Of a stretch of DNA of 64,000 bases, positions 1 through 64,000 are shown piece after piece. Each line of letters begins with the position of its first letter. Position 1 is the first letter of the stretch. The stretch is from Propionispora vibrioides. GTDB lineage: Bacteria > Bacillota > Negativicutes > Propionisporales > Propionisporaceae. Location of the stretch: positions 1 through 64,000 of the forward strand of contig NZ_FODY01000025.1 in NCBI RefSeq assembly GCF_900110485.1. The letters run 5' to 3'. Below the pieces are notes generated by a model. It searched no databases, had not been told where the DNA came from, and worked only from the letters and a program-made list of their open reading frames with translations. The position numbers were made by a program, and so were the translations under genes.

Positions 1-1
1 T

Positions 2-77
<76 letters not shown>

Positions 78-85
78 GTATAAAA

Positions 86-160
86 TGGTGACCCGTGGGG
101 GAATCGAACCCCCGATACCGCCGTGAAAGGGCGGTGTCTTAACCGCTTGACCAACGGGCC
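86..160 (-). tRNA. tRNA-Glu (UUC)
   Basis: Minus-strand cloverleaf with acceptor arms GGCCCGT and ACGGGTC, encoded CCA, and anticodon loop CTTTCAC, giving anticodon UUC (glutamate). It sits between the Lys and Val tRNA genes with only a few bases of spacing, so all three are probably one transcript. Confidence 0.95.
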
Positions 161-164
161 ACAA

Positions 165-240
165 TGGTGATCCACCCGCGACTCGAACGCGGGACACCCT
201 GATTAAAAGTCAGGTGCTCTACCGACTGAGCTAGTGGATC
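165..240 (-). tRNA. tRNA-Lys (UUU)
   Basis: Minus-strand cloverleaf with acceptor arm GATCCAC, encoded CCA, and anticodon loop CTTTTAA, giving anticodon UUU (lysine). It is the first gene of the tRNA cluster, starting about 14 bases after the predicted transcription start of the promoter just upstream. Confidence 0.95.
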
Positions 241-260
241 ATGCCGTCTCACAAGATATG

Positions 261-289
261 ATTATATAGCAACATTATATTATTGTCAA
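261..289 (-). promoter_or_regulatory. Promoter of tRNA cluster
   Basis: Minus strand reads TTGACA, 17 bases, TATAAT: a perfect sigma-A consensus directly upstream of tRNA-Lys. Such strength is usual for stable RNA genes. Confidence 0.85.
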
Positions 290-307
290 CTACATTTTCT
301 AAAAAAA

Positions 308-1600
308 TTACAGGTGCGACAAATACCGCAGGTAGATATAGCCATTTGCTATAACGATAGATAAAAGCATCAGCGGAAAGCCGATCGTTAAAAACCGCCG
401 GAAGGAAAGCGGATAGCCCTGCTGCGCCGCCAGACCGGCAACGATCAGATTGGCGCTTGCCCCAATTAAACTGCCGTTGCCACCCAGGCAGGCCCCCAGA
501 GCCAAACTCCACCACAACGGCTCCATATTGGCAATGCCCAGTTGCCCCATATTCTGAATCAAGGGAATCATAGTCGCCACAAAAGGAATATTGTCCACGA
601 AAGCCGAAGCAATGGCACTCAGCCATAGAATCAGCATAGCTGACAATGCCGGGCTGCCACCAGTCACCTCGATGGCATACCGGGCCACGCCGTCAATAAT
701 GCCTGTTTCCATCAACCCGGAAACCAACACAAAGAGACCTAAGAAGAAAAAAATAGTTGGCCATTCAATTTTCTCCAGCGCCACTTCAACAGCATGCTCG
801 GTTTTGGCGGTAAGCAACAGCAAGACAAAGGCACCACTTAGCGCCACGGTCGATGATTCCAGATGCAATGCCTGATGGCCCAGAAAACCGGCCAATGTAA
901 CACCTAATACAGACAAACATTTGACAAGCAGTGCCGGATCAACCAATTCTTCCTTCTCATTTAGTTGCAGCAAGGCCAGTTTATGCCGTTCGTCAGTTAC
1001 CAACTGCTTACGATAAAACAATATCAAGAGAATGATCGTGACAAATAAAATGGCCAGAGCAACCGGGGCCAGATTATGGATAAAAGCCAAAAAGGTCAGT
1101 TCCCTTACGGCACTGCCGATCATGATATTGGGCGGATCACCGATAAGAGTCGCCGTCCCGCCGATATTGGAGCTTATAATCAGGGTAATCAAGTACGGTT
1201 CAGGCTTGATGTTCAGCCGCTGGGTCAGTGTCAGTGTCACCGGGACCATGAGCAGTACCGTCGTCACATTGTCCAGCAGCGCGGAAAAGAGTGCTGTAAT
1301 CACCGCTAAAACGATTAGAATCGGTACCGGCCGGCATTTTACCCTTTTCGCGGCATATATGGCAATATAACGGAAGATTCCCGTTTGCCCGGTAATGGCC
1401 ACCATAATCATCATCCCCACCAGTAAACCTAATGTATTAAAATCTATATGATGAACGGCCGTCTCATAATCGACAATACCTAATAGCACCATCGCCAGTC
1501 CGCCAAGCATGGCAACCACCGTACGGTGGATTTTTTCCGAAATTATCAAAGCATAGGTTACTAAGAATACGCCCAAAGCGAGCATTGCCTGGTTTTCCAT
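308..1600 (-). CDS. ArsB/NhaD-family ion transporter
   Basis: A 430-residue, strongly hydrophobic integral membrane protein of the ion transporter superfamily that includes ArsB, NhaD and the OCA2/P-protein permeases. The family signature is visible as SNIGGTATLIGDPPNIMIG around residues 144-162, and is echoed in the second half (LGGNGSLIGASANLIVAG), the usual inverted two-fold repeat of the family. About ten or more membrane spans are apparent. The start at 1600 follows GGAGGT. The substrate cannot be read from sequence: arsenite, sodium/proton or a carboxylate are all possible, and no ars genes are nearby. It is paralogous to the divergent gene at 1845-3122. Its leader contains a hairpin with a T-run (1635-1661), so expression may be attenuated. 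Confidence 0.85.
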   Translation of the reverse strand: MENQAMLALGVFLVTYALIISEKIHRTVVAMLGGLAMVLLGIVDYETAVHHIDFNTLGLLVGMMIMVAITGQTGIFRYIAIYAAKRVKCRPVPILIVLAVITALFSALLDNVTTVLLMVPVTLTLTQRLNIKPEPYLITLIISSNIGGTATLIGDPPNIMIGSAVRELTFLAFIHNLAPVALAILFVTIILLILFYRKQLVTDERHKLALLQLNEKEELVDPALLVKCLSVLGVTLAGFLGHQALHLESSTVALSGAFVLLLLTAKTEHAVEVALEKIEWPTIFFFLGLFVLVSGLMETGIIDGVARYAIEVTGGSPALSAMLILWLSAIASAFVDNIPFVATMIPLIQNMGQLGIANMEPLWWSLALGACLGGNGSLIGASANLIVAGLAAQQGYPLSFRRFLTIGFPLMLLSIVIANGYIYLRYLSHL

Positions 1601-1630
1601 CGGTCAGTAAGTACCTCCATAATTCTGAAA

Positions 1631-1661
1631 ATAGACAAAAAGAGCCTGTGGTGACAGGCTC
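1631..1661 (-). terminator. Leader hairpin with T-run (attenuator candidate)
   Basis: On the minus strand GAGCCTGT, a 4-base loop, ACAGGCTC is followed by TTTTTG. It lies between the promoter (1697-1725) and the start codon at 1600, so it would stop transcription before the transporter gene. No known aptamer is recognised in the short RNA ahead of it. Confidence 0.55.
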
Positions 1662-1696
1662 CTCCAAAAAACAAATTTTTATTCAATTCTCTGACT

Positions 1697-1725
1697 AGTA
1701 TAACTAAAATATTCTGTTTTGGCAA
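1697..1725 (-). promoter_or_regulatory. Promoter of transporter gene (minus)
   Basis: Minus strand reads TTGCCA, 17 bases, TATACT. The transcription start would be near 1690, giving a leader of about 90 bases that contains the hairpin at 1642-1661. Confidence 0.7.
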
Positions 1726-1772
1726 GTCACTCTGGCGGTTTCTCCATTTGGATCATTCCAGCCTGGCGAAAG

Positions 1773-1801
1773 TTGACTGTCCCGGCAAAATAACGTATGA
1801 T
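1773..1801 (+). promoter_or_regulatory. Promoter of transporter gene (plus)
   Basis: TTGACT, 17 bases, TATGAT. The transcription start would be near 1808. That makes the in-frame ATG at 1809 unusable and supports the TTG start at 1845. Confidence 0.75.
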
Positions 1802-1844
1802 TTGAACAATGGCCGCTTATTGCCGCCAAAGGAGGAATCATCTG

Positions 1845-3122
1845 TTGTCTGAGTTTTCTTTCTGGAGCTCCATTGCTATTTTTATAATTGTCTATGCCTT
1901 GATTATCGGGGAACAGTTTCACCGCATGACCGTGGCGCTGACCGGCGGCCTGCTTATGCTGCTGACAGGATTTATAAGCCAGGAAACGGCGCTCAAGGAA
2001 GCAATTGATTTTAACACACTGGGCCTGTTGATCGGTATGATGCTATTGGTCACCATTACCCGCCGGACAGGCGTGTTTGAGGCCATTGCCATTTGGGCAG
2101 CCCACATCACCGGCGGCTATCCGCTCCGTCTGCTGGCTCTGTTGTCGCTGATCACGGCGCTGGCCTCCGCTTTTTTAGATAATGTCACTACCGTGCTGCT
2201 TACTGTTCCGATTACATTGACCCTGACCGACAAACTGGAGATCAACCCGCTGCCCTTTCTGATTTCCGAGATTATCGCTTCCAATATTGGCGGAACGGCA
2301 ACCCTCATCGGGGATCCGCCCAACATTATGATCGGCAGTGCAGCCGGCCTTGATTTCAACTCGTTTCTGCTGCAGCTGGCGCCTATCAGCCTGCTCATTT
2401 TACTCGTCACGATCGGGCTGCTGCTGTTGATCTATCGTCAGGAACTGCAGACGACGGAAGAGAACCGCCTTGCCCTGCTGGCGCTTAATTACCGGGATGA
2501 AATTAAGGACCAGGCCCTGCTCCGAAAATCCCTGGCTGTCCTCAGCCTGACCATTCTTGCCTTTATGCTGCACGGTACACTGCACCTGGAATCGGCCACC
2601 GTTGCCCTGACCGGTGCCGTCGTCCTGCTGCTCATCAGCCGGGAAGAACCGGAAGATGTCCTGTTACACGTAGAGTGGCCTACTATATTTTTCTTTATTG
2701 GCCTATTTGTGCTGGTTGGCGGCTTGAAAGCCACCGGTGTGATCAGTGCGCTGGCTAAGTGGAGCCTAACCCTGACCCAGGGGGACATTCTGCAAACCTC
2801 CCTGCTGGTCCTCTGGGTCTCAGCCATCGCCTCAGCCTTTATTGACAATATCCCTTTTGTCGCTACCATGATCCCTCTGCTGAAAGAAATGGGCCAACTA
2901 GGCGGCCTTGCCCTCGACCCGGTGTGGTGGTCACTGGCCCTGGGCGCTTGCCTGGGTGGCAACGGTACACTGATTGGCGCCTCGGCTAATGTCATCGTGG
3001 CCGGCATAGCCGAAAAGAACGGCGTGCTTCTTTCCTTCCGAACGTATTTCAAGGTGGCTTTTCCGCTCATGCTGGTATCTATTCTGCTTTCTCATCTCTA
3101 CATCTGGCTCCGCTATTTTTAA
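1845..3122 (+). CDS. ArsB/NhaD-family ion transporter
   Basis: A 425-residue integral membrane protein, clearly paralogous to the divergent gene at 308-1600. Both share SNIGGTATLIGDPPNIMIG in the first half and LGGNG(S/T)LIGASAN in the second. The start is taken as TTG 1845, because AAAGGAGG (1828-1835) sits nine bases upstream and the earlier ATG at 1809 coincides with the predicted transcription start. Probably a cation/proton antiporter or anion permease of the ArsB/NhaD superfamily; the substrate is unknown. The two copies share only the short divergent promoter region, so they may be co-regulated or alternatives with different affinity. Confidence 0.85.
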   Translation: MSEFSFWSSIAIFIIVYALIIGEQFHRMTVALTGGLLMLLTGFISQETALKEAIDFNTLGLLIGMMLLVTITRRTGVFEAIAIWAAHITGGYPLRLLALLSLITALASAFLDNVTTVLLTVPITLTLTDKLEINPLPFLISEIIASNIGGTATLIGDPPNIMIGSAAGLDFNSFLLQLAPISLLILLVTIGLLLLIYRQELQTTEENRLALLALNYRDEIKDQALLRKSLAVLSLTILAFMLHGTLHLESATVALTGAVVLLLISREEPEDVLLHVEWPTIFFFIGLFVLVGGLKATGVISALAKWSLTLTQGDILQTSLLVLWVSAIASAFIDNIPFVATMIPLLKEMGQLGGLALDPVWWSLALGACLGGNGTLIGASANVIVAGIAEKNGVLLSFRTYFKVAFPLMLVSILLSHLYIWLRYF

Positions 3123-3134
3123 CTATTTTTAAAT

Positions 3135-3186
3135 AAAAAAGGACTGCCCACAGGTTTTTCACCTGTCAGGCAGTCCTCTTTATTTA
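3135..3186. terminator. Bidirectional terminator
   Basis: GGACTGCC (3141-3148) pairs with GGCAGTCC (3169-3176), with A-run before and CTCTTTATTT after. It lies between the convergent transporter and hprK genes and can serve both. Confidence 0.8.
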
Positions 3187-3211
3187 TAGTTCTTTGGGGC
3201 CGGTTAGGGAA

Positions 3212-4180
3212 CTACCATAACCCATGGGTAAAATCATTTACCTCATCGGTATCAACCAGTCCCTGTTCCTGCAGTTCGGCCTGGCGATTGACAAAATCTT
3301 GGGCCGAGTGAAAGCCGAGTGTTTTCAGCCGGTAGTTCATCGCCGCCACTTCCACAATACCGGCCAGATTTCGCCCGGGCCGAACGGGGATAATGGTTTT
3401 CGGTATGGACACGCCCAAAATTTCCGTCCGTTCATCGTCGATCCCCAGGCGATCATAATACTTGCCGTGCTGCCACTCTTCCAGATGAATAGTCAGATTG
3501 ATATCCTGGAACAGGCGAACCGCCCGGATGCCGAACAGCGTCTTGATGTCCAAAATTCCCAAGCCGCGAATTTCCATAAGATGACGGATCATCTCCGGCG
3601 CCCGGCCGACCAGATTATTCTCCGCCACGCGGGTCACCACCACGGCATCATCGGCCACCAGCCGATGACCGCGCTTAATCAGCTCCAGCGCCGTTTCGCT
3701 CTTACCAATGCCGCTGTCGCCGGTAATGAGCGTACCAATACCATGAACATCGACAAACACACCGTGAATGGTAATGCTGGGCGCCAGGCGACGTTCCAGA
3801 TAATCGGTCAACCGGCCAATAAACCGGGTGGTCGGCTGCAACGTGCGCAACACGGCCAGGTGAGCCTCTTCCGCCAGTTTAAGCCAATGCTCCGGCAGCG
3901 ACTTGCCCCGCGTAATAATCACACAGGGAATCTCCAGACCGGTAAGCGTCTTCCAGCATTCGGTGGCCAGCGTCTCACCCAATGATTCCAGGAAGGCCAT
4001 TTCAGCCATGCCAATGACCTGAATCCGCTGGTGCTCAAAATACTTTAAATATCCGGCCAGCATCAGTCCGGGCCGGTTGATGTCCGGCACCCGTACCGGA
4101 CGGTCCAGATAATCGGTACCGCTGATTATCTCCAGCCCGCAAGGTTCAATTATGTCTTTGACAAGCAATTCCTTCTTCAT
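3212..4180 (-). CDS. hprK: HPr kinase/phosphorylase
   Basis: HprK phosphorylates and dephosphorylates Ser46 of HPr and Crh in response to glycolytic intermediates, driving carbon catabolite repression in Bacillota. The 322 residues match the family length. The P-loop GDSGIGKS is at residues 154-161 and the family signature LMEIRGLGILDI at about 201-212. The start ATG overlaps the stop of the upstream HPr-like gene by one base (TGATG), implying translational coupling. Its co-transcribed neighbour is a Crh-like protein that keeps only the HprK target serine, so the two form a dedicated kinase-substrate pair. Confidence 0.95.
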   Translation of the reverse strand: MKKELLVKDIIEPCGLEIISGTDYLDRPVRVPDINRPGLMLAGYLKYFEHQRIQVIGMAEMAFLESLGETLATECWKTLTGLEIPCVIITRGKSLPEHWLKLAEEAHLAVLRTLQPTTRFIGRLTDYLERRLAPSITIHGVFVDVHGIGTLITGDSGIGKSETALELIKRGHRLVADDAVVVTRVAENNLVGRAPEMIRHLMEIRGLGILDIKTLFGIRAVRLFQDINLTIHLEEWQHGKYYDRLGIDDERTEILGVSIPKTIIPVRPGRNLAGIVEVAAMNYRLKTLGFHSAQDFVNRQAELQEQGLVDTDEVNDFTHGLW

Positions 4181-4437
4181 CAGTAATATCCTTCCAGTAT
4201 TTTAGCCAGAATTTCCACGGCGACCTGCTCATCCTCGCCGTCGGCCTCGATAATAATGGTCATACCAATCTGAGGTTCCAGTGATATCAGCCCTAAGATG
4301 CTTTTTCCGTCAACCCTGTAATCGCCGCTGATCGCTGTCACTTCGCAGACAAAGCGTCCTGCCGCTCTGGCAAACGCTGCCGCATGGCGTGGATAAAGAG
4401 TATTGCGTCTTATAATCTCCACACATTTTCTTGTCAC
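4180..4437 (-). CDS. crh: Crh-like HPr-domain protein
   Basis: An 85-residue HPr-fold protein that aligns with HPr without gaps. At position 15, where HPr has the PTS phospho-histidine, this protein has Tyr15 (LYPRHAAAF replacing the usual GLHARPA). Ser46 is kept in GKSILGLISL, the site HprK phosphorylates. That is the pattern of Bacillus Crh (Gln15, Ser46): a regulatory HPr that cannot transfer PTS phosphate but can act as a CcpA corepressor when serine-phosphorylated. The start is a GTG at 4437 behind GGGAGG. It lies 24 bases after purA and is coupled to hprK. A histidine exists at position 18 but is out of register. The fold is clear; the Crh role is inferred from residues and neighbour. 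Confidence 0.8.
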   Translation of the reverse strand: MTRKCVEIIRRNTLYPRHAAAFARAAGRFVCEVTAISGDYRVDGKSILGLISLEPQIGMTIIIEADGEDEQVAVEILAKILEGYY

Positions 4438-4461
4438 GCCCCAGGACCTCCCTGCTAATAA

Positions 4462-5817
<1,356 letters not shown>

Positions 5818-5940
5818 TCACTGACCGCGTATCCAGCACTGCTCCAGTTTACTCGTCCGATTGCAGCTGAGGGGCAACGACAGCACCCGGCAACCCGTTC
5901 AGTCTGCGGCTATATCATCTTGAATATTTTAACCAAACCC

Positions 5941-5985
5941 ACAAAAATAACTCAAACATGACGTATCCACGCCGTTATTTGAGTT
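5941..5985 (-). terminator. Attenuator-like hairpin in purA leader
   Basis: Minus strand: AACTCAAA pairs with TTTGAGTT around a 21-base loop that can itself pair in part, followed by ATTTTTGT. It lies about 25-70 bases after the predicted start of transcription and over 190 bases before purA. There is no upstream minus-strand gene for it to terminate. Confidence 0.55.
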
Positions 5986-6016
5986 GCTGAGGAAGGTATC
6001 CGATTTTCCCTCGTTA

Positions 6017-6046
6017 ATCATAGCACTTCGCCCTTTCCTCTGTCAA
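6017..6046 (-). promoter_or_regulatory. purA promoter
   Basis: Minus strand: TTGACA, 18 bases, TATGAT. Transcription would start near 6010, giving a leader of about 265 bases before purA. Confidence 0.7.
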
Positions 6047-6078
6047 TAAACTTTTCGAATATTACTTTAGATTAAAGG

Positions 6079-6096
6079 ATAAATGTTCGGATATTC
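6079..6096 (-). promoter_or_regulatory. Possible PurR box upstream of purA
   Basis: Minus strand carries ATATCCGAACATTTAT about 40 bases upstream of the -35. This resembles the Bacillus PurBox core CCGAACAWT. A second, weaker half (ATTCGAA) lies near 6052-6060. purA is a PurR target in Bacillus; whether this organism uses the same repressor is not shown here. Confidence 0.4.
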
Positions 6097-6164
6097 GTCA
6101 AAATTCACTTTATTTTCCCGGAAAATATATTTTTCTTTCCCCCTTTTTAGCTATTTTTACCGCT

Positions 6165-6285
6165 AGTACCTTATCAGTCTTACCTATGTCCAATATATGC
6201 GGCTCCTCCGCCTGGGGAGACGAAAAAAATCTCTATCAGCCTTTCCTCTGTTTTAAGTGATGCAAGGCACTAGTGCCCCATCAAC
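6165..6285 (-). repeat. Degenerate family-B repeat
   Basis: This part of the 738-base gap between purA and the next gene resembles the reverse complement of family B (compare 50383-50543): CTCCTCCG, a CATAT-like centre and GACGAAAAAAATCTC appear in the right order, followed by a CACTAGTG palindrome. It is much decayed. The rest of the gap holds the purA leader and an AT-rich tract near 6100-6160. Confidence 0.45.
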
Positions 6286-6495
6286 TCTGAAAGTACAATT
6301 TCTTCACGGACCTTTTTCCGTAAGGCTTCGTTATCACCGGCTTACCTAAACTCGATAGGTGTGCTTCTTTGTCCTGCCTTGCAAAAAAATCCCCGCAAAT
6401 TTAATTTGCACTTTCAATTCGCTGGAGCACCAGGTTTTAAAATCCGGCAATGAGGCATACTACCTACAGCACACGATGATTACGAGGACGACACT

Positions 6496-8091
6496 ATGCA
6501 AAGTATTTTGGCCTATGTTCAAACCTTTCTTCCGCCGGTCTCCTGGTTTATCCAATTGCTACTGGCACTCCTTCTCATAGCGGTTCTTGGCCTTTTGCTG
6601 GGAAAACCGGTCATGCGCTATGTCATAAACCGGGTTGTCGACGATGCCAGCGCAAAGATACTCTCCGACGAGTATGACGAAAATGTTGCCGAACTGCTTC
6701 CCTCATTAAAACGTTTTTCTGTAATCAATATCATCGAACTAAGTTTACGGGCCGAAACCGGCAAGGTTATAACCAGGCCGCTAGGAACACCAAAACATTA
6801 CCCCGAGTTTGACAACCTTCTATTTTCACCACAGCAAATGACCCGCTTCACTCTGCCGGTAAGCACCAACATCGATATGGCCGTAACACTGGGTTGTAAC
6901 GCAAAGAAACCGCTTAAACTAAAAATTCCTTTGATAATTGGCTCCATGGCCTACGGTCTTGCTCTAAGCGAAGAAGCAAAAGTAGCATTAGCTACCGCCA
7001 GCAAACGATTAGGGACTGCACTTGGATCTGGCGAAGGTCCCTTCCTACCTGAAGAAGCTGACGCCGCCGGCAAATTTATCCTGCAAATTTGCCGCTGGTC
7101 CTGGGGACTGCGGACAAATGAACAAATTGCCGCCGCCGACATGCTGGAAATAGCCATGGGGCAAGGGGCCGATGTCGGTACCGCACCAATCATCTCCGCT
7201 GATATTGAAGGACGGGCCCGGGAACTCGGTGGGCTGGCCCCCGACGAAACAGCCATTTCCCTGCCGGCACCGCCGGGTGTACACTCTCCGGCCGACTGGC
7301 CTGCTTTTATAAAGAAACTACGCCAGCGCGCCGAGGGAAAGCCTATTGCCTTAAAACTGATGGCCACCGATCGCCTGGAGGAAGAACTGGCCGTTGCCAT
7401 TTCCTTGGGAGTTGATGTAATCTGCCTGGACGGAGCCGGCGGGGGATCACACGCCGTAGCACCTATCAAGCAGGACAATTTTTCTATTCCTATCCTATAC
7501 GCGCTGGTGCGGGCCAAACGGTATTTAGCGGGAACCAAAATCAGCCTCATGGTCGGCGGCGGACTGTATACCCCCGGTCACTGCCTCAAAGCGCTGGCAC
7601 TGGGGGCCGATGCGGTGGTATTAGGTACTGTTCCACTCTTTGCCCTGGTACACAATCAGGCTACCAAGGCGATTCCCTGGGAACCGCCCACCGCACTGGT
7701 CTACTACAATTCACAAACCAAGGATAAGTTCGACCTCTGCCAGGGGGCCACCAGTGTAACCAATGTATTTACTTCCATGGTACTGGAAATGGAAGAGGCC
7801 ATGCGAGCTTTGGGCAAGTCCTCGTTAAACCAGCTTACTCCCGACGATCTAGTCGCCTTGGATTCGCTTACGGCCGACCTTACAGGAGTGAAAAAGGTAA
7901 CCGATACCTGTACGCCCCGCCCCCCTTCCAACATCGGCCGAACGACACTCCACGGCCAGCCAAATCGCTTTGCCGAACGTCAGCAGTACACCGCATTGCT
8001 GAATCAAATGCGCCAATCCATCCAGCAGGCAAAAAAAACCGCCGCCCGCCTGGAAAGCATGCGGGAACGGCTCCGGTCTTATCTGGAGTAG
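6496..8091 (+). CDS. Membrane-anchored FMN-binding glutamate synthase-family protein
   Basis: A 531-residue protein with one N-terminal membrane span (about residues 14-36), followed by a TIM-barrel domain like the FMN-binding central domain of GltB. Supporting segments are GLRTNEQIAAADMLEIAMGQGA, CLDGAGGGSHAVAP and MVGGGLYTPGHCLKALALGADAVVLG, where the last matches the FMN-phosphate loop. There is no glutamine amidotransferase domain, no GXGXG domain and no visible iron-sulfur cysteine cluster, so it is not a full glutamate synthase. It belongs to the stand-alone 'FMN-binding glutamate synthase family' whose reaction is not settled. The start at ATG 6496 has GAGGA eight bases upstream. It is monocistronic, ending before a long inverted repeat. 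Confidence 0.85.
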   Translation: MQSILAYVQTFLPPVSWFIQLLLALLLIAVLGLLLGKPVMRYVINRVVDDASAKILSDEYDENVAELLPSLKRFSVINIIELSLRAETGKVITRPLGTPKHYPEFDNLLFSPQQMTRFTLPVSTNIDMAVTLGCNAKKPLKLKIPLIIGSMAYGLALSEEAKVALATASKRLGTALGSGEGPFLPEEADAAGKFILQICRWSWGLRTNEQIAAADMLEIAMGQGADVGTAPIISADIEGRARELGGLAPDETAISLPAPPGVHSPADWPAFIKKLRQRAEGKPIALKLMATDRLEEELAVAISLGVDVICLDGAGGGSHAVAPIKQDNFSIPILYALVRAKRYLAGTKISLMVGGGLYTPGHCLKALALGADAVVLGTVPLFALVHNQATKAIPWEPPTALVYYNSQTKDKFDLCQGATSVTNVFTSMVLEMEEAMRALGKSSLNQLTPDDLVALDSLTADLTGVKKVTDTCTPRPPSNIGRTTLHGQPNRFAERQQYTALLNQMRQSIQQAKKTAARLESMRERLRSYLE

Positions 8092-8120
8092 CCCACCCGC
8101 AGCAGAACCAGCGCCGTTTT

Positions 8121-8175
8121 ACGACTAAGAGCCCCAAAGCCGGAACGAGTTACCGGATTTGGGGCTCTTAGTCGT
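8121..8175. terminator. Long inverted repeat between convergent genes
   Basis: A 23-base stem with a single mismatch (positions 8121-8143 with 8153-8175) around a 9-base loop. It has no good T-run on either side, so it may act as a 3' stability hairpin or a weak bidirectional terminator for the FMN protein and the small DUF1450 gene. Confidence 0.6.
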
Positions 8176-8191
8176 GCGCCAGACTTTTTGT

Positions 8192-8389
8192 CTACAAATT
8201 GCGACGTACCTCGTCAAGAAATTCTTCCTCGCTGTCTTTGATGACCAGTTCATCATTGATATACCCAAAGCTCTGATCTTCATGCTGACCGCATTCACCG
8301 ATGCACTCAACCTGTAAATCCAACTCCTGCAGCATGTCCTGTAATTTTTCCACATCCACATGGGAACAGCTTGGACAGACCCTGACCAT
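8192..8389 (-). CDS. Small DUF1450-like (YuzB-type) protein
   Basis: A 65-residue acidic protein with CPSC near the N-terminus, a further pair of cysteines in CIGEC, and the C-terminal pattern NDELVIKDSEEEFLDEV. It resembles the YuzB/DUF1450 family, small proteins of thioredoxin-like or iron-sulfur character with unknown function. The four cysteines suggest a metal or redox site, by inference only. GGGGGT lies about nine bases before the ATG. It sits between the metal ATPase and the FMN protein without a clear functional link. Confidence 0.6.
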   Translation of the reverse strand: MVRVCPSCSHVDVEKLQDMLQELDLQVECIGECGQHEDQSFGYINDELVIKDSEEEFLDEVRRNL

Positions 8390-8550
8390 CCACCAGACCC
8401 CCTTTTATCATATCAACCACAGTATGTCCAGGGTACCACCCAGCTAAACCCTCCGCTGCTGACAACGGAGGGTCTAGCTATGAAGCCACTGATTTAATGG
8501 GGGCTGCATGGCAAGGACGAAAACACGCAGCATAACAAATTAATATTTTC

Positions 8551-10476
8551 TTAAGCTACATTTGCCGTTTCAGCCGAGCGCAGCAAGCGGGCCGAGTTTA
8601 ACACCACCAGAATAGAACCGGCATTATGGACAATGGCGGCGGCCACCGGTCCCAATATGCCCACGGCGGCAAAACCGATAGCGACTATATTGATCAGATT
8701 GGCCACTATAATATTCTGCCCAATCGTTTTATAGGCACGCCGGCTTACCTGAATGGCTTCCGGTATTTTCCGCAAGTCATCCGACAAGAGCGCAATATCG
8801 GCCGCTTCGATGGCAATATCGGTGCCGGTGCAGCCCATGGCAATCCCAATGTCGGCCTTGACCAGAGCCGGCGCGTCATTGATACCGTCGCCAATCATCG
8901 CCACTTTGCCGCCGGCAGCCTGATATTCCTTGATAAAATTCACTTTATCTCCCGGCAGCAAGTCACCGTGAATGACCGGAATGTTCAGGCGGCTGCCAAT
9001 AGCATGGCCGGCGGCGGCAGCATCGCCTGTCAGCATGACCAAACCGGCAACCTGCTTAGGATACAAGGCACTAAGCACCTCGGCCGCCTCCTGGCGAATA
9101 GGGTCTTCAATGACCAGCATGCCCACCACCGCGTCACCTTCCACCAGGAAAACCACCGTACCTCCCAAGGCCTGTTCCGCGTCGCAATAGGCAGCCTGTT
9201 CGGCGGTTAGTCCGATATCACGGCCAGTTAACAAAGCCTTATTACCTAATAGATAGCCAATCCCTTCATAACCGGCGATAATTCCCTGCCCAATAACCGG
9301 GCGCCAGTTATCCGGCTCGACCGGCAGAATGTCTTCCTCTGCGGCTGCCTGCAGGATGGCCTTGGCCAAATGGTGCTCCGAGCGTTTTTCAATACCGGCC
9401 GCTATCCCCAATATAAAGGCCCGGTCGCGGCTACCGAAACAGCGGACCGCCTTTACCTGAGGCTTGCCGATCGTAATCGTGCCGGTTTTGTCAAACAAAA
9501 TGGTATCAATCCGTCCGGCCGATTCCAGGACCTCGCCACCCTTGATCAAAATCCCCCGCCGGGCAGCCGCGCCAATAGCGGCGGCAACAGCGGTAGGCGT
9601 ACTGAGCAGCATGGCGCAGGGACAAAAAACAATCAGAATGGTAACACCCCGGACAATGTCGCCTGTCACCAGATAGACCAATAAGGCAATCGTCAAACTA
9701 AGCGGCACAAACCAGTTGGCCCAGCGGTCAATCATCCGGGCAATCGGCGCCTTGCTTTCCTGGGCTTCCCTGACCATATTGATAATATGCCCCAGCGCCG
9801 TATCCTGCCCGACCTTGGTAGCCACCAGTTCGATACTGCCTGACGTTGCCAGGGTACCGCCAAAAACTGTATCTCCCTCCCGCCGCTCCAGTGGAATGGA
9901 TTCGCCGGTGATCGCCGATTGATCCACCGAGGCATAACCGGCAGTAACCAGACCGTCAACGGGAATTTTATCCCCCGGTTTAACCAGCAGCTGATCGCCA
10001 ACCTGCACGGCTTCGGCGGCAATCTCCTGCTCCACACCGTCTTTTAACAGGCGCGCCTTAAGCGGCGCCAGTCCGGCCAGCTTCTGGAGCGCCAAATTGG
10101 CTTTCTCCAACGTCATATGCTCCAGCAGCTCGCCGATCGTCATAATCAGCGCTACTTCGGCGGCGGCAAAATATTCACCGATAGCAAGCGAAGCAAGGAT
10201 GGCAATGCTGACCAACAGCCCCACCTTGGTATCACCCCGCTGGCAGATGGCCCGGATGGCTTCCCTGACGATCGGATAGCCGCAGAGTATGGCGGCTATC
10301 AGGGCCGTATCTACACCCGCGATGCTGGGCAGCAGCCCGGACCAGTAACCGCCGGTCAGCAGCGCCGTCACGGTTATAATCATATAATCCTTAGTATGGC
10401 CGCCATGAGCATGGTCGTGGCCATGACCACAGCATGACTGGGTCTCATTTTTTTCTAATATAGTTGTTTTCTCCAC
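8551..10476 (-). CDS. P1B-type heavy-metal-exporting ATPase
   Basis: A 641-residue metal pump with all P-type ATPase landmarks: TGES (190-193), the transmembrane metal site CPC (285-287), the phosphorylated DKTGT (329-333) and GDGIND (529-534). There is no ferredoxin-like metal-binding domain; instead a Cys/His-rich tail (CCGHGHDHAHGGH) lies at about 15-27. Two points are odd. The usual SEHPLA nucleotide-site motif reads SEHHLA (366-371), and the last membrane helix has HNAGS (617-621) rather than the aspartate-bearing signature of ZntA/CadA. The start is GTG 10476 behind GAGGTGG; a longer frame to 10530 overlaps the regulator. It is co-transcribed with an SmtB-like regulator, so zinc is likely but cadmium, lead, manganese or others cannot be excluded. 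Confidence 0.9.
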   Translation of the reverse strand: MEKTTILEKNETQSCCGHGHDHAHGGHTKDYMIITVTALLTGGYWSGLLPSIAGVDTALIAAILCGYPIVREAIRAICQRGDTKVGLLVSIAILASLAIGEYFAAAEVALIMTIGELLEHMTLEKANLALQKLAGLAPLKARLLKDGVEQEIAAEAVQVGDQLLVKPGDKIPVDGLVTAGYASVDQSAITGESIPLERREGDTVFGGTLATSGSIELVATKVGQDTALGHIINMVREAQESKAPIARMIDRWANWFVPLSLTIALLVYLVTGDIVRGVTILIVFCPCAMLLSTPTAVAAAIGAAARRGILIKGGEVLESAGRIDTILFDKTGTITIGKPQVKAVRCFGSRDRAFILGIAAGIEKRSEHHLAKAILQAAAEEDILPVEPDNWRPVIGQGIIAGYEGIGYLLGNKALLTGRDIGLTAEQAAYCDAEQALGGTVVFLVEGDAVVGMLVIEDPIRQEAAEVLSALYPKQVAGLVMLTGDAAAAGHAIGSRLNIPVIHGDLLPGDKVNFIKEYQAAGGKVAMIGDGINDAPALVKADIGIAMGCTGTDIAIEAADIALLSDDLRKIPEAIQVSRRAYKTIGQNIIVANLINIVAIGFAAVGILGPVAAAIVHNAGSILVVLNSARLLRSAETANVA

Positions 10477-10486
10477 AAGAACCACC

Positions 10487-10849
10487 TCACTCTTCAATAT
10501 GTTCAAGGCATTGACGAAACAGTTGCACAATATGGCCGTCGCTCAGGGAATAATATACGTGCTGCGCCTCCTTGCGGGTTTTTACCAGGCGCATATTCCG
10601 CAGCAGCCGCAACTGATGGGATACGGCCGACGGGGACATATTGAGCAGTGTGGCAATATGGTGCACACAGAGTTCTCCGGCTTCGGCCAAAACAAAGACA
10701 ATTTTGACCCGGGTTGGTTCGCTCAGCACCTGAAAGGTATCGGCCACATCCAAGAAGATTTCTTCATCCAGCATGCTATCTTTTATCACCGCTAACCGCC
10801 GCTCTTCCACGCACAGATTATCACCGCAGTCAGCCACTTTTCCTTTCAT
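10487..10849 (-). CDS. SmtB/ArsR-family metal-sensing repressor
   Basis: A 120-residue winged-helix repressor. The recognition helix region reads MSPSAVSHQLRLLRNMRLV, very like SmtB. The alpha-5 metal site is complete: Asp and His in SDGHIVQ, then His and Glu in LEHIEE, with the same spacing as SmtB D104/H106/H117/E120. This predicts zinc-type sensing. Extra cysteines near the N-terminus (ADCGDNLC) and in ELCVHH could form a second, CadC-like site. It precedes the P1B ATPase by ten bases and should repress the pair through the operator at 10874-10895. The ATG at 10849 is preferred over the TTG one codon earlier. Confidence 0.9.
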   Translation of the reverse strand: MKGKVADCGDNLCVEERRLAVIKDSMLDEEIFLDVADTFQVLSEPTRVKIVFVLAEAGELCVHHIATLLNMSPSAVSHQLRLLRNMRLVKTRKEAQHVYYSLSDGHIVQLFRQCLEHIEE

Positions 10850-10873
10850 CAATGAACACCCCGCTTCTATGTG

Positions 10874-10895
10874 TATATGAATATACGCTCATATA
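10874..10895. promoter_or_regulatory. Operator-like inverted repeat for SmtB/ArsR regulator
   Basis: TATATGA, 8 bases, TCATATA is an imperfect palindrome 25 bases upstream of the regulator gene. It is of the form bound by ArsR/SmtB dimers. Confidence 0.6.
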
Positions 10896-10947
10896 ATCAC
10901 ATACTCATTATAATCAAACCAAGCGCCGGAAGCAATACCTGCTCGTC

Positions 10948-10989
10948 AAAAAAATAAAAAGCCAAAAGCACCTGTTTGGCGCCTTTGGC
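10948..10989 (-). terminator. Terminator after dnaB
   Basis: Minus strand: GCCAAAGGCGCC pairs with GGTGCTTTTGGC, followed by TTTTTATTTTTTT. A strong intrinsic terminator for the rightward block of genes ending in dnaB. Confidence 0.85.
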
Positions 10990-11007
10990 ATACCTTACGT
11001 CCGGACT

Positions 11008-12348
11008 TTATGGTGGTCCTTCCATGCGGGTCAGATTATCAAATTTAGTAAATTGCTTATGGAAAAAGAGCTGGACTGTATCCACCGGACCGTTGCGGTG
11101 CTTGGCAATGATGACTTCGGTAATATTCTTCTTCTCCGTATCGGGATTATAATAGTCTTCCCGGTACAGGAAGGAGACGATATCGGCATCCTGCTCCAGC
11201 GAGCCCGATTCCCGCAGATCGCTTAGCATCGGTTTTTTCACCTGACGGGACTCGACGCTGCGGCTAAGCTGCGAGAGCGCGATAACCGGCACATTGAGTT
11301 CACGGGCCAGCGATTTCAGCGAGCGGGAAATTTCCGAGATTTCCTGCTGGCGATTCTCACCGCTGCGACCGCTGTTGCCACCTTGCATGAGCTGCAGATA
11401 GTCGATGATGATCAGCTTCAGTCCATGTTCAATTTTCAGCCGCCGGGCTTTGGCGCGCAACTCCACTACACTGATGCCCGGCGTATCGTCAATGAAGACA
11501 GGTGAAGACGACAGCCGGTCTGCCGCCTTGATCAGCTTGGGCCAGTCCTTATCCTCCAACTGGCCAATACGCACCCGCTGCGAGTCGATGGGAGCCTCGG
11601 CGCACAGCATACGCTGCACCAGCTGCTCCTTGGACATTTCCAGACTGAAAAAGGCCACCGGCTGTTTTTCCCGAATCGCAATATGCTGGGCGATATTCAA
11701 CACAAAGGCAGTTTTCCCCATACTGGGGCGGGCCGCAATCAGGATCAGATCCGAAGGCTGCAGCCCCGAGGTCAGTTGATCCAAATCCTTAAAGCCTGTG
11801 GCCAGTCCGGTGATGCCGCCCTTGGATTCATAGAGCTGTTCAATTTTGTCGATGGCACCAAAGATAATGCTTTTGATCGGGGTAAAATCCTGGCCGACCT
11901 TGCGGTTGGAAACACCCAGGATTTTCTTCTCGGCCTCATCCAGGATGGTGGCCACTTCCTCGGTTGCCTCATAGCCCATGCCGGCAATCTCAGTGGCCGA
12001 ATTAATGAGTTGCCGCAGCAGCGCCTTTTCCTCAATAATCCGGGCGTGATACAGCACATTGGCCGCCGTTGGTACGGCATTGGCCAGCGAAGTGATGTAG
12101 GAGATACCACCGGCACCCTCCAGTTTTTCTTCCTTGCGTAAATATTCAGTTACGGTAATCAAATCTACCGCGTCGTTTTTGTTAAAAAGCTGCAACATGG
12201 CATTGAAAATCAGCCGGTGCGCCTCACGGTAAAAATCCTCTTTGCGCAAAAACTCGGCCACTTTGGAGATGGCCTCCCGTTCGATCAGCATGGCGCCCAG
12301 CACCGACTGCTCGGCTTCCACATTTTGCGGTGGTACTCTATCTATCAA
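11008..12348 (-). CDS. dnaB: Replicative DNA helicase DnaB
   Basis: The hexameric 5'-3' helicase that unwinds DNA at the replication fork. At 446 residues it is full length. The N-terminal primase-binding domain opens with PPQNVEAEQSVLGAML, and the RecA-like core has the Walker A ARPSMGKT, Walker B-like IIIDYLQLM, and LSQLSRSVESR. No intein is visible. In many Bacillota dnaB follows rplI, as broadly here, but lonC lies between them. A separate hairpin follows lonC, so dnaB may have its own promoter. Confidence 0.97.
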   Translation of the reverse strand: MIDRVPPQNVEAEQSVLGAMLIEREAISKVAEFLRKEDFYREAHRLIFNAMLQLFNKNDAVDLITVTEYLRKEEKLEGAGGISYITSLANAVPTAANVLYHARIIEEKALLRQLINSATEIAGMGYEATEEVATILDEAEKKILGVSNRKVGQDFTPIKSIIFGAIDKIEQLYESKGGITGLATGFKDLDQLTSGLQPSDLILIAARPSMGKTAFVLNIAQHIAIREKQPVAFFSLEMSKEQLVQRMLCAEAPIDSQRVRIGQLEDKDWPKLIKAADRLSSSPVFIDDTPGISVVELRAKARRLKIEHGLKLIIIDYLQLMQGGNSGRSGENRQQEISEISRSLKSLARELNVPVIALSQLSRSVESRQVKKPMLSDLRESGSLEQDADIVSFLYREDYYNPDTEKKNITEVIIAKHRNGPVDTVQLFFHKQFTKFDNLTRMEGPP

Positions 12349-12390
12349 GCAAATTCCCCCTCACCCACTCGTACCTTACGGTGATCGCAG

Positions 12391-12430
12391 ACTAAAACAA
12401 GAGGTATAGGGATGGGACCATCCCTATACC
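12391..12430 (-). terminator. Terminator after lonC
   Basis: GGTATAGGGATGG (12403-12415) pairs perfectly with CCATCCCTATACC (12418-12430); on the minus strand it is followed by TCTTGTTTTAG. The T-run is weak, so read-through into dnaB is possible. Confidence 0.6.
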
Positions 12431-12436
12431 AACCTG

Positions 12437-14368
12437 TCAGGCACTGATTTGTTCGATCTCAGCAAATAAAATTTGCAAGGCTTCTTCCACCGTATCCACC
12501 GGACAAATTTCCAGTCCTAGATGGGACTGCGGAATATCCTGCTCATTTTCCTTCGGAATAATCATCGTGGTAATACCGGCTTGCTTGGCACCGTAGGCTT
12601 TCTCAAAGACGCCGCCGACCGCCTTGACCTTACCCTGAATCGAAATTTCGCCAGTAATGGCTACATTTTGCCGGATAGCCTGTCCAGTAATGGCGGAAAT
12701 AATGGCCGCCGTAATGGCTGTGCCGGCCGACGGACCGTCAATCCGGCCGCCGCCGATAATATTGATGTGAATGTCGTAATTGTTCAAGTCTTTGCCGGTA
12801 ATCTTACGGACTACCGCAGCAGCGTTAAAAACCGAATCCTTGGCCATGCTGCCGGCGGTATCGTTAAACCGGATGCTGCCTTTGCCGGCTTCCGTCAGCG
12901 GGAAGGCAACCGCCTCAATTTCCAGTACTGAGCCTAGATAGCCGGCTACGCCGAGACCGAATACCTTACCCACCTCAGCGACTGCCGCGGCCTTGCGGGT
13001 TACATAAGGCGTCAGGCGGCTCACCTGGGCTACCCGGTAGACATCCTCCTTGGCAATGCTCAGCGCGGTTGGATCGCTATCGGCACGATACAAGGCCAGC
13101 CCGTAAGCATCGGACAGAATATTGATGGCTTTCCGGCCTTCAATAGTATATTCACTGATCAGACGCGGCACGTCGGCATCCATGTCGACGCCCAGCTTTT
13201 GCGCCGCGTTATAGATAATCTCTTCAATGTGCTTCGGCGTCAGCGGTTCAAAGTAAATTTCGGCGCAACGGGAACGAATGGCCGGATTGATGTCCTCCGT
13301 ATCACGGGTGGTAGCCCCAATCAGGATAAAATCAGCCGGTGCCCCTTCCTCAAACAGTTTTTTAATATACTTAGGGATATTGCTATCGGTCGGATCATAA
13401 TAGGCCGACTCAAACGACACCCTCTTATCCTCCAGTACCTTGAGCAGCTTATTCTGCAATAAAGGGTCCATTTCGCCGATTTCATCAATAAACAAAATCC
13501 CGGCGTGCGCATCGGTTACCAACCCCGGTTTGGGTTCGGGGATACCGGTCTCGGCCAGATCTCGCCGCGCCCCCTGATAAATAGGATCGTGGACCGATCC
13601 TAGCAGTGGATTGGTCATATCACGGGAATCCCAGCGCAGGCTGGTGCCGTCAACTTCAATAAACGGCGCATCCGGTGCAAAGGGCGTAATTTTCATCTTC
13701 TTGGCTTCTTCCAGCACCAGCCGGGCCGCCGTAGTCTTGCCGACACCGGGTGGTCCGTACAGGATCAGATGCTGCGGATAAGGTGAAGCCAGCTTGGCCC
13801 GCAGGGCTTCAATCGCCCGTTCCTGACCCACGATTTCTCCCAAAGCCGCCGGACGAAGCAGTTCCATGGCTGACTTGGTCAGTCCTTTTTGCTCCAGCAC
13901 TTCCAGCATGGCGTATTTTTTCAGGGTCTGCGGATTTTCCACGCTGTTTTGCTCTTCCTTCAGCACCTGCATCTTGATTTCTTTCACATATTCCTGATGG
14001 CGTTCTTCCATCTTTTCAGCAATCTTTTTCTCCAGCTTTTCTTCCACTGTGCGGCGGGCCATCAGATCGGCCAGTTCATCCTCGATTTCTTCCAGAATAT
14101 CAGGAATCTCCTCCGGCAACGGCAGTTTATCCACCGTCGGGTCCTCAAATACGACTTTTTGCAAGGCCAATACCCGCTCCGGCAGGCTTTCGGAACGCAT
14201 TAATTCCAGCGCGTCCAGCTTGCCGGCCCGCAGCACCACCTTCTCGGCTCCCATAATGCCGGAGAAAAGGCCGTACAGGGAAGCCACCTGGCGTTTTAAT
14301 TGTTCGTCTGACGACGTTTTTTGTTCCATTGACTCGGTTCGCAGAAACTTATTTAAAAAGTCTTTCAT
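12437..14368 (-). CDS. lonC: Spore-type Lon-family ATP-dependent protease (LonC)
   Basis: A 643-residue AAA+ protease of the Lon superfamily. It lacks the standard Lon N-domain and instead has a charged helical N-terminus (about 80-145). Walker A GPPGVGKT is at 205-212, Walker B ILFIDEIGEMD at 291-301, and the Lon catalytic dyad is Ser547 (GPSAGTA) and Lys590. This layout matches the Lon subfamily described from endospore-forming bacteria, so it supports a sporulating host. It lies between rplI and dnaB; its sporulation stage and substrates are not evident from the sequence. Confidence 0.9.
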   Translation of the reverse strand: MKDFLNKFLRTESMEQKTSSDEQLKRQVASLYGLFSGIMGAEKVVLRAGKLDALELMRSESLPERVLALQKVVFEDPTVDKLPLPEEIPDILEEIEDELADLMARRTVEEKLEKKIAEKMEERHQEYVKEIKMQVLKEEQNSVENPQTLKKYAMLEVLEQKGLTKSAMELLRPAALGEIVGQERAIEALRAKLASPYPQHLILYGPPGVGKTTAARLVLEEAKKMKITPFAPDAPFIEVDGTSLRWDSRDMTNPLLGSVHDPIYQGARRDLAETGIPEPKPGLVTDAHAGILFIDEIGEMDPLLQNKLLKVLEDKRVSFESAYYDPTDSNIPKYIKKLFEEGAPADFILIGATTRDTEDINPAIRSRCAEIYFEPLTPKHIEEIIYNAAQKLGVDMDADVPRLISEYTIEGRKAINILSDAYGLALYRADSDPTALSIAKEDVYRVAQVSRLTPYVTRKAAAVAEVGKVFGLGVAGYLGSVLEIEAVAFPLTEAGKGSIRFNDTAGSMAKDSVFNAAAVVRKITGKDLNNYDIHINIIGGGRIDGPSAGTAITAAIISAITGQAIRQNVAITGEISIQGKVKAVGGVFEKAYGAKQAGITTMIIPKENEQDIPQSHLGLEICPVDTVEEALQILFAEIEQISA

Positions 14369-14432
14369 GCTGTTATTTCCTTTCTATGTTCCGAACGAAC
14401 CACTACTATTTTATCTATTGTCCGTTCGCGCG

Positions 14433-14879
14433 CTATTGTGCCCGGATATGGACCTGGATTTTAGCCGTAATTTCCGGATGAACCCGGATAATCGCCGGAT
14501 AAGTGCCCAAAGCCTTGATGGCCTCCTTCAGCTCGATTTTGCGTTTGTCAACCTCAATGCCATGCTGGGCGGCCAACGCTTCAGCCACATCCTTACCGGT
14601 AACTGAACCGAACAGCTTACCGCCTTCACCGGTTTTCACGGCAATCGACACTTCCACCTTGGAAATTTGTGCCGCCAGCACCGTGGCCTCATCCACCTGC
14701 TGCTGGTGCTTGCGTTCTTCCGAGGCTTTTTTCTGCTTGGTTTCGTTAATGGTGCTATTGTTAGCTATGATAGCCAATTTTTGCGGCAGTAGGTAGTTGC
14801 GGGCGTACCCTTCCGATACCTCAAGAATTTCCCCTTTTTTGCCGAGTTTTTTAACTTCTTGTTGTAGGATTACTTTCAT
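14433..14879 (-). CDS. rplI: 50S ribosomal protein L9
   Basis: L9 binds 23S rRNA near the L1 stalk and helps keep the reading frame. At 148 residues it is normal length; the N-terminal KKGEILEVSEGYARNYLLP is the family signature. The start is taken at ATG 14879, which has GGGAG at suitable distance; a GTG nine bases further out would leave no spacing. It overlaps the end of gdpP by 29 bases, so it is translated from the gdpP transcript, as in many Bacillota (gdpP-rplI-dnaB). Confidence 0.96.
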   Translation of the reverse strand: MKVILQQEVKKLGKKGEILEVSEGYARNYLLPQKLAIIANNSTINETKQKKASEERKHQQQVDEATVLAAQISKVEVSIAVKTGEGGKLFGSVTGKDVAEALAAQHGIEVDKRKIELKEAIKALGTYPAIIRVHPEITAKIQVHIRAQ

Positions 14880-16854
14880 TCTCGTCACTCTCCCTTATAT
14901 AGTTAGCGCTGAGTTCAATGACCCGCTGCTTCACATCATCGATGTCCGCCCGTTTAAGCTGCGCCCCGGCCATGGTTTGATGGCCACCGCCGCCAAATTC
15001 CTCCATGATGACCTGGACATTGACGTCATCGCTGGAACGGGCACTGATGCCCACACCGTCCTCCAGCGGGAACAGCACGAAACTCATCCGGGCTCCCTCG
15101 ATGCGCAGCATGGCATCGGCGGCCTGGGCCGAAACCATTTGAGCATTTTTTATATGATAGGGGCAGGTGGCAATGACCACGCCGCCCGGCAGCATTTCAA
15201 TATTGCGGATAATCTCAGCTCGCGCCTTGACAATGTCGAAATCGACGCGGAACAAATGCTTCACCAGGCGCGGATCAGCGCCGGCCCGCCGCAGGAACGA
15301 GGCGGCCTCAAAGGTTCTTACCCCGGTCTGCACGGCGAAGTTCTTAGTATCCACCACAATCCCGGCATACAGAGCCGTCGCCTCCATCCGGGTCAGGTCC
15401 AGTTTGTTGTCAAAATACATGAGCAGCTCGGTAATCAATTCCGAGGTGGACGACGCCGACGGTTCGAGGTATACCAAAAAGGGATTGGCTATAAACGACT
15501 CGGAGCGCCGGTGATGATCAATCACAATAATCCGCTCAATCCGTTCCAACAAAGCCGGCGCGGCCGTCAGTTCCGGCCGGTGGGTGTCGACCACCACCAG
15601 CAGCGTATCTTCCGTCCCCTGCTCCGCCGCCTCTTCCGGTGTAATGAAGAAATTCTGGTACTCGTCGTATTCCTCCAGCAACACCTGCAGCTTATTGACC
15701 GCTACACCGGGCTGACTGACCACGACATGCGTTTCCCGTTCCAGATAGCGGGACATCCTGGCAACACCAATCGCCGCCCCCAGACTGTCAAAGTCCTCGT
15801 TCGCATGGCCCATGATCAACACCCGCTGGGCGTCGCCTAAAATTTCCTTGATGGCCTGCGCCACCACCCTGGCCTTAACCCGCGTGTTTTTCTCGGCCGC
15901 CTTGGTTTTGCCGCCGTAAAACTGAACCTTGCCGTCAATATGGACGGTAACCTGATCGCCGCCGCGCCCGAGCGCCAAGTCCAGACCGCTCTGCGCCCGC
16001 TGGCCCAGTTCGCCTACGGTGGCTTCGTCGGCCGCCACGCCGATACTTAGGGTTACCGGAATCCGGTTGCCGGCCTGAACTGCCCGGACGCGGTCAAGAA
16101 TATCGAATTTGTCCTGCATAGCTCTCGTCAGCGCCTGTCGGTCAAAGACAGCGAAGTACATGTCCTCGGCGTATTTTTTCAAAAAACCGTCCAGCTCGGT
16201 CACCCATTCGACCAGTAAGTTATTGACTTCCGCCAAAATGACGCTGCGCTGTTTCTCATTCAACCCAAACAGGACATCATCATAATTATCAATCTGAATA
16301 TGAGCCAGCACCGGCAGGGACATGCTGCACTGGGCCCGTTCCCGCTCGCTGGCGGAAATGTCCGAAATGTAAAGAATCATAAATTCCTGCTCAGCTTTAT
16401 CTTCCTTGAGCATTTTATGGATGACCTGAAAATGCCTGTCACCGACCGATTTTATAAAATGGCCCGATTTGCCCCAGATTTTCGTAACAGTCAGCTCCGG
16501 CCATAGGTCAGTCAGTTCTTGCCCCTGTTCAACTTCCCCCTTGCCCCAGTCGGTCAGGACGGAATTAAACCAGTGCAGACGTCCTTCGGCGTCTACGATG
16601 GCGATAGCTACCGGCAGATTTTGCAGCGCATAGCAGGTCGCCTGGTCAATAGTCTGGGACATGGAATTCAAATACACGTTTAACGCCCGCTGCTGCTGAG
16701 CATAGCGCTCTTTGCCATACATGTACAGCACAAATAGCAGGATGACTCCCAATATGGCAAAATAACGGTTATAAAAAACGATAATCATAAGTAACGCAGC
16801 CGACACAGCCAGATAAACCCGTGTATCGAACCAAAAAGAAGGACCTTGTGGCAT
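14851..16854 (-). CDS. gdpP: Cyclic-di-AMP phosphodiesterase GdpP (YybT)
   Basis: GdpP hydrolyses c-di-AMP to pApA and so sets osmotic and cell-wall balance. The 667 residues show two N-terminal membrane spans (about 12-45), a PAS-like domain, a degenerate GGDEF domain and a C-terminal DHH/DHHA1 phosphodiesterase. The DHH part has GHANEDFDSLGAA, VVVDTHRPE, VIDHHRR and the final GGGGHQTMAGAQL. The start ATG follows GGAGGCG. It is coupled to rplI by overlap. Confidence 0.95.
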   Translation of the reverse strand: MPQGPSFWFDTRVYLAVSAALLMIIVFYNRYFAILGVILLFVLYMYGKERYAQQQRALNVYLNSMSQTIDQATCYALQNLPVAIAIVDAEGRLHWFNSVLTDWGKGEVEQGQELTDLWPELTVTKIWGKSGHFIKSVGDRHFQVIHKMLKEDKAEQEFMILYISDISASERERAQCSMSLPVLAHIQIDNYDDVLFGLNEKQRSVILAEVNNLLVEWVTELDGFLKKYAEDMYFAVFDRQALTRAMQDKFDILDRVRAVQAGNRIPVTLSIGVAADEATVGELGQRAQSGLDLALGRGGDQVTVHIDGKVQFYGGKTKAAEKNTRVKARVVAQAIKEILGDAQRVLIMGHANEDFDSLGAAIGVARMSRYLERETHVVVSQPGVAVNKLQVLLEEYDEYQNFFITPEEAAEQGTEDTLLVVVDTHRPELTAAPALLERIERIIVIDHHRRSESFIANPFLVYLEPSASSTSELITELLMYFDNKLDLTRMEATALYAGIVVDTKNFAVQTGVRTFEAASFLRRAGADPRLVKHLFRVDFDIVKARAEIIRNIEMLPGGVVIATCPYHIKNAQMVSAQAADAMLRIEGARMSFVLFPLEDGVGISARSSDDVNVQVIMEEFGGGGHQTMAGAQLKRADIDDVKQRVIELSANYIRESDENESNPTTRS

Positions 16855-16936
16855 AATTTCGCCTCCATATCACAGCGTCAGCCTTAGAACATGCTTGTAA
16901 ACTATTCCGTTAGTTTGCAAACACGCCTAAACCACG

Positions 16937-17899
16937 CTACTTCAAACTGCGGGACCGCAGCCGCCGGTAATCAAAAACCACATCCCACAGTCCGGCAAAA
17001 AAGGTTAGCTCCATACAAAAGCCGTTAGTGAAGGTTAAGAACAGTATAATACCCTTTACCAACCTTGACAAATTGTATTTATCGGCAAGGTAGTAAAATA
17101 AAGACAATCCCTGTAAAAAGAAGAGCACTAAGAGCAGCATACCCAGATTGGCACTGATCGTATCCAGCGGCTGTACATCCCGGTAGTGACCCCAATAGAA
17201 CATAACCGCCACAACAGCACCGGCATATAATATGCCACGCGGCAAATGCCATTCGGTAAATGGCGGAAAAGTCGGGACCTCCGTCCCCAGTCGCCGCAGC
17301 AGGACGCGGGCCGCCAGCAGGTTGACCCAGGCATACACCACCGACGTAAGCACCAGCAATCCCGGCAGCAGGAGTTTTAAAAGCTCCAACGTAGCCGCCG
17401 ACATGGCTGCCATACTGGTTAGCTGCTCTTCATTGAACAGCCCGGTGGTGCGATACATCGTCTGCACCTCACCGAAGGCTTCTGTCATCATATCCAGTTG
17501 ATCAGATAACGGGTTGATACCCATAACCAGAAAACCCAGGGCCAGAACGGCCAGCACACCGGTCAGCGAGGCGGCGGTCGTCACCAGCAACGTTTTCAGC
17601 GGGTGATATTTTTGCCTAATCGCGTGCCCCAGCACGACGCCCATGCCGCCAAAAGCCAACACCGCCTGCAGTGCCGTCAGTGGCTGCAGTACCATAGCCG
17701 TCACTAGGCCGGTTATCACCACTGCCAGCAAACTCCAGGTATAACCATGGCGCACTCCCAGCAGCGTAAGCGGTACAGGCCAGATAATTCCGGTCACAAC
17801 CCCCAAAACCGGCAGGTATACACTCATAATAATCATCACAATCGCTACGGCTGATAAAATGCCGCTTTCCGTCATCGGCCGAATTCGCGTCTGCTGCAT
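16937..17899 (-). CDS. YybS-like DUF2232 membrane protein
   Basis: A 320-residue polytopic membrane protein with about eight spans. Its position next to gdpP-rplI and its style match the YybS/DUF2232 family, distant relatives of ECF transporter S components; no substrate is known. The start is taken at ATG 17899 because GAGGAG lies nine bases before it. The open frame extends 38 codons further, but into the neighbouring gene. Confidence 0.75.
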   Translation of the reverse strand: MQQTRIRPMTESGILSAVAIVMIIMSVYLPVLGVVTGIIWPVPLTLLGVRHGYTWSLLAVVITGLVTAMVLQPLTALQAVLAFGGMGVVLGHAIRQKYHPLKTLLVTTAASLTGVLAVLALGFLVMGINPLSDQLDMMTEAFGEVQTMYRTTGLFNEEQLTSMAAMSAATLELLKLLLPGLLVLTSVVYAWVNLLAARVLLRRLGTEVPTFPPFTEWHLPRGILYAGAVVAVMFYWGHYRDVQPLDTISANLGMLLLVLFFLQGLSLFYYLADKYNLSRLVKGIILFLTFTNGFCMELTFFAGLWDVVFDYRRLRSRSLK

Positions 17900-17903
17900 C
17901 CGT

Positions 17904-18212
17904 TCATCTCCTCTGCTGCAGATAACGCTGACAGGCGGTAAAATCGCCGAATAAGCGTTCCGCCTCATGTTCCTGCCGTATATTATCCCCAATTTTTCCC
18001 ATAATAATCTCATCCAGTTCCCCGAAGGAAATACCCAGCCGCCTGGCCAGGATATAGCACAATATAATCAGGGATGCCAGCCCCTCCTTGATCGCCTGCT
18101 CACTGTTCTTGGCCATCGCCTGGTATAAATAGCCCACATTGGCGATGATTTCCGCTTTTAACCACTCTATAAACCGCATTTTGCGCAGGATTTCCGTTTC
18201 ATGAGAAAACAA
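17904..18212 (-). CDS. Small MazG-like protein
   Basis: A 102-residue, mostly helical protein. The best start is TTG 18212, seven bases after a perfect AAGGAGGG; the long upstream open frame runs back through a repeat element and is not used. The helices and the ILCYILARRLGISFGELDEIIMGKI segment resemble short MazG-like proteins found beside yybS in related clostridia, but the metal-binding EExxE of active MazG pyrophosphatases is not obvious, so activity is doubtful. It ends four bases before the YybS-like gene and is probably co-transcribed with it. Confidence 0.65.
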   Translation of the reverse strand: MFSHETEILRKMRFIEWLKAEIIANVGYLYQAMAKNSEQAIKEGLASLIILCYILARRLGISFGELDEIIMGKIGDNIRQEHEAERLFGDFTACQRYLQQRR

Positions 18213-18319
18213 GGCGTTTCCCTCCTTATGATGTGCAAAACAGACAGATCGTAAATATATTCGGAAAGCTTGGCCCGGTTTCCTGCCGCCGGTGCGAAAA
18301 ATAGCCGATAAAAGCAAGG

Positions 18320-18475
18320 AAGCAGTACGTCCGACGGGGTTATAGAGCATAGCGCTGAAAGTTTTTGCCGTCAGGCGCGATGGAGGAGCTGCGCATATCG
18401 GACATATGTAAAGCGACGATAACAAAGCCTGGCGGCAAAAAGACCGGTGACATACTTCATAACCCCGCTGGATGA
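18320..18475. repeat. Family-B intergenic repeat (copy 2)
   Basis: About 156 bases with outer arms around GGGGTTAT and ATAACCCC, an inner stem GTTTTTGCCGTCAGGC with GCCTGGCGGCAAAAAGAC, and a conserved middle with GGAGGAG, CATATCGGACATATG and CGACGA. The outer arms differ from those of the other B copies while still pairing. Confidence 0.8.
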
Positions 18476-18486
18476 GGATTAGTTAC

Positions 18487-19389
18487 TTAATCAAAATAAG
18501 GCAGTTGTATAGCCGGCCAGGTCCGGACCTTGGGCCGGCGAATGACCATATCCACATGATACCTGGACTTGCTTTGACCCAGCCCGTAGCTGTCTCCCAA
18601 GGCGAAATGTACTGTCCCTGCCGCTTTTTCATCAACCGAAATATTACGAACCACCTGCCGGCAGGCGGTATTAAAACCCAGCGCAAATTCGCCGATCTGA
18701 TAAATATCAGGTGCCTTGGGCGCAAGGTAAGCCGCCATAGCGGATGAGCAATTCACCAGTCTGCCTTGTACAAACTCAAGGCGCTGCGGCTCGTCAGGCA
18801 GCCAGGAACGGCTTACCGTCCCGTCGACCACCAGCACACCAGTAAAGGTTTCCTCCACCGGGCAGGTGTAGATCTCTCCATCCGGCAACTGGGTCAGGGC
18901 CGTACCACGGCACATACCGTCCTCGGCCAGCCAACGCCGACCCTTGACTGAAAAGCGGATATCGGTACCCAGCTCGGATGTAATTGAAAACTCCTCCACC
19001 CGCTCTATTTCCGCCCTGGTCTGCGCCAGCAGAGCCGCTAACGCCGGATATTCCACATCACCCCAAAACGCATCGGCCAGATAGCTTTCATTCCAATCGT
19101 AGAGGGTCAAAATCCGGCAGCCCTGAGCCCGCAGCAAGGCACGCTGCGCCAGACATCCCTCATAGCCCGGTCCGGCCGGCTGATAGAGTTCCAGGGCATG
19201 GCCGACTTCAGCCAGCTCCGGTCCGGTTAATAGCTGGCTAGGGCTATGAACGAGCAGGCAGGGATAGGGTAAAAGACCGGCGATAGCTTCTGCCAGTTCC
19301 CTGTTTCCCTGATAGCACAAGGCAATTTTTTTTACTGGGAACTCGCTGTCCGTCAGGGATGCCAGCAGGGTTTGGCGCAATCTGTTCAT
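18487..19389 (-). CDS. M29-like aminopeptidase family protein
   Basis: A 300-residue protein whose C-terminal half matches thermophilic M29 metallo-aminopeptidases (AmpS/AmpT). The expected metal ligands are present in order: Glu in LPDGEIYTCP, Glu in GEFALGFN, His in VHFALGDSYG, and His and Asp in SRYHVDMV. It is shorter than the usual 370-410 residues because the N-terminal domain is reduced, so substrate range may differ. The start ATG has GGGAGG seven bases upstream. It sits alone between two repeat-filled gaps. Confidence 0.75.
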   Translation of the reverse strand: MNRLRQTLLASLTDSEFPVKKIALCYQGNRELAEAIAGLLPYPCLLVHSPSQLLTGPELAEVGHALELYQPAGPGYEGCLAQRALLRAQGCRILTLYDWNESYLADAFWGDVEYPALAALLAQTRAEIERVEEFSITSELGTDIRFSVKGRRWLAEDGMCRGTALTQLPDGEIYTCPVEETFTGVLVVDGTVSRSWLPDEPQRLEFVQGRLVNCSSAMAAYLAPKAPDIYQIGEFALGFNTACRQVVRNISVDEKAAGTVHFALGDSYGLGQSKSRYHVDMVIRRPKVRTWPAIQLPYFD

Positions 19390-19829
19390 GGAGAACCTCC
19401 CAAAGCTTATTAGGGCTTGTTTGTAAAATATCCGAAACAGTCAGTGCTTTGTAAACCCTGGTTCTATCGTGTTCTTACGAGATCTTTTCCGCCCTGTTTT
19501 GTTGTCGTCGACTTACATATTCCCGATATGCACGCCTCCTCCGCCTCGCAGGACGAAAAATCTCTCGCAATTCATTCTATAGGCTTAGAGTTTACAGACC
19601 ACTAGTTGACGCTGATTTTTGTGCCATAGTTCATTAATATTTTTTGAGATAGGGGCCGCTATTCCGGCAAAATGTTGCTGCGTCTAACGTAACTATCCCG
19701 CGCTTAAGATCATTTCGTTACTTTACAAACAAGCTCTACTTATATTTTATTTATGGCACTACAAAATAAGACATGAATCAGGCGAAAAGAATCGGTGTGC
19801 CTGTTGCTTGTACCTGTAAAAAGAAAAAA
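19390..19829. other. 440-base gap with two decayed repeats
   Basis: No coding sequence is supported. 19468-19570 resembles family B in reverse (GAGATCTTTTCCGCC, GTCGTCGACTTACATAT, CTCCTCCG, GACGAAAAATCTCTC). 19640-19700 resembles part of family A in reverse (GCCGCTATTCCGGC followed by TTGCTGCGTC). The remainder is AT-rich. Confidence 0.5.
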
Positions 19830-19860
19830 AGAGAACCCCGCGGGTTCTCTCGTTTTTTAT
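19821..19860 (-). terminator. Terminator of rpsF-ssb-rpsR
   Basis: GAGAACCC pairs with GGGTTCTC around CGC; on the minus strand a run of seven T follows. It directly follows rpsR. Confidence 0.85.
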
Positions 19861-20087
19861 TCTGCTGTAAACGGCAACAAAGCAATGTTTCTTGCCCGTT
19901 TGATGGATATAGTCAATTGACGCTGATGTTTGGCGCAGTTGCCCGAAATACGGCGCGGCAGGATTTTACCGCGTTCAGTCGTATAACGGCGTAACTTCGG
20001 AACGTCTTTATAGTCAATGGCTTCCACTTTATCTACGCAGAAGCTGCAAACTTTTTTCTTAGGTTTTCTGCCTCTTTCACGTTTCAC
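19857..20087 (-). CDS. rpsR: 30S ribosomal protein S18
   Basis: A 76-residue basic protein, normal length for S18, which pairs with S6 on the 30S platform. It carries the cysteine-bearing ('C+') form: CSFC near residue 14 and a further cysteine in GNCAKHQR, which in such paralogues can bind zinc. The start is GTG 20087 with GGGAGG upstream. It is the last gene of rpsF-ssb-rpsR. Confidence 0.95.
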
Positions 20088-20102
20088 CGTATGAACCTCC
20101 CT

Positions 20103-20516
20103 TTAAAATGGTATTTCCTCTTCAGGGAAGACATCACTACCAAAAGAGCTGGCATCATTGAAGGAATTGGTGCTGCCGCCGCCACCGCTATTGCCGCCGG
20201 TCTGACGGCTGTCCAGAAACTCAATGTTCTGGGCAATGACTTCGGCTACCCGCCGCTTCTGTCCGTCGTTTCCGTCATAGGAGCGGATTTGGAGTCGTCC
20301 CTCTACCAGCACACGGCGTCCTTTGGTAAGATTATTGCCACAAATTTCGGCCAGTTTTTCCCATGCAACGATGGGAATAAAGTCAGTCTGTTCTTGGCCT
20401 TGTCCGCCGCCGAAGCGGTTTACCGCGATAGAAAAGGAAGCCACCGCTTTACCGTTCTGCGTGTAGCGCACCTCAGGATCACGAGCCAAGCGACCGACTA
20501 AGATAACCTTATTCAT
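20103..20516 (-). CDS. ssb: Single-stranded DNA-binding protein
   Basis: A 137-residue SSB. The OB-fold begins MNKVILVGRLARDPEVRYT and the acidic C-terminal tail ends EEEIPF, the protein-interaction tip that recruits replication and repair partners. A short Gly/Asn-rich linker joins them. The start ATG follows GGAGGG. It lies between rpsF and rpsR as in most Bacillota. Confidence 0.97.
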   Translation of the reverse strand: MNKVILVGRLARDPEVRYTQNGKAVASFSIAVNRFGGGQGQEQTDFIPIVAWEKLAEICGNNLTKGRRVLVEGRLQIRSYDGNDGQKRRVAEVIAQNIEFLDSRQTGGNSGGGGSTNSFNDASSFGSDVFPEEEIPF

Positions 20517-20588
20517 GGTTTATTCCCTCCGAAAGACTGCTGCTTATGAGCAGCCTCTGTAATATTTAGCGTTTTTACGCACTGCTGT

Positions 20589-20873
20589 TTATTCGTCTTC
20601 TTTAATAACCATATGTTTCAAGATCTCATCGGTAATCTTCATCACACGGTCAAGCTCGGCAACAACAGCCGGTTCACCAGTGAAGTAGAAGATGCAGTAA
20701 TAACCCTCGGTGAAGTCTTTCACTTCATAGGCCAAGCGTTTTTTACCCCAACGATCAATCTTCTCAATGTTTCCGCCATTTGCAGTCACAAGGTTTTCAA
20801 ACTTGGCAAGCACCGCGTTTGTTGCCTCTTCTTCCAACGGCTTAACAATGAATATGACTTCGTACTTTCTCAC
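20589..20873 (-). CDS. rpsF: 30S ribosomal protein S6
   Basis: A 94-residue S6 protein beginning [16 protein letters not shown], with [18 protein letters not shown] in the middle. It starts at GTG 20873 behind GGAGGAGGTGA. It heads the rpsF-ssb-rpsR operon with its own strong promoter and a structured leader that can pair with the ribosome binding site. Confidence 0.96.
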
Positions 20874-20880
20874 GAAATCA

Positions 20881-20924
20881 CCTCCTCCTGTGGACTAGTG
20901 GCTCCCGCATGGGGAGCAGGGAGG
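20881..20924 (-). promoter_or_regulatory. Probable S6:S18 autoregulatory leader
   Basis: On the minus strand CCTCC (20920-20924) can pair with the GGAGG of the ribosome binding site (20881-20885), enclosing a GCTCCC/GGGAGC hairpin and a CCACTAG segment. Many bacteria have an S6:S18-binding leader here that represses rpsF. The assignment rests on position and pairing, not on a covariance match. Confidence 0.5.
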
Positions 20925-20978
20925 TTAACAAATAAAATTTGCAAACCAACAAACCAGGACAATGTCCTAGACTAAATT

Positions 20979-21007
20979 ATTATAGCATTAAAAATATCCA
21001 ATTGCAA
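20979..21007 (-). promoter_or_regulatory. rpsF promoter
   Basis: Minus strand: TTGCAA, 17 bases, TATAAT. Transcription would start near 20972, giving a leader of about 100 bases. Confidence 0.8.
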
Positions 21008-21023
21008 GAAATTTACACAAGAA

Positions 21024-21185
21024 GGGAACCGCTGATTTAATGAGCCTGCCAGCCTGGCGAGAGATTTTTCAACTGGCAAGGAAGTAAGACCGCAGGAATA
21101 GCGGTTCCTATTTCAAGTTTTGCTGAAGCAGCCAGATGGAAAAAGATCCGCCAGGCTGTGCGGTGTGAATAAATCAGTGGTTCCC
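21024..21185. repeat. Family-A intergenic repeat (copy 1)
   Basis: 162 bases bounded by an imperfect terminal inverted repeat, GGGAACCGCTGATTTAAT at the left and the matching complement at the right. Inside, GCCTGGCG pairs with CGCCAGGC and CTGGC with GCCAG, leaving a central loop with its own ACCGC/GCGGT hairpin. The right end is the last base before the ychF stop codon's complement, so the element abuts the gene exactly. Confidence 0.85.
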
Positions 21186-22291
21186 TAAACATTAAAGCGG
21201 AAATAGGTCACATCGCCGTCCTGCATTACATAGTCTTTGCCTTCCAGCCGGACCAGTCCCTTTTCTCTGGCGGCCGCCTGACTGCCGGCCGCCATCAGAT
21301 CGGCAAAGGATACGATTTCCGCCCGGATAAAGCCGCGTTCAATGTCACTATGAATCTTGCCGCCAGCCTGCGGCGCTTTAGTGCCCCGGCAAATGGTCCA
21401 GGCCCTGACTTCCTGCTCGCCGGCCGTCAAAAAAGTCATCAAACCCAAAAGTTTATGCGACGCCCGGATCAGCTTGTCCAGACCTGATTCGTTCAAACCC
21501 AGTTCGGCCAGGAACTCCCTGGCGTCTGCTTCCGGCAACTCGGCGATTTCCGCTTCCACCTTGGCCGAGACGGCGACGACGCCGGCTTTTTCCTGCTGCG
21601 CGTATTGGAGCACAGCCTGCACATACCGATTGTCTTCCGGGCTGGTCACTTCTTCTTCGCTGACATTGGCGACAAACAGGACCGGTTTAAGCGTCAGGAG
21701 ATTGAGGTCAGCGATCATCGCCGCTTCATCGGCTTCCAAGTCTACCCGGCGGGCCGGTTCGGCATTACCCAAAGCTTCCTGAATTCGCTTGAGGATAGTC
21801 AGCTCGGTCTGGGCCTTCTTATCGCCGCTCTTCACCAGCTTCTGGGTGCGCTCCATTCTTTTCTCCACCGTTTCCAGGTCGGCCAGGCACAACTCGGTAT
21901 TGATAATCTCAATATCCCGCAACGGGTCCAGAGCGCCTTCGACATGGGTAATATTCTCATCGGCAAAGCAGCGCACCACCTGGGCAATAGCGTCAACCTG
22001 GCGAATGTGGGCCAGAAATTTATTGCCCAACCCTTCTCCCTGCGCCGCCCCCTTGACCAAGCCGGCAATATCGACAAAGCGGACAGCCGCCGGAATAACC
22101 CGTTTCGATTTATACATATCGACCAGCTTCTGCAAGCGTTCATCCGGGACATCCACCACCCCTACATTGGGTTCAATGGTGCAAAACGGATAGTTGGCCG
22201 CTTCAGCGCCCGCCTTGGTAATGGCATTAAACAGGGTGCTCTTGCCGACATTGGGCAAACCGACGATGCCTACTTCTAAATTTGTGCTCAT
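21185..22291 (-). CDS. ychF: Ribosome-binding ATPase YchF
   Basis: A 368-residue Obg-family P-loop protein that prefers ATP and binds ribosomes and the translation machinery. [15 protein letters not shown] lies at about 11-25, and the switch/G2-G3 region reads [18 protein letters not shown], both characteristic of YchF. A C-terminal TGS-like domain ends in [10 protein letters not shown]. The start ATG follows AAGGTGG. It is flanked on both sides by family-A repeats. Confidence 0.95.
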
Positions 22292-22325
22292 GTATCTTCC
22301 ACCTTACTTTAAATTTCGTTGCCTT

Positions 22326-22487
22326 AGGAACCGCTGATGTAATGAACCTGTCGGCCTGGCGAGAGATTTTTCCGCCTGGCAAGGAGGTTAAAACCAGGAA
22401 TAGTTGGGCTATTTCAAGGTTTGGCTGACGCAGGCAGACGGAAAAAGATCCGTCAGGACGCACAGTGTGAATACATTAGCGGTTCCT
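22326..22487. repeat. Family-A intergenic repeat (copy 2)
   Basis: 162 bases, same length and order as copy 1, with terminal inverted repeat AGGAACCGCT-ATG. Internal segments GGCCTGGCGAGAGATTTTTC, GGCAAGGAGG and GACGGAAAAAGATCC match copy 1. It fills the gap upstream of ychF. Confidence 0.85.
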
Positions 22488-22536
22488 TATATCTTTGTCT
22501 ATTGTAGAGTATCACTGCCAGAAATTCAATAGGCAC

Positions 22537-22699
22537 TAGTGCCTCATCCGGCGGGAAGCCGTAGTATGGCATCGAGGATTTTTGCCATCAGGCAAGACGG
22601 AGGAGGTGCGCATACCGGGTATATGTAAACCGACGACAACGAAGGCTGATGGCAAAAAGACCGGGGATCTGCCACAGCTTTCTGCCGGATGAAGCACTA
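22537..22699. repeat. Family-B intergenic repeat (copy 1)
   Basis: About 163 bases. Outer arms TAGTGC-TCATCCGGC and GCCGGATGA-GCACTA; inner stem TTTTTGCCATCAGGC with GGCTGATGGCAAAAAG; conserved middle GACGGAGGAGG, CATA, ATATGT, CGACGACAACGAAG. Its right edge reaches the stop codon of the DUF951 gene. Confidence 0.85.
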
Positions 22700-22906
22700 A
22701 TGCTCCGCCGGCTCGTCGGTCCGGCCCACAATGGTTTTGACGGCTTTCTCAAATTTCGGCCGGGGAACCATCACCCAGCGGCCGCAGCCCAGGCATTTGA
22801 TGCCGAAGTCGATGCCTGTCCGGGTAATTTCCCAGCGGTCCGAACCGCAGGGATGCTGTTTTTTCATTTTAACAATGTCGCCGATCTTATACTGTATCCG
22901 CTCCAT
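22697..22906 (-). CDS. DUF951 family small protein
   Basis: A 69-residue protein with the DUF951 pattern: IGDIVKMKKQHPCGSDRWEI, then IKCLGCGRWVMVPRPKFEK. The cysteines in HPCG and CLGCG suggest a small metal-binding or OB-like fold; its function is unknown. GGGGGAAAG precedes the ATG. It starts thirteen bases after the mscS stop and is probably co-transcribed with it, a pairing seen in many Bacillota. Confidence 0.9.
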   Translation of the reverse strand: MERIQYKIGDIVKMKKQHPCGSDRWEITRTGIDFGIKCLGCGRWVMVPRPKFEKAVKTIVGRTDEPAEH

Positions 22907-22918
22907 CTTACTTTCCCC

Positions 22919-23740
22919 CTAGCTTTTTATTAACAGCGCCGGCGGCATGACAATGCCTGCCGACTGAAACAAAGTGGCCACTTTATGGCGGATAGCGGTT
23001 TCCACCGCCCCCTGCTTAAGCGGCACCGTCTCGGCCACTAGCCGCAGCAGCATATCGGTGCTGCGAAATTCTACAATACCTACCACCTTGGGGCCACTTA
23101 CCACTTCCGGCATAGCAGCGCCAACGGCGGCACAAGCCTCCTCCAGCAAAGCCACGACCTGATTCAGGTCGGCTTCGTAAGCAACAGGAATATTCACTAC
23201 TGCCTGCATATGACCCCGGGTATAATTACTGATCCGGGTAATAGCGCCGTTAGGGATAAAATGCAGCACGCCATTGGCATCCCGCAGCTTGGTGGAACGG
23301 AAACCGATCTCCTCCACTGTCCCGGCCATATTGTCACTGACAATATAGTCGCCAACCGAATACTGGTCCTCCAGAATAATAAAGAAGCCGCTGATAAAAT
23401 CCTTGATCAGACTCTGGGCGCCTACGCCAAGGGCCAACCCGATCACACCGGCGCCGGCAATCAGCGAGGTGGTGTCGATGCTGCATTCCTGGAGCAGCAT
23501 AATGACTGCGATGAAATATATGATATAGCGGAGAATGTTGGCAGTCAGGGCATATAAGGTCCGGGCCCGTTTCTCTTCCAAATAGAAGGTTTTTACACCT
23601 TGGGGTGGAATAAAAAACCGGCCGATCAGTGTATGGGATATTTTCAAAACCACTGCCGCTCCCACTAAAATGGCCAGAATCCGCAGCAGCTTATGCGCCG
23701 TCTCCAGCAAAAAATCAGGATTTACAAAAAACTCTGTCAC
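22919..23740 (-). CDS. Small-conductance mechanosensitive channel (MscS family)
   Basis: A 273-residue MscS-type channel that releases solutes on hypo-osmotic shock. Three N-terminal membrane segments end in the pore helix LIAGAGVIGLALGVGAQSLI, followed by the beta domain with IILEDQYSVGDYI and a cytoplasmic C-terminal domain. The length fits YkuT-like short MscS proteins. The start is GTG 23740 with AAGGAGG at nine bases. Confidence 0.93.
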   Translation of the reverse strand: MTEFFVNPDFLLETAHKLLRILAILVGAAVVLKISHTLIGRFFIPPQGVKTFYLEEKRARTLYALTANILRYIIYFIAVIMLLQECSIDTTSLIAGAGVIGLALGVGAQSLIKDFISGFFIILEDQYSVGDYIVSDNMAGTVEEIGFRSTKLRDANGVLHFIPNGAITRISNYTRGHMQAVVNIPVAYEADLNQVVALLEEACAAVGAAMPEVVSGPKVVGIVEFRSTDMLLRLVAETVPLKQGAVETAIRHKVATLFQSAGIVMPPALLIKS

Positions 23741-23837
23741 AGAGCGACCTCCTTAAAGCATCAATTGTATAATAATTAGACTTTCCAGGAAAAATTCCTC
23801 TTTTCCAGCCGTCAGTAACACGTTCACTCAGTGCCTC

Positions 23838-23844
23838 ATATAAT
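23838..23844 (+). promoter_or_regulatory. Possible promoter of hypothetical gene
   Basis: CATATAAT lies 33 bases before the ATG. It contains TATAAT but has no good sigma-A -35, while CATAnnnT fits mother-cell sporulation sigma factors (SigE/SigK). Weak evidence. Confidence 0.3.
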
Positions 23845-23876
23845 GTATGACAAATCCGTGCGAAGGGGCGATCGCT

Positions 23877-24359
23877 ATGGCGACAACACCGCAACCCATT
23901 GTTAATACTATTCTTGCCGATGTCAATGCCATCATTCCGAATTTTTCTTCGCTGGTCAGTTCCTACCGTCTGCTTGTGGGCTCCGCCGAAGAAATCCACC
24001 GTATCCCCGGTGTACCGGAAGACATTTTCTTTCGCTCGGTAGAGCGGTTCGACCATACCGGGACACTGATTGATATTCTGCTGGAACTGCTCTGCTGCAA
24101 AATAAGCTACAGCAGTGACTTCCTCGGCATTACCTGCGCTCCGATTGATCTATTCCGGCTGCTAACCAACCGGACGGACGTCACCGATACTCCTTACCGT
24201 ACGGGCGACCAAATTCTGCAGCTTGAAGTGCTGCGGCGGGCTCTGGATAAATGCCGCGGTACCCCCTCCGGCTTTAAACCCGGCGATATTCCGTCCTGGC
24301 GCGGACGCCGCAGCCGGGACAAACAGGACGAGAGTCCAAGCGCTCCGGACTCGTTGTAA
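23877..24359 (+). CDS. Hypothetical protein
   Basis: A 160-residue protein not recognised as any family. The first 130 residues look like a compact alpha/beta globular domain (IVNTILADVNAIIPNFSSLV near the start), and the last 30 are charged and Arg/Asp-rich, likely disordered. There is no signal peptide or clear membrane span. ATG 23877 has AAGGGG eight bases upstream; the earlier ATG at 23847 has none. It is the only plus-strand gene between 8 and 41 kb, has its own terminator, and its putative -10 resembles a sporulation promoter, so a sporulation role is possible but unproven. Confidence 0.7.
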   Translation: MATTPQPIVNTILADVNAIIPNFSSLVSSYRLLVGSAEEIHRIPGVPEDIFFRSVERFDHTGTLIDILLELLCCKISYSSDFLGITCAPIDLFRLLTNRTDVTDTPYRTGDQILQLEVLRRALDKCRGTPSGFKPGDIPSWRGRRSRDKQDESPSAPDSL

Positions 24360-24366
24360 GCTTATC

Positions 24367-24410
24367 AACCAAACGGGCATTGACGTCACCGTCAATGCCC
24401 GTTTTCTTCG
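24367..24410. terminator. Bidirectional terminator
   Basis: AACGGGCATTGACG pairs perfectly with CGTCAATGCCCGTT around TCAC, then TTCTT. It separates the hypothetical gene from the converging CDF transporter gene. Confidence 0.85.
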
Positions 24411-25324
24411 TCTGCCGGCGGCAAAGGACAACTGCCAAAGCCGTCATGATAATCGCAGGGTTCAATATGAATGACCACATCACAGAGGCCCAGCCGTTCC
24501 TCGATTTCCCGTTCCAATTGGTCGCATACGGCATGGGCCTTATCCAGATGCATCTCCTTGTATAAAATCAGGTGCATGTCAATCAGCCGGTAACTGCCTG
24601 ACCGCCGCGTCCGGAGCCGGTGAAAAGAAATAACCTCCACATGGCGATTGACAATTTCACTGATAATCGCTTCCTCTTCCGGTGGCAGCGCAATATCAGT
24701 AAGCTCATGGACACTTTTTTTGGTCATATCGTAACCGGCTTTAAAAACAATGCCGGCCACCGAAAGAGCAATCAGCGGGTCCAGCCAGCTCAGACCCGTC
24801 ACTTTGATCAAAACCAGACCGATCAGTACACCGACCGAGGTCCAGATATCGGCCCGCAAATGCAAGGCGTCGGCCTCCAGCGCCTGGGATTCGGTCTGAT
24901 GGGCTACGGCCAGCAGACGGCTGGAAACCCCATAGTTAAGCGCGATAGAAATAACCATAAGCAGAATGCCGTATTCCAGATGCTCCGGTTTGTTATGGGA
25001 GTAAAACTTATCCACTGCCTCATAAACAATCCATAAAGCGGCGCCGATGATTAGCAGTGCTTCCACGGCACCGGACAGGTTTTCGAACTTGCCGTGGCCG
25101 TAGGCATGATTTTTATCCGGCGGCTGATCGGATTTTCTGACCGCCACATAGGCAACCAGGGAAGCGATTAAATCCACCGCAGAATGGGCAGCCTCGGAAA
25201 TGATGCTCACCGTACCGGTAATCAAACCTACCGCCAGTTTTAAAACCACTAGCAGCGAGTTGGACAGAATGGATAACAACGCCGTCCTTTTTTTTAGATT
25301 TCCCTCCGGGTGACTCTCCTGCAC
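24392..25324 (-). CDS. Cation diffusion facilitator (probable Ni/Co exporter)
   Basis: A 310-residue CDF transporter that exports divalent metal ions in exchange for protons. Membrane metal-site motifs are visible as SEAAHSAVDL and EADALHLRADIWTS (His and Asp pairs), followed by a cytoplasmic C-terminal domain and a His/Cys-rich end (HIEPCDYHDGFGSC). The start is GTG 25324 behind AGGGAGG; the in-frame ATG at 25429 lies inside the riboswitch and is rejected. The NiCo riboswitch upstream predicts that nickel or cobalt turns it on, so its likely substrates are Ni2+/Co2+, as for other czcD-type genes with this RNA. Confidence 0.9.
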   Translation of the reverse strand: MQESHPEGNLKKRTALLSILSNSLLVVLKLAVGLITGTVSIISEAAHSAVDLIASLVAYVAVRKSDQPPDKNHAYGHGKFENLSGAVEALLIIGAALWIVYEAVDKFYSHNKPEHLEYGILLMVISIALNYGVSSRLLAVAHQTESQALEADALHLRADIWTSVGVLIGLVLIKVTGLSWLDPLIALSVAGIVFKAGYDMTKKSVHELTDIALPPEEEAIISEIVNRHVEVISFHRLRTRRSGSYRLIDMHLILYKEMHLDKAHAVCDQLEREIEERLGLCDVVIHIEPCDYHDGFGSCPLPPADEENGH

Positions 25325-25373
25325 CGCATAGACCTCCCTGAAAAATAATATGACAGATACGCCCGTGAACTTA

Positions 25374-25409
25374 TTAAAAAAGCCTGCGGAATCGTTAGAT
25401 CCCGCAGGC
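25374..25409 (-). terminator. Riboswitch-controlled terminator
   Basis: Minus strand: GCCTGCGG...CCGCAGGC followed by TTTTTTAAT. The 5' arm is part of the aptamer's conserved GCCTGC element, so ligand binding and termination are mutually exclusive. Confidence 0.85.
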
Positions 25410-25470
25410 AATATATCCTGCTGCGTCATGTCTGCCCAGTCGCCGTTAACCGGCCACTTGATCCTGTTCT
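25400..25470 (-). ncRNA. NiCo (czcD) riboswitch aptamer
   Basis: On the minus strand the conserved elements of the NiCo riboswitch appear in order and spacing: ACAGG, ACTGGGCAG, GCAGCAGG and GCCTGC, with variable stems between (GCCGG/ACGGC, then CATGACG). The known RNA binds Ni2+ or Co2+ cooperatively and relieves termination of metal exporter genes. It starts right after the predicted transcription start, ends in a terminator, and is followed by a CDF exporter, exactly the expected context. Confidence 0.85.
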
Positions 25471-25473
25471 ATA

Positions 25474-25502
25474 ATATTAGCATACCTCTAAAAAGGTGTA
25501 AA
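25474..25502 (-). promoter_or_regulatory. Promoter of NiCo riboswitch/CDF unit
   Basis: Minus strand: TTTACA, 17 bases, TAATAT. Transcription would begin near 25467, just before the aptamer. Confidence 0.75.
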
Positions 25503-25525
25503 GACTTGCCAGACTCAGTTAAAAC

Positions 25526-26170
25526 TCAGCCAATCTGGACTACATGACGGACAGGATAACCTTTCTCCTGCAGCCGCGCCGACAGCACGGCAATATCCGG
25601 AATGTCCGCCCGAATGACCATCTCAGCCTTGCCTTCCACTAGACTATGGCTAATCATACTGCCGATATTAATCCCCAAATCGGCAAATACGGCCGTAATC
25701 TCATGGACGGCGCCCACCTTGTCGGCCATATCCAGCGTAATTCTGGTCTTGCCCTGCGGCAGGCCCATGACATCAACAAAGCATTTAAAGATGTCTGTTT
25801 CCGTAATAATCCCGACTGGGGCACCGGCCTCATCTACCACAATAATACCGCCGATCTTGTTGTTGTACATTAAAAGCGCGGCCTCTTCCACGGTAGCGTC
25901 GGCCCGTACGGTAATCAACTCTTTTTTCATGACATCTTTTACTTTCATTTTTGCCAGCAGATAATTGATCTCATAAATCGATAAGGAAGTAGCGGCAGAC
26001 GGGGAAACTTCCCGTAAATCACGGTCGGTAATAATCCCTACCAGTTTTCCGTCGTCCACCACCGGCAAGCGACGGAACTTGTTTTTCCGCATGACATGCG
26101 CGGCATCGGCGATATTCGTGCCCGAAGTGATTGTTACAGGATTCGGGGTCATATGATTTGATACAAACAT
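25526..26170 (-). CDS. CBS-ACT domain protein (AcuB-like)
   Basis: A 214-residue regulatory protein with two CBS domains (about 1-140, with DDGKLVGIITDRDL and DEAGAPVGIITETDI) that typically bind adenine nucleotides, and a C-terminal ACT-like domain (about 145-212) of the type that senses amino acids. This AcuB-like layout is common next to BCAA transporter genes in related bacteria. The start ATG 26170 has GGGAG ten bases upstream; two more upstream ATG/GTG codons lack proper spacing. It is probably the tail of the liv operon or a separate unit 140 bases after livF. Its regulatory target is unknown. Confidence 0.85.
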   Translation of the reverse strand: MFVSNHMTPNPVTITSGTNIADAAHVMRKNKFRRLPVVDDGKLVGIITDRDLREVSPSAATSLSIYEINYLLAKMKVKDVMKKELITVRADATVEEAALLMYNNKIGGIIVVDEAGAPVGIITETDIFKCFVDVMGLPQGKTRITLDMADKVGAVHEITAVFADLGINIGSMISHSLVEGKAEMVIRADIPDIAVLSARLQEKGYPVRHVVQIG

Positions 26171-26311
26171 ACAGCTCATCTCCCATACACAGGTTTTTAC
26201 TTCCAAACATCATACACTATCCAGGTACTGCTGTCATACGCATCAGGGCCGGCAGCGACTCCGGTCTACTGCCGGCTTCCGGGCAGGCTAAGACGCAAGA
26301 GGAGACGTTAA

Positions 26312-27016
26312 TTACCCGCCGAGATAAGCCTTTCTGACATCCTCACTGGCTGCCAGTTCCTTGGCTGATCCCGATAAAGTAATACGGCCCGTTTCCAATA
26401 CATATGCTTTGTGGGCAATGGATAATGCCATATGTGCATTCTGTTCGACAAGCAGCACTGTAGTTCCTGTAGAGTTGATCTCCTGGACAATAGAAAATAT
26501 CTCTTTTACCAGAAGCGGCGCCAGCCCCATGGAAGGCTCATCCAAAAGTAAAAGCCGCGGCCGGCTCATCAGGGCACGCCCCATGGCCAGCATCTGCTGT
26601 TCGCCGCCGCTCAGCGTACCGGCCAACTGCGAACGGCGTTCAGCCAAACGGGGAAAACGTTCAAAAATTTTATTCAAATCCTGCTGGATTTCCTTCTTAT
26701 CGCTGCGGATATAGGCACCCAGCTCCAGATTTTCCATAACACTCATATTGGCAAATACCCGGCGGCCTTCCGGTACCTGGGAAATGCCCAACGAAACGAT
26801 GTTTTGCGCTGCCATACCACCGATTTCCTTGCCTTCAAACACAATTTTGCCGCTTTTGGGCTTGAGCAAACCGGAAATGGTACGCAAAATGGTACTTTTG
26901 CCGGCGCCATTAGCGCCGATCAGGGTGACAATCTCGCCTTCCGTTACTTCCACGCTGATTCCCTTGAGGGCGTGAATGGCACCATAATATACATTAATAT
27001 TATCAACTGTCAGCAT
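26312..27016 (-). CDS. livF: Branched-chain amino acid ABC transporter ATPase LivF
   Basis: One of two ATPases of a Liv-type (HAAT) importer. 234 residues with Walker A GANGAGKST (about 33-41), the ABC signature LSGGEQQML and Walker B LLLLDEPSMGL. The family signature VPEGRRVFANMSVMENLELGA identifies it as LivF rather than LivG. It starts at ATG 27016, one base overlapping the livG stop (TAATG). Confidence 0.95.
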   Translation of the reverse strand: MLTVDNINVYYGAIHALKGISVEVTEGEIVTLIGANGAGKSTILRTISGLLKPKSGKIVFEGKEIGGMAAQNIVSLGISQVPEGRRVFANMSVMENLELGAYIRSDKKEIQQDLNKIFERFPRLAERRSQLAGTLSGGEQQMLAMGRALMSRPRLLLLDEPSMGLAPLLVKEIFSIVQEINSTGTTVLLVEQNAHMALSIAHKAYVLETGRITLSGSAKELAASEDVRKAYLGG

Positions 27017-27783
27017 TAGTGCACTTCCTCCCCAAGATAAGCTTCAATAACCTTCGGATTGTTCTTGATCTCCTGCGGCACGCCGTGCGCAATAATGCTG
27101 CCGTAATCCAGTACATAAATCCGTTCACAGACATTCATGACCAGACTCATGTCATGCTCAATCAGCAAAATGGTCAAATTGAACTCTTTGCGAATCCAAC
27201 GGATCATCTCCATCAATTGATGTGTTTCCTGCGGATTCATCCCGGCGGCCGGTTCGTCCAGCAGCAGCAGCTTGGGCTGAGCGGCCAGCGCACGGGCAAT
27301 TTCCAGACGGCGCTGTTCACCATAAGGAAGATTTTTGGCGATTTCATCCTTCTTGTCGGCCAGTTTAAAGATTTCCAGAAAGCGGGTGGCCTTTTCCTCA
27401 ATTTCCTTCTCTTCATTGTGATAGCGGCCAAACCGGAGCACCGACTCGACCAAGCCATACTTAACATGAAAATGATAGGCGATTTTTACATTATCCAGCA
27501 CCGACAGATTGGAAAAGAGACGAATATTCTGGAAGGTCCGGGCAATTCCGCGTTGTGTGATCTGAAATGGTTTCAAACCGACTACACTTTTCCCGTCAAA
27601 GGTAATTTCGCCATCGGTCGGTTCATATACACCGGTTAAGAGGTTAAACGCCGTCGTCTTGCCCGCGCCGTTCGGCCCGATTAAGCCAATCAATTCGCCG
27701 TCATTGATTTCTACATCAAAATTCGATACGGCACGCAAGCCGCCGAATACTTTGGATAAATTACTTGCCTTTAACAGCGTCAT
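27016..27783 (-). CDS. livG: Branched-chain amino acid ABC transporter ATPase LivG
   Basis: The second ATPase of the importer, 255 residues. Walker A GPNGAGKTT, signature LPYGEQRRLEIARAL and Walker B LLLLDEPAAGMNPQE are present, and GIARTFQNIRLFSNLSVLDN is typical of LivG. The start is taken at ATG 27783, eight bases after GGAGG; a GTG/ATG five codons earlier has no spacing. It overlaps livM by 23 bases. Confidence 0.95.
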   Translation of the reverse strand: MTLLKASNLSKVFGGLRAVSNFDVEINDGELIGLIGPNGAGKTTAFNLLTGVYEPTDGEITFDGKSVVGLKPFQITQRGIARTFQNIRLFSNLSVLDNVKIAYHFHVKYGLVESVLRFGRYHNEEKEIEEKATRFLEIFKLADKKDEIAKNLPYGEQRRLEIARALAAQPKLLLLDEPAAGMNPQETHQLMEMIRWIRKEFNLTILLIEHDMSLVMNVCERIYVLDYGSIIAHGVPQEIKNNPKVIEAYLGEEVH

Positions 27784-28732
27784 GCTTGTCACCTCCAAAT
27801 AACCGGCCCCAGTTTTTGAATACCTGCAGGCTAAGTTCTTTATTGCCGAATAATCCTTGCGGACGGTAGATCATCAGTACAATCAGCACTAGCGAGTAAA
27901 TCACCATGCGCCATTCGGGATAGCTGGCCAAGGCAGCCGACACAAAGGTTAAGAGGACGGCAGAAGTGATCGAACCGGTAATACTGCCCAGACCGCCCAA
28001 CACCACCATGGTCAGAATATCGAAGGACTTCATAAAGGTAAAGGACGCCGGATGGGCAATGTAAAAATAGTGGGAAAACAGCGTCCCGGCCACGCCGGCG
28101 AAAGCCGCGCCGATGGTAAAGGCCAGTACTTTATACCTGGTTGTATCAACACCCATGGCCTCGGCAGCGATTTCATTTTCCCTGATGGAAATAATCGCCC
28201 GTCCATGAGAAGAATTAATTAGGTTCTTGATAAAAAAGATAGTAAACACTGTCAAAAAGAAGACCCACGTGAAGGTGGTATAGCGGGGGATGCCCATAAA
28301 GCCGGACGCACCGCCCACATAAGGAATGTTCAGGATGGTAATACGGATAATCTCACCCAGTCCCAACGTAGCAATGGCCAGATAGTCACCGTTTAGCCGC
28401 AGCGTCGGCAGACCGATCAAAAAGCCAAGCATACCGGCTGCCACAGCACCGCCAAAAATAGCTACAATAAAAGGAAGGTGCATTTTTACCGTCAGTACCG
28501 CTCCCAGATAGGCACCGACCGCCATAAAGCCGGCATGGCCGATGGAAAACTGTCCGGCAAAACCGTTAATCAAATTCAAGCTGCTTACCAAGATAATGTT
28601 AATACAGATCAGCACCAGATTCAGCTGCCAGAAAGGACCAATCATATTCGTCATAATGAGCGCTTGTAGAATACCGTATACAACCAGGCAGGCGCCCAAA
28701 GACAGTATATCTTTTTTCGTAGCCTCTCTCAT
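27761..28732 (-). CDS. livM: Branched-chain amino acid ABC permease LivM
   Basis: A 323-residue permease with about nine or ten membrane spans. SIGHAGFMAVGAYLGAVLT and IATLGLGEIIRI with the loop ISIRENEIAAEAMGVDTTRYK (the ATPase-coupling EAA-like loop) are typical of LivM. ATG 28732 follows AGGTGA; the GTG at 28741 abuts the livH stop and is the alternative. Confidence 0.94.
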   Translation of the reverse strand: MREATKKDILSLGACLVVYGILQALIMTNMIGPFWQLNLVLICINIILVSSLNLINGFAGQFSIGHAGFMAVGAYLGAVLTVKMHLPFIVAIFGGAVAAGMLGFLIGLPTLRLNGDYLAIATLGLGEIIRITILNIPYVGGASGFMGIPRYTTFTWVFFLTVFTIFFIKNLINSSHGRAIISIRENEIAAEAMGVDTTRYKVLAFTIGAAFAGVAGTLFSHYFYIAHPASFTFMKSFDILTMVVLGGLGSITGSITSAVLLTFVSAALASYPEWRMVIYSLVLIVLMIYRPQGLFGNKELSLQVFKNWGRLFGGDKHDAVKGK

Positions 28733-28741
28733 CTTGGTCAC

Positions 28742-29638
28742 CTACACTTTCTCACGTACATTTTTGCCAAGCAAGCCGGCCGGCCTGAACAGCAAAATGA
28801 GGATTAATATGCCAAAAGCTGCGGCATCGCGGAAAGTCGAGGAAATGAAGCCGCTGACCAGGGCTTCCACCACACCCATGATAATGCCGCCGAGCATGGC
28901 TCCCGGAATTACGCCGATCCCGCCCAATACCGCCGCCACAAAAGCCTTCAGACCGGGCATAATGCCCATCAGCGGATCAATGGAATTGTAGTAAACACCA
29001 ACCAGCACGCCGGCCGCGGCGGCCAGCCCGGAGCCAATACCGAAGGTAAAGGAAATAACCCGGTCCACATTGATGCCCATTAAACGGGCAGCATCGGTAT
29101 CAAACGAAACAGCCCGCATGGCTTTACCGATTTTTGTCTTCTGCACGACATAAGTCAACAGCACCATGAGCAGCAAGGCAACGACCAGAATGACAATCTG
29201 TTGGCTGTTGATAACAATGCCGCCAATATTATAAAGCTCCGCGGCAAACACCTTCGGGAAGGTCCGCGGCTGCGGCGTTACAATCAGCATCCCGCCATAC
29301 TCTAAGAGCAGCGATACGCCGATTGCCGTAATCAATACGGCAATCTTCGGCGCCGACCGCAACGGCCGGTAAGCTAGCCGTTCAATAATCATACCTGCCA
29401 GAGCGGCTCCCACCATGGCCAGCACCAACGCCGGCAAAAAGGGCATCTTCAGTGTCGTGGTGGCAAAAAAGCCAAGATAGGCTCCCAGCATATAAATATC
29501 GCCATGAGCAAAATTGATAAGTTTGATAATGCCGTAAACCATGGTATAACCAAGGGCAATCAAGGAATAAATACTGCCCAGGGATACACCATTAATCAAC
29601 TGTTGGATAAACTGTTGAAAAAAGGATGATGCCTCCAT
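28742..29638 (-). CDS. livH: Branched-chain amino acid ABC permease LivH
   Basis: A 298-residue permease with about eight spans; NGVSLGSIYSLIALGYTMVYGII and INFAHGDIYMLGAYLGF are LivH signatures, and AVSFDTDAARLMGINVDRVI is the ATPase-contact loop. It is the first transporter-core gene of the operon and follows the nearest binding-protein gene after 305 bases, which may hold a weak promoter and an mRNA-processing or attenuation hairpin. Confidence 0.94.
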   Translation of the reverse strand: MEASSFFQQFIQQLINGVSLGSIYSLIALGYTMVYGIIKLINFAHGDIYMLGAYLGFFATTTLKMPFLPALVLAMVGAALAGMIIERLAYRPLRSAPKIAVLITAIGVSLLLEYGGMLIVTPQPRTFPKVFAAELYNIGGIVINSQQIVILVVALLLMVLLTYVVQKTKIGKAMRAVSFDTDAARLMGINVDRVISFTFGIGSGLAAAAGVLVGVYYNSIDPLMGIMPGLKAFVAAVLGGIGVIPGAMLGGIIMGVVEALVSGFISSTFRDAAAFGILILILLFRPAGLLGKNVREKV

Positions 29639-29943
29639 GTTGATTTTCCCTCCATAACTCTTTCTTTTTCATTACAACGATCCCTGCCGGAAATCCTTGC
29701 CAAACAATTGCAACAGGAAGGGGATAAGACTAAGATGCCTTATCCCCTTTTGGACACACGTAACCCGAAGTCTGTACTGGCCCTTCTGCGGCGCCCCACC
29801 ATGAAGATCTGCCAAAGCGATTGCGGCAGATCTATCTATGCTGTTGTTAGACTGCTCTTTCAGACCGCACACACCCGGCTGTTTCGCATCAACTCTATGC
29901 TAAGTTACTTAATTATACACCGAATTTCAGCGGTGGACAGTCT
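29639..29943 (-). other. 305-base gap with hairpins upstream of livH
   Basis: No gene is supported. It contains GGGGATAAG/CTTATCCCC (29717-29748), a perfect AGATCTGCC/GGCAGATCT hairpin (29805-29832), CACCG/CGGTG (29918-29935) and a TATAAT on the minus strand at 29912-29917 with no good -35. The first hairpin could let binding protein be made in excess over permease, a common pattern for ABC importers. Confidence 0.45.
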
Positions 29944-31107
29944 TTAAGGATTAATTTTCTCCTTAAAAGTTTGCTTGCCGTCTTTCATCTCAATGATAAC
30001 GGCACTCTTCACGGCATCATGGGTTTCATTCAAGGTAATCAGACCGGATACAGCCTGATAATCCCTGGTCTTAGCCAGTGCGTCCTTAATCGCAACCGGA
30101 TCGGTTGAATTAGCCCGTTTGATCGCTTCGATGACCATCATCGTAGCATCGTAGGACAAGGCGGCAAAAGCGTCCGGTACCTGGCCGTACTCTTTCTTAT
30201 AAGCCTCAACAAAGTCTTTGATCGCCGGACTGTTGTCGTCAGGAGAATAATGGTTGGCAAAAAAGGTATTGTTCAGCGCATCGGCGCCGGCAATTTCCGG
30301 CAGTTTAGCCGAATCCCAGCCGTCGCCGCCCAGCACCGGCATCATTAAACCAAGTTCGCGGGCCTGCTTGATAATCATACCCACTTCCTGATAATATCCC
30401 GGTACGAAAAGCACATCCGGATTGGCTGCTTTTATTTTGGTAAGCGTTGCCTTAAAATCGGTGTCTTTAGCTAAATAGGCCTCATCGGCTACAATCTTGC
30501 CGCCGTTTTTCTCAAAGGTTTCCTTAAAGAACTGGCCCAGCCCTTTGGCATAGTCACTGGAGTTGTCGATGTACAGAGCCGCTGTTTTGCCTTTCAGCGA
30601 TTTGGTGGCAAAATTGGCCATAACCGAACCCTGGAAAGGATCAATAAACGCTGCTCTGAACAGGAAGTCTCTTACCTTGCCGGTGGCCGGATCAACCGTA
30701 ACCTTGGGATTGGATGCCGTCGGACTGATCGCCAAAACCTGGTTGTCGGTGTTTACCTGAGCGCCGGCAATCACGCTGGAGGATGCGATAGGAGCGATTA
30801 CCGCCACTACCTTATCCTGAGTAATCAGTTTTTGCATGGCATTAGCGGCTTCCGCGGCCTCACTCTTGTTATCGGCCACCACTAAATCCAGTTTTTTGCC
30901 CAGCACGCCGCCCTTTTCATTCACCTGCTTGATAGCCAGTTTGGCGCCATTGCTTGCCGATCCGCCAAAGGTAGCATTTCCGCCGGTCATTTCCAAATTG
31001 GCACCGAGCTTAATGACGTCTGCGCTTTGCTGTCCGCCACAACCCGCCAGTAAAACGGCAGACATGGCAAGTCCGAACAATGCTTTTACCATCTTTTTCG
31101 CAACCAT
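29944..31107 (-). CDS. Branched-chain amino acid-binding lipoprotein (LivJ-type, copy 1)
   Basis: A 387-residue periplasmic-binding-fold lipoprotein of the ABC importer. The lipobox VLLAGC places the lipidated cysteine at residue 23. IKLGANLEMTGGNATFGGSASNGAKLAI and the Ser/Thr-rich ligand loop SPTASNPKV are typical of Leu/Ile/Val-binding proteins. Of the three paralogues it is the most distant and the nearest to livH, so it is probably the core binding protein. It has a perfect consensus promoter, without the palindrome seen at the other two. Confidence 0.93.
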   Translation of the reverse strand: MVAKKMVKALFGLAMSAVLLAGCGGQQSADVIKLGANLEMTGGNATFGGSASNGAKLAIKQVNEKGGVLGKKLDLVVADNKSEAAEAANAMQKLITQDKVVAVIAPIASSSVIAGAQVNTDNQVLAISPTASNPKVTVDPATGKVRDFLFRAAFIDPFQGSVMANFATKSLKGKTAALYIDNSSDYAKGLGQFFKETFEKNGGKIVADEAYLAKDTDFKATLTKIKAANPDVLFVPGYYQEVGMIIKQARELGLMMPVLGGDGWDSAKLPEIAGADALNNTFFANHYSPDDNSPAIKDFVEAYKKEYGQVPDAFAALSYDATMMVIEAIKRANSTDPVAIKDALAKTRDYQAVSGLITLNETHDAVKSAVIIEMKDGKQTFKEKINP

Positions 31108-31225
31108 ATTTCTCCCCCTATTTTATTACTGATAGATCCGTATCCATCCCTATGATACTGCCGTCCATCCGTTTCGTATCTTTCCAGGATGAATATAACA
31201 CGATTTCGTATCATTTACAGTGTAT

Positions 31226-31254
31226 ATTATATGGTTGCGCTTGGTGGCTGTCAA
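31226..31254 (-). promoter_or_regulatory. Promoter of binding-protein gene copy 1
   Basis: Minus strand: TTGACA, 17 bases, TATAAT; perfect consensus. Transcription would start near 31219, giving a leader of about 110 bases. Confidence 0.85.
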
Positions 31255-31258
31255 TACT

Positions 31259-31293
31259 TCACACAAGGACTTTAAAGCAAAAGTCCTTGTGTG
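31259..31293 (-). terminator. Hairpin after binding-protein gene copy 2
   Basis: CACACAAGGACTTT pairs perfectly with AAAGTCCTTGTGTG. It has no T-run, so termination may be weak; it separates copy 2 from the promoter of copy 1. Confidence 0.5.
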
Positions 31294-31355
31294 GTAGACA
31301 TTGTGTTTTTTTCTGGAAAACAATGCGGGAATCCGTCTTTTTTTACTGTGATGAA

Positions 31356-32519
31356 TTAGGGATTAACTTTTTCTTTAAACACTTGCTTGCCGTCTTTCAT
31401 TTCCACTACAACGGCACTCTTGATCGGATTATGGTTAGCATCCAAGGTCAGTATGCCGGTAACGACCTGCAAATCTTTGGTCTTTTCCAGGGCTTCTCTG
31501 ATTTTTTCCGGATCATCGCTGCCGGCCCGTTTGATTGCGTCAATCAACATGAGCGCGGTGTCATAGCCGAGCGCGGAGAAAGCACTGGGTGCTTCATTGT
31601 ATTCTTTTTTATAGTCTTCCACAAATTTAACTACCCGGGGATCTTTGTCTTCGGCTGAATAGTGATTGCTGAAGAACGTGTTGTTCAGCGGTCCGGTGCC
31701 AGCAATTTCAGTTATTTTGGCGTTATCCCAGCCGTCGGTACCCAATAAAGGTACATTGATGCCCAATTCGCGGGCCTGTTTTACAATCTTGCCAACTTCT
31801 TCATAGTAGGCCGGAATGAAAATAATATCGGCATTGAGGCTCTTGATTTTAGTCAGAGTAGCCTTGAAATCCTGATCTTTTTGCAGGAAGGCTTCTTTGC
31901 CGATGATCTGTCCGCCATTTTTCGTAAAGCTTTCCGTAAACGATTCAGCCAGATTCTTGGAATAATCGGAGCTGCTGTCGATGTAAATGACTGCCGTTTT
32001 AGCATGCAGCGTCTTGGTAGCAAAGTTAGCCATTACGATGCCCTGGAACGGATCGATAAAGCAGCCACGGAAAGCATACGGTCTTACCTGTCCATTATCA
32101 TCTACGGTAATTTTTGTATTAGTGCCTGTAGGAGTAACTAACGGGACTTTGTTGTCCTGAGAAATTTGCAACGCGGCAATTGCGTTCGAACTGGTAATCG
32201 GTCCTAGCATAGCTGAAACTTTATCCTGCGTAATCAGTTTTGTTGCTGCATTGGCTGCTTCCGAAGCTTCCGACTTGTTGTCAGCCTGTACAAGCACAAT
32301 CTTTTTGCCCAGCACACCGCCGGCGTCATTAGCTTCTTTAATCGCCAGCATGATTCCGTTTAACGACTGCTTGCCATAGTCGGCTACACCGCCGGTCAGC
32401 TCAAAGTTGCCACCGATACGGATTTCCTTGTCATTCGAGGTAGCACTATTTCCGCAACCTGCTACCAACGACATCAGCACTAAAGCAGATGTCATAACTC
32501 CCAACCACTTTTTCTTCAT
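31356..32519 (-). CDS. Branched-chain amino acid-binding lipoprotein (copy 2)
   Basis: A 387-residue LivJ-type lipoprotein. From ATG 32519 (preferred, nine bases after GAGGAG) the lipobox SLVAGC gives a lipidated cysteine at residue 22. It is very similar to copy 3 (for example GGQIIGKEAFLQKDQDFKAT and PLLGTDGWD are shared), so the two probably arose by a recent tandem duplication. Its promoter region carries a palindrome also found at copy 3. Confidence 0.93.
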   Translation of the reverse strand: MKKKWLGVMTSALVLMSLVAGCGNSATSNDKEIRIGGNFELTGGVADYGKQSLNGIMLAIKEANDAGGVLGKKIVLVQADNKSEASEAANAATKLITQDKVSAMLGPITSSNAIAALQISQDNKVPLVTPTGTNTKITVDDNGQVRPYAFRGCFIDPFQGIVMANFATKTLHAKTAVIYIDSSSDYSKNLAESFTESFTKNGGQIIGKEAFLQKDQDFKATLTKIKSLNADIIFIPAYYEEVGKIVKQARELGINVPLLGTDGWDNAKITEIAGTGPLNNTFFSNHYSAEDKDPRVVKFVEDYKKEYNEAPSAFSALGYDTALMLIDAIKRAGSDDPEKIREALEKTKDLQVVTGILTLDANHNPIKSAVVVEMKDGKQVFKEKVNP

Positions 32520-32528
32520 AACTGTCAT

Positions 32529-32700
32529 CTCCTCTGTCTTGATCCGGCTGCCGCCAACAATAAAAAAACCCCATCACAGGTTTCTAAAAAATCCCTGCTG
32601 GGCGTCGGCCCCAGTTGATTAAGCCGGGATAACTCCCGCTGCGCTGTCAACTTTCTTTACACATTGTCCGGATCGTGTTTTCTGATAGTACACAACACAA
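32529..32700 (-). promoter_or_regulatory. Structured leader of binding-protein gene copy 2
   Basis: On the minus strand the leader can form GTTGA...TCAAC, then CTGGG...CCCAG followed by CAGGGATTTTTT, then AACC...GGGTT with a seven-T run ahead of the ribosome binding site. The two T-runs suggest an attenuator. No leader peptide rich in Leu/Ile/Val and no known aptamer could be found. Confidence 0.45.
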
Positions 32701-32710
32701 ACATGTTTGT
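32697..32710. promoter_or_regulatory. Operator-like palindrome, copy 2
   Basis: ACAAACATGTTTGT, a perfect 14-base palindrome located 11 bases downstream of the -10, around positions +5 to +18. Copy 3 has a related site at the same place. Confidence 0.55.
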
Positions 32711-32721
32711 CTATGAGAATT

Positions 32722-32750
32722 ATTATAGGCCCCTCCATATCCGCTGTCAA
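32722..32750 (-). promoter_or_regulatory. Promoter of binding-protein gene copy 2
   Basis: Minus strand: TTGACA, 17 bases, TATAAT; perfect consensus. Confidence 0.85.
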
Positions 32751-32866
32751 TAGATTATTTCTGGAGATATGCGGCTTTTGTCCTTCTTAAAAAGACAAAG
32801 GTATTTGTAATTTTTATTTTTTTCTACTTATACCTGTAAAGTAAACACCTGGGACAAACATTTCAA

Positions 32867-32916
32867 AGCAGAAAATAAAAGCAGCCCCGCCGGTTGATCT
32901 TACCCAGCGGAGCTGC
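32867..32916 (-). terminator. Terminator of binding-protein gene copy 3
   Basis: Minus strand: GCAGCTCCGCTGG pairs with CCGGCGGGGCTGC (with wobble), followed by TTTTATTTT. Confidence 0.8.
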
Positions 32917-32931
32917 CTAATATATCAGTAC

Positions 32932-34092
32932 TTACGGATTTACCTTTTCTCTAAATACCTGTTTGCCGTCTTTCATTTCGATAACTACGGCGCTCTTAAC
33001 CGGATTATGGTTTTCATCCAACGTCAACACACCGGTTACAACCTGCAGGTCTTTGGTCTTTTCCAGAGCGTCTCTGATTTTGCCCGGATCATCACTGCCG
33101 GCCCGTTTGATCGCGTCGATCAACATGAGCGCCGTGTCATAGCCAAGTGCTGCTAAAGCGCTGGGAGCTTCGTTGTACTCTTTCTTATAGGCTTCCACAA
33201 ATTTCACAACACGGGGATCTTTGTCTTCCGGTGAATAGTGATTGCTGAAGAAACCGTTATTTAAAGCGGCTGCACCGGCAATTTCCACCAGTTTGGAATC
33301 ATCCCAACCGTCGGTGCCGAGCAGCGGCACAGTAATACCTAATTCACGAGCCTGTTTGTTAATCTTGCCAACCTCTTCATAATAGGCCGGAATGAACACA
33401 ACATCAGGATTCATCCCTTTAATTTTAGTCAAAGTAGCTTTAAAGTCCTGGTCCTTTTGCAAGAAAGCTTCCTTGCCGATAATCTGTCCGCCGTTTTTCG
33501 TGAAAGCGGCTTCAAAAGATTCGGACAAACCCTTGGAATAGTCGGAGCTGCTGTCAATATAGATGACCGCTGTTTTGGCTTTCAGTGTTTTAGCCGCAAA
33601 GTTTGCCATAACCTGGCCCTGGAAAGGATCAATGAAGCAGCCGCGGAAAGCATAGGGTCTAACTTGGCCGTTATCTACCGTAATGTTAGGATTGGTTCCG
33701 GTCGGGGTAATAATCGGCACTTTGTTATCCTGGCCGATTTGCAGCGTGGCCAGTACGTCAGAACTGGTTACCGGACCTAATACGGCCGATACTTTGTCCT
33801 GGGTGATCAGCTTGGTTACCGCATTGGCCGCTTCGGAAGGCTCCGATTTATTATCGGCCTGAACCAGCACTAATTTCTTACCGTTAACACCGCCGGCTTC
33901 ATTAACTTCTTTAAAAGCAAGCATAATACCATTGACCGTCTGTTTGCCGAAGTTAGCAACACCGCCGGTTAACTCAAAATTGGCCCCGATTTTAATTTCC
34001 TTTGAATCGGAACCCGTTGAGGAACCGCAGCCGGCTACCAAACCTGTTACCATGACGGCACTCAACAGCAACCCCATCCATTTTTTTCTCAT
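32932..34092 (-). CDS. Branched-chain amino acid-binding lipoprotein (copy 3)
   Basis: A 386-residue LivJ-type lipoprotein, lipobox GLVAGC with cysteine at residue 22. It is a close paralogue of copy 2. It has its own promoter, an operator-like palindrome and a strong terminator, so it is a single-gene unit. It has no dedicated permease nearby other than livHM, so it probably feeds the same core with a different or better-regulated ligand range. Start ATG 34092 follows GGGGGAG. Confidence 0.93.
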   Translation of the reverse strand: MRKKWMGLLLSAVMVTGLVAGCGSSTGSDSKEIKIGANFELTGGVANFGKQTVNGIMLAFKEVNEAGGVNGKKLVLVQADNKSEPSEAANAVTKLITQDKVSAVLGPVTSSDVLATLQIGQDNKVPIITPTGTNPNITVDNGQVRPYAFRGCFIDPFQGQVMANFAAKTLKAKTAVIYIDSSSDYSKGLSESFEAAFTKNGGQIIGKEAFLQKDQDFKATLTKIKGMNPDVVFIPAYYEEVGKINKQARELGITVPLLGTDGWDDSKLVEIAGAAALNNGFFSNHYSPEDKDPRVVKFVEAYKKEYNEAPSALAALGYDTALMLIDAIKRAGSDDPGKIRDALEKTKDLQVVTGVLTLDENHNPVKSAVVIEMKDGKQVFREKVNP

Positions 34093-34310
34093 CTTTTCAT
34101 CTCCCCCTAAAATTGGCTAACCCGCTGCCTAACTCATTCCGCTGCTTTCACTGCCGTCCCGGACCGCTCCGAACCAGGACTCACATATCAGTAATGGAGC
34201 TGCCGCCACTCCCCTCCGGCACACAACAACCGGCTGCGATGCATTCCACTATGTAGCAGACGACAGCAATGTTTACACATTTACCGCCTTTTTTCAGAAC
34301 GAGTACTCTC
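34093..34310 (-). other. Leader of binding-protein gene copy 3
   Basis: About 240 bases of untranslated leader lie between the promoter and the gene. It shares ATGTGTAAA with the copy-2 leader, but no clear terminator hairpin or known aptamer was found. No coding sequence is supported here. Confidence 0.4.
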
Positions 34311-34328
34311 TAAACAAACCTTTGTTTA
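34311..34328. promoter_or_regulatory. Operator-like palindrome, copy 3
   Basis: TAAACAAA, CC, TTTGTTTA: an 8-2-8 inverted repeat just downstream of the -10, in the same position as the palindrome at copy 2. Together they suggest a shared repressor. Confidence 0.55.
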
Positions 34329-34336
34329 TGAAAATT

Positions 34337-34366
34337 ATTATATTCGCCCCATCAGGCGGCTGTCAA
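34337..34366 (-). promoter_or_regulatory. Promoter of binding-protein gene copy 3
   Basis: Minus strand: TTGACA, 18 bases, TATAAT. Confidence 0.8.
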
Positions 34367-34465
34367 TCAATTTTTTGTTTTATTTATACACATTTGTCCT
34401 TTCTTAAAATACATTCATCTAGTGGTCTGGCCTTTTTGATTGTCTGTACTGCCATTGAAAGCAAC

Positions 34466-35281
34466 TTAATACAAATCGGGCCGCCGGTGCTGCAAAAGCG
34501 GCAGCTCTTGCCGAACCTTCTGCAGCCTGGTCAAATCAACCGCAACACAAAGCAGCTCTTCCTGGCTGCCGCATTGACCAAGCGGTTCGCCCCAAGGGTC
34601 CACCACCAGGGAGTGGCCGTAAGGCTGATAGGCGGCACCCGGTGTGGCCGCTGGCGACACTCCTACCGTAAACACTTGATTGTCCACGGCCCGTGCCCGG
34701 AGCAGCAGTTCCCAGTGAACCGGTCCGGTAACCGGACTAAAGGCGGCAGGATATATCAGAATATCCGCTCCCTGCAGTACCATCGCACGGGCCAACTCCG
34801 GGAACCGTAAATCATAGCAAATAGCCACCCCCAGGCGCAGTCCGTCAACCGTCAGGACTGTCCCGGCATTGCCGGCGGTGATAACCGCCGACTCCTGAAA
34901 TTGCGTCCCCTGAGCAATCGCTATGTCAAACAAATGGACTTTCCGGTGCTTGCCCAGTAAACTGCCATTCCGGTCAAAAACAAAACAGGTGTTATAAATC
35001 CTTCCCGCGCTGTCCCGTTCGGGAATCGAGCCGCCCACCAGCACAACACGGTGCCGGGCCGCCAGAGCTCCCAACAATTGAAGCGTTTCACCATGGGGAT
35101 AGCTTTCGGCGTAGGCGGCGAACAGTTCGGTCTGATAAGGGCAGTTAAACATTTCCGGCAGTATCACAATCCGGCAGCCCCGGACAGCGGCTGCCGCCAC
35201 ATAGGCTGCCGCTGTTTTCAGGTTTTCCTTCTTTTCTTCCACAACCGGCATCTGGCAGATGCCCAGGTTAACGGTAGGCAT
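34466..35281 (-). CDS. Nitrilase-superfamily amidase (omega-amidase-like)
   Basis: A 271-residue carbon-nitrogen hydrolase. The catalytic triad is visible as Glu43 (LPEMFNCPY), Lys114 (RKVHLFD) and Cys155 (GVAICYDLRFPE). The overall pattern is closest to omega-amidase/Nit2-type enzymes that deamidate alpha-ketoglutaramate or alpha-ketosuccinamate, but related enzymes act on other amides, so the substrate is inferred. It stands alone between the BCAA-binding protein gene and the glutamate synthase unit, a nitrogen-metabolism neighbourhood. Confidence 0.85.
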   Translation of the reverse strand: MPTVNLGICQMPVVEEKKENLKTAAAYVAAAAVRGCRIVILPEMFNCPYQTELFAAYAESYPHGETLQLLGALAARHRVVLVGGSIPERDSAGRIYNTCFVFDRNGSLLGKHRKVHLFDIAIAQGTQFQESAVITAGNAGTVLTVDGLRLGVAICYDLRFPELARAMVLQGADILIYPAAFSPVTGPVHWELLLRARAVDNQVFTVGVSPAATPGAAYQPYGHSLVVDPWGEPLGQCGSQEELLCVAVDLTRLQKVRQELPLLQHRRPDLY

Positions 35282-35341
35282 GACTTTCCCTCCCTTTTCT
35301 CTATCTTCCTTTATTTTACATGCCTTGTAAACCTTTTTTAA

Positions 35342-35380
35342 CGAAAAAAACCGGACTCAGCAAGCTGAGTCCGGTTTAAA
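35342..35380. terminator. Terminator after the glutamate synthase unit
   Basis: CCGGACTCAGC pairs perfectly with GCTGAGTCCGG around AA; an A-run on the left gives a T-run on the minus strand, and TTTA follows on the plus strand. Confidence 0.8.
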
Positions 35381-35459
35381 GAACCACTGATTTATTCACA
35401 CCGCCCATCCTGGCGGATCTTTTTCTTGCCTGGCCGACTCATTAAATCAGCGGTTCCCT
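35378..35459 (-). repeat. Short, internally deleted family-A repeat
   Basis: 82 bases with both terminal arms (GAACCACTGATTTATT and ATTAAATCAGCGGTTCCC) and the inner GGCGGATCTTTTTC, in reverse orientation to copy 1. The central 80 bases are missing, as in an internal-deletion derivative. Confidence 0.8.
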
Positions 35460-35469
35460 AGTCACACTA

Positions 35470-37779
35470 TTAAAGAATAATCGGTTCGTTATTTTCGTAC
35501 ATGCTCCAAATACCGCAGGGGCAGATACCGGCGCAAATACCACAGCCGATGCACTTTTTCGAATCGGAAACATATTCGAAACCACCGTCGGAAAGCGCCA
35601 CCCGTTTGATGGCCCGCTCGGGACAGGATTTTTCGCACATATGACAGTCACGGCAGGTACCGCAGCTAATACAACGGTTATGGTCCTCGTTGGCTTCCGG
35701 CAAATCGCAGGAATGGCATTTTTCAAAGTAAGCCGTGCTCAATTTAGCGGCAGGCACTTTTTCCTTTTTCTGCAGCGGCTTGAATTCAGCTTGCGTCAAA
35801 TAGGCATGTACTGCCTGTACAGCCTGGTTCGCCGCGCCGATGGCATCGACCAGACGGCCGGGCTTCACGGTATCACCGGCAGTAAATATGCCTTCGGCGA
35901 TTTTGTAGTCAGGACCTACTTTCAGGCATCCTCGCTCAATGGCGATGCCTTCCGGCAGAAAATCCAGCTCAGGCGCATCGCCGATATTGATGATGACCGT
36001 ATCAGCCTTGATCAGTTCGCCGGCCTGGGTGATGATCCCTTCAGCCGTGATTTCCTTGGTGTATACCGGCCACAAAAGCATGCCGCCCATTTCTTCCACA
36101 TGGGCGATTTCCTTCTCGTCGGCGGCCGGCCGCTGTACGTCGATACAGGTGACCTGCTCGGCTCCCATCTGATAGGCGCCGACAGCCGCGTCCATGCCGG
36201 AGTTACCGCAGCCAATAACCACGACCCGTTTACCCACTTTATAATGTTTTCCCTTATTAATGGTTTTCAGGAATTCAATCCCCTTGATAATCCGTTCATG
36301 ACCGGGCCAGGGAACGACCTTGCCGATATGACCGCCAGTTGCTACGACTACGGCATCATGGTTTGCCCTGATCTCGGCGAATTTTGCCTTATCCACCTTG
36401 GTGTCGGTGATAAAGGTTACACCCATAGCTTCAATCCGTTTTAATTCTCTGGTCAGCGTTTCATGGGGCAGACGGCCGCGGGGAATAACCTGTTCCATCT
36501 TACCGCCCATATGGGAGTCGGCTTCAAAAACGGTCACTTTATGCCCCAGGCGGCTAAGCTGCCAGGCCGCCGTCAAACCGGCGGCACCGCCGCCGATAAT
36601 ACCGATGGTTTTGCCGGTCTCTTCCGCCGTTTTATCTAAGTCGGTCATGACCGAGTAAGTTCCCAGCCTGCCGATTTGCGCCGAAATATCAATATTCCGG
36701 CGGGTACATTCATCCATACACAGATTGGGACATACCGCGCCGCACACCGAGCCGGGGAAGGGAGTATACTCCAGCACCAACCGGTAAGCCTCCTCAATCC
36801 TGCCTTCCCGCAACAGGTTAAACCGCTGCTGTGACGGGATAGACGCCGGACAGTTGAACTCGCAAGGCGCGGCATAGCGGCCATTTTCCCAGGCGGGAAC
36901 CCGCTGCCGGTAGGTTGACGTCGTCACCAAACCGACTACTTTGAAATCGTCTTTATATACATCGCTGAAAATACCGCCTGGCACCCATTTGTCCATGCGG
37001 AAGGAATAGGTGTCGCTGGCGGCTTTTTTCGGCCGCTCATCATAGGTCAGGGGGACTACTTTGCTCCACTGATCCCAGACGCTCAGCTCGGCTTCCAGCT
37101 CCGGCCGGTCGATGGAACCTAAGAAGTCCTGCATGTTACCGCTCAGGTAAGCAATGTCCTCTTCTTCCAGCGGCAGTACCTTTACATCCTTTTGGGAAAT
37201 GCCCAGGGCCGTACCCCGGAAATACAACGTACCGCCGACCATACCCATGCAGGAACGGTCGCCCAGCACCGAAGCGAACTCTTCGCTGTCATAACCGCAA
37301 ACCACGGCAATACCGCCGCCCATAAATTCAAAGGAGAAGCTGCCGCAGTTTTTCAAAACCCAAAATTCCGGCGGTGCATACAGGGGGTCATGCTTCATTA
37401 GCGAGCCGGAACGGGTTCCGGCCCGGCCGCCCACATAAATCTTGCCGGCTGCCGCACAGTGCGCCGTAGTGTCGCCGCCGTCACCTTTAACAACAATCTT
37501 GCCGCCGGCGTTCAGCCAACCCACATCGGCTGAGGCAGAACCTTCGACGATGATCTCAGTGCCTTCCAGGCACATTGAGCCTACCCGCTGCCCCGGATTG
37601 GTCACATAAAACCGCAGCGTCTTGCCTTCCGGGTGCCATAGGGGCCCGCCAATATCGTGCTGACCGGCCGCTTCTATCTGAAAATCCGTTTCTCCGTTAG
37701 CCAATGCATTGTTAATGGCCTGTAGGAGGTCCTGGGTAGACATACGGTCATTCCCATTAATTGCGCTTATTTTAAACAT
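35470..37779 (-). CDS. Glutamate synthase subunit: GXGXG domain fused to GltD-like oxidoreductase
   Basis: A 769-residue fusion. Residues about 1-240 match the GXGXG C-terminal domain of large-subunit GltB (ADVGWLNAGGKIVVKG, GGTLYFRG). Residues about 300-680 match the small subunit GltD: cysteine clusters (CEFNCPASIP, then CGAVCPNLCMDEC), a FAD Rossmann loop GIIGGGAAGLTAA and an NAD(P) loop VVIGCGNSGMDAA. The C-terminus adds a cysteine-rich ferredoxin-like domain (CISCGTC, CHMCEKSC, CIGCGICAGICPCG), enough for two or more [4Fe-4S] clusters. It should pass electrons from NAD(P)H or ferredoxin to the FMN subunit. It follows the FMN subunit by 13 bases, under the ykkC riboswitch. Confidence 0.88.
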   Translation of the reverse strand: MFKISAINGNDRMSTQDLLQAINNALANGETDFQIEAAGQHDIGGPLWHPEGKTLRFYVTNPGQRVGSMCLEGTEIIVEGSASADVGWLNAGGKIVVKGDGGDTTAHCAAAGKIYVGGRAGTRSGSLMKHDPLYAPPEFWVLKNCGSFSFEFMGGGIAVVCGYDSEEFASVLGDRSCMGMVGGTLYFRGTALGISQKDVKVLPLEEEDIAYLSGNMQDFLGSIDRPELEAELSVWDQWSKVVPLTYDERPKKAASDTYSFRMDKWVPGGIFSDVYKDDFKVVGLVTTSTYRQRVPAWENGRYAAPCEFNCPASIPSQQRFNLLREGRIEEAYRLVLEYTPFPGSVCGAVCPNLCMDECTRRNIDISAQIGRLGTYSVMTDLDKTAEETGKTIGIIGGGAAGLTAAWQLSRLGHKVTVFEADSHMGGKMEQVIPRGRLPHETLTRELKRIEAMGVTFITDTKVDKAKFAEIRANHDAVVVATGGHIGKVVPWPGHERIIKGIEFLKTINKGKHYKVGKRVVVIGCGNSGMDAAVGAYQMGAEQVTCIDVQRPAADEKEIAHVEEMGGMLLWPVYTKEITAEGIITQAGELIKADTVIINIGDAPELDFLPEGIAIERGCLKVGPDYKIAEGIFTAGDTVKPGRLVDAIGAANQAVQAVHAYLTQAEFKPLQKKEKVPAAKLSTAYFEKCHSCDLPEANEDHNRCISCGTCRDCHMCEKSCPERAIKRVALSDGGFEYVSDSKKCIGCGICAGICPCGIWSMYENNEPIIL

Positions 37780-37792
37780 AATGCTCCCCCTC

Positions 37793-39427
37793 CTAGCATA
37801 CGTACTGGATGCCCAGTTTTTCGGCTACCGCATCATCTTTGCTCACCAAAGCATCCGAACGTCCTACCGGTAATGAACTGTTGCCGATAGGCGCCATCAT
37901 TTTTTTCATTTCGCTGTCCAGTGCCAGCATGTAGTCTACAATATTCTGCGCCGCCTTATCAATATCCAGGCGCTTAACCAGCCGCGGGTCCTGCGTACAA
38001 ATGCCGGTCGGGCATTTACCGGTGCTGCAGGAGTTGCAGCGGCCCTGTTCATTGCCGATACAGCCGCACAGCTGGATCAGGACTTTTCCCATAAATACGC
38101 CATTGGCGCCCAAACAGATCATCTTGAAGGCATCGGCCGCCGCATTGCCGGTCAGACCGATACCGCCACCGGCCCACAACGGAATTTGTCCCTGCCGCCC
38201 CTGATTGACAGCTGCCAAATAGCAGTCACGCAGCTTGGATACAATATGATGGCCCGTGTGGTCCAGCGACACTTCGTTGGCCGCACCGGTGCCACCCTGA
38301 ATGCCGTCCAGGAAGAACCCGCCGCAAATGCGGTATGGATCACGCAGCAGATTGTTATATACCGAAACCGAAGTAGCCGAAGCAGCACACTTGATCGCCA
38401 CAGGCACCCGGAATTTGAAGGCCGCGTTCATCGACATAAACATCTTCTGCACCGATTCCTCGATGGAATACAGGCCTTGATGGTTAGGCGGTGACAGCAG
38501 GTCGGCCTTGGGCACACCGCGAATCGCCTGAATGTGCTCCGCCACCTTGGCAGCCGGCAAGAGGCCTCCGTCGCCCGGTTTTGCTCCCTGGCCGATCTTG
38601 ATCAGTATGCCGGCCGGGTCGACTTTCATTTTAGGCATAGCCTTGATAATACGGTTCCAGCCAAAGTGACCGGACGCGATTTGTAAAATCACATATTTCA
38701 AATATTCCGATTCCATCAGCTTAACAGGCATGCCGCCTTCGCCGGAACACATCCGCACAGGCAGGTGATGCTTTTCATTTAGATAAGCCGTCGCCATGCA
38801 CACCGCTTCCCAGGCACGGGTAGACAGCGCTCCGATGGACATATCACTCAGGATAACCGGGAATATCCAGTTTACCGGCGGTGTTTTACCGGCAAAAGAT
38901 AACTCACCGTTGTTTACCGAAAAGGGTAGTTGGCTGGCCGGCAGAACGCGGCCGAAGGGAGCCAGAATATCGAAGGTATGACGTTCCGAATCCAGCGACG
39001 GGTCGGTCATCTGAGAAATACGGCCGATTACGATTTTATCTAACGTACGGTCGGCATTCAGATTAGTCCGTCCACCCCGTTTAATGGAGTTGCCGCCGCT
39101 GCGGGCCAGCAGGTTGAAGCGGCTGTCCACATTGCGCACCGGCCGGATCGCCCGGTTGGGACAGACTTTTTCGCACATGCCGCAACCCACGCAAGCCTGG
39201 GCCACACTGTTTTTCTGTTTAATCACCGGAATAGCGGCGTGACGCTGGGTCGGCTCCGGCTGCCGCGCCGTGGAAACGGTCATCGAGCGGCGTTCGACTG
39301 TAGCCTCAATCGCCTTAAATGTGCAGGCAGCCACGCAACTGCCGCACATGGTACACCGTTCGGTGGAGTATTCGATTTTCCAGGGCAAATCATTGACAGT
39401 TACGTCCTGGGTTCTTACTGTTTCCAT
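37793..39427 (-). CDS. Glutamate synthase FMN-binding subunit with ferredoxin domain
   Basis: A 544-residue protein carrying the catalytic core of glutamate synthase as a separate chain. The N-terminus (about 20-95) has two [4Fe-4S] motifs, CTMCGSCVAAC and CVGCGMCEKVCP. The rest is the FMN-binding TIM barrel, with DMSIGALSTRAWEAV, GIQGGTGAANEVSLDHTG, GGGIGLTGNAAADAFKMICLGA and a cysteine set for the 3Fe-4S cluster in LCGCIGNEQGRCNSC and CPTGIC. This is the archaeal-type GltB layout. It overlaps the amidotransferase gene by 13 bases. Confidence 0.92.
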   Translation of the reverse strand: METVRTQDVTVNDLPWKIEYSTERCTMCGSCVAACTFKAIEATVERRSMTVSTARQPEPTQRHAAIPVIKQKNSVAQACVGCGMCEKVCPNRAIRPVRNVDSRFNLLARSGGNSIKRGGRTNLNADRTLDKIVIGRISQMTDPSLDSERHTFDILAPFGRVLPASQLPFSVNNGELSFAGKTPPVNWIFPVILSDMSIGALSTRAWEAVCMATAYLNEKHHLPVRMCSGEGGMPVKLMESEYLKYVILQIASGHFGWNRIIKAMPKMKVDPAGILIKIGQGAKPGDGGLLPAAKVAEHIQAIRGVPKADLLSPPNHQGLYSIEESVQKMFMSMNAAFKFRVPVAIKCAASATSVSVYNNLLRDPYRICGGFFLDGIQGGTGAANEVSLDHTGHHIVSKLRDCYLAAVNQGRQGQIPLWAGGGIGLTGNAAADAFKMICLGANGVFMGKVLIQLCGCIGNEQGRCNSCSTGKCPTGICTQDPRLVKRLDIDKAAQNIVDYMLALDSEMKKMMAPIGNSSLPVGRSDALVSKDDAVAEKLGIQYVC

Positions 39428-40521
39428 CGCTGCACCTCCAAGTCTTCCGTAATGACAACGACTTCGCGTTCATTCGGGTAAATATCGGCCTCTTTGTTGC
39501 GGTTGGGCAGAATCACATTCAAGCCGCAGACTTCCGAGGCAATCGCCATCGTCGTATCATCACCGCCGACAACAACAGGCCGCAATTTTTTGGAATCGCA
39601 GCAGGTCATCATATTGCCGTCTGGCAGCAGGGCAATAATCGTATTCGGTCCGTTTATCTCCAAATGCCCCAATGATTGCCTAATGGCCGTTAGCTCCGCT
39701 TTATCGGGGCGCTGTTCGATTTCGTCAAAGGGCAGCGGCGTAATGACATGTTTATAGTACTTAATCGGCCACTTCAGTTCATGCAACACATAATGCAGCG
39801 TATATAAGAAGTTTTGCGAGTCCGATTCAAAACCGATATAGCCCCGGTGCAGTGATTTCTGATATTCCTTGTTCTTGGTATAGAAGGTATTCTCACCATT
39901 GGCGCACAGGGTATAGCCCTGCAGAAAGAACGGATGCGCCGCGTAACGGACAATATCATAGTTGGTGTTCTGTCTACATTGCACCACAATGTTCTTAGCC
40001 AGCAGGCTGTCATTCTTGTCCCACAGTTTAAAATAGGTGGCAATATCACGGGGATCGCCGATTTCTTTCAAGGTCAATACATCAGGCCAGAAAGAGTAGG
40101 CATAGCCCTGATTGTCTTTTTCTAAAATAGCGCGTAAAGCCAGCCGCACGTCTAAGAGCAGCTCTTCCTTTTCCTTCTGGCTGGCGCCGCTGAAATGTTC
40201 CGGATAATCATAAGCCCGGAAGATATAATACGGCATGGCCTTAATATCCAGACCCGGCTGACGGTTGCCCCGCGGAATCCATTCAAATACAGGCTGGAAA
40301 TCGTGCGCTTCCATATAGTCCTCCACCAGCTTGGCTCCCTTTTGTGTACAGGCCAGTGATAATAAGGGCTTATCCTTGTACTTGGCAAACATTCCGTCCA
40401 GATCCTGCATCACCATAGCAAACCCGGAATTATCATGTCCTTCCTGTTGGGGCAGCATTAAATACAATGCGTCAGAAGGATGAAACGGCACTTTGCTTTT
40501 AATAGCACCAATTCGGCACAT
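39415..40521 (-). CDS. Glutamate synthase glutamine-amidotransferase subunit
   Basis: A 368-residue class-II glutamine amidotransferase chain (GltB1-type). Cys2 after the initiator Met (MCRIGAI) is the expected nucleophile that releases ammonia from glutamine. EGHDNSGFAMV matches the Ntn-hydrolase glutamine-binding region, and the C-terminal third holds the segment usually found between the amidotransferase and FMN domains. It is the first gene of the three-gene glutamate synthase and lies directly behind the ykkC-family riboswitch. Start ATG follows GAGAGGTGG. Confidence 0.85.
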   Translation of the reverse strand: MCRIGAIKSKVPFHPSDALYLMLPQQEGHDNSGFAMVMQDLDGMFAKYKDKPLLSLACTQKGAKLVEDYMEAHDFQPVFEWIPRGNRQPGLDIKAMPYYIFRAYDYPEHFSGASQKEKEELLLDVRLALRAILEKDNQGYAYSFWPDVLTLKEIGDPRDIATYFKLWDKNDSLLAKNIVVQCRQNTNYDIVRYAAHPFFLQGYTLCANGENTFYTKNKEYQKSLHRGYIGFESDSQNFLYTLHYVLHELKWPIKYYKHVITPLPFDEIEQRPDKAELTAIRQSLGHLEINGPNTIIALLPDGNMMTCCDSKKLRPVVVGGDDTTMAIASEVCGLNVILPNRNKEADIYPNEREVVVITEDLEVQRWKQ

Positions 40522-40552
40522 AGGTATTCCACCTCTCCCATAAATAAAAATA

Positions 40553-40617
40553 AAGCATAAAAAAATAAACCCTGCGAAAAGTACCGGAACTTGTTTTCCA
40601 GGACCTTCCGCCGGGTT
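40553..40617 (-). terminator. Riboswitch-controlled terminator before glutamate synthase
   Basis: Minus strand: AACCCGGCGGAAGG... pairs with ...CTTTTCGCAGGGTT and is followed by TATTTTTTT. Its 5' arm is the conserved 3' end of the aptamer, so the two structures exclude each other. Confidence 0.8.
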
Positions 40618-40720
40618 TTTTATACCAACGGTGTAGCACAGCGCTAACCCTTATGCAAGGTGCCACGCTGCACCTGTGCCGCTCGGTCCAGACCGCTAAC
40701 GCGCGGAACCCTAGGCACAC
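40600..40720 (-). ncRNA. ykkC-family riboswitch, probably ppGpp class (2a)
   Basis: On the minus strand the ykkC hallmarks appear in order: CTAGGGTTCCG, a GCG/CGC hairpin, GTCTGGACCGAG, a long GC-rich arm, ACACCG, then GGTATAAAAAACCCGGCGGA. The subtypes of this family sense guanidine, ppGpp, PRPP or nucleoside diphosphates. ppGpp-class RNAs are known upstream of amino acid synthesis genes including glutamate synthases, so that class is inferred from the gene downstream; the PRPP and ppGpp classes differ by very few bases and I cannot separate them by eye. Confidence 0.75.
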
Positions 40721-40770
40721 TCCTTAAAACTGTGTCTATTATCAGCACAGTACTATATAATGCTATCCTT

Positions 40771-40799
40771 ATTATAAAAACGAAATGTTATACTGTCAA
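40771..40799 (-). promoter_or_regulatory. Promoter of glutamate synthase unit
   Basis: Minus strand: TTGACA, 17 bases, TATAAT; perfect consensus. Transcription would start near 40764, about 240 bases before the first gene. Confidence 0.85.
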
Positions 40800-41151
40800 T
40801 ATGCATATTAAAATAAAGTTTATTCTGATAAATCCTATGTTTCCAGGCTTAGCAGAGTTATTGTCTTTATGTTATATGAATATTTATTCATCCCTTGTCA
40901 TCCCTTGTCATTCCTTGCACCTTTTACACATATCCATGTTTCATAGTATTCTTGTACTTTCCGGATGAACTTTTGTATGAATAAGTTTAACAATGTATTG
41001 AATTGTTTTTCGGTATACAGTTTAATTTAAACACGCGGCGCTCTTACTTCAGACTGTATGTATATAAATTTTAGTATAAATTGCCTTTCTCCTGTATAAG
41101 AAATAAATACCATACATATACTGATAGCAAATTACCTAATGAGGAGCGCCT
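40800..41151. other. AT-rich divergent gap upstream of yyaC
   Basis: 350 bases without a supported gene. It contains a short tandem repeat (ATCCCTTGTC twice and a third near-copy at about 40888-40918). A possible sporulation promoter for yyaC lies at 41094-41120: GTATA, 16 bases, CATATA, similar to SigF/SigG elements. Evidence for that promoter is weak. Confidence 0.4.
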
Positions 41152-41739
41152 ATGCTAAATAAAGTTTTTCGATTGCCGCAACCTTCCACTGAATGCAAGT
41201 GCAATGTTCAAGACCCTACCGCGACCTACACGATTGCAATGAATATCCGCAACCTGTTGCAAGAAAGCCAGGAAAATCACCAAAATGTCATCGTTCTTTG
41301 CATTGGCACTGACCGTTCCACCGGTGACTCGCTCGGTCCCTTGACAGGCACCAAGCTGCGTTCCCTCAATTTACATCCCCATATTTTCGGTACCTTAGAT
41401 CAACCGGTTCATGCCACCAATCTGCAGGACGTCATTCAACAGATCACCACAAGCTTTGTCGACCCCTATATCATTGCCGTAGATGCCTGCCTGGGTAAAA
41501 GCGAAAATGTCGGCTATGTGTCCTTAGGCAAAGGCTCGGTAAAACCGGGCGCCGCCGTAAAGAAGGACCTGCCGCCGGTCGGCCATGCCTATATTACCGG
41601 CATCGTCAACGTAGGTGGTTTCATGGAACATTTGGTACTGCAAAGCACACGTCTCAGTCTGGTGATGAAAATGGCCGACACGATTGCCTATGGCATTTCC
41701 TTCGGGCTCCGGGGCGCCGGAAATGCCGCCCGAATATGA
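41152..41739 (+). CDS. yyaC: Sporulation protein YyaC
   Basis: A 195-residue protein of the YyaC family, related to the germination protease GPR fold. The core VIVLCIGTDRSTGDSLGP and the conserved ...IAVDACLGKSENVGYVSLGKGSVKPGAAV and NVGGFMEHLVLQ match the family. It is made in sporulating Bacillota, so it supports an endospore former; its exact role is unsettled. Start ATG 41152 with GAGGAG seven bases upstream. Confidence 0.93.
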   Translation: MLNKVFRLPQPSTECKCNVQDPTATYTIAMNIRNLLQESQENHQNVIVLCIGTDRSTGDSLGPLTGTKLRSLNLHPHIFGTLDQPVHATNLQDVIQQITTSFVDPYIIAVDACLGKSENVGYVSLGKGSVKPGAAVKKDLPPVGHAYITGIVNVGGFMEHLVLQSTRLSLVMKMADTIAYGISFGLRGAGNAARI

Positions 41740-41751
41740 GAACAGCTAAAT

Positions 41752-41787
41752 AAAAGCACGGTAACCCTCAGCGGCTACCGTGCTTTT
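41752..41787. terminator. Bidirectional terminator
   Basis: AAAAGCACGGTA pairs perfectly with TACCGTGCTTTT. It lies between convergent yyaC and the bactofilin gene. Confidence 0.85.
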
Positions 41788-41789
41788 GT

Positions 41790-42197
41790 TTATTTCTTAC
41801 CGTTCTTAGTGCTAGTGGCGGCAGCTTCTCCCTGGGCCTGCAGGCTTTCATAGCGCATCTCGCAGGCTCCCTTAAAGGTAGCTCCCTCGGCAATCATTAA
41901 CACACTTACCTTTATATCACCATTCAGTTTAGCCGTGGGCAGCAGCTCCAGCTTCTCCTGTATCTCAATATTGCCCTGAACGGCTCCGGCAACCACGGCA
42001 TTGCGCGCCTTAATTTGTCCTGTGATGCAGCCGTTTTCACCGATCACCACATCGCCAAAGGAAACCACATCCCCCTCCAGCCTGCCGTCAATCCGTATGC
42101 CGGCATTAGCAGTCACCGTTCCCTTGATCGAAGTTTCTCTGCCAATAATTGTCTCTACCTGCTGTTCGATTCCTAATGATTTTTTGCTACCAAACAT
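41790..42197 (-). CDS. Bactofilin (polymer-forming cytoskeletal protein)
   Basis: A 135-residue bactofilin. The central beta-helix repeats are visible as TSIKGTVTANAGIRIDG, RLEGDVVSFGDVVIGENG and AVVAGAVQGNIEI. Such proteins polymerise without nucleotides and place cell-wall enzymes. It lies directly downstream of an M23 peptidase gene, a pairing conserved in many bacteria. ATG 42197 has better spacing to GGGAG than the ATG at 42203. Confidence 0.93.
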   Translation of the reverse strand: MFGSKKSLGIEQQVETIIGRETSIKGTVTANAGIRIDGRLEGDVVSFGDVVIGENGCITGQIKARNAVVAGAVQGNIEIQEKLELLPTAKLNGDIKVSVLMIAEGATFKGACEMRYESLQAQGEAAATSTKNGKK

Positions 42198-42253
42198 GTT
42201 CATCTCTCCCGCACTGTGCCTGTCCTTAGTCTGTATACAAAAGACGTCACCTG

Positions 42254-43186
42254 TTATAAAAATTTATCGGGGTTTACTGCCGTGCCGTTCACACGAACTT
42301 CATAATGCACATGGGTCCCGGTACTTAAGCCGGTGCTGCCCATATAGGCAACCACCTGGCCCTTTTTCACGTAATCCCCGCTTTTTACCAGAAGCTGTGA
42401 ACAATGTCCGTACAAGGTAACAATTCCGTTGCCGTGATCGACTTCAACCAGCTTGCCATAGCCGCTTGACCAATCACTATGCACCACTGTACCGTCAGCC
42501 GTAGCCACAATCGGCGTCCCGTAATCGCTGGCAATGTCAATCCCCGGATGGTAGTCACTGCCCCGGCCCCAGGGTGAACTACGATAGCCAAAGCGGGAAG
42601 TCACCTGACCGTTGGCCGGCCAAATGGATGGCGTCACCGCTGCCCTGGCCTGTTTCGCCAGCAGCTCTTCTTTCAGTGCCAGCAAGCTTTGCTCCCGGGC
42701 CGCCATATTTTTCTTCAGATCTTCCAGTGTTTGTCCCATCTCTTCCAAAGAAGGAGGATTGGGACCGCCCTGGCCGGTATATTGAGCCGACCCGGGTGTC
42801 ATACGGGTTAGGCCGGCGCGGGAAGTGCTGCCGTTATCATTTTCATTTACGATATGGCGGATTTCCGCGTCAAGCGTATTGAGTCTTTCCATGTCTTGCT
42901 CCAACGCAGCCGTCGACTTGGCTAAATCCTCAATCTGCTTGACCTGGGAACCATTCACTTGCTTTAACTGTTCCAGTTCGGCCTTTTCCATACCGGCCGT
43001 AACCGTCGTGTGGCGATAGCTGACAACACCGCCGATCACTACAACAACCAGCAGGCATAAGGCAGCGGCCAGGCACTTAATTGCCAGGATGGGCACATGG
43101 ATGCTGCGCACGCCTGCCTGTCCATGATGAGGTACAAGCATAAACGTGTATTCTCGCCGATCAGGCTTCTTCACTTGCTTTGTCAA
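42254..43186 (-). CDS. M23-family membrane-anchored endopeptidase
   Basis: A 310-residue peptidoglycan hydrolase. One membrane span near residues 36-56, a coiled-coil region (about 70-165), then an M23 (LytM/lysostaphin-type) domain with the zinc motifs SDYHPGIDIA and THVHYEVRVNG. It should cut peptide cross-links in the wall. The TTG start at 43186 is seven bases after AAAGGAG; GTG 43195 is too close. Its partner bactofilin gene follows. The leader upstream has a GC-rich stem region (43240-43300). Confidence 0.88.
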   Translation of the reverse strand: MTKQVKKPDRREYTFMLVPHHGQAGVRSIHVPILAIKCLAAALCLLVVVVIGGVVSYRHTTVTAGMEKAELEQLKQVNGSQVKQIEDLAKSTAALEQDMERLNTLDAEIRHIVNENDNGSTSRAGLTRMTPGSAQYTGQGGPNPPSLEEMGQTLEDLKKNMAAREQSLLALKEELLAKQARAAVTPSIWPANGQVTSRFGYRSSPWGRGSDYHPGIDIASDYGTPIVATADGTVVHSDWSSGYGKLVEVDHGNGIVTLYGHCSQLLVKSGDYVKKGQVVAYMGSTGLSTGTHVHYEVRVNGTAVNPDKFL

Positions 43187-43234
43187 TAAACACACTCCTT
43201 TCTTTTCTGTTAAGAAGAGGAAACAACCCGACAG

Positions 43235-43320
43235 ACATAAATATACCCGGCGGCTAGCTCCGTTACTGCCGCCGTGGCGTTAGCCGGGGTTATCCGGTTT
43301 TACTATCCGAAGCTATATTG
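43235..43320 (-). promoter_or_regulatory. Structured leader of M23 gene, class unknown
   Basis: On the minus strand CCCGGC pairs with GCCGGG and GGCTA with TAGCC, with inner GC-rich hairpins, in an otherwise AT-rich gap. It could be a cis-regulatory RNA. I compared it with the c-di-AMP and c-di-GMP aptamers from memory and could not match either. Confidence 0.4.
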
Positions 43321-43375
43321 TAAAAATGTATTCTCTCTTAAACCCCAAATTCCTGCAAAGAAATAAAAATTAAGG

Positions 43376-43882
43376 TTATTTTTTCCATGCCTGTTCCAAG
43401 GCCGCTTTTTCTTCCTCGGTTAAAAAATACTGAGACTGGCAGTTGGCAATGGGTTTAGCATAAGTTCGCGACTCATTGCGCCCAAATATGTTGGATATAA
43501 CAACACCATTATTCTGGGCATCCAGCAGGGCAATAGCAAAGCTAAGGTCACTGCCGGTATCTTCAAAAGCGTTAAACCGGACAATCCCGACTTTTTGGAC
43601 ACAATTGCGGGTTATGCCTTCCAGGTTGCGGCAGGAAGCCGACAGACTGTCCACCCGCTTTACAGCGTCCCGGACCTCTTCAATATGAGTAAGTAAAAGC
43701 TTTTCCAGATTGGCCCCTTCCACGCCCTGCATCAATTTACGATACCGTCTGTTCATCCGGGAAAGCTTGATATTAATATTGATAAAAACAATAAGTGCCA
43801 AACAGATCATTGCGGTCATAAACAGCAGCACACCCTGCAAATTCGCAGCAATCCAGGCTGTAAGCTCTCCAATATAGTCCAT
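43376..43882 (-). CDS. DUF4446 family protein
   Basis: A 168-residue protein with one N-terminal membrane span (about 18-38) followed by a helical region and a globular domain with the DUF4446 pattern NCVQKVGIVRFNAFEDTGSD, LLDAQNNGVVISNIFGRNES. Commonly found in Bacillota near parAB and the origin; its function is unknown. It sits 28 bases after the DUF554 gene. Confidence 0.88.
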   Translation of the reverse strand: MDYIGELTAWIAANLQGVLLFMTAMICLALIVFININIKLSRMNRRYRKLMQGVEGANLEKLLLTHIEEVRDAVKRVDSLSASCRNLEGITRNCVQKVGIVRFNAFEDTGSDLSFAIALLDAQNNGVVISNIFGRNESRTYAKPIANCQSQYFLTEEEKAALEQAWKK

Positions 43883-43910
43883 GTCTCATCAAATCCTCTC
43901 TCGTTTCTTT

Positions 43911-44591
43911 CTATTTTAACCACAAAGCCGTAACAACGGCAGCTACCGGAATAGCCGGCAACAGATTAGCTACTTTAACGGTCTTAAGCTTAAGCATCAA
44001 CAGGCTGATTCCAACAATGAGCACGCCGCCTACCGCCGTCATTTCGGTAATAATGGCGTCCGACAAGATCGAACTGCAGATTCCCGCCAGTAGGGTAATG
44101 CTCCCCTGATACAATAAAATAGACACACCCGATAACGCCACCCCAATCCCCATAGTCGATGAAAATACCATGGAAAAAACACCATCCAGCATGGATTTCG
44201 CATAAAGAGTCGAAGCATCTCCCGTCAGCCCGTCCTGAATCGAGCCGACAACCGCCATAGCACCTACACAAAATACCAGGCTGGCTGTAACAAAGCCCTG
44301 CCCGGCATCACCGTACTGATCGCCCAGCCGACGGCTGATCCAAGCACCCAGCCGGTTCAGCCACCGGTCAATATCAATCTTTTCTCCCACTAAGCCGCCG
44401 AGGCCCAGACTAATAATAACAATCAGTATATTTTGCGTCTTTAAAGCCATCTGTAGTCCAATTAGACCCACCGCCATCCCCAGACCATGGGTTACAGTCA
44501 ATTGATAGCGCTCGGGAATGCCTTTTTTCAAGACCATCCCGACCAGCGAGCCAGCGACTACAGCCGCCACGTTTACCAATGTCCCTTTCAC
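43911..44591 (-). CDS. DUF554 family membrane protein
   Basis: A 226-residue membrane protein with about six or seven spans, matching the DUF554 (YdfK/YqgA) family by GTLVNVAAVVAGSLVG at the start and GLGGLVGEKIDIDRWL in the first third. Function unknown; possible small-molecule transporter. It is followed by the DUF4446 gene. Confidence 0.88.
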   Translation of the reverse strand: MKGTLVNVAAVVAGSLVGMVLKKGIPERYQLTVTHGLGMAVGLIGLQMALKTQNILIVIISLGLGGLVGEKIDIDRWLNRLGAWISRRLGDQYGDAGQGFVTASLVFCVGAMAVVGSIQDGLTGDASTLYAKSMLDGVFSMVFSSTMGIGVALSGVSILLYQGSITLLAGICSSILSDAIITEMTAVGGVLIVGISLLMLKLKTVKVANLLPAIPVAAVVTALWLK

Positions 44592-44722
44592 ACACTTCGC
44601 CTCTTCTCCACTCTATCCCAGCAATTATTATCCGGTAAGAATTATTTCTTCTTATTTCCTATATTCATTTACCCTGCGGCTAAACAGGCTGGTTAATCTA
44701 AAGACTCTCCCTACGTCAGTGA

Positions 44723-45946
44723 TTAGTCGTCCAAAATGCTCCGGGCTGCGGGAAACGGTCGCAAGGCCCGCGGCAAAATACCATGAACCCAGGCAATAAG
44801 AACGCCGTAATTGACAATAGGCACATTGGCCTGGCGGGCAACAGACAGCCGGTATAGCATTTCCCGCCGCGTCAGCATACAGGAGCCACAATGGACAATC
44901 AGCTTATAGGAGGATAGATCCGGCGGAAATTCGCCACCCGATACCCAGCTAAATTCCAGCTCACCGCCTATCCGCTGCCGCAACCAGCGGGGAATTTTAA
45001 CCTTGCCAATATCATCGGCCTGACGATGATGGGTACAAGCCTCGGCAATTACTACCCGATCTCCCGGCTGCAGCCTGTCAATGGCCTTGGCGCCACTCAC
45101 CAGGGTCTCTAAATCCCCCTTATGTCGGGCAAATAAAATGGAGAAAGAAGTAAGCATAATCTCCGGTGGCGTATCGGCATCTACCTTGAGAAACTCCTGG
45201 GAGTCGGTTACTACAAGCCGGGGTGGCTTACGTAAGTTTTCCAGGGCCTCTTTTAATTCCCGCTCTTTAACAACCAGACTATAAGCATCATGATCAAGAA
45301 TATCGCGAATGGTTTGAACTTGTGGCAAAATCAGCCTTCCCTTGGGGGCTGCCAGATCAATGGGTACAACTAAGACGACCGTGTCGCCGGGATTTAGTAA
45401 ATCACCGATAACCGGCATGCTGTCCCAATCACCGGGAGCCTGCTTGATAATTTGTTGCTTTACCTGTTCAAGTCCCATGTGCTCTACAGCACTTACCGGA
45501 ACCAGGTAAAGCGCCAGCGCTTTACCCCATTCCTCCAGCTTGCTCTGGCTAAATGCCGCCGTATCCACTTTGTTCAATACGCCGACTAAAGGAATCCCCC
45601 GTTCCCGGATAGCAGCCGCAATGGTCTGCTCATAAGTGGACACACCGGTTTCTGCCGATAAGACTAAAATAGCCAGATCCGTTTTAGTCAGCACCTGCAT
45701 CGTCTTTTCTACCCGCAGTGTGCCCAGGGTTCCTTCATCATCAATGCCGGCCGTATCAATCATCATCACCGGTCCCAGCGGCAGCATCTCCATCGCCTTA
45801 TAAACCGGATCGGCCGTTGTGCCTGGTACAGCTGATACCAAAGCAATACTCTGACTGGTCAGCGCATTGATCAAACTGGATTTCCCCACATTGCGCCGGC
45901 CAAACATGGCAATGTGCAAACGATTTCCTTTTGGTGTATCCTGCAT
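44723..45946 (-). CDS. hydF: [FeFe]-hydrogenase maturation GTPase HydF
   Basis: HydF is the scaffold on which the 2Fe subcluster of [FeFe]-hydrogenase is built and from which it is delivered to HydA. 407 residues: N-terminal GTPase domain with GRRNVGKSSLINAL and DTAGIDDEG, a dimerisation domain, and a C-terminal cluster-binding domain with EACTHHRQADDIGK and HCGSC, the known ligands. The partner maturases HydE and HydG are not in this window. The upstream gene is aspartase. Confidence 0.95.
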   Translation of the reverse strand: MQDTPKGNRLHIAMFGRRNVGKSSLINALTSQSIALVSAVPGTTADPVYKAMEMLPLGPVMMIDTAGIDDEGTLGTLRVEKTMQVLTKTDLAILVLSAETGVSTYEQTIAAAIRERGIPLVGVLNKVDTAAFSQSKLEEWGKALALYLVPVSAVEHMGLEQVKQQIIKQAPGDWDSMPVIGDLLNPGDTVVLVVPIDLAAPKGRLILPQVQTIRDILDHDAYSLVVKERELKEALENLRKPPRLVVTDSQEFLKVDADTPPEIMLTSFSILFARHKGDLETLVSGAKAIDRLQPGDRVVIAEACTHHRQADDIGKVKIPRWLRQRIGGELEFSWVSGGEFPPDLSSYKLIVHCGSCMLTRREMLYRLSVARQANVPIVNYGVLIAWVHGILPRALRPFPAARSILDD

Positions 45947-45982
45947 GTCTCATTCCACCCTGTAACTGAATATTAATACTTC

Positions 45983-47371
45983 TCAGCGCCGCTGCAACGG
46001 CATAGTCATATTATGCGGATCAAGGATTCTATCTACTTCCTCCGGTTCCAACAATTGCATATCCCGCACCACCGCAGCCACTGGCCGACCGCTGGCCGTC
46101 GCTTGCCGGACAACGGCGGTTGCCGTGTCATAACCAAGATAAGGCACCAGCGCCGTGACACTAATCAGGCTGTTTTCCAAATTATTGCGGCAAACAGCCT
46201 GGTTTGCCCTAATACCGGCCACACAAAGCGAACCAAAAATTGTGACACTTTGGGTCAGAATATCAATACTTGACAATAAATGATGGGCAATCAACGGCAA
46301 AAAAGCATTCAGTTCCAGTTGTCCGGCCTGAGCTGCCAGCGTAATCGCCGTATCGGAAGCAATCACATGAAAAGATGCCTGATTGACAGCCTCCGGGATG
46401 ATCGGATTGACTTTCCCCGGCATGAGGGAGGAACCGGCCTGACGTTCGGGCAGACAAATTTCGGCCAAACCGGCTCTGGGGCCAGAGGCAAGCAATCGTA
46501 AATCATTGGCGATTTTACCGATATTAACCGCTAAAGCCTTCAAAAGTCCGGATACTTCGACAAACACGTCGGCATTTTGCGTTATATCTATCATATTCTC
46601 CGCCCGGGCCATGCCAAATTTCGCATACTGACGAACCCGGTCATTCACCCGGTAAATATACTGCCAATCAGCCGCCAGGCCGGTTCCGACCGCCGTGCCG
46701 CCCAGATTCACCTGTCTTAGCCGTTCTTCCACTTTATATAAGCGCCAACGATCCCTCGCTACCGCTTGGGCATAGGCGCTGAATTCCTGGCCTAACATAA
46801 TGGGTACAGCATCCTGCAGCTCAGTTCTGCCGACTTTAATGACCGAAGCGAACTCTGCTTCCTTATCCTGAAAAATCTGCTGCAACCGGGCACAGGCCTC
46901 GCTTAAAGGCTTTAACAACCATACCGCTGCCATTCGCAGCGCTGTAGGATAAACATCATTGGTCGATTGTTGCTTATTTACATGATTTAACGGATGTACC
47001 CGCTCATAGTCGCCTTTTTTTCCACCCAGCAGTTCAATGGCCCGATTGGCCAGAACCTCATTGACGTTCATATTAGTTGATGTCCCGGCGCCCCCTTGCA
47101 GCGCATCTACAACAAAGGCTTCCCGCAAACCACCGGCCAGCACTTCTTCAGCGGCAACGGCAATCGCCTGAGCAACCTCTTGCGGGATATGACCCAGTTC
47201 CCCGTTAACTTCGGCTGCTGCCTTCTTGATTACCACCAGTGCTTCCAGCAGTTTAGGGTGAACCTTATAACCGCTGATCGGAAAATTTTCCAATGCCCGC
47301 AACGTATGTATGCCATAGTATGCTTCATCAGCAATCTCTTTACTGCCTAGCAGATCTTTTTCCCAGCGCAT
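45983..47371 (-). CDS. aspA: Aspartate ammonia-lyase
   Basis: AspA converts aspartate to fumarate and ammonia. 462 residues, full length, with GSSLMPGKVNP, the catalytic-loop signature of the aspartase/fumarase superfamily, and GTSTNMNVNEVLANRA, which fits aspartase. ATG 47371 has a perfect AGAGGAGG at five bases; the longer open frame to 47452 is rejected. It lies 36 bases upstream of hydF, so the two are probably co-transcribed, and its ammonia could supply the bridgehead amine of the H-cluster (inference). Confidence 0.92.
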   Translation of the reverse strand: MRWEKDLLGSKEIADEAYYGIHTLRALENFPISGYKVHPKLLEALVVIKKAAAEVNGELGHIPQEVAQAIAVAAEEVLAGGLREAFVVDALQGGAGTSTNMNVNEVLANRAIELLGGKKGDYERVHPLNHVNKQQSTNDVYPTALRMAAVWLLKPLSEACARLQQIFQDKEAEFASVIKVGRTELQDAVPIMLGQEFSAYAQAVARDRWRLYKVEERLRQVNLGGTAVGTGLAADWQYIYRVNDRVRQYAKFGMARAENMIDITQNADVFVEVSGLLKALAVNIGKIANDLRLLASGPRAGLAEICLPERQAGSSLMPGKVNPIIPEAVNQASFHVIASDTAITLAAQAGQLELNAFLPLIAHHLLSSIDILTQSVTIFGSLCVAGIRANQAVCRNNLENSLISVTALVPYLGYDTATAVVRQATASGRPVAAVVRDMQLLEPEEVDRILDPHNMTMPLQRR

Positions 47372-47543
47372 GGAGTCCTCCTCTAGTGTAGTAGCAAACT
47401 CATATTTCACCCAATAACTTAGCCAAATTTCCACCTGCTGCATTGCTGTCAATCGGCATAGGAACCACTACGCCTCAGTTTTCCGCCTTACCGATGAAAA
47501 TTCAGCCCGTATTCCCGAGTAAAATAGGACCTGTCTCTACACT

Positions 47544-47559
47544 TGTTTCACGTGAAACA
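47544..47559. promoter_or_regulatory. parS site
   Basis: TGTTTCACGTGAAACA, a perfect parS palindrome, just downstream of parB. ParB loads here and spreads along the origin region. Confidence 0.93.
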
Positions 47560-47561
47560 AT

Positions 47562-48461
47562 TCAAATAATAAAGGGTCCCCTTACTTTTGTCCCGGCAGC
47601 AACTGGTGCCGGCATTAAGGTTTCGATAATACGGTCCAGATCATCGGCGGAATAGAACTCAATTTCAATCTTACTTTTAATCTTTCCCGGTTTTATTTTA
47701 ACCTGAGTTCCTAATAATAATTTCAAACGGTCTTCCGCTTCTACCACAAAAATTTCTTTCGGTGGCTCAACTGTTTTTTGTTTTTCCTGCTTAGGCGCAG
47801 CATTCAGCTTTTTAACCAGTTCTTCTGCATCGCGGGCCGATAAATCTTCACCAATAATAATTTCCGCCGCTTCCAGTTGCAGATCCACGCATTCCAGTCC
47901 TAACAAGGGTCTGGCCTGTCCCATTGATAATGTTCCACGTGAAACATATTCCTGAATAGCAGCAGGTAAATTTAACATACGAATCGTATTAGCTATTAAA
48001 GAACGGCTTCGGCCAATTTTGCGGGCTACTTCCTCCTGGGTCAAACCAAACTCTTCCATTAAACGACGAAAAGCCATAGCCTCTTCAATAGGGTTCAAAT
48101 TTTCCCGCTGCAAGTTTTCAATGAGGGCAATTTCTGTCATTTCAGCGTCACTATATTCTCTGACCAAGGCCGGAATAGTTTGCCGGCCAGCCTTCTGAGA
48201 GGCCCGCCAGCGCCGTTCTCCGGCTACCAATTCGTAGCCCTCCAAGGTGCGCCGTACTACCACAGGTTGCAGAACACCATATAATTGAATAGATTGGGCT
48301 AATTCACTCAAGGCCTCTTCATCAAAAACCCGGCGCGGCTGGAACTTATTAGGCATAATCTGCTCAATCGGTATTTCATTGGATAGTTCCTCCGGCGGTG
48401 CCTGCTTAAAAAGTGCATCCAACCCTCTGCCTAAGCCTCGTTGCTGTTTAATCATCGCCAC
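47562..48461 (-). CDS. parB: Chromosome partitioning protein ParB (Spo0J)
   Basis: A 299-residue ParB. The CTPase domain has GERRWRA and VVVRRTLEGYELVAGERR, followed by the ENLQRENLNPIEEA motif, an HTH domain (LTQEEVARKIGRSRSLIAN) that binds parS, and a C-terminal dimerisation domain. It works with ParA and SMC to separate origins. It overlaps parA by 14 bases. A parS site lies within the gene and another right after it. Confidence 0.95.
   Translation of the reverse strand: MAMIKQQRGLGRGLDALFKQAPPEELSNEIPIEQIMPNKFQPRRVFDEEALSELAQSIQLYGVLQPVVVRRTLEGYELVAGERRWRASQKAGRQTIPALVREYSDAEMTEIALIENLQRENLNPIEEAMAFRRLMEEFGLTQEEVARKIGRSRSLIANTIRMLNLPAAIQEYVSRGTLSMGQARPLLGLECVDLQLEAAEIIIGEDLSARDAEELVKKLNAAPKQEKQKTVEPPKEIFVVEAEDRLKLLLGTQVKIKPGKIKSKIEIEFYSADDLDRIIETLMPAPVAAGTKVRGPFII
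47931..47946. promoter_or_regulatory. parS site inside parB
   Basis: TGTTCCACGTGAAACA, matching the parS consensus TGTTNCACGTGAAACA, within the parB coding sequence as in several Bacillota. Confidence 0.92.
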
Positions 48462-49212
48462 TCACCTCTCTGGCCAAATCCATATATACTTCCGCACCCT
48501 TGGACCTGGCATCATATTTAATAATAGGCTGACCATGACTTGGCGCTTCACTTAACCGTACATTGCGGGGGATAATTGTTTGGTAGACCTTGCTTCTAAA
48601 ATGATTTTTCACCTCATCCACCACCTGTATGGAGAGATTGGTCCGGGCGTCAAACATGGTAAGGACGACTCCCTCCAAGGCAAGAACGGGATTCAAATTC
48701 TTCTGTACCAACGATATGGTCTTCATCAATTGCGATAAACCTTCTAAAGCGTAAAATTCGCACTGAATCGGCACCAGCACCGAATTAGCCGCCGTTAAGG
48801 AATTAATCGTCAAGAGGCCCAGCGACGGCGGGCAATCAATTAACACATAATCAAAGGAATATTTAACCTTATCCAGTACCCGTTTGAGTTTATTCTCCCT
48901 GGACATAATAGAAACCAGTTCAATCTCAGCCCCGGCTAGCTGGATCGTGGCCGGTACCAGTTTAAGATTGGGAACTGCCGTGTCTAAAATAATATCTTCC
49001 AGGGGAACGTCATTAACCAGCGCATCATAGGTGCAGCGTTTAATGGAAGCTTTATTTATTCCCAGTCCGCTGGTAGAATTTCCTTGTGGATCAATATCAA
49101 TTAATAATACCCGTTTTCCCAATTCAGCCAAACAAGCACTTAAATTGACAGAGGTCGTAGTTTTTCCGACACCGCCCTTTTGATTGGCAATTGCAATTAC
49201 CTTAACCAACAT
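48448..49212 (-). CDS. parA: Chromosome partitioning ATPase ParA (Soj)
   Basis: A 254-residue Walker-type ATPase. The deviant Walker A KGGVGKTT is at about 12-19, with IDIDPQGNSTSGLG and DYVLIDCPPSLGLL following. Soj also modulates DnaA in Bacillota. It is the first gene of parAB; ATG 49212 has only a short spacing to GGGGTGAAGG, so TTG 49209 is a minor alternative. Confidence 0.95.
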   Translation of the reverse strand: MLVKVIAIANQKGGVGKTTTSVNLSACLAELGKRVLLIDIDPQGNSTSGLGINKASIKRCTYDALVNDVPLEDIILDTAVPNLKLVPATIQLAGAEIELVSIMSRENKLKRVLDKVKYSFDYVLIDCPPSLGLLTINSLTAANSVLVPIQCEFYALEGLSQLMKTISLVQKNLNPVLALEGVVLTMFDARTNLSIQVVDEVKNHFRSKVYQTIIPRNVRLSEAPSHGQPIIKYDARSKGAEVYMDLAREVSGDD

Positions 49213-49639
49213 CCTTCACCCCATATTCATGAACTAAAATTATTTCATTCCACAACCTCCCGGCATTCTCCTGCCAAAAATAAGCAGGATAGAAATTTAG
49301 TAATTAACATAACATTTAAATTTGTCACCTTTAAAACGGAGATACTACAACTTGCGAGCTAGGGAGCCGCTGATTTAATAAGCCTGCCGCCCTGGCGAAG
49401 GATTTCTTCGGCTGGCAAGGAAGTAAAACCTAGCGGTCTCTATTTCAAGGTTTTGCTGACGCAGCCAGACGGAAAAGATCCGCTAAGTAAGAAACTTCTT
49501 CCCATTAACAGCTGAACACGATAAGTTAGCCGGACCTTGCGCAGCCTCTTTTGATGGCCGGCTAAACCCGGCTAACAGGTACTGAAATCAAATCTACAAG
49601 ACAATGGCAATAGCGCTGGATCAGCCCCCAAAAAACTCC
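49213..49639. other. Gap between parA and metH reactivation gene
   Basis: 427 bases without a supported gene. It contains a family-A repeat (49361-49490) and a stem GTTAGCCGG (49525-49533) with two alternative partners CCGGCTAA (49558-49565) and CCGGCTAAC (49568-49576). No SAM or cobalamin riboswitch could be found. Confidence 0.5.
49361..49490. repeat. Family-A repeat lacking its right arm
   Basis: About 130 bases matching copies 1 and 2 from AGGGAGCCGCTGATTTAATA through GCTGGCAAGGAAGTAAAACC, TATTTCAAGGTTTTGCTGAC and GACGGAAAAGATCCGC; the right terminal arm is lost. Confidence 0.8.
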
Positions 49640-49668
49640 TTGACTCTTTCCCGTAAGTATGGTAATTT
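49640..49668 (+). promoter_or_regulatory. Promoter of methionine synthase unit
   Basis: TTGACT, 17 bases, TAATTT, immediately followed by the ribosome binding site and start at 49696. Confidence 0.65.
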
Positions 49669-49695
49669 ATGCAAAAGCCTGTGGAGGTATTTATC

Positions 49696-50376
49696 ATGCC
49701 TGTTTATAATGCTACCCTCACTCACATTGATATAAAAGAAACCAAACGATATGCCGGACTAATCAAAGCAGCCGATTTCCCCGACAAGCTTTTAATACAG
49801 GCTTGCACAGAGGCTCATATTTTGGCAGACCCTAAAGGATTATGGGAGATGTACGCCTATGACGCCGACACAGCTACCATCCTGTCAAATCCGCCCCTTT
49901 CTCTGAAGGGAGAGAAGATTATAAAACACCTGGAGCATTGTACGGAAGTAGCCGTGCTGGGCATAACCATCGGTGAAGGCTTGGAGAAAGCGGTGAGCGA
50001 TCTTTTCTCGCAAGGTGAGTATACCAGAGGGCTATTGCTGGACGCTGCCGGCACCACTGCCGTTGAAGCGGCAGCCGACCAAATTTCCGCTCTCATTGCC
50101 CGCCACGCCGCCAAACAGGGCCTTGACACCACCTTTCGGTTCAGTCCCGGCTACGGCGACTGGGATATCCGTGTTCAGCCCGATATACTCGCCATTCTCC
50201 GTGCCCAGCGAATCGGCCTGACGGTAACCGACACCTGCATGCTGGTCCCGCGTAAATCAGTTACAGCCGTCATCGGCCTGACACCGCATCAAACAGCGCT
50301 GGCCCTGCCCTCCTTAGAGCGAAACAATAGTTGTGCCGCCTGCACACAGCTTAACTGCCAGTCCCGTAAAGAATAA
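49696..50376 (+). CDS. Methionine synthase reactivation-domain protein
   Basis: A 226-residue protein resembling the C-terminal activation domain of cobalamin-dependent MetH, made as a separate chain. RFSPGYGDWDI matches the SAM-binding RxxPGYG motif. It would reductively methylate cob(II)alamin on MetH using SAM and an electron donor. A C-terminal Cys cluster (SCAACTQLNC) is unlike the E. coli domain and may bind an iron-sulfur cluster (inference). ATG 49696 is seven bases after GGAGGT. The catalytic metH follows after a family-B repeat. Confidence 0.85.
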   Translation: MPVYNATLTHIDIKETKRYAGLIKAADFPDKLLIQACTEAHILADPKGLWEMYAYDADTATILSNPPLSLKGEKIIKHLEHCTEVAVLGITIGEGLEKAVSDLFSQGEYTRGLLLDAAGTTAVEAAADQISALIARHAAKQGLDTTFRFSPGYGDWDIRVQPDILAILRAQRIGLTVTDTCMLVPRKSVTAVIGLTPHQTALALPSLERNNSCAACTQLNCQSRKE

Positions 50377-50382
50377 AAAGCC

Positions 50383-50543
50383 TAGTGTCTCATCCGGCGG
50401 AAAGATGTAGTATGGCACCGAGAATTTTTACCGTCAGGCAAGACGGAGGAGCGCGCATATCGCCTATATGCAAGTCGACACAACGAAGACTGACGGCAAA
50501 AAGGCCAGTGGTCTGCTGCAGATTTCTGCCGGATGAGACACTA
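50383..50543. repeat. Family-B intergenic repeat (copy 3)
   Basis: 161 bases with a perfect 16-base terminal inverted repeat, TAGTGTCTCATCCGGC and its complement. Inner stem: TTTTTACCGTCAGGC with GACTGACGGCAAAAAG; middle with GACGGAGGAGCGCGCATATCG and CGACACAACGAAG in the same order as copies 1 and 2. Confidence 0.9.
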
Positions 50544-50604
50544 CCATAATATATAACAAACTGCTGCCAGTTTTATAACCGGCAGCAGCGAAAGGAGTTC
50601 TTCC

Positions 50605-52989
50605 ATGCTATACATATTTGACGGTGCCATGGGCACTATGCTGCAGGACGCGGGGTTAGGAGCGGGACAATGTCCGGAAATCTGGAATATCGAGCAGCCG
50701 GAAAAAGTCACCGCCATTCACGCGGAATACATCAGGAATGGCGCAGATATTATTGAAACCAACTCCTTTGGTGCCAACCGAATTAAACTGTCCCATTACG
50801 GACTAAGCAGCCGGGTAACAGAGTTAAATATGGCTGCCGTAGCCGCAGCCCGCGCCGCTTGCACGGTCCATACCAAAATCGCCGGTTCCGTAGGACCAAC
50901 CGGAAAATTTATCGCCCCTTTGGGCGAGCTTTCTTTTGACGAGGCTTATGAGGTCTTCCAAGAACAAATCAGCGCCCTCGATGCCGCCGGCGTAGATATG
51001 ATCTTGATTGAAACCATTATTGACATTCAGGAAATGCGCGCTGCCCTGCTGGCAGCCAAAAGTGTCACCAAAAAGCCGGTTATCTGCCAGCTAACCTATG
51101 AAGCAGACGGCCGTACGGTAACCGGAACCGACCCTCGCACGGCCGCTATCATCTTGGAGGCCCTGGGAGCCGACATCATTGGCGCCAATTGTTCACTGGG
51201 ACCAGCCCAACTGCTGGCCGTAGTCGAAACACTGACCCAGGCAACCAACCTGCCGGTTAGCATTCAACCAAATGCCGGTATGCCTGAACTTATCCAGGGA
51301 AAAACTGTTTTTCCCATGAGTCCGGAAGAAATGGGCAGTTGGGCAGCCAAACTGGCTGCCGCCGGCGTCGCCTATCTGGGTGGCTGCTGCGGCACAACCC
51401 CGGCACATATCCGGGCGATGAAAGAAGCAGCCCTTGCCGTCAACCCGGCACCACGGCCCATCATCGCACCGGTTACAGCTTTAACAAGCCGCAGTAAGAC
51501 AGTTTACATTGGCCCCGGCTATCCGACCGCCATCATTGGCGAACGGATTAATCCCACAGGCCGCAAGGCCCTGCAGGCTGATCTGCGCCAGGGAAACTTC
51601 GCCGGCATAAAAAAGGAAGCCTTACTGCAAATCCAAAACGGCGCCACTCTGCTGGACGTTAATATGGGTGTGCCCGGTATCGACCAGGCCGCCGCCATGC
51701 ATACCGCCATTCAGGAACTATCCATGCTGGTCGATGCACCACTGGTTATTGATACTACCGATCCAGCCGCCCTGGAAGCCGGACTGAAAGCTTATCCCGG
51801 CCGGGCGTTAATCAATTCGATCAGCGCTGAGCCGGAGCGCCTGGAAAGTTTTATCCCCCTAGCCAAGAAGTATGGCGCCGCGGTCCTCTGCCTGCCGATT
51901 GCGCCATCCGGCGTTCCTACTACGGCACCGGAGCGGGTGTCGGTTGTCCGGCAGATTGTAAATGCCTGCCTGGCCGCCGGCCTGCGGCACCAGGACTTCG
52001 TGCTGGATGCCCTGGTGCTGACGGTTGCCACTGATGCTGGAGCCGCGGCCGAAACCTTTAAAACCTTGCGTCTATACCGCGAACAATTTGGCTATCCGGC
52101 GACCATGGGACTTAGCAATATATCCTTTGGACTGCCTAAGCGGGACCTCTTAAATGCAACCTTTTGTTCCATGGCCTTAGCCAGCGGTCTGGATGTTCCC
52201 ATTTTGAATCCACTGGATGAACGGATGAAGGAAACTATAGCCGCCGCCAAAGCCTTACTAGGTTTTGACGCAAACGGACACCAGTTCAGCAGCGCCTATG
52301 CTGCGCTGGTCAACACAGCATCAGCAGCCTCCCGTCAAGCGTCACCGAAGGAGCCAAAAGATACACTGGGCCTTATCCGGCAAACAGTTGTCAACGGTGA
52401 AAAAGAATCCATTGTACCCCTGGTTGAACAGGCTTTAAAAGAATCTTACACCTCCTCGCAAATTACCGATCAGGGACTGACCGCCGCCATGAACGAAGTC
52501 GGTGAAGCTTTCGGGGCCGGCCGCTGCTTTTTGCCGCAGGTGCTGCTATCGGCCGAAACCATGCGGGCTGCCTTCCAGACGATTAAAGAGTTACTGCCGG
52601 CCCAACAAATTAATACCCTGGGTACAGTTGTACTGGCTACGGTCAAAGGCGACATTCACGATCTGGGGAAAAATATTGTGGCCGCCCTACTAGAAAATAG
52701 CGGTTTTAAAGTAATTGACCTGGGGAAAGATATCGCAGCGGACGCCATTCTCGAAGCTGCCAACGCCCATGAGGCTGACATTGTCGGACTCTGCGCCTTA
52801 ATGACCACCACCATGCCGGAAATCGACAATACTATTGCGGCCTTAAAAGCAGCCGGTAATACGGCCTCTACTATCGTTGGCGGCGCTGTGTTGACTGCCG
52901 ATTATGCAGCCAAGGCCGGCGCCGACGCCTATGCGCCGAACGGCGTTGAAGCGGTAAAATTAGCCAAACGACTACTTCGACTACCGTAA
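50605..52989 (+). CDS. metH: Cobalamin-dependent methionine synthase (no reactivation domain)
   Basis: MetH moves a methyl group from methyltetrahydrofolate through cobalamin to homocysteine. 794 residues: homocysteine domain (about 1-285, FDGAMGTML, zinc cysteines in GANCSLGP and GGCCGTTP), pterin domain (about 310-560, GERINPTGRK, DVNMG), and cobalamin domain (about 585-794, KGDIHDLGKNIVAALLENSGF with the DxHxxG cobalt ligand). The fourth, SAM-dependent reactivation domain is absent and is supplied by the gene at 49696-50376. Start ATG after AAAGGAG. Confidence 0.95.
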   Translation: MLYIFDGAMGTMLQDAGLGAGQCPEIWNIEQPEKVTAIHAEYIRNGADIIETNSFGANRIKLSHYGLSSRVTELNMAAVAAARAACTVHTKIAGSVGPTGKFIAPLGELSFDEAYEVFQEQISALDAAGVDMILIETIIDIQEMRAALLAAKSVTKKPVICQLTYEADGRTVTGTDPRTAAIILEALGADIIGANCSLGPAQLLAVVETLTQATNLPVSIQPNAGMPELIQGKTVFPMSPEEMGSWAAKLAAAGVAYLGGCCGTTPAHIRAMKEAALAVNPAPRPIIAPVTALTSRSKTVYIGPGYPTAIIGERINPTGRKALQADLRQGNFAGIKKEALLQIQNGATLLDVNMGVPGIDQAAAMHTAIQELSMLVDAPLVIDTTDPAALEAGLKAYPGRALINSISAEPERLESFIPLAKKYGAAVLCLPIAPSGVPTTAPERVSVVRQIVNACLAAGLRHQDFVLDALVLTVATDAGAAAETFKTLRLYREQFGYPATMGLSNISFGLPKRDLLNATFCSMALASGLDVPILNPLDERMKETIAAAKALLGFDANGHQFSSAYAALVNTASAASRQASPKEPKDTLGLIRQTVVNGEKESIVPLVEQALKESYTSSQITDQGLTAAMNEVGEAFGAGRCFLPQVLLSAETMRAAFQTIKELLPAQQINTLGTVVLATVKGDIHDLGKNIVAALLENSGFKVIDLGKDIAADAILEAANAHEADIVGLCALMTTTMPEIDNTIAALKAAGNTASTIVGGAVLTADYAAKAGADAYAPNGVEAVKLAKRLLRLP

Positions 52990-53051
52990 TCTGCTATCGT
53001 ATAGTAAAACCTATATAGACACCCCATACTGTTAGCCTGCTAGCCGCAAAT

Positions 53052-53089
53052 AAAAAACCTTTAAGATGCTGTTCATCTTAAAGGTTTTT
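53052..53089. terminator. Bidirectional terminator
   Basis: AAACCTTTAAGATG pairs perfectly with CATCTTAAAGGTTT, with A-run before and TT after. It separates convergent metH and noc. Confidence 0.85.
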
Positions 53090-53113
53090 CTTATACTCCG
53101 TCCGTTCAGAGAA

Positions 53114-54043
53114 TCAACGTCTTTTGGGAACACGCAGATGAATCGTAATCGAATCATCATCCTGCTCCTGATCAACCTTAATATCCAAACCGGTTTTCTT
53201 CATTTCACCGATCACATTATGAATGGTATTTAGGAAAATCCGCACATCCCTGATTACTTTAACAATATTCTGCTTGGGTCCTTTTTTTGACATTTCCCGG
53301 GAAATATTGCTATTTGTCGTCTCAATAAGAGCCTCCGTCTCACGGACATTCAGCTTTTTTTGACATACCGCTGTCAACACCTGCTGCTGCAAAGCATAAT
53401 TATCCAGCTTGAGTAGCGCCCGGGCATGGCGTTCGGTCAGGTTTTCCTGGCGCAAGGTATTCCGGATATCCTCCGCTAATTTTAACAGTCTCATCTTATT
53501 AGCAATCGTCGACTGTTTCTTCCCAACGCGGACCGCCAATTCCTCCTGGGTAAAACCAAAATTGGCAATCAACTGCTGAAATCCTTCTGCTTCCTCCAGA
53601 TAGTGCAGGTCCTCCCGCTGCAGATTTTCAATCATTGCCAGTTCAGCCATTTCCTGATCGGTAAGTTCCTTAACAATAACCGGAACCAGAGCGAGCCCGG
53701 CAAGCTTAGAGGCCCGCAGCCGCCGTTCACCGGCAATCAGTTCAAAGCTATGATCCGTCTTTTGCCGCACCAACAACGGCTGAATCACACCAAACTCCTT
53801 AATTGAGGAAGAAAGCTCGGCCAGGGATTCATCATAAAAGGTCTTCCGTGGCTGAAAAGGATTAGGTTCAATGAGTGCCGTATCCACCTGAAGCACTTCA
53901 TGGGATTTTTTATTATCTGGTAGCGCTACCGCCACAGCAGCAGCCGTCTCTTCCAACTGTTCATCGCTTTCTGCCGGCAAATCCTCATGAGGATTGACCG
54001 CTTCCTTCTCCGGAGTCAATCCAAAAAATCTGGATAATTTCAT
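53114..54043 (-). CDS. noc: Nucleoid occlusion protein Noc (ParB family)
   Basis: A 309-residue ParB-family protein, with an N-terminal extension of about 60 residues, the ParB core (AGERRLRASKLAGLA, MIENLQREDLHYLEEAEGFQQL) and HTH LTQEELAVRVGKKQSTIANKM. The position directly downstream of rsmG and the divergence from the parAB-linked ParB identify it as Noc, which blocks septation over DNA in Bacillus. N-terminal MKLSRFFGL resembles the membrane-targeting start of Noc. Start ATG 54043. Confidence 0.85.
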   Translation of the reverse strand: MKLSRFFGLTPEKEAVNPHEDLPAESDEQLEETAAAVAVALPDNKKSHEVLQVDTALIEPNPFQPRKTFYDESLAELSSSIKEFGVIQPLLVRQKTDHSFELIAGERRLRASKLAGLALVPVIVKELTDQEMAELAMIENLQREDLHYLEEAEGFQQLIANFGFTQEELAVRVGKKQSTIANKMRLLKLAEDIRNTLRQENLTERHARALLKLDNYALQQQVLTAVCQKKLNVRETEALIETTNSNISREMSKKGPKQNIVKVIRDVRIFLNTIHNVIGEMKKTGLDIKVDQEQDDDSITIHLRVPKRR

Positions 54044-54119
54044 CTATACACCGCCTTAGCACAAATCCGATATGGTAATATTCGCCATATTGTTAGTAAA
54101 TCCTCTCAAAAGCCGGAGA

Positions 54120-54830
54120 CTACAGGGGCTTTTTTTCCGGCGTTCCAGCCCGCCGGGGGTACGCTGCCGGCGTCGGCTTTACCTTTTTGATATAAAGTAC
54201 GGCCCGTACATCGTCCAGCCCCGGTAAGGTCACCGGCCGGATTTCAGCAATTTCAGCGCCAAGCACCTGCAAGGCCTGCTTGCTCTCTGCTGCTTCCTGG
54301 TTGTACTGAGCACCTTTTAGAGCAATAAAGTAACCGCCGACTTTTACAAAAGGCAGGCATAATTCACACAAAATATTAAGCCGGGCTACAGCCCGTGACA
54401 GAGCCACATCATACCGCTCCCGCTGCCCTCCCCTTCCGGCATCTTCAGCCCGGGAGTGAAGCAGCTCTATATCGGGAAGCTCCAGCGCAACTACCACTTC
54501 CCGCAAAAAAGCCAGGCGCTTCTGCAGCGAATCCAACAGAGTCAACGCCAGATCAGGACGGAATATCTTAAGCGGCAAGCCGGGAAACCCGGCGCCGGTC
54601 CCTACATCAATCACGCTGGCGCCGGCCGGAAAATAACGCTCATCATAACAGGACAGCGAATCAATCATATGCTTTACCGCCACTTCCTGCGGCCCGGTGA
54701 TGGCTGTCAGATTCACTTTTTCATTCCAGACAAGCAATAATTGAAAATAGCTATCATAGTGGGCAAGCTGCTTATCGGTCAACGGTATACCAAACTCAGC
54801 CGCCGCTTGCTGCAATAACTGAACAAACAA
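54120..54830 (-). CDS. rsmG: 16S rRNA (guanine-N7) methyltransferase G
   Basis: RsmG methylates G527 of 16S rRNA. 236 residues; the SAM-binding loop reads VIDVGTGAGFPGLPL, preceded by NLTAI and followed by DSLQKRLAFL, all typical of GidB. It directly abuts mnmG and is normally expressed with it. Confidence 0.95.
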   Translation of the reverse strand: MFVQLLQQAAAEFGIPLTDKQLAHYDSYFQLLLVWNEKVNLTAITGPQEVAVKHMIDSLSCYDERYFPAGASVIDVGTGAGFPGLPLKIFRPDLALTLLDSLQKRLAFLREVVVALELPDIELLHSRAEDAGRGGQRERYDVALSRAVARLNILCELCLPFVKVGGYFIALKGAQYNQEAAESKQALQVLGAEIAEIRPVTLPGLDDVRAVLYIKKVKPTPAAYPRRAGTPEKKPL

Positions 54831-56708
54831 TCAGATTCCCTCCCTACGCCGCTGCTGCTCCAAATAAATCATCAAAATCGAAATATCCGCCGGCGAGACA
54901 CCGGAAATCCGGGCAGCCTGACCAATGGAAAGCGGTTTAATTTTATTTAATTTCTGTCTGGCCTCCAGAGCCAGACCGCTGATTGCTTCATAATCAAGGT
55001 TTGAGGGCAGACGTTTCTCTTCCAGTTTAGCAGCCCGCTCTACCTGTTCAATCTGCTTATTGATATATCCCTCATATTTTGCGGCAATCTCCACCTGTTC
55101 ACAAACAGCGGCAGGCAACGGCGGTAAATCAAAATGTTTACATAACATAGAATAATTAATCTCCGTCCGGCGCAATAAACCAAACAGGGAAGTGCCTGTT
55201 CGCAATTCGGCGGAATTCATGGCTTTCAATTTAGCCTGTACTTCATTGCTGGGCGTAACCATCGTTGCTTTCAAGTTGGCCAGGCTGTCGGCAATAGCAT
55301 CGCGTTTCGCCGCAAAGCGGGCATAACGTTCATCACCAACCAAGCCCAGGGCCCGTCCCTTATCGGTCAGCCGGAGATCGGCATTATCCTGACGTAAAAT
55401 CAAGCGATATTCGGCCCGGGAAGTCATAATACGATAAGGCTCATTTGTCCCCTTGGTAACCAAATCGTCAATTAATACACCAATATAGGCTTCGGAACGG
55501 GATAAAATAAAGGGCTCTTCCCTCTTTACAACAAGGGCTGCATTGATCCCGGCCATCAAGCCCTGGGCCGCCGCCTCCTCGTAACCGGACGTACCGTTCG
55601 CCTGCCCGGCCGAAAACAATCCGGCCAGCTGTTTAAACTCCAGGCTGGGTTTTAGTTGAGTGGGGTCCACACAATCATACTCGATGGCATAGCCAGGCCG
55701 CATGATTTTAAGCTTCTCCAAGCCGGCAATCGTGCTCAAAAAGGCATATTGCACATCAATCGGCAGGCTGGTCGACATCCCCTGGACATACATTTCATTG
55801 GTATGTAGACCTTCCGGCTCAATGAATAACTGATGAGCCTCCTTTTCGGCAAAACGGACTACCTTATCCTCAATGGAAGGGCAATAACGGGGGCCTGTCC
55901 CCTCAATTAAGCCTGTATATAGCGGGGCCCTGTGCAAATTAGCCCGGATAATCTCATGGGTTTTTTGATTCGTATAAGTAAGCCAGCAGGGTATCTGCTC
56001 CCTGGTGGTAACATCACTCATGAATGAAAAATTATGGATCTGCTCGTCACCTGGTTGAATAGTCATTTTGGAAAAATCAAGTGTTCGCCGGTCCACCCGG
56101 GCCGGCGTCCCTGTTTTAAACCGCATTAACTCAATACCAAGCTCACGCAACGACTGACTAAGCAGCTGGGCCGCCCGCTGGCCGTTCGGACCACCGGTAT
56201 AGCTGAGCTCACCCAAAATAATTTTCCCCCGCAGATAAGTGCCTGTGGCAAGGATAACACACTGGCACTCGTATACTTCGCCAGTCTCAATCTGAATGCC
56301 GCTAATCCGGCCGCCGGCAGTCAGAATTTTATCCACCAGTACCTGTTTTACATCCAAACCGGCTTGATTTTCCACCGTGTGTTTCATATTATTTTGATAC
56401 CACACCTTATCGGCCTGGGCCCGCAGTGCGTGAACAGCCGGCCCCTTGCCGGTATTGAGCATGCGCATCTGAATACAGGTCTGGTCGGTATTCAGCCCCA
56501 TTTGGCCGCCTAAGGCGTCAATCTCCCTGACCAAATGACCTTTAGCCGGACCACCAACGGCCGGATTGCAGGGCATAAGTGCGATATTATCCATATTCAA
56601 CGTGGCCAGCAACGTGCTGCAACCCAGACGGGCCGCCGCCAAGGCCGCCTCGCAGCCGGCATGACCGGCGCCGATGACCACTACATCATATTTTCCTGCT
56701 ACATACAT
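54831..56708 (-). CDS. mnmG: tRNA uridine-34 modification enzyme MnmG
   Basis: MnmG and MnmE together add the 5-carboxymethylaminomethyl group to U34 of tRNAs. 625 residues. FAD loop [20 protein letters not shown] near residue 10, [25 protein letters not shown], two conserved Cys regions, and the C-terminal GidA domain ending [20 protein letters not shown]. Start ATG 56708. Confidence 0.97.
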
Positions 56709-56731
56709 CTAGTATCATCTCCTACTAACAC

Positions 56732-58117
56732 TTACTTGCCAATACAAAATTGGCTAAAGATTTCCGCTACGATATCCTCATGAACGGTATCGCCGGTAAT
56801 CTCCCCCAGCCGTTCCCAGGCTTCCCGCAAATCAACGACAATGCAATCAGGCGGCATTTGGACCTCAATGGTATGGCGGACTTCCTCCAGGCTTTGGCGA
56901 GCCTTATCTAACAGGGCCTCATGCCTTACATTGGTAACAAAAATACCTTCGCCCATAGCTACCTGTCCGCCATAAACAGCATCGACAATGGCTTGCTCCA
57001 GCTCCGGTATGCCTTCACCGGTGTGGACGGATATTTTATAAACGGCGGCACCGCTGACCATGGCTTCGATAGCCTCACTGTCCAGGCAAACCGGTAAATC
57101 GGTTTTATTCAGCAAAATCAATGCGTTGCGGCCAGACATCATCGCTAGCACTTCATGATCTTCCTTCGTTAACGGCAGAGATGCGTCCAGCAGCAGCAGA
57201 ATCAGATCAGCCCGCTCTACAAAGGAAAGGGCCCGTTCCACTCCTAGCTGTTCCACTAAATCGGCGGTTTCCCGGATACCGGCGGTATCCACAATTTTAA
57301 GCGGAATTCCCTGGATATTAACATATTCCTCAATTACATCGCGGGTTGTTCCCGGAATATCAGTAACAATAGCCCGGTTTTCTTTGATCAGCGCATTAAG
57401 CAGACTGGATTTTCCCACATTGGGTTTGCCAATAATTACCGTTTCCAGCCCGTCTCTTAAAATCCGGCCCGTGTGGGCTGTAGACAACAGCTTGCCGATT
57501 TCTTGCAATAAATCAGCTACCTGGACCGCCACTTCGCTGGCCGCCAATTCTTCAATATCTTCCTCCGGAAAATCAATAGCCGCCTCCAAATGAGCGATCA
57601 TAGCAAGCAACTTATGACGCATAGCGCCAATCTGCTGCGACAAACTGCCGGACAAATGGTTGACCGCCACCTTAAGCGAAGTATCGGTTTTGGAACGAAT
57701 AATATCAATAACAGCCTCAGCCTGCGTTAAATCCAGACGGCCGTTTAAAAAAGCCCGTTTGGTAAATTCACCGGGCTCGGCCAGCCTGGCACCCTGACTT
57801 AAGACTAAAGACAAAATCCTTTGCAGGGAAACCGCTCCGCCATGGCAATGAATTTCCACCACATCTTCACAGGTATAAGAATGAGGTGCCCGCATCATCA
57901 GCAGCAAGACCTCATCTATTGCCTGTCCCGTTTCCGGCTGGACAATATGACCGTAAGCAGCCTGATAAGACTGTATAGCGGCTGCCGTTTTCCCCTTTAT
58001 TCCCTTAAATATAGCGCCGGCAATCGGTTCAGCCTGCCTGCCGCTCAGACGGATAATGCCAATACCGCCTTCCCCCGCTGCAGTCGCTACCGCCGCAATC
58101 GTATCCTCCTGATACAC
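56732..58117 (-). CDS. mnmE: tRNA modification GTPase MnmE
   Basis: A 461-residue GTPase partner of MnmG. N-terminal tetrahydrofolate-binding domain (TIAAVATAAGEGGIGIIRLSG), G domain with GKPNVGKSSLLNAL and DTAGIRET, and the essential C-terminal motif CIGK. The open frame continues to 58297, but GTG 58117 with AAGGT upstream gives the normal length, and the extra part lies in a family-A repeat. Confidence 0.96.
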   Translation of the reverse strand: MYQEDTIAAVATAAGEGGIGIIRLSGRQAEPIAGAIFKGIKGKTAAAIQSYQAAYGHIVQPETGQAIDEVLLLMMRAPHSYTCEDVVEIHCHGGAVSLQRILSLVLSQGARLAEPGEFTKRAFLNGRLDLTQAEAVIDIIRSKTDTSLKVAVNHLSGSLSQQIGAMRHKLLAMIAHLEAAIDFPEEDIEELAASEVAVQVADLLQEIGKLLSTAHTGRILRDGLETVIIGKPNVGKSSLLNALIKENRAIVTDIPGTTRDVIEEYVNIQGIPLKIVDTAGIRETADLVEQLGVERALSFVERADLILLLLDASLPLTKEDHEVLAMMSGRNALILLNKTDLPVCLDSEAIEAMVSGAAVYKISVHTGEGIPELEQAIVDAVYGGQVAMGEGIFVTNVRHEALLDKARQSLEEVRHTIEVQMPPDCIVVDLREAWERLGEITGDTVHEDIVAEIFSQFCIGK

Positions 58118-58150
58118 GTTACCTTCACTCCCGTTATGATTCCTGTCTAT

Positions 58151-58306
58151 AGGACTCGCTGATTTAATAAGCCTGTCGGTCTGATTTCTTCGTCTGCCAA
58201 GGAAGCAAAACACAGGGATAATTAGGCTATTGCAAGGTTTTGCCGACCCAGTCAGACGAAAAAAATTCCGTTCGGACGCGCAGCGCGAATCAATCATTGG
58301 TTCCCT
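58151..58306. repeat. Family-A intergenic repeat (copy upstream of mnmE)
   Basis: About 156 bases. Left AGGACTCGCTGATTTAATAA, right CATTGGTTCCCT; inner GTCTGCCAAGGAAGCAAAAC, CAAGGTTTTGCCGAC and GTCAGACGAAAAAAATTCCG match the family order. It is more diverged than copies 1 and 2. Confidence 0.75.
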
Positions 58307-58346
58307 AACTATTATTCGATCAGATCAATACCTGACATACGTCCAA

Positions 58347-58390
58347 TATGGGAAAACCCAGTAATAAAATTATTACTGGGTTTTCCCATA
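58347..58390. terminator. Perfect 21-bp inverted repeat after jag
   Basis: Arms of 21 bases (58347-58367 and 58370-58390) pair without mismatch around AA. The 3' side of the stem includes GGGTTTTCCC, so a shorter stem with a T-run works as a terminator for the rpmH-jag unit. Confidence 0.75.
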
Positions 58391-58399
58391 TAAAATAGG

Positions 58400-59023
58400 T
58401 TAGCGTTTTAAAGCAATAACCACTTTGCGGAAGGGCTCATCCCCTTCACTATAGGTAACAATCCGGCTATCATCTTGCAAAGCGACATGAATGATTTTCC
58501 GTTCATGAGGACTCATCGGTTCCAACGCCACCTTCTCGCCGCGCCGCTTTACCTTATCGGCCAGGCGCAAAGCCAAACGAGACAAGGTTTCCGTCCGGCG
58601 CTTGCGATAATCCTCCACATCCAGAACAATCCGCACTTTATTCTCAGCATCCCGGTTAGCCGCCAAATTGGTCAGATACTGCAAAGCATCCAGGGTTTGG
58701 CCATGCTTACCGATTAGAATACCCAGATCTTCACCGCGCAGATTTAAAATCACATGTTCATCGCGAGTCATTTTTTCCACAGCAACCTGTAACTGCATGG
58801 TAGCAAAAATACTCTGCAGAAAGGTCATAGCAACTTCTAACGGATCTATTTCCTTGACTGTAACCAACACCCGGGCAGGTTTCGCTCCAATCAATCCAAA
58901 CAAGCCTTTGCTTGGATTTTCAAGGATCTCATACTCTACACGCTCCCGGCTCACACCCAGTTCGGTAAGAGCCGCTTCCAGTGCTTCCTCGACAGTTCTT
59001 CCGGTCTTCTCCAAAGAAGTCAT
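58400..59023 (-). CDS. jag: RNA-binding protein Jag (KhpB/EloR)
   Basis: A 207-residue protein with an N-terminal Jag domain (EKTGRTVEEALEAALTELGV), a KH domain (GEDLGILIGKHGQTLDALQYL, with the GxxG loop IGKHGQ) and an R3H domain (SPHERKIIHVALQDD). It binds RNA and influences elongation and cell division in other Bacillota. It begins four bases after the yidC stop; ATG 59023 is the last Met before the conserved domain. Confidence 0.94.
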   Translation of the reverse strand: MTSLEKTGRTVEEALEAALTELGVSRERVEYEILENPSKGLFGLIGAKPARVLVTVKEIDPLEVAMTFLQSIFATMQLQVAVEKMTRDEHVILNLRGEDLGILIGKHGQTLDALQYLTNLAANRDAENKVRIVLDVEDYRKRRTETLSRLALRLADKVKRRGEKVALEPMSPHERKIIHVALQDDSRIVTYSEGDEPFRKVVIALKR

Positions 59024-59027
59024 GGTA

Positions 59028-59702
59028 TTATTTAGCCTCCCCTTGAATAGCAGTTGTGCCACGGTACATATACCACTGCTGAGCAATCTGAATAAGATTG
59101 CTAACTACCCAGTAAATCCCAAGTCCAGCCGGGAAAGTAATCGTAATATAGCCGATAAACAACGGCATGAAAATCATCATAATCTGATTTTGCTGTTTCG
59201 CCGAGGGGTCGGCACCACTCATGGTCTGCCGCTGCTGATAAAAGGTAGTAAGAGCCGACAGAACCGGCAAAACATAGTAAGGATCGACCAGTTTAGCCTG
59301 CTCAGCCAGATTGGCCATCCATAAAAAGCCCGGATCTCCCACATAATGAAAATCACGAATAGCATAAAAAATACCGATCAAAAAAGGCATCTGAATAATC
59401 ATCGGCAAACAGCCTGCCATCGGATTAACACCGGAATTTTTATAAACAGCCGCCATTTCCTTATTCAGCTTCTCCGGATTTCCTTTATGCTTTTCCTGCA
59501 TTTCTTTGATTTTAGGCTGCAATTCCTGCATAGCTTTCATGGATTTGATCTGCTTTACCGTCAGAGGGTACAAAACGAGCTTTATGGCTATGGTAAGCAA
59601 AATGATGGCAATCCCATAATTAGCGATACCTAAAGATACCGTAATATTATAAAAGAATGTCAACACTGCTTGCAACGGATGTACAACGATCGAATCGAAC
59701 AA
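59028..59702 (-). CDS. yidC: Membrane protein insertase YidC
   Basis: YidC/SpoIIIJ inserts proteins into the membrane. 224 residues with five spans; KLVLYPLTVKQIKSMKAMQELQPKIKEMQEKH in the first cytoplasmic loop, NPMAGCLPMIIQMPFLIGIFYAI and PAGLGIYWVVSNLI are family signatures (each quoted in part). There is no lipobox, unlike many Bacillus paralogues; the hydrophilic-groove Arg appears as Lys in IAIKLVLYP. Confidence 0.95.
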   Translation of the reverse strand: MFDSIVVHPLQAVLTFFYNITVSLGIANYGIAIILLTIAIKLVLYPLTVKQIKSMKAMQELQPKIKEMQEKHKGNPEKLNKEMAAVYKNSGVNPMAGCLPMIIQMPFLIGIFYAIRDFHYVGDPGFLWMANLAEQAKLVDPYYVLPVLSALTTFYQQRQTMSGADPSAKQQNQIMMIFMPLFIGYITITFPAGLGIYWVVSNLIQIAQQWYMYRGTTAIQGEAK

Positions 59703-59758
59703 AATCTCACTCCTAACTCTGGCTCGCTATTCACGATAAACATTAATATAACTATATA

Positions 59759-59965
59759 TCAAACGGGATCATACCCACCGGGATGAAAAGGATGGCAGCG
59801 CAAAATGCGGCGCACTGCCAGATAACAACCTCGCACAATCCCATATTTTTCAATCGCTATTATGGCATATTCAGAACAAGTAGGCACAAAACGGCAAGTA
59901 GGCGGTTTTAAAGGAGAAATATATTTTTGATAACACCGTATCAAAAATAGCGCGATTTCTTTCAT
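59759..59965 (-). CDS. yidD: Membrane protein insertion factor YidD
   Basis: A 68-residue protein with the YidD pattern [23 protein letters not shown] followed by [16 protein letters not shown]. It is thought to help YidC. It lies between rnpA and yidC as in most bacteria. Confidence 0.95.
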
Positions 59966-59974
59966 AATAACTAC

Positions 59975-60325
59975 CTACTTATTAGCCAGAATTTGTGCCC
60001 GTTTACACAGGTCTAAAAAAGCTTTCGTCACCGCCTGGGCATTGGAATCCACAGCCGGCTTTCGCCCCACAATAATCAAATCCACATCCTGGCGCAGCTC
60101 ATGCTGCCGCATGCGGTAAGCCTCGCGCAGCAATCGTTTTACCCGATTCCGGACGACCGCTCCGCCCAGGCGTTTGCCAGCGGCAAAACCTACTCGCCGC
60201 TTTTGGGCAGGATTGGGCAGGACGTACATGACCAGCATTCGGTTACTATACGACTTGCCTGTTTTATAAACGGTTTGGAATTGCTTATTCTTATGCAATA
60301 TTCCCTGCTTTTTTAACTTGTACAC
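59975..60325 (-). CDS. rnpA: Ribonuclease P protein component
   Basis: A 116-residue basic protein that supports the RNase P RNA in tRNA 5' maturation. The conserved RNR region reads GGAVVRNRVKRLLREAYR. It lies directly after rpmH. Confidence 0.95.
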   Translation of the reverse strand: MYKLKKQGILHKNKQFQTVYKTGKSYSNRMLVMYVLPNPAQKRRVGFAAGKRLGGAVVRNRVKRLLREAYRMRQHELRQDVDLIIVGRKPAVDSNAQAVTKAFLDLCKRAQILANK

Positions 60326-60374
60326 TTAGATCATCCTGTCATATGGAAAAAATAGGCCACTCACCGGCGGCCTA

Positions 60375-60509
60375 CTATGCGGATAATTTCTTTCTACCTC
60401 TAGCACGTCTTCTTTTCAGAACAATACGGCCACCTTGTGTGCTCATACGCTCACGAAAACCATGCGTTCTTTTTTTCCATAGTGTATTAGGTTGATAAGT
60501 ACGTTTCAT
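60375..60509 (-). CDS. rpmH: 50S ribosomal protein L34
   Basis: A 44-residue, very basic protein, beginning [20 protein letters not shown] and ending ARGRKKLSA, the universal L34 pattern. ATG 60509 has GGAGGTG upstream. It is the first gene of rpmH-rnpA-yidD-yidC-jag and marks the left side of oriC. Confidence 0.97.
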
Positions 60510-61194
60510 CTATTTACACCTCCTTGCTTACATACAAGCGTAACAATCCCATGTTAAAACAATCTATTTTAACTATAAAAAATTATAGACTAGACAACCT
60601 ATGGTGTCAAGAAAATTACTTAGACAATAACTCTACTTATCCTCAGCACCGCCGGTTAAATTGTGGATAAATATGACAATTCTTGTCAATCGACCGAAAA
60701 ATGTGTTGATAACTACCCGGGCTTTTGTTAATATATTAACTAGCAGATTGTCCGTTTTACCTTTGCACAATGTAGATTATATACATAAAATGCAGAGTTA
60801 TTCACAAAATCCGGCTGTTATACACAGCTTTATCCACAATATTTATATATGCCGACAATTACTTATAATACAAGGCTATGGGTTATTTTCCAATAGCTGC
60901 TTTTGTATTTTTTTTTCTTCAAATTTACCATATTCGCCTGTTTTTATTCACAGTTGTTGATAATCCTGTGGATAACCCCAATATTTTAATTTGTTATATG
61001 TTAATAACTAGGGCGTATTTTAAACTAACAAGTCCCTGGCGAGTGATTTTACGCCAGATGAGGCAAAATTTGACAGGAATAGCGGCCCTTATTTCCCAAA
61101 ATTTTAACGAACCATGGTATAAAAAGCACCAGCCGGGAACGTTCGGATAGTTTTTAACACGCCCCAAGGTGCTTATCAGGAAAGGACTGACTAT
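60510..61194. other. oriC, left (upstream of dnaA) part
   Basis: A 685-base AT-rich gap. DnaA boxes by exact or one-mismatch match to TTATNCACA: 60662-60670, 60704-60712, 60798-60806, 60818-60826, 60830-60838, 60944-60952, 60955-60963, 60967-60975, on both strands. Two groups are evident, 60662-60838 and 60944-60975. 61032-61115 resembles the left half of a family-A repeat (CCTGGCGAG, GATTTTACGCC, CAGGAATAGCGG). Confidence 0.88.
60582..60610 (-). promoter_or_regulatory. Promoter of rpmH operon
   Basis: Minus strand: TTGACA, 17 bases, TATAAT; perfect consensus. Transcription would start near 60575. Confidence 0.85.
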
Positions 61195-62706
61195 ATGGAC
61201 AAAGTACAATTAACGGCACTGTGGGAACAAGTATTAAAAAAACTGGAAAGTGAAATCATCAAACCCCTGTTTGATACTTGGATTAAGGATGCGATTCTTC
61301 TTTCTCTTACCGCTGATACCTTGGAAATAGGAACTCCCCGGCAAATTATGAAGGAATGGCTGGAAACCAAATACATGCCGCAAATTGAAAATGCCGTCCA
61401 TCAGATCCTGGGAAAACCTATGAACATAAAAATAACCAATCTGAATTTAGATGATGAACATACTGCCGCATCGTCACAACCTATTCCGTCCGGCATCTCC
61501 CGCTCTATTGCCGAACAGAGGTCGGCCGAAACATATTCCCCGCCGGTCTCTGCCGGTAACGCAAGCCATGAAATCGCCGCGACAAGAACATCGGAGCTAC
61601 AGGAAACACTGCCACTAGAGTCTATTCAACTGCCGCCACCGATGATCAAGCCACCGGCTATCTCACTGCCGGACGATTCACTAGTCGTATTAAATCCTAA
61701 ATATGTATTTGAAACCTTCGTTATTGGCAATTCCAATCGTTTTGCCCATGCCGCCTCGCTGGCCGTGGCCGAAGCACCGGCTCAGGTCTATAATCCCTTC
61801 TTTATTTACGGCGGCGTCGGTCTTGGCAAAACTCACCTGATGCACGCCATTGGCCACCGCATCTTGCAAAGTTATCCCGGCATCAAGGTTGTCTACATTT
61901 CCAGTGAAAAATTCACTAACGAACTAATCAATTCTATCCGGGACGGTAAACCGGAAAGTTTTCGCCAAAAATACCGCAACATCGATGTACTTTTGGTCGA
62001 CGATATTCAGTTTTTATCGAAAAAAGAACATACCCAGGAAGAATTTTTCCATACCTTCAATACCTTGCATGAAGCCAACAAGCAAATTATTATTTCCAGT
62101 GACCGTCCACCTCGTGAAATACAGACGCTGGAAGACCGGCTGCGCTCTCGCTTTGAATGGGGACTTATTACCGATATTCAGCCACCTGACCTAGAAACAA
62201 GAATCGCCATTTTACGTAAAAAAGCCATGCTGGAAAATCTGAATATTCCCAATGATGTAATGGTCTACATTGCCAGCCGCATCGACAACAACATTCGCGA
62301 ACTGGAAGGCGCCCTGATCAGAGTGATGGCCTACGCCTCCCTGACTAACCAAACGATCGACATCAATCTCGCAACCGAGGCTTTAAAAGACATATTCCCC
62401 AACGGACGCCCCAAACAAATCACTATGGAGCTCATTCAGGAAATTGTTTCCTCCTATTTCAAGATAAAGATAGACGAGCTATTGGCCAAAAAACGTACCC
62501 GTAATGTGGCCTATCCTCGCCAAATAGCCATGTATCTGTGCCGGGAACTGACAGATACCTCCTTGCCGCGCATCGGCGAAATGTTTGGCGGCCGTGATCA
62601 CACTACCGTTATTCACGCCCATGACAAAATTGCCCGTGAGCGAAACGAGGATACCAAATTAAGCAATACGTTAAAAGAACTGATCAAACGTATAGAAAGT
62701 GTCTAG
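61195..62706 (+). CDS. dnaA: Chromosomal replication initiator DnaA
   Basis: DnaA melts oriC and loads the helicase. 503 residues: N-terminal domain I (1-85), a long, Pro/Ser-rich linker (about 86-160), AAA+ domain with Walker A GGVGLGKT (206-213) and [11 protein letters not shown], and the C-terminal DNA-binding domain with [11 protein letters not shown]. The linker is longer than in Bacillus. Start ATG 61195 with GGAAAGGA eight bases upstream. It is flanked by DnaA boxes on both sides. Confidence 0.98.
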
Positions 62707-62972
62707 TCCACTTATCCCTCTGTGGTTAACTCTGTTTATAACTGAAAGATAACTATGTTGATGAAATGTTAATATATTTTCCACAGCAAAAACCTGTGAA
62801 TGTGTGCATAACTGCTTACCCATTTATCGACATGTTATGCACATGGTATTTTCTTATTCGACAAGCCATATTTTCATTTATCAACATATCTACAGGCCCT
62901 ACGACTATTACGACTAATTTTCTTATATATTATGTCTTTTATAGTAATAATATACCAACGGGAGGTACCTTT
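62707..62972. other. oriC, right (dnaA-dnaN) part
   Basis: 266 bases with further DnaA-box-like sites: 62721-62729 (weak), 62803-62811 and 62835-62843 (TTATGCACA, both strands) and 62878-62886 (TTATCAACA). An AT-rich tract with TAGTAATAATA at 62942-62952 resembles DnaA-trio repeats at an unwinding element. This bipartite layout is typical of Bacillota. Confidence 0.75.
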
Positions 62973-64000
62973 ATGAAAATATCCTGCTCCAAAGAATTGC
63001 TTACCCACGCTGTGCAAACTGTGCAAAAAGCGGTAGCCAGCAAATCTACGCTGCCTATCTTGACAGGAATTTACCTATCGGCACTCGATGGAAAGCTAGA
63101 ATTACAGGCTACGGACTATGAAATCGGCATTTGTTGTAAAATAGACGCCCAAATTGATGAACCGGGAACAATTGTGCTATCCGGTCGCTACTTACAAGAG
63201 CTTGTCAGAAAACTTCCCGGCGATACCATTCATATTTTGTCCCTGCCGGCAGAGAAAACCATACAAATTACTTCCAACTCAGCCCAGTTTAATCTCTTAC
63301 TGATGCCCGCCGAAGAATTTCCGGTTATCAACAAGCTGGAGGGGGAAACCAGTTTTCTCATTAAGGACAATGTTTTCCGGGAACTGATCAAAAAAACGGT
63401 TTTTGCCTGTGCCACCGACGAGGCTCGGCCTATCTTTACCGGAGCGCTCTTGGAAATCAATCGGTTTAATGCTAAAATGGTAGCTACTAATACCCATCGG
63501 TTAGCACTAAAAGAAGATAGTTTGGAAAATTCTGAAAAAGAAGTTAAGATCATCATACCTTCCAAGATATTAACCGAACTGGCCCGTCTGCTGGTATCGG
63601 AGCATCCCTTGGATGTGGTGGTTTCCTGCCATAAGAATCAGGTTTCCTTCTCCTTCGATAATGTTTACATAAAATCGAGAGTCATTGAGGGACAATTCCC
63701 TGACTATAATCGGGTTATTCCCGATAGTTTTGCCACACAGGTAACGTTGCCGACCGATAATTTTCTTGATGCGGTAGAGCGGGTATCTTTATTGGCCAGA
63801 GACGGGGAATATAATGTCATTAAACTGTCATTTGAAAATGATATGGTTATTATCAACTCCAATAATCCTGATGTTGGTAAGGCTTGTGAGACCGTACCGG
63901 CCATGATCGCCGGTAATGGGCTGGAAATTGCGTTTAATGCCAAATATGTAACGGATATTATGAAAAATATCAACAGTGAAAAAATAACTTTTTCCTTTAA
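62973..64000 (+). CDS. dnaN: DNA polymerase III beta sliding clamp (partial)
   Basis: The processivity clamp of the replicative polymerase. The gene starts at ATG 62973 with GGGAGGT ten bases upstream and runs off the window end after 342 codons, without a stop; the full family length is about 370. Beginning MKISCSKELLTHAVQTVQKA, with LPILTGIYLSA, TDYEIGI, FEVI-like MPAEEFPVI and ATNTHRLALKE, it is unmistakable. It is the second gene of the dnaA-dnaN pair. Confidence 0.97.
   Translation, partial: MKISCSKELLTHAVQTVQKAVASKSTLPILTGIYLSALDGKLELQATDYEIGICCKIDAQIDEPGTIVLSGRYLQELVRKLPGDTIHILSLPAEKTIQITSNSAQFNLLLMPAEEFPVINKLEGETSFLIKDNVFRELIKKTVFACATDEARPIFTGALLEINRFNAKMVATNTHRLALKEDSLENSEKEVKIIIPSKILTELARLLVSEHPLDVVVSCHKNQVSFSFDNVYIKSRVIEGQFPDYNRVIPDSFATQVTLPTDNFLDAVERVSLLARDGEYNVIKLSFENDMVIINSNNPDVGKACETVPAMIAGNGLEIAFNAKYVTDIMKNINSEKITFSF

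Follow-up and report, generated by a model that had tools for sequence, protein, structure and literature searches.

MITE-like hairpin elements of Negativicutes share a conserved, strand-specific folded core with elements in Streptomyces plasmids

Bacterial MITEs are usually seen as passive hitchhikers that are defined by their ends. Among the described systems, RUP of Streptococcus pneumoniae resembles the repeats analyzed here in being small and non-coding, in having more than 100 copies and a TA target, and in carrying terminal repeats that match an IS630-family transposon; its mobilization by IS630-Spn1 has been proposed (PMC2229807). However, RUP is 107 bp long, has a 9-bp terminal repeat, occurs in one species and is given no further signature of structure or function in the review (PMC2229807), whereas the conserved strand-specific core described here spans phyla and terminal-repeat types. 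The bcr1–bcr3 repeats of the Bacillus cereus group are likewise dispersed, MITE-like and intergenic, with a comparable copy number (PMC3446304, PMC6542083), but they have a TTTAT motif, are restricted to this group and have not been reported to contain the loops found here. Correia/NEMIS, ERIC and other bacterial MITEs share the size of about 100–200 bp, the terminal TA and a stem loop formed by the whole element (PMC2229807). REP/REPIN sequences with their RAYT (Y1) transposases are also high-copy extragenic palindromes, but REP units measure 20–40 bp (PMC3733652), while the hairpins here have a CTAG target and terminal repeats of the DDE type. The structured RNAs of Rfam 15 are similar in stem covariation and conserved loops; no bacterial family among them matches, however. 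For Correia/NEMIS, ERIC and other bacterial MITEs, we know of no invariant tandem-GA loops and of no cross-phylum core with exchanged ends. A search of open-licence papers returned no published description of the present repeats.

Within the 64-kb stretch of DNA analyzed (the window), a covariance-model search gave seven superfamily matches at distinct sites. A sequence-only reading of the window had listed three good copies and two decayed ones. All five are present, the two decayed ones both on the minus strand, but this inventory overlooked the element at 6271–6432 and did not connect the related hairpin at 22325–22488. The features are as follows:

50383..50543, plus strand: full hairpin element of 161 bp, TAGTGTCTCATCCGG...CCGGATGAGACACTA, target C-TA-C
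50425..50437, plus strand: 5' side of the inner stem of the 50383 copy, TTTTTACCGTCAG
50440..50450, plus strand: conserved 5' internal loop of the 50383 copy, AAGACGGAGGA
50477..50487, plus strand: conserved 3' internal loop of the 50383 copy, GACACAACGAA, one base shorter than the consensus GACGACAACGAA
50490..50502, plus strand: 3' side of the inner stem of the 50383 copy, CTGACGGCAAAAA
22537..22699, plus strand: full hairpin element of 163 bp, core intact
18320..18486 (approximate limits), plus strand: hairpin element, core intact, outer arms different, terminal TAGT lost
19442..19604, minus strand: hairpin element of the TAGTGGTCTGTAAACTC subfamily, core match of 87 bits
6271..6432, minus strand: degenerate hairpin element, newly listed here, core match at 6304–6396 with 56 bits
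6140..6272 (approximate limits), minus strand: decayed hairpin abutting the 6271–6432 element, with a CAC-TA-GTGCC junction
22325..22488, plus strand: "family A" hairpin, TAGGAACCGCTGATG..., a distant variant of this core architecture

The copy at 50383–50543, for which the earlier reading was written, lies about 60 bp upstream of a methionine-synthase-like ORF and is missing two conserved core bases. The core pattern is expected to match zero times by chance (shuffles), and single copies fold 7–8 SD below dinucleotide shuffles. At 6140–6432, two hairpins abut on the same strand with a CAC-TA-GTG junction that is common to both. As the ends of an element can themselves form the CTAG target, the end of one element may serve as the insertion site for another. 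A cluster of three tRNA genes is located at 5–240 on the minus strand of the window.

The elements are mostly 155–165 bp long, start with TAGT, end with ACTA and are predicted to fold from end to end. While the outer stem is completely different between subfamilies, the inner stem follows the type TTTTT-N8 pairing with N8-AAAAA. The 5' loop AAGGCGGAGGA is followed inward by three base pairs that form a short stem, then by an internal loop of GCG/TAA and by CATAT/ATATG closed by CGGAC; there is also the 3' loop GACGACAACGAA, and the 5' and 3' loops are both purine-rich. In the MFE fold of one strand, single G-C pairs separate 2x2 loops of G and A, so that the "loops" resemble GGA/GAC tandem-GA modules arranged in an array; the complementary strand folds less stably, by 13 kcal/mol. 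An intrinsic terminator was rejected by sequence inspection, which showed that neither stem is followed by a T run on its 3' side, whichever strand is considered.

Collecting copies across the genome and its relatives, as the sequence-only reading had proposed, revealed a family larger than it had reported. The source genome (G000; 4.43 Mb, a Negativicute) contains at least 141 matches with E<0.01, a lower bound from 150 scored candidates that the true number may exceed, with covariance-model E-values that are rough owing to a short calibration. The copy number is patchy, with matches in 20/61 genomes of the class, some having tens of copies and most none. Named genomes of Sporomusa, Pelosinus and Lucifera contain exact matches to the strict core pattern. 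In a second core form, B', AGGAG...TGACT takes the place of the 3-bp stem and the GCG/TAA loop; this form has one extra GGA/GAC module at that position (L080, L233, L302, L306, L342, L343), which looks as though modules of the loops could be gained or exchanged. Family A, with ends TAGGGAACC and the core GGCAAGGAAGTAAAACC...GGTTTTGCTGACG, comprises dozens of copies at many loci of G000 and its congener G002 and is a distant relative of the main family by core architecture. A third core form occurs in G012, G039 and G046; like B' and family A, it follows the same overall plan.

The insertion sites show a clear preference. The TA is flanked by C on the left at 50/72 sites and by G on the right at 43/72, giving CTAG at 33/72 sites, while CTAG holds just 1.5% of the TAs in the window. 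IS630 prefers TA in CTAG, as stated in the title of a 1991 paper by Tenzen and Ohtsubo that PMC2170065 cites. Most sites are common to G000 and G002; G002 has an empty site at L044, G000 has empty sites for two G002 copies, and internal deletions occur at several sites. At a CTAG target, a TA duplication is indistinguishable from duplication-free insertion, which is slightly favoured by the empty site of L044. In G203, a relative outside the source genus, nine identical copies were found; the copies of G203 and G133 combine quite different ends (GGAACTGGCAAG) with the B' core, and 17/20 of them are flanked by perfect 3-bp duplications, TTA/TTA or TAA/TAA. Identical copies with such target duplications show that the elements are mobile. 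As is typical of MITEs, they are shorter than about 300 bp, multicopy and without coding capacity and have terminal inverted repeats, along with target-site duplication (G203/G133) and insertion polymorphism (G000 versus G002).

IS630-family (DDE_3) transposons of the related genomes G036, G049 and G083 are candidate mobilizers of the hairpins. All are inserted at CTAG, HTH and DDE_3 reading frames were confirmed in the G036 and G049 elements, and the terminal repeats match those of three hairpin subfamilies (TAGTACTCCATCAA and TAGTACTCCACCAA in G036, TAGTGTAGTGACAT in G049, TAGTGACTTGCCAAAGTTTTGAATTA in G083). For example, the G083 end agrees with the hairpin end at 20/22 bases beyond TAGT (0/3000 shuffles). 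As expected of IS630-derived MITEs, terminal repeats are common to a coding IS630 element and a non-coding one with a TA (CTAG) target. The core is absent from the IS630 elements tested (G036, G049 and G031). G000 and G002 have no DDE_3 transposase at present, which is in keeping with insertions that are mostly common to both. IS partners were looked for and not found for the G203-type (GGAACTGGCAAG) and Streptomyces-type (CTAGGGGGTGTCGTTTGGATC) ends; unpaired matches to the GGAACTG ends of G203 were broken hairpins or unrelated DNA. G000 also encodes two Y1 (RAYT-like) transposases, at C29:51081-51422 (L174) and C16:1122-1457 (L175). The former gene has a hairpin copy at a distance of about 1 kb, which is probably a coincidence; in this genome, no sign of a link between these genes and the hairpins was seen.

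With a G203 element as query, a match in Streptomyces plasmids covered exactly its core. In this actinomycetotal genus, the core was found in 25 plasmid records, mostly in unannotated intergenic stretches. The Streptomyces copies are GC-rich hairpins of up to about 190 bp, often at CTAG, with other ends (TAGGGGGTGTCGTTTGGATC and AGACCGG...) and the same two loops. Viral contigs carry the core with further ends. The phage records searched gave no match. One viral-contig copy (L347) has the G036 IS630 end at 16–17/20 bases; another (L344) is close to the end of its contig, so that its limits are uncertain. In both Streptomyces and viral copies, the same core is joined to unrelated stems and ends. 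From diderm Firmicutes to Streptomyces, the loops have hardly changed, whereas stems, ends and probably transposases have been swapped. The same folded core in distant bacteria, in changing surroundings, suggests that the core itself does a job that spreading of the elements needs.

The compensating stem changes pointed out by the sequence-only reading exist, and they extend to the wider family. Across 29 G000 copies, both sides changed in 12/21 pairs, 93.9% of cells were paired compared with 83.9% after shuffling, and the score was 0.315 versus 0.150; each whole-structure measure exceeded at least 499/500 shuffles and all slid controls, significance being judged against shuffles. For 61 further copies from six genomes, in an alignment fitted to the model, the corresponding values were 14/21 pairs and 0.438 versus 0.182 (0/500 shuffles). 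By contrast, the internal loops AAGGCGGAGGA and GACGACAACGAA are about 90% invariant in 100 distinct cores (mostly 82–99% per position, except for a few variable positions at the edges), and the flanking 3-bp stem in the same cores varies as GGC/GCC, GCC/GGC, GAC/GTC, GGT/ACC and GTC/GAC. Covariation between loop positions was weak, and a single pair was suggestive (four sequences with A.C instead of G.A). When 13 representatives with a left-arm identity of 53% were compared, Watson-Crick pairing reached 66% with their own arms, 51% with swapped arms and 47% with shuffled ones.

The two strands are not equivalent. Mismatches in the arms were G.U in 248 cases and A.C in 36, counts that are partly non-independent between related copies. 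The ratio was 33:10 (p=6e-4) for 13 representatives below 75% identity, which were picked greedily instead of by single-linkage clustering at 72%, where all copies fell into one cluster; it was 34:11 in family A, 16:5 in G203/G133 and 23:2 in the Streptomyces and viral copies. Mutation alone predicts equal G.U and A.C on either strand, and the excess of G.U therefore indicates that one particular strand folds. Covariation in several helices and a strand asymmetry in which G.U is tolerated and A.C is not are features of structured RNAs. Selection on a folded strand, as postulated earlier, is thus supported by stem covariation, invariant loops, arms that co-vary across subfamilies and the G.U excess. 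The accompanying suggestion to search Rfam led to no family above gathering score or chance: with Rfam 15, neither the window copy nor an L086 copy had any match at E up to 10, and a Streptomyces copy had only matches far below threshold, nearly all of them miRNA precursors.

Resident copies behave differently from the family as a whole. In ten orthologous pairs with recognizable loops, the loops have diverged by 10.9% (25/230) and the arms by 7.4% (82/1115), compared with 3.3% (111/3347) for the flanks of 14 pairs, which are partly coding DNA; the divergence of resident orthologous copies thus equals or exceeds that of their flanks. Genes run into the element in sense orientation in 16 cases and in antisense in 17. 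Neither purifying selection on resident copies nor an orientation bias, as expected of a host regulatory element, is therefore seen. This divergence and the random orientation imply that the copies are not maintained for the host and that the constraint must act on lineages that are still moving. The earlier statement that the repeats are "not just a decaying transposon" holds in part, since the elements are MITE-like (CTAG target, insertion polymorphism, 3-bp duplications, IS630 terminal repeats) and their resident copies do decay. A transposase and target-site duplications had been expected to replace covariation if the repeats were plain MITEs; duplications and IS630 partners were indeed found, yet so was covariation.

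We consider it likely that the elements are MITEs of at least IS630-type transposons with a conserved strand-specific folded core, a putative RNA that aids their propagation. As non-autonomous elements, they would imitate the terminal repeats of DDE transposons, at least of the IS630 family, whose transposase may act in trans and insert them into TA, mostly within CTAG. Unlike in an ordinary MITE, an internal module, consisting of a long one-strand hairpin with two near-invariant purine-rich loops, would be under strong constraint, while stems and terminal repeats could be freely replaced provided that they pair. The folded strand would be an RNA transcribed from the element or by read-through or, less likely, single-stranded DNA. 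It might promote the spread or persistence of the element, for instance through binding to a protein of the cell or through protection of the transcript. A role in the element's own spread or persistence rather than for the host is suggested by the unconstrained resident copies and their random orientation. A DDE transposase requires the ends only, and the retention of the core is thus not accounted for by this explanation. More tentatively, the core could be a selfish RNA module that has spread across phyla and exchanges its stems and terminal repeats so as to make use of different transposases, with the tandem-GA loop motif recruiting a conserved cellular or transposon factor required for spread; we regard such a non-coding mobile RNA, in place of a passive MITE, as a possibility below even odds. 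The loops offer an RNA motif with many natural variants that is open to testing, and an RNA-level component would be added to the parasitism of DNA transposons.

Plain MITEs, in which only the terminal repeats matter, would account for the IS630 matches, the target duplications and the unconstrained resident copies. Quasi-palindrome correction is established knowledge, and template switching could copy one arm onto the other and imitate covariation around a core that is inherited baggage. However, such correction cannot yield the G.U to A.C asymmetry of 248:36 and would erase the loops by making them complementary; instead, they have remained unpaired and nearly invariant, and in Streptomyces they reappear in combination with unrelated stems and ends, so we hold this explanation to be improbable. 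A folded strand that works as single-stranded DNA, for instance after extrusion or as part of the lagging strand while the element transposes, would fit the perfect whole-element hairpins, the mobility and the asymmetry, as G.T is better than A.C in DNA too. We nevertheless judge it unlikely, since IS630-type transposition uses double-stranded DNA (PMC2170065) and the strand counts, made by hand among the matches listed for two nearly closed genomes with the origin assumed at base 1, were 15:15 and 12:8. Still less probable is a SINE-like origin, in which the core would come from a functional RNA gene of the cell that continues to be selected, with the dispersed copies as its snapshots: constraint is indeed visible between families and not in resident copies, but all the copies examined possess hairpin arms and ends like those of transposons, none was seen as a single-copy locus, and searches of Rfam yielded nothing above chance. 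Finally, although copies are mostly intergenic and often near gene ends, and although 40–51% of bcr repeats lie in transcripts and bcr3 correlates with mRNA decay (PMC3446304), a host-beneficial regulatory or mRNA-stabilizing RNA, kept for its effect on neighbouring transcripts, is very unlikely and was rejected given the absent orientation bias (16 versus 17), the divergence of orthologous copies including their loops, and the very patchy copy numbers between relatives.

Individual insertions in G002 lie next to recognizable genes. At L143:15529-15622, a hairpin is inserted in a palindrome that resembles a terminator and lies immediately upstream of a glyceraldehyde-3-phosphate-dehydrogenase-like gene; the site is empty in G000 (L237). 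Another hairpin (L125:10742-10835) immediately precedes an apparent RNase P RNA gene; its counterpart in G000 (L253) has lost most of its interior.
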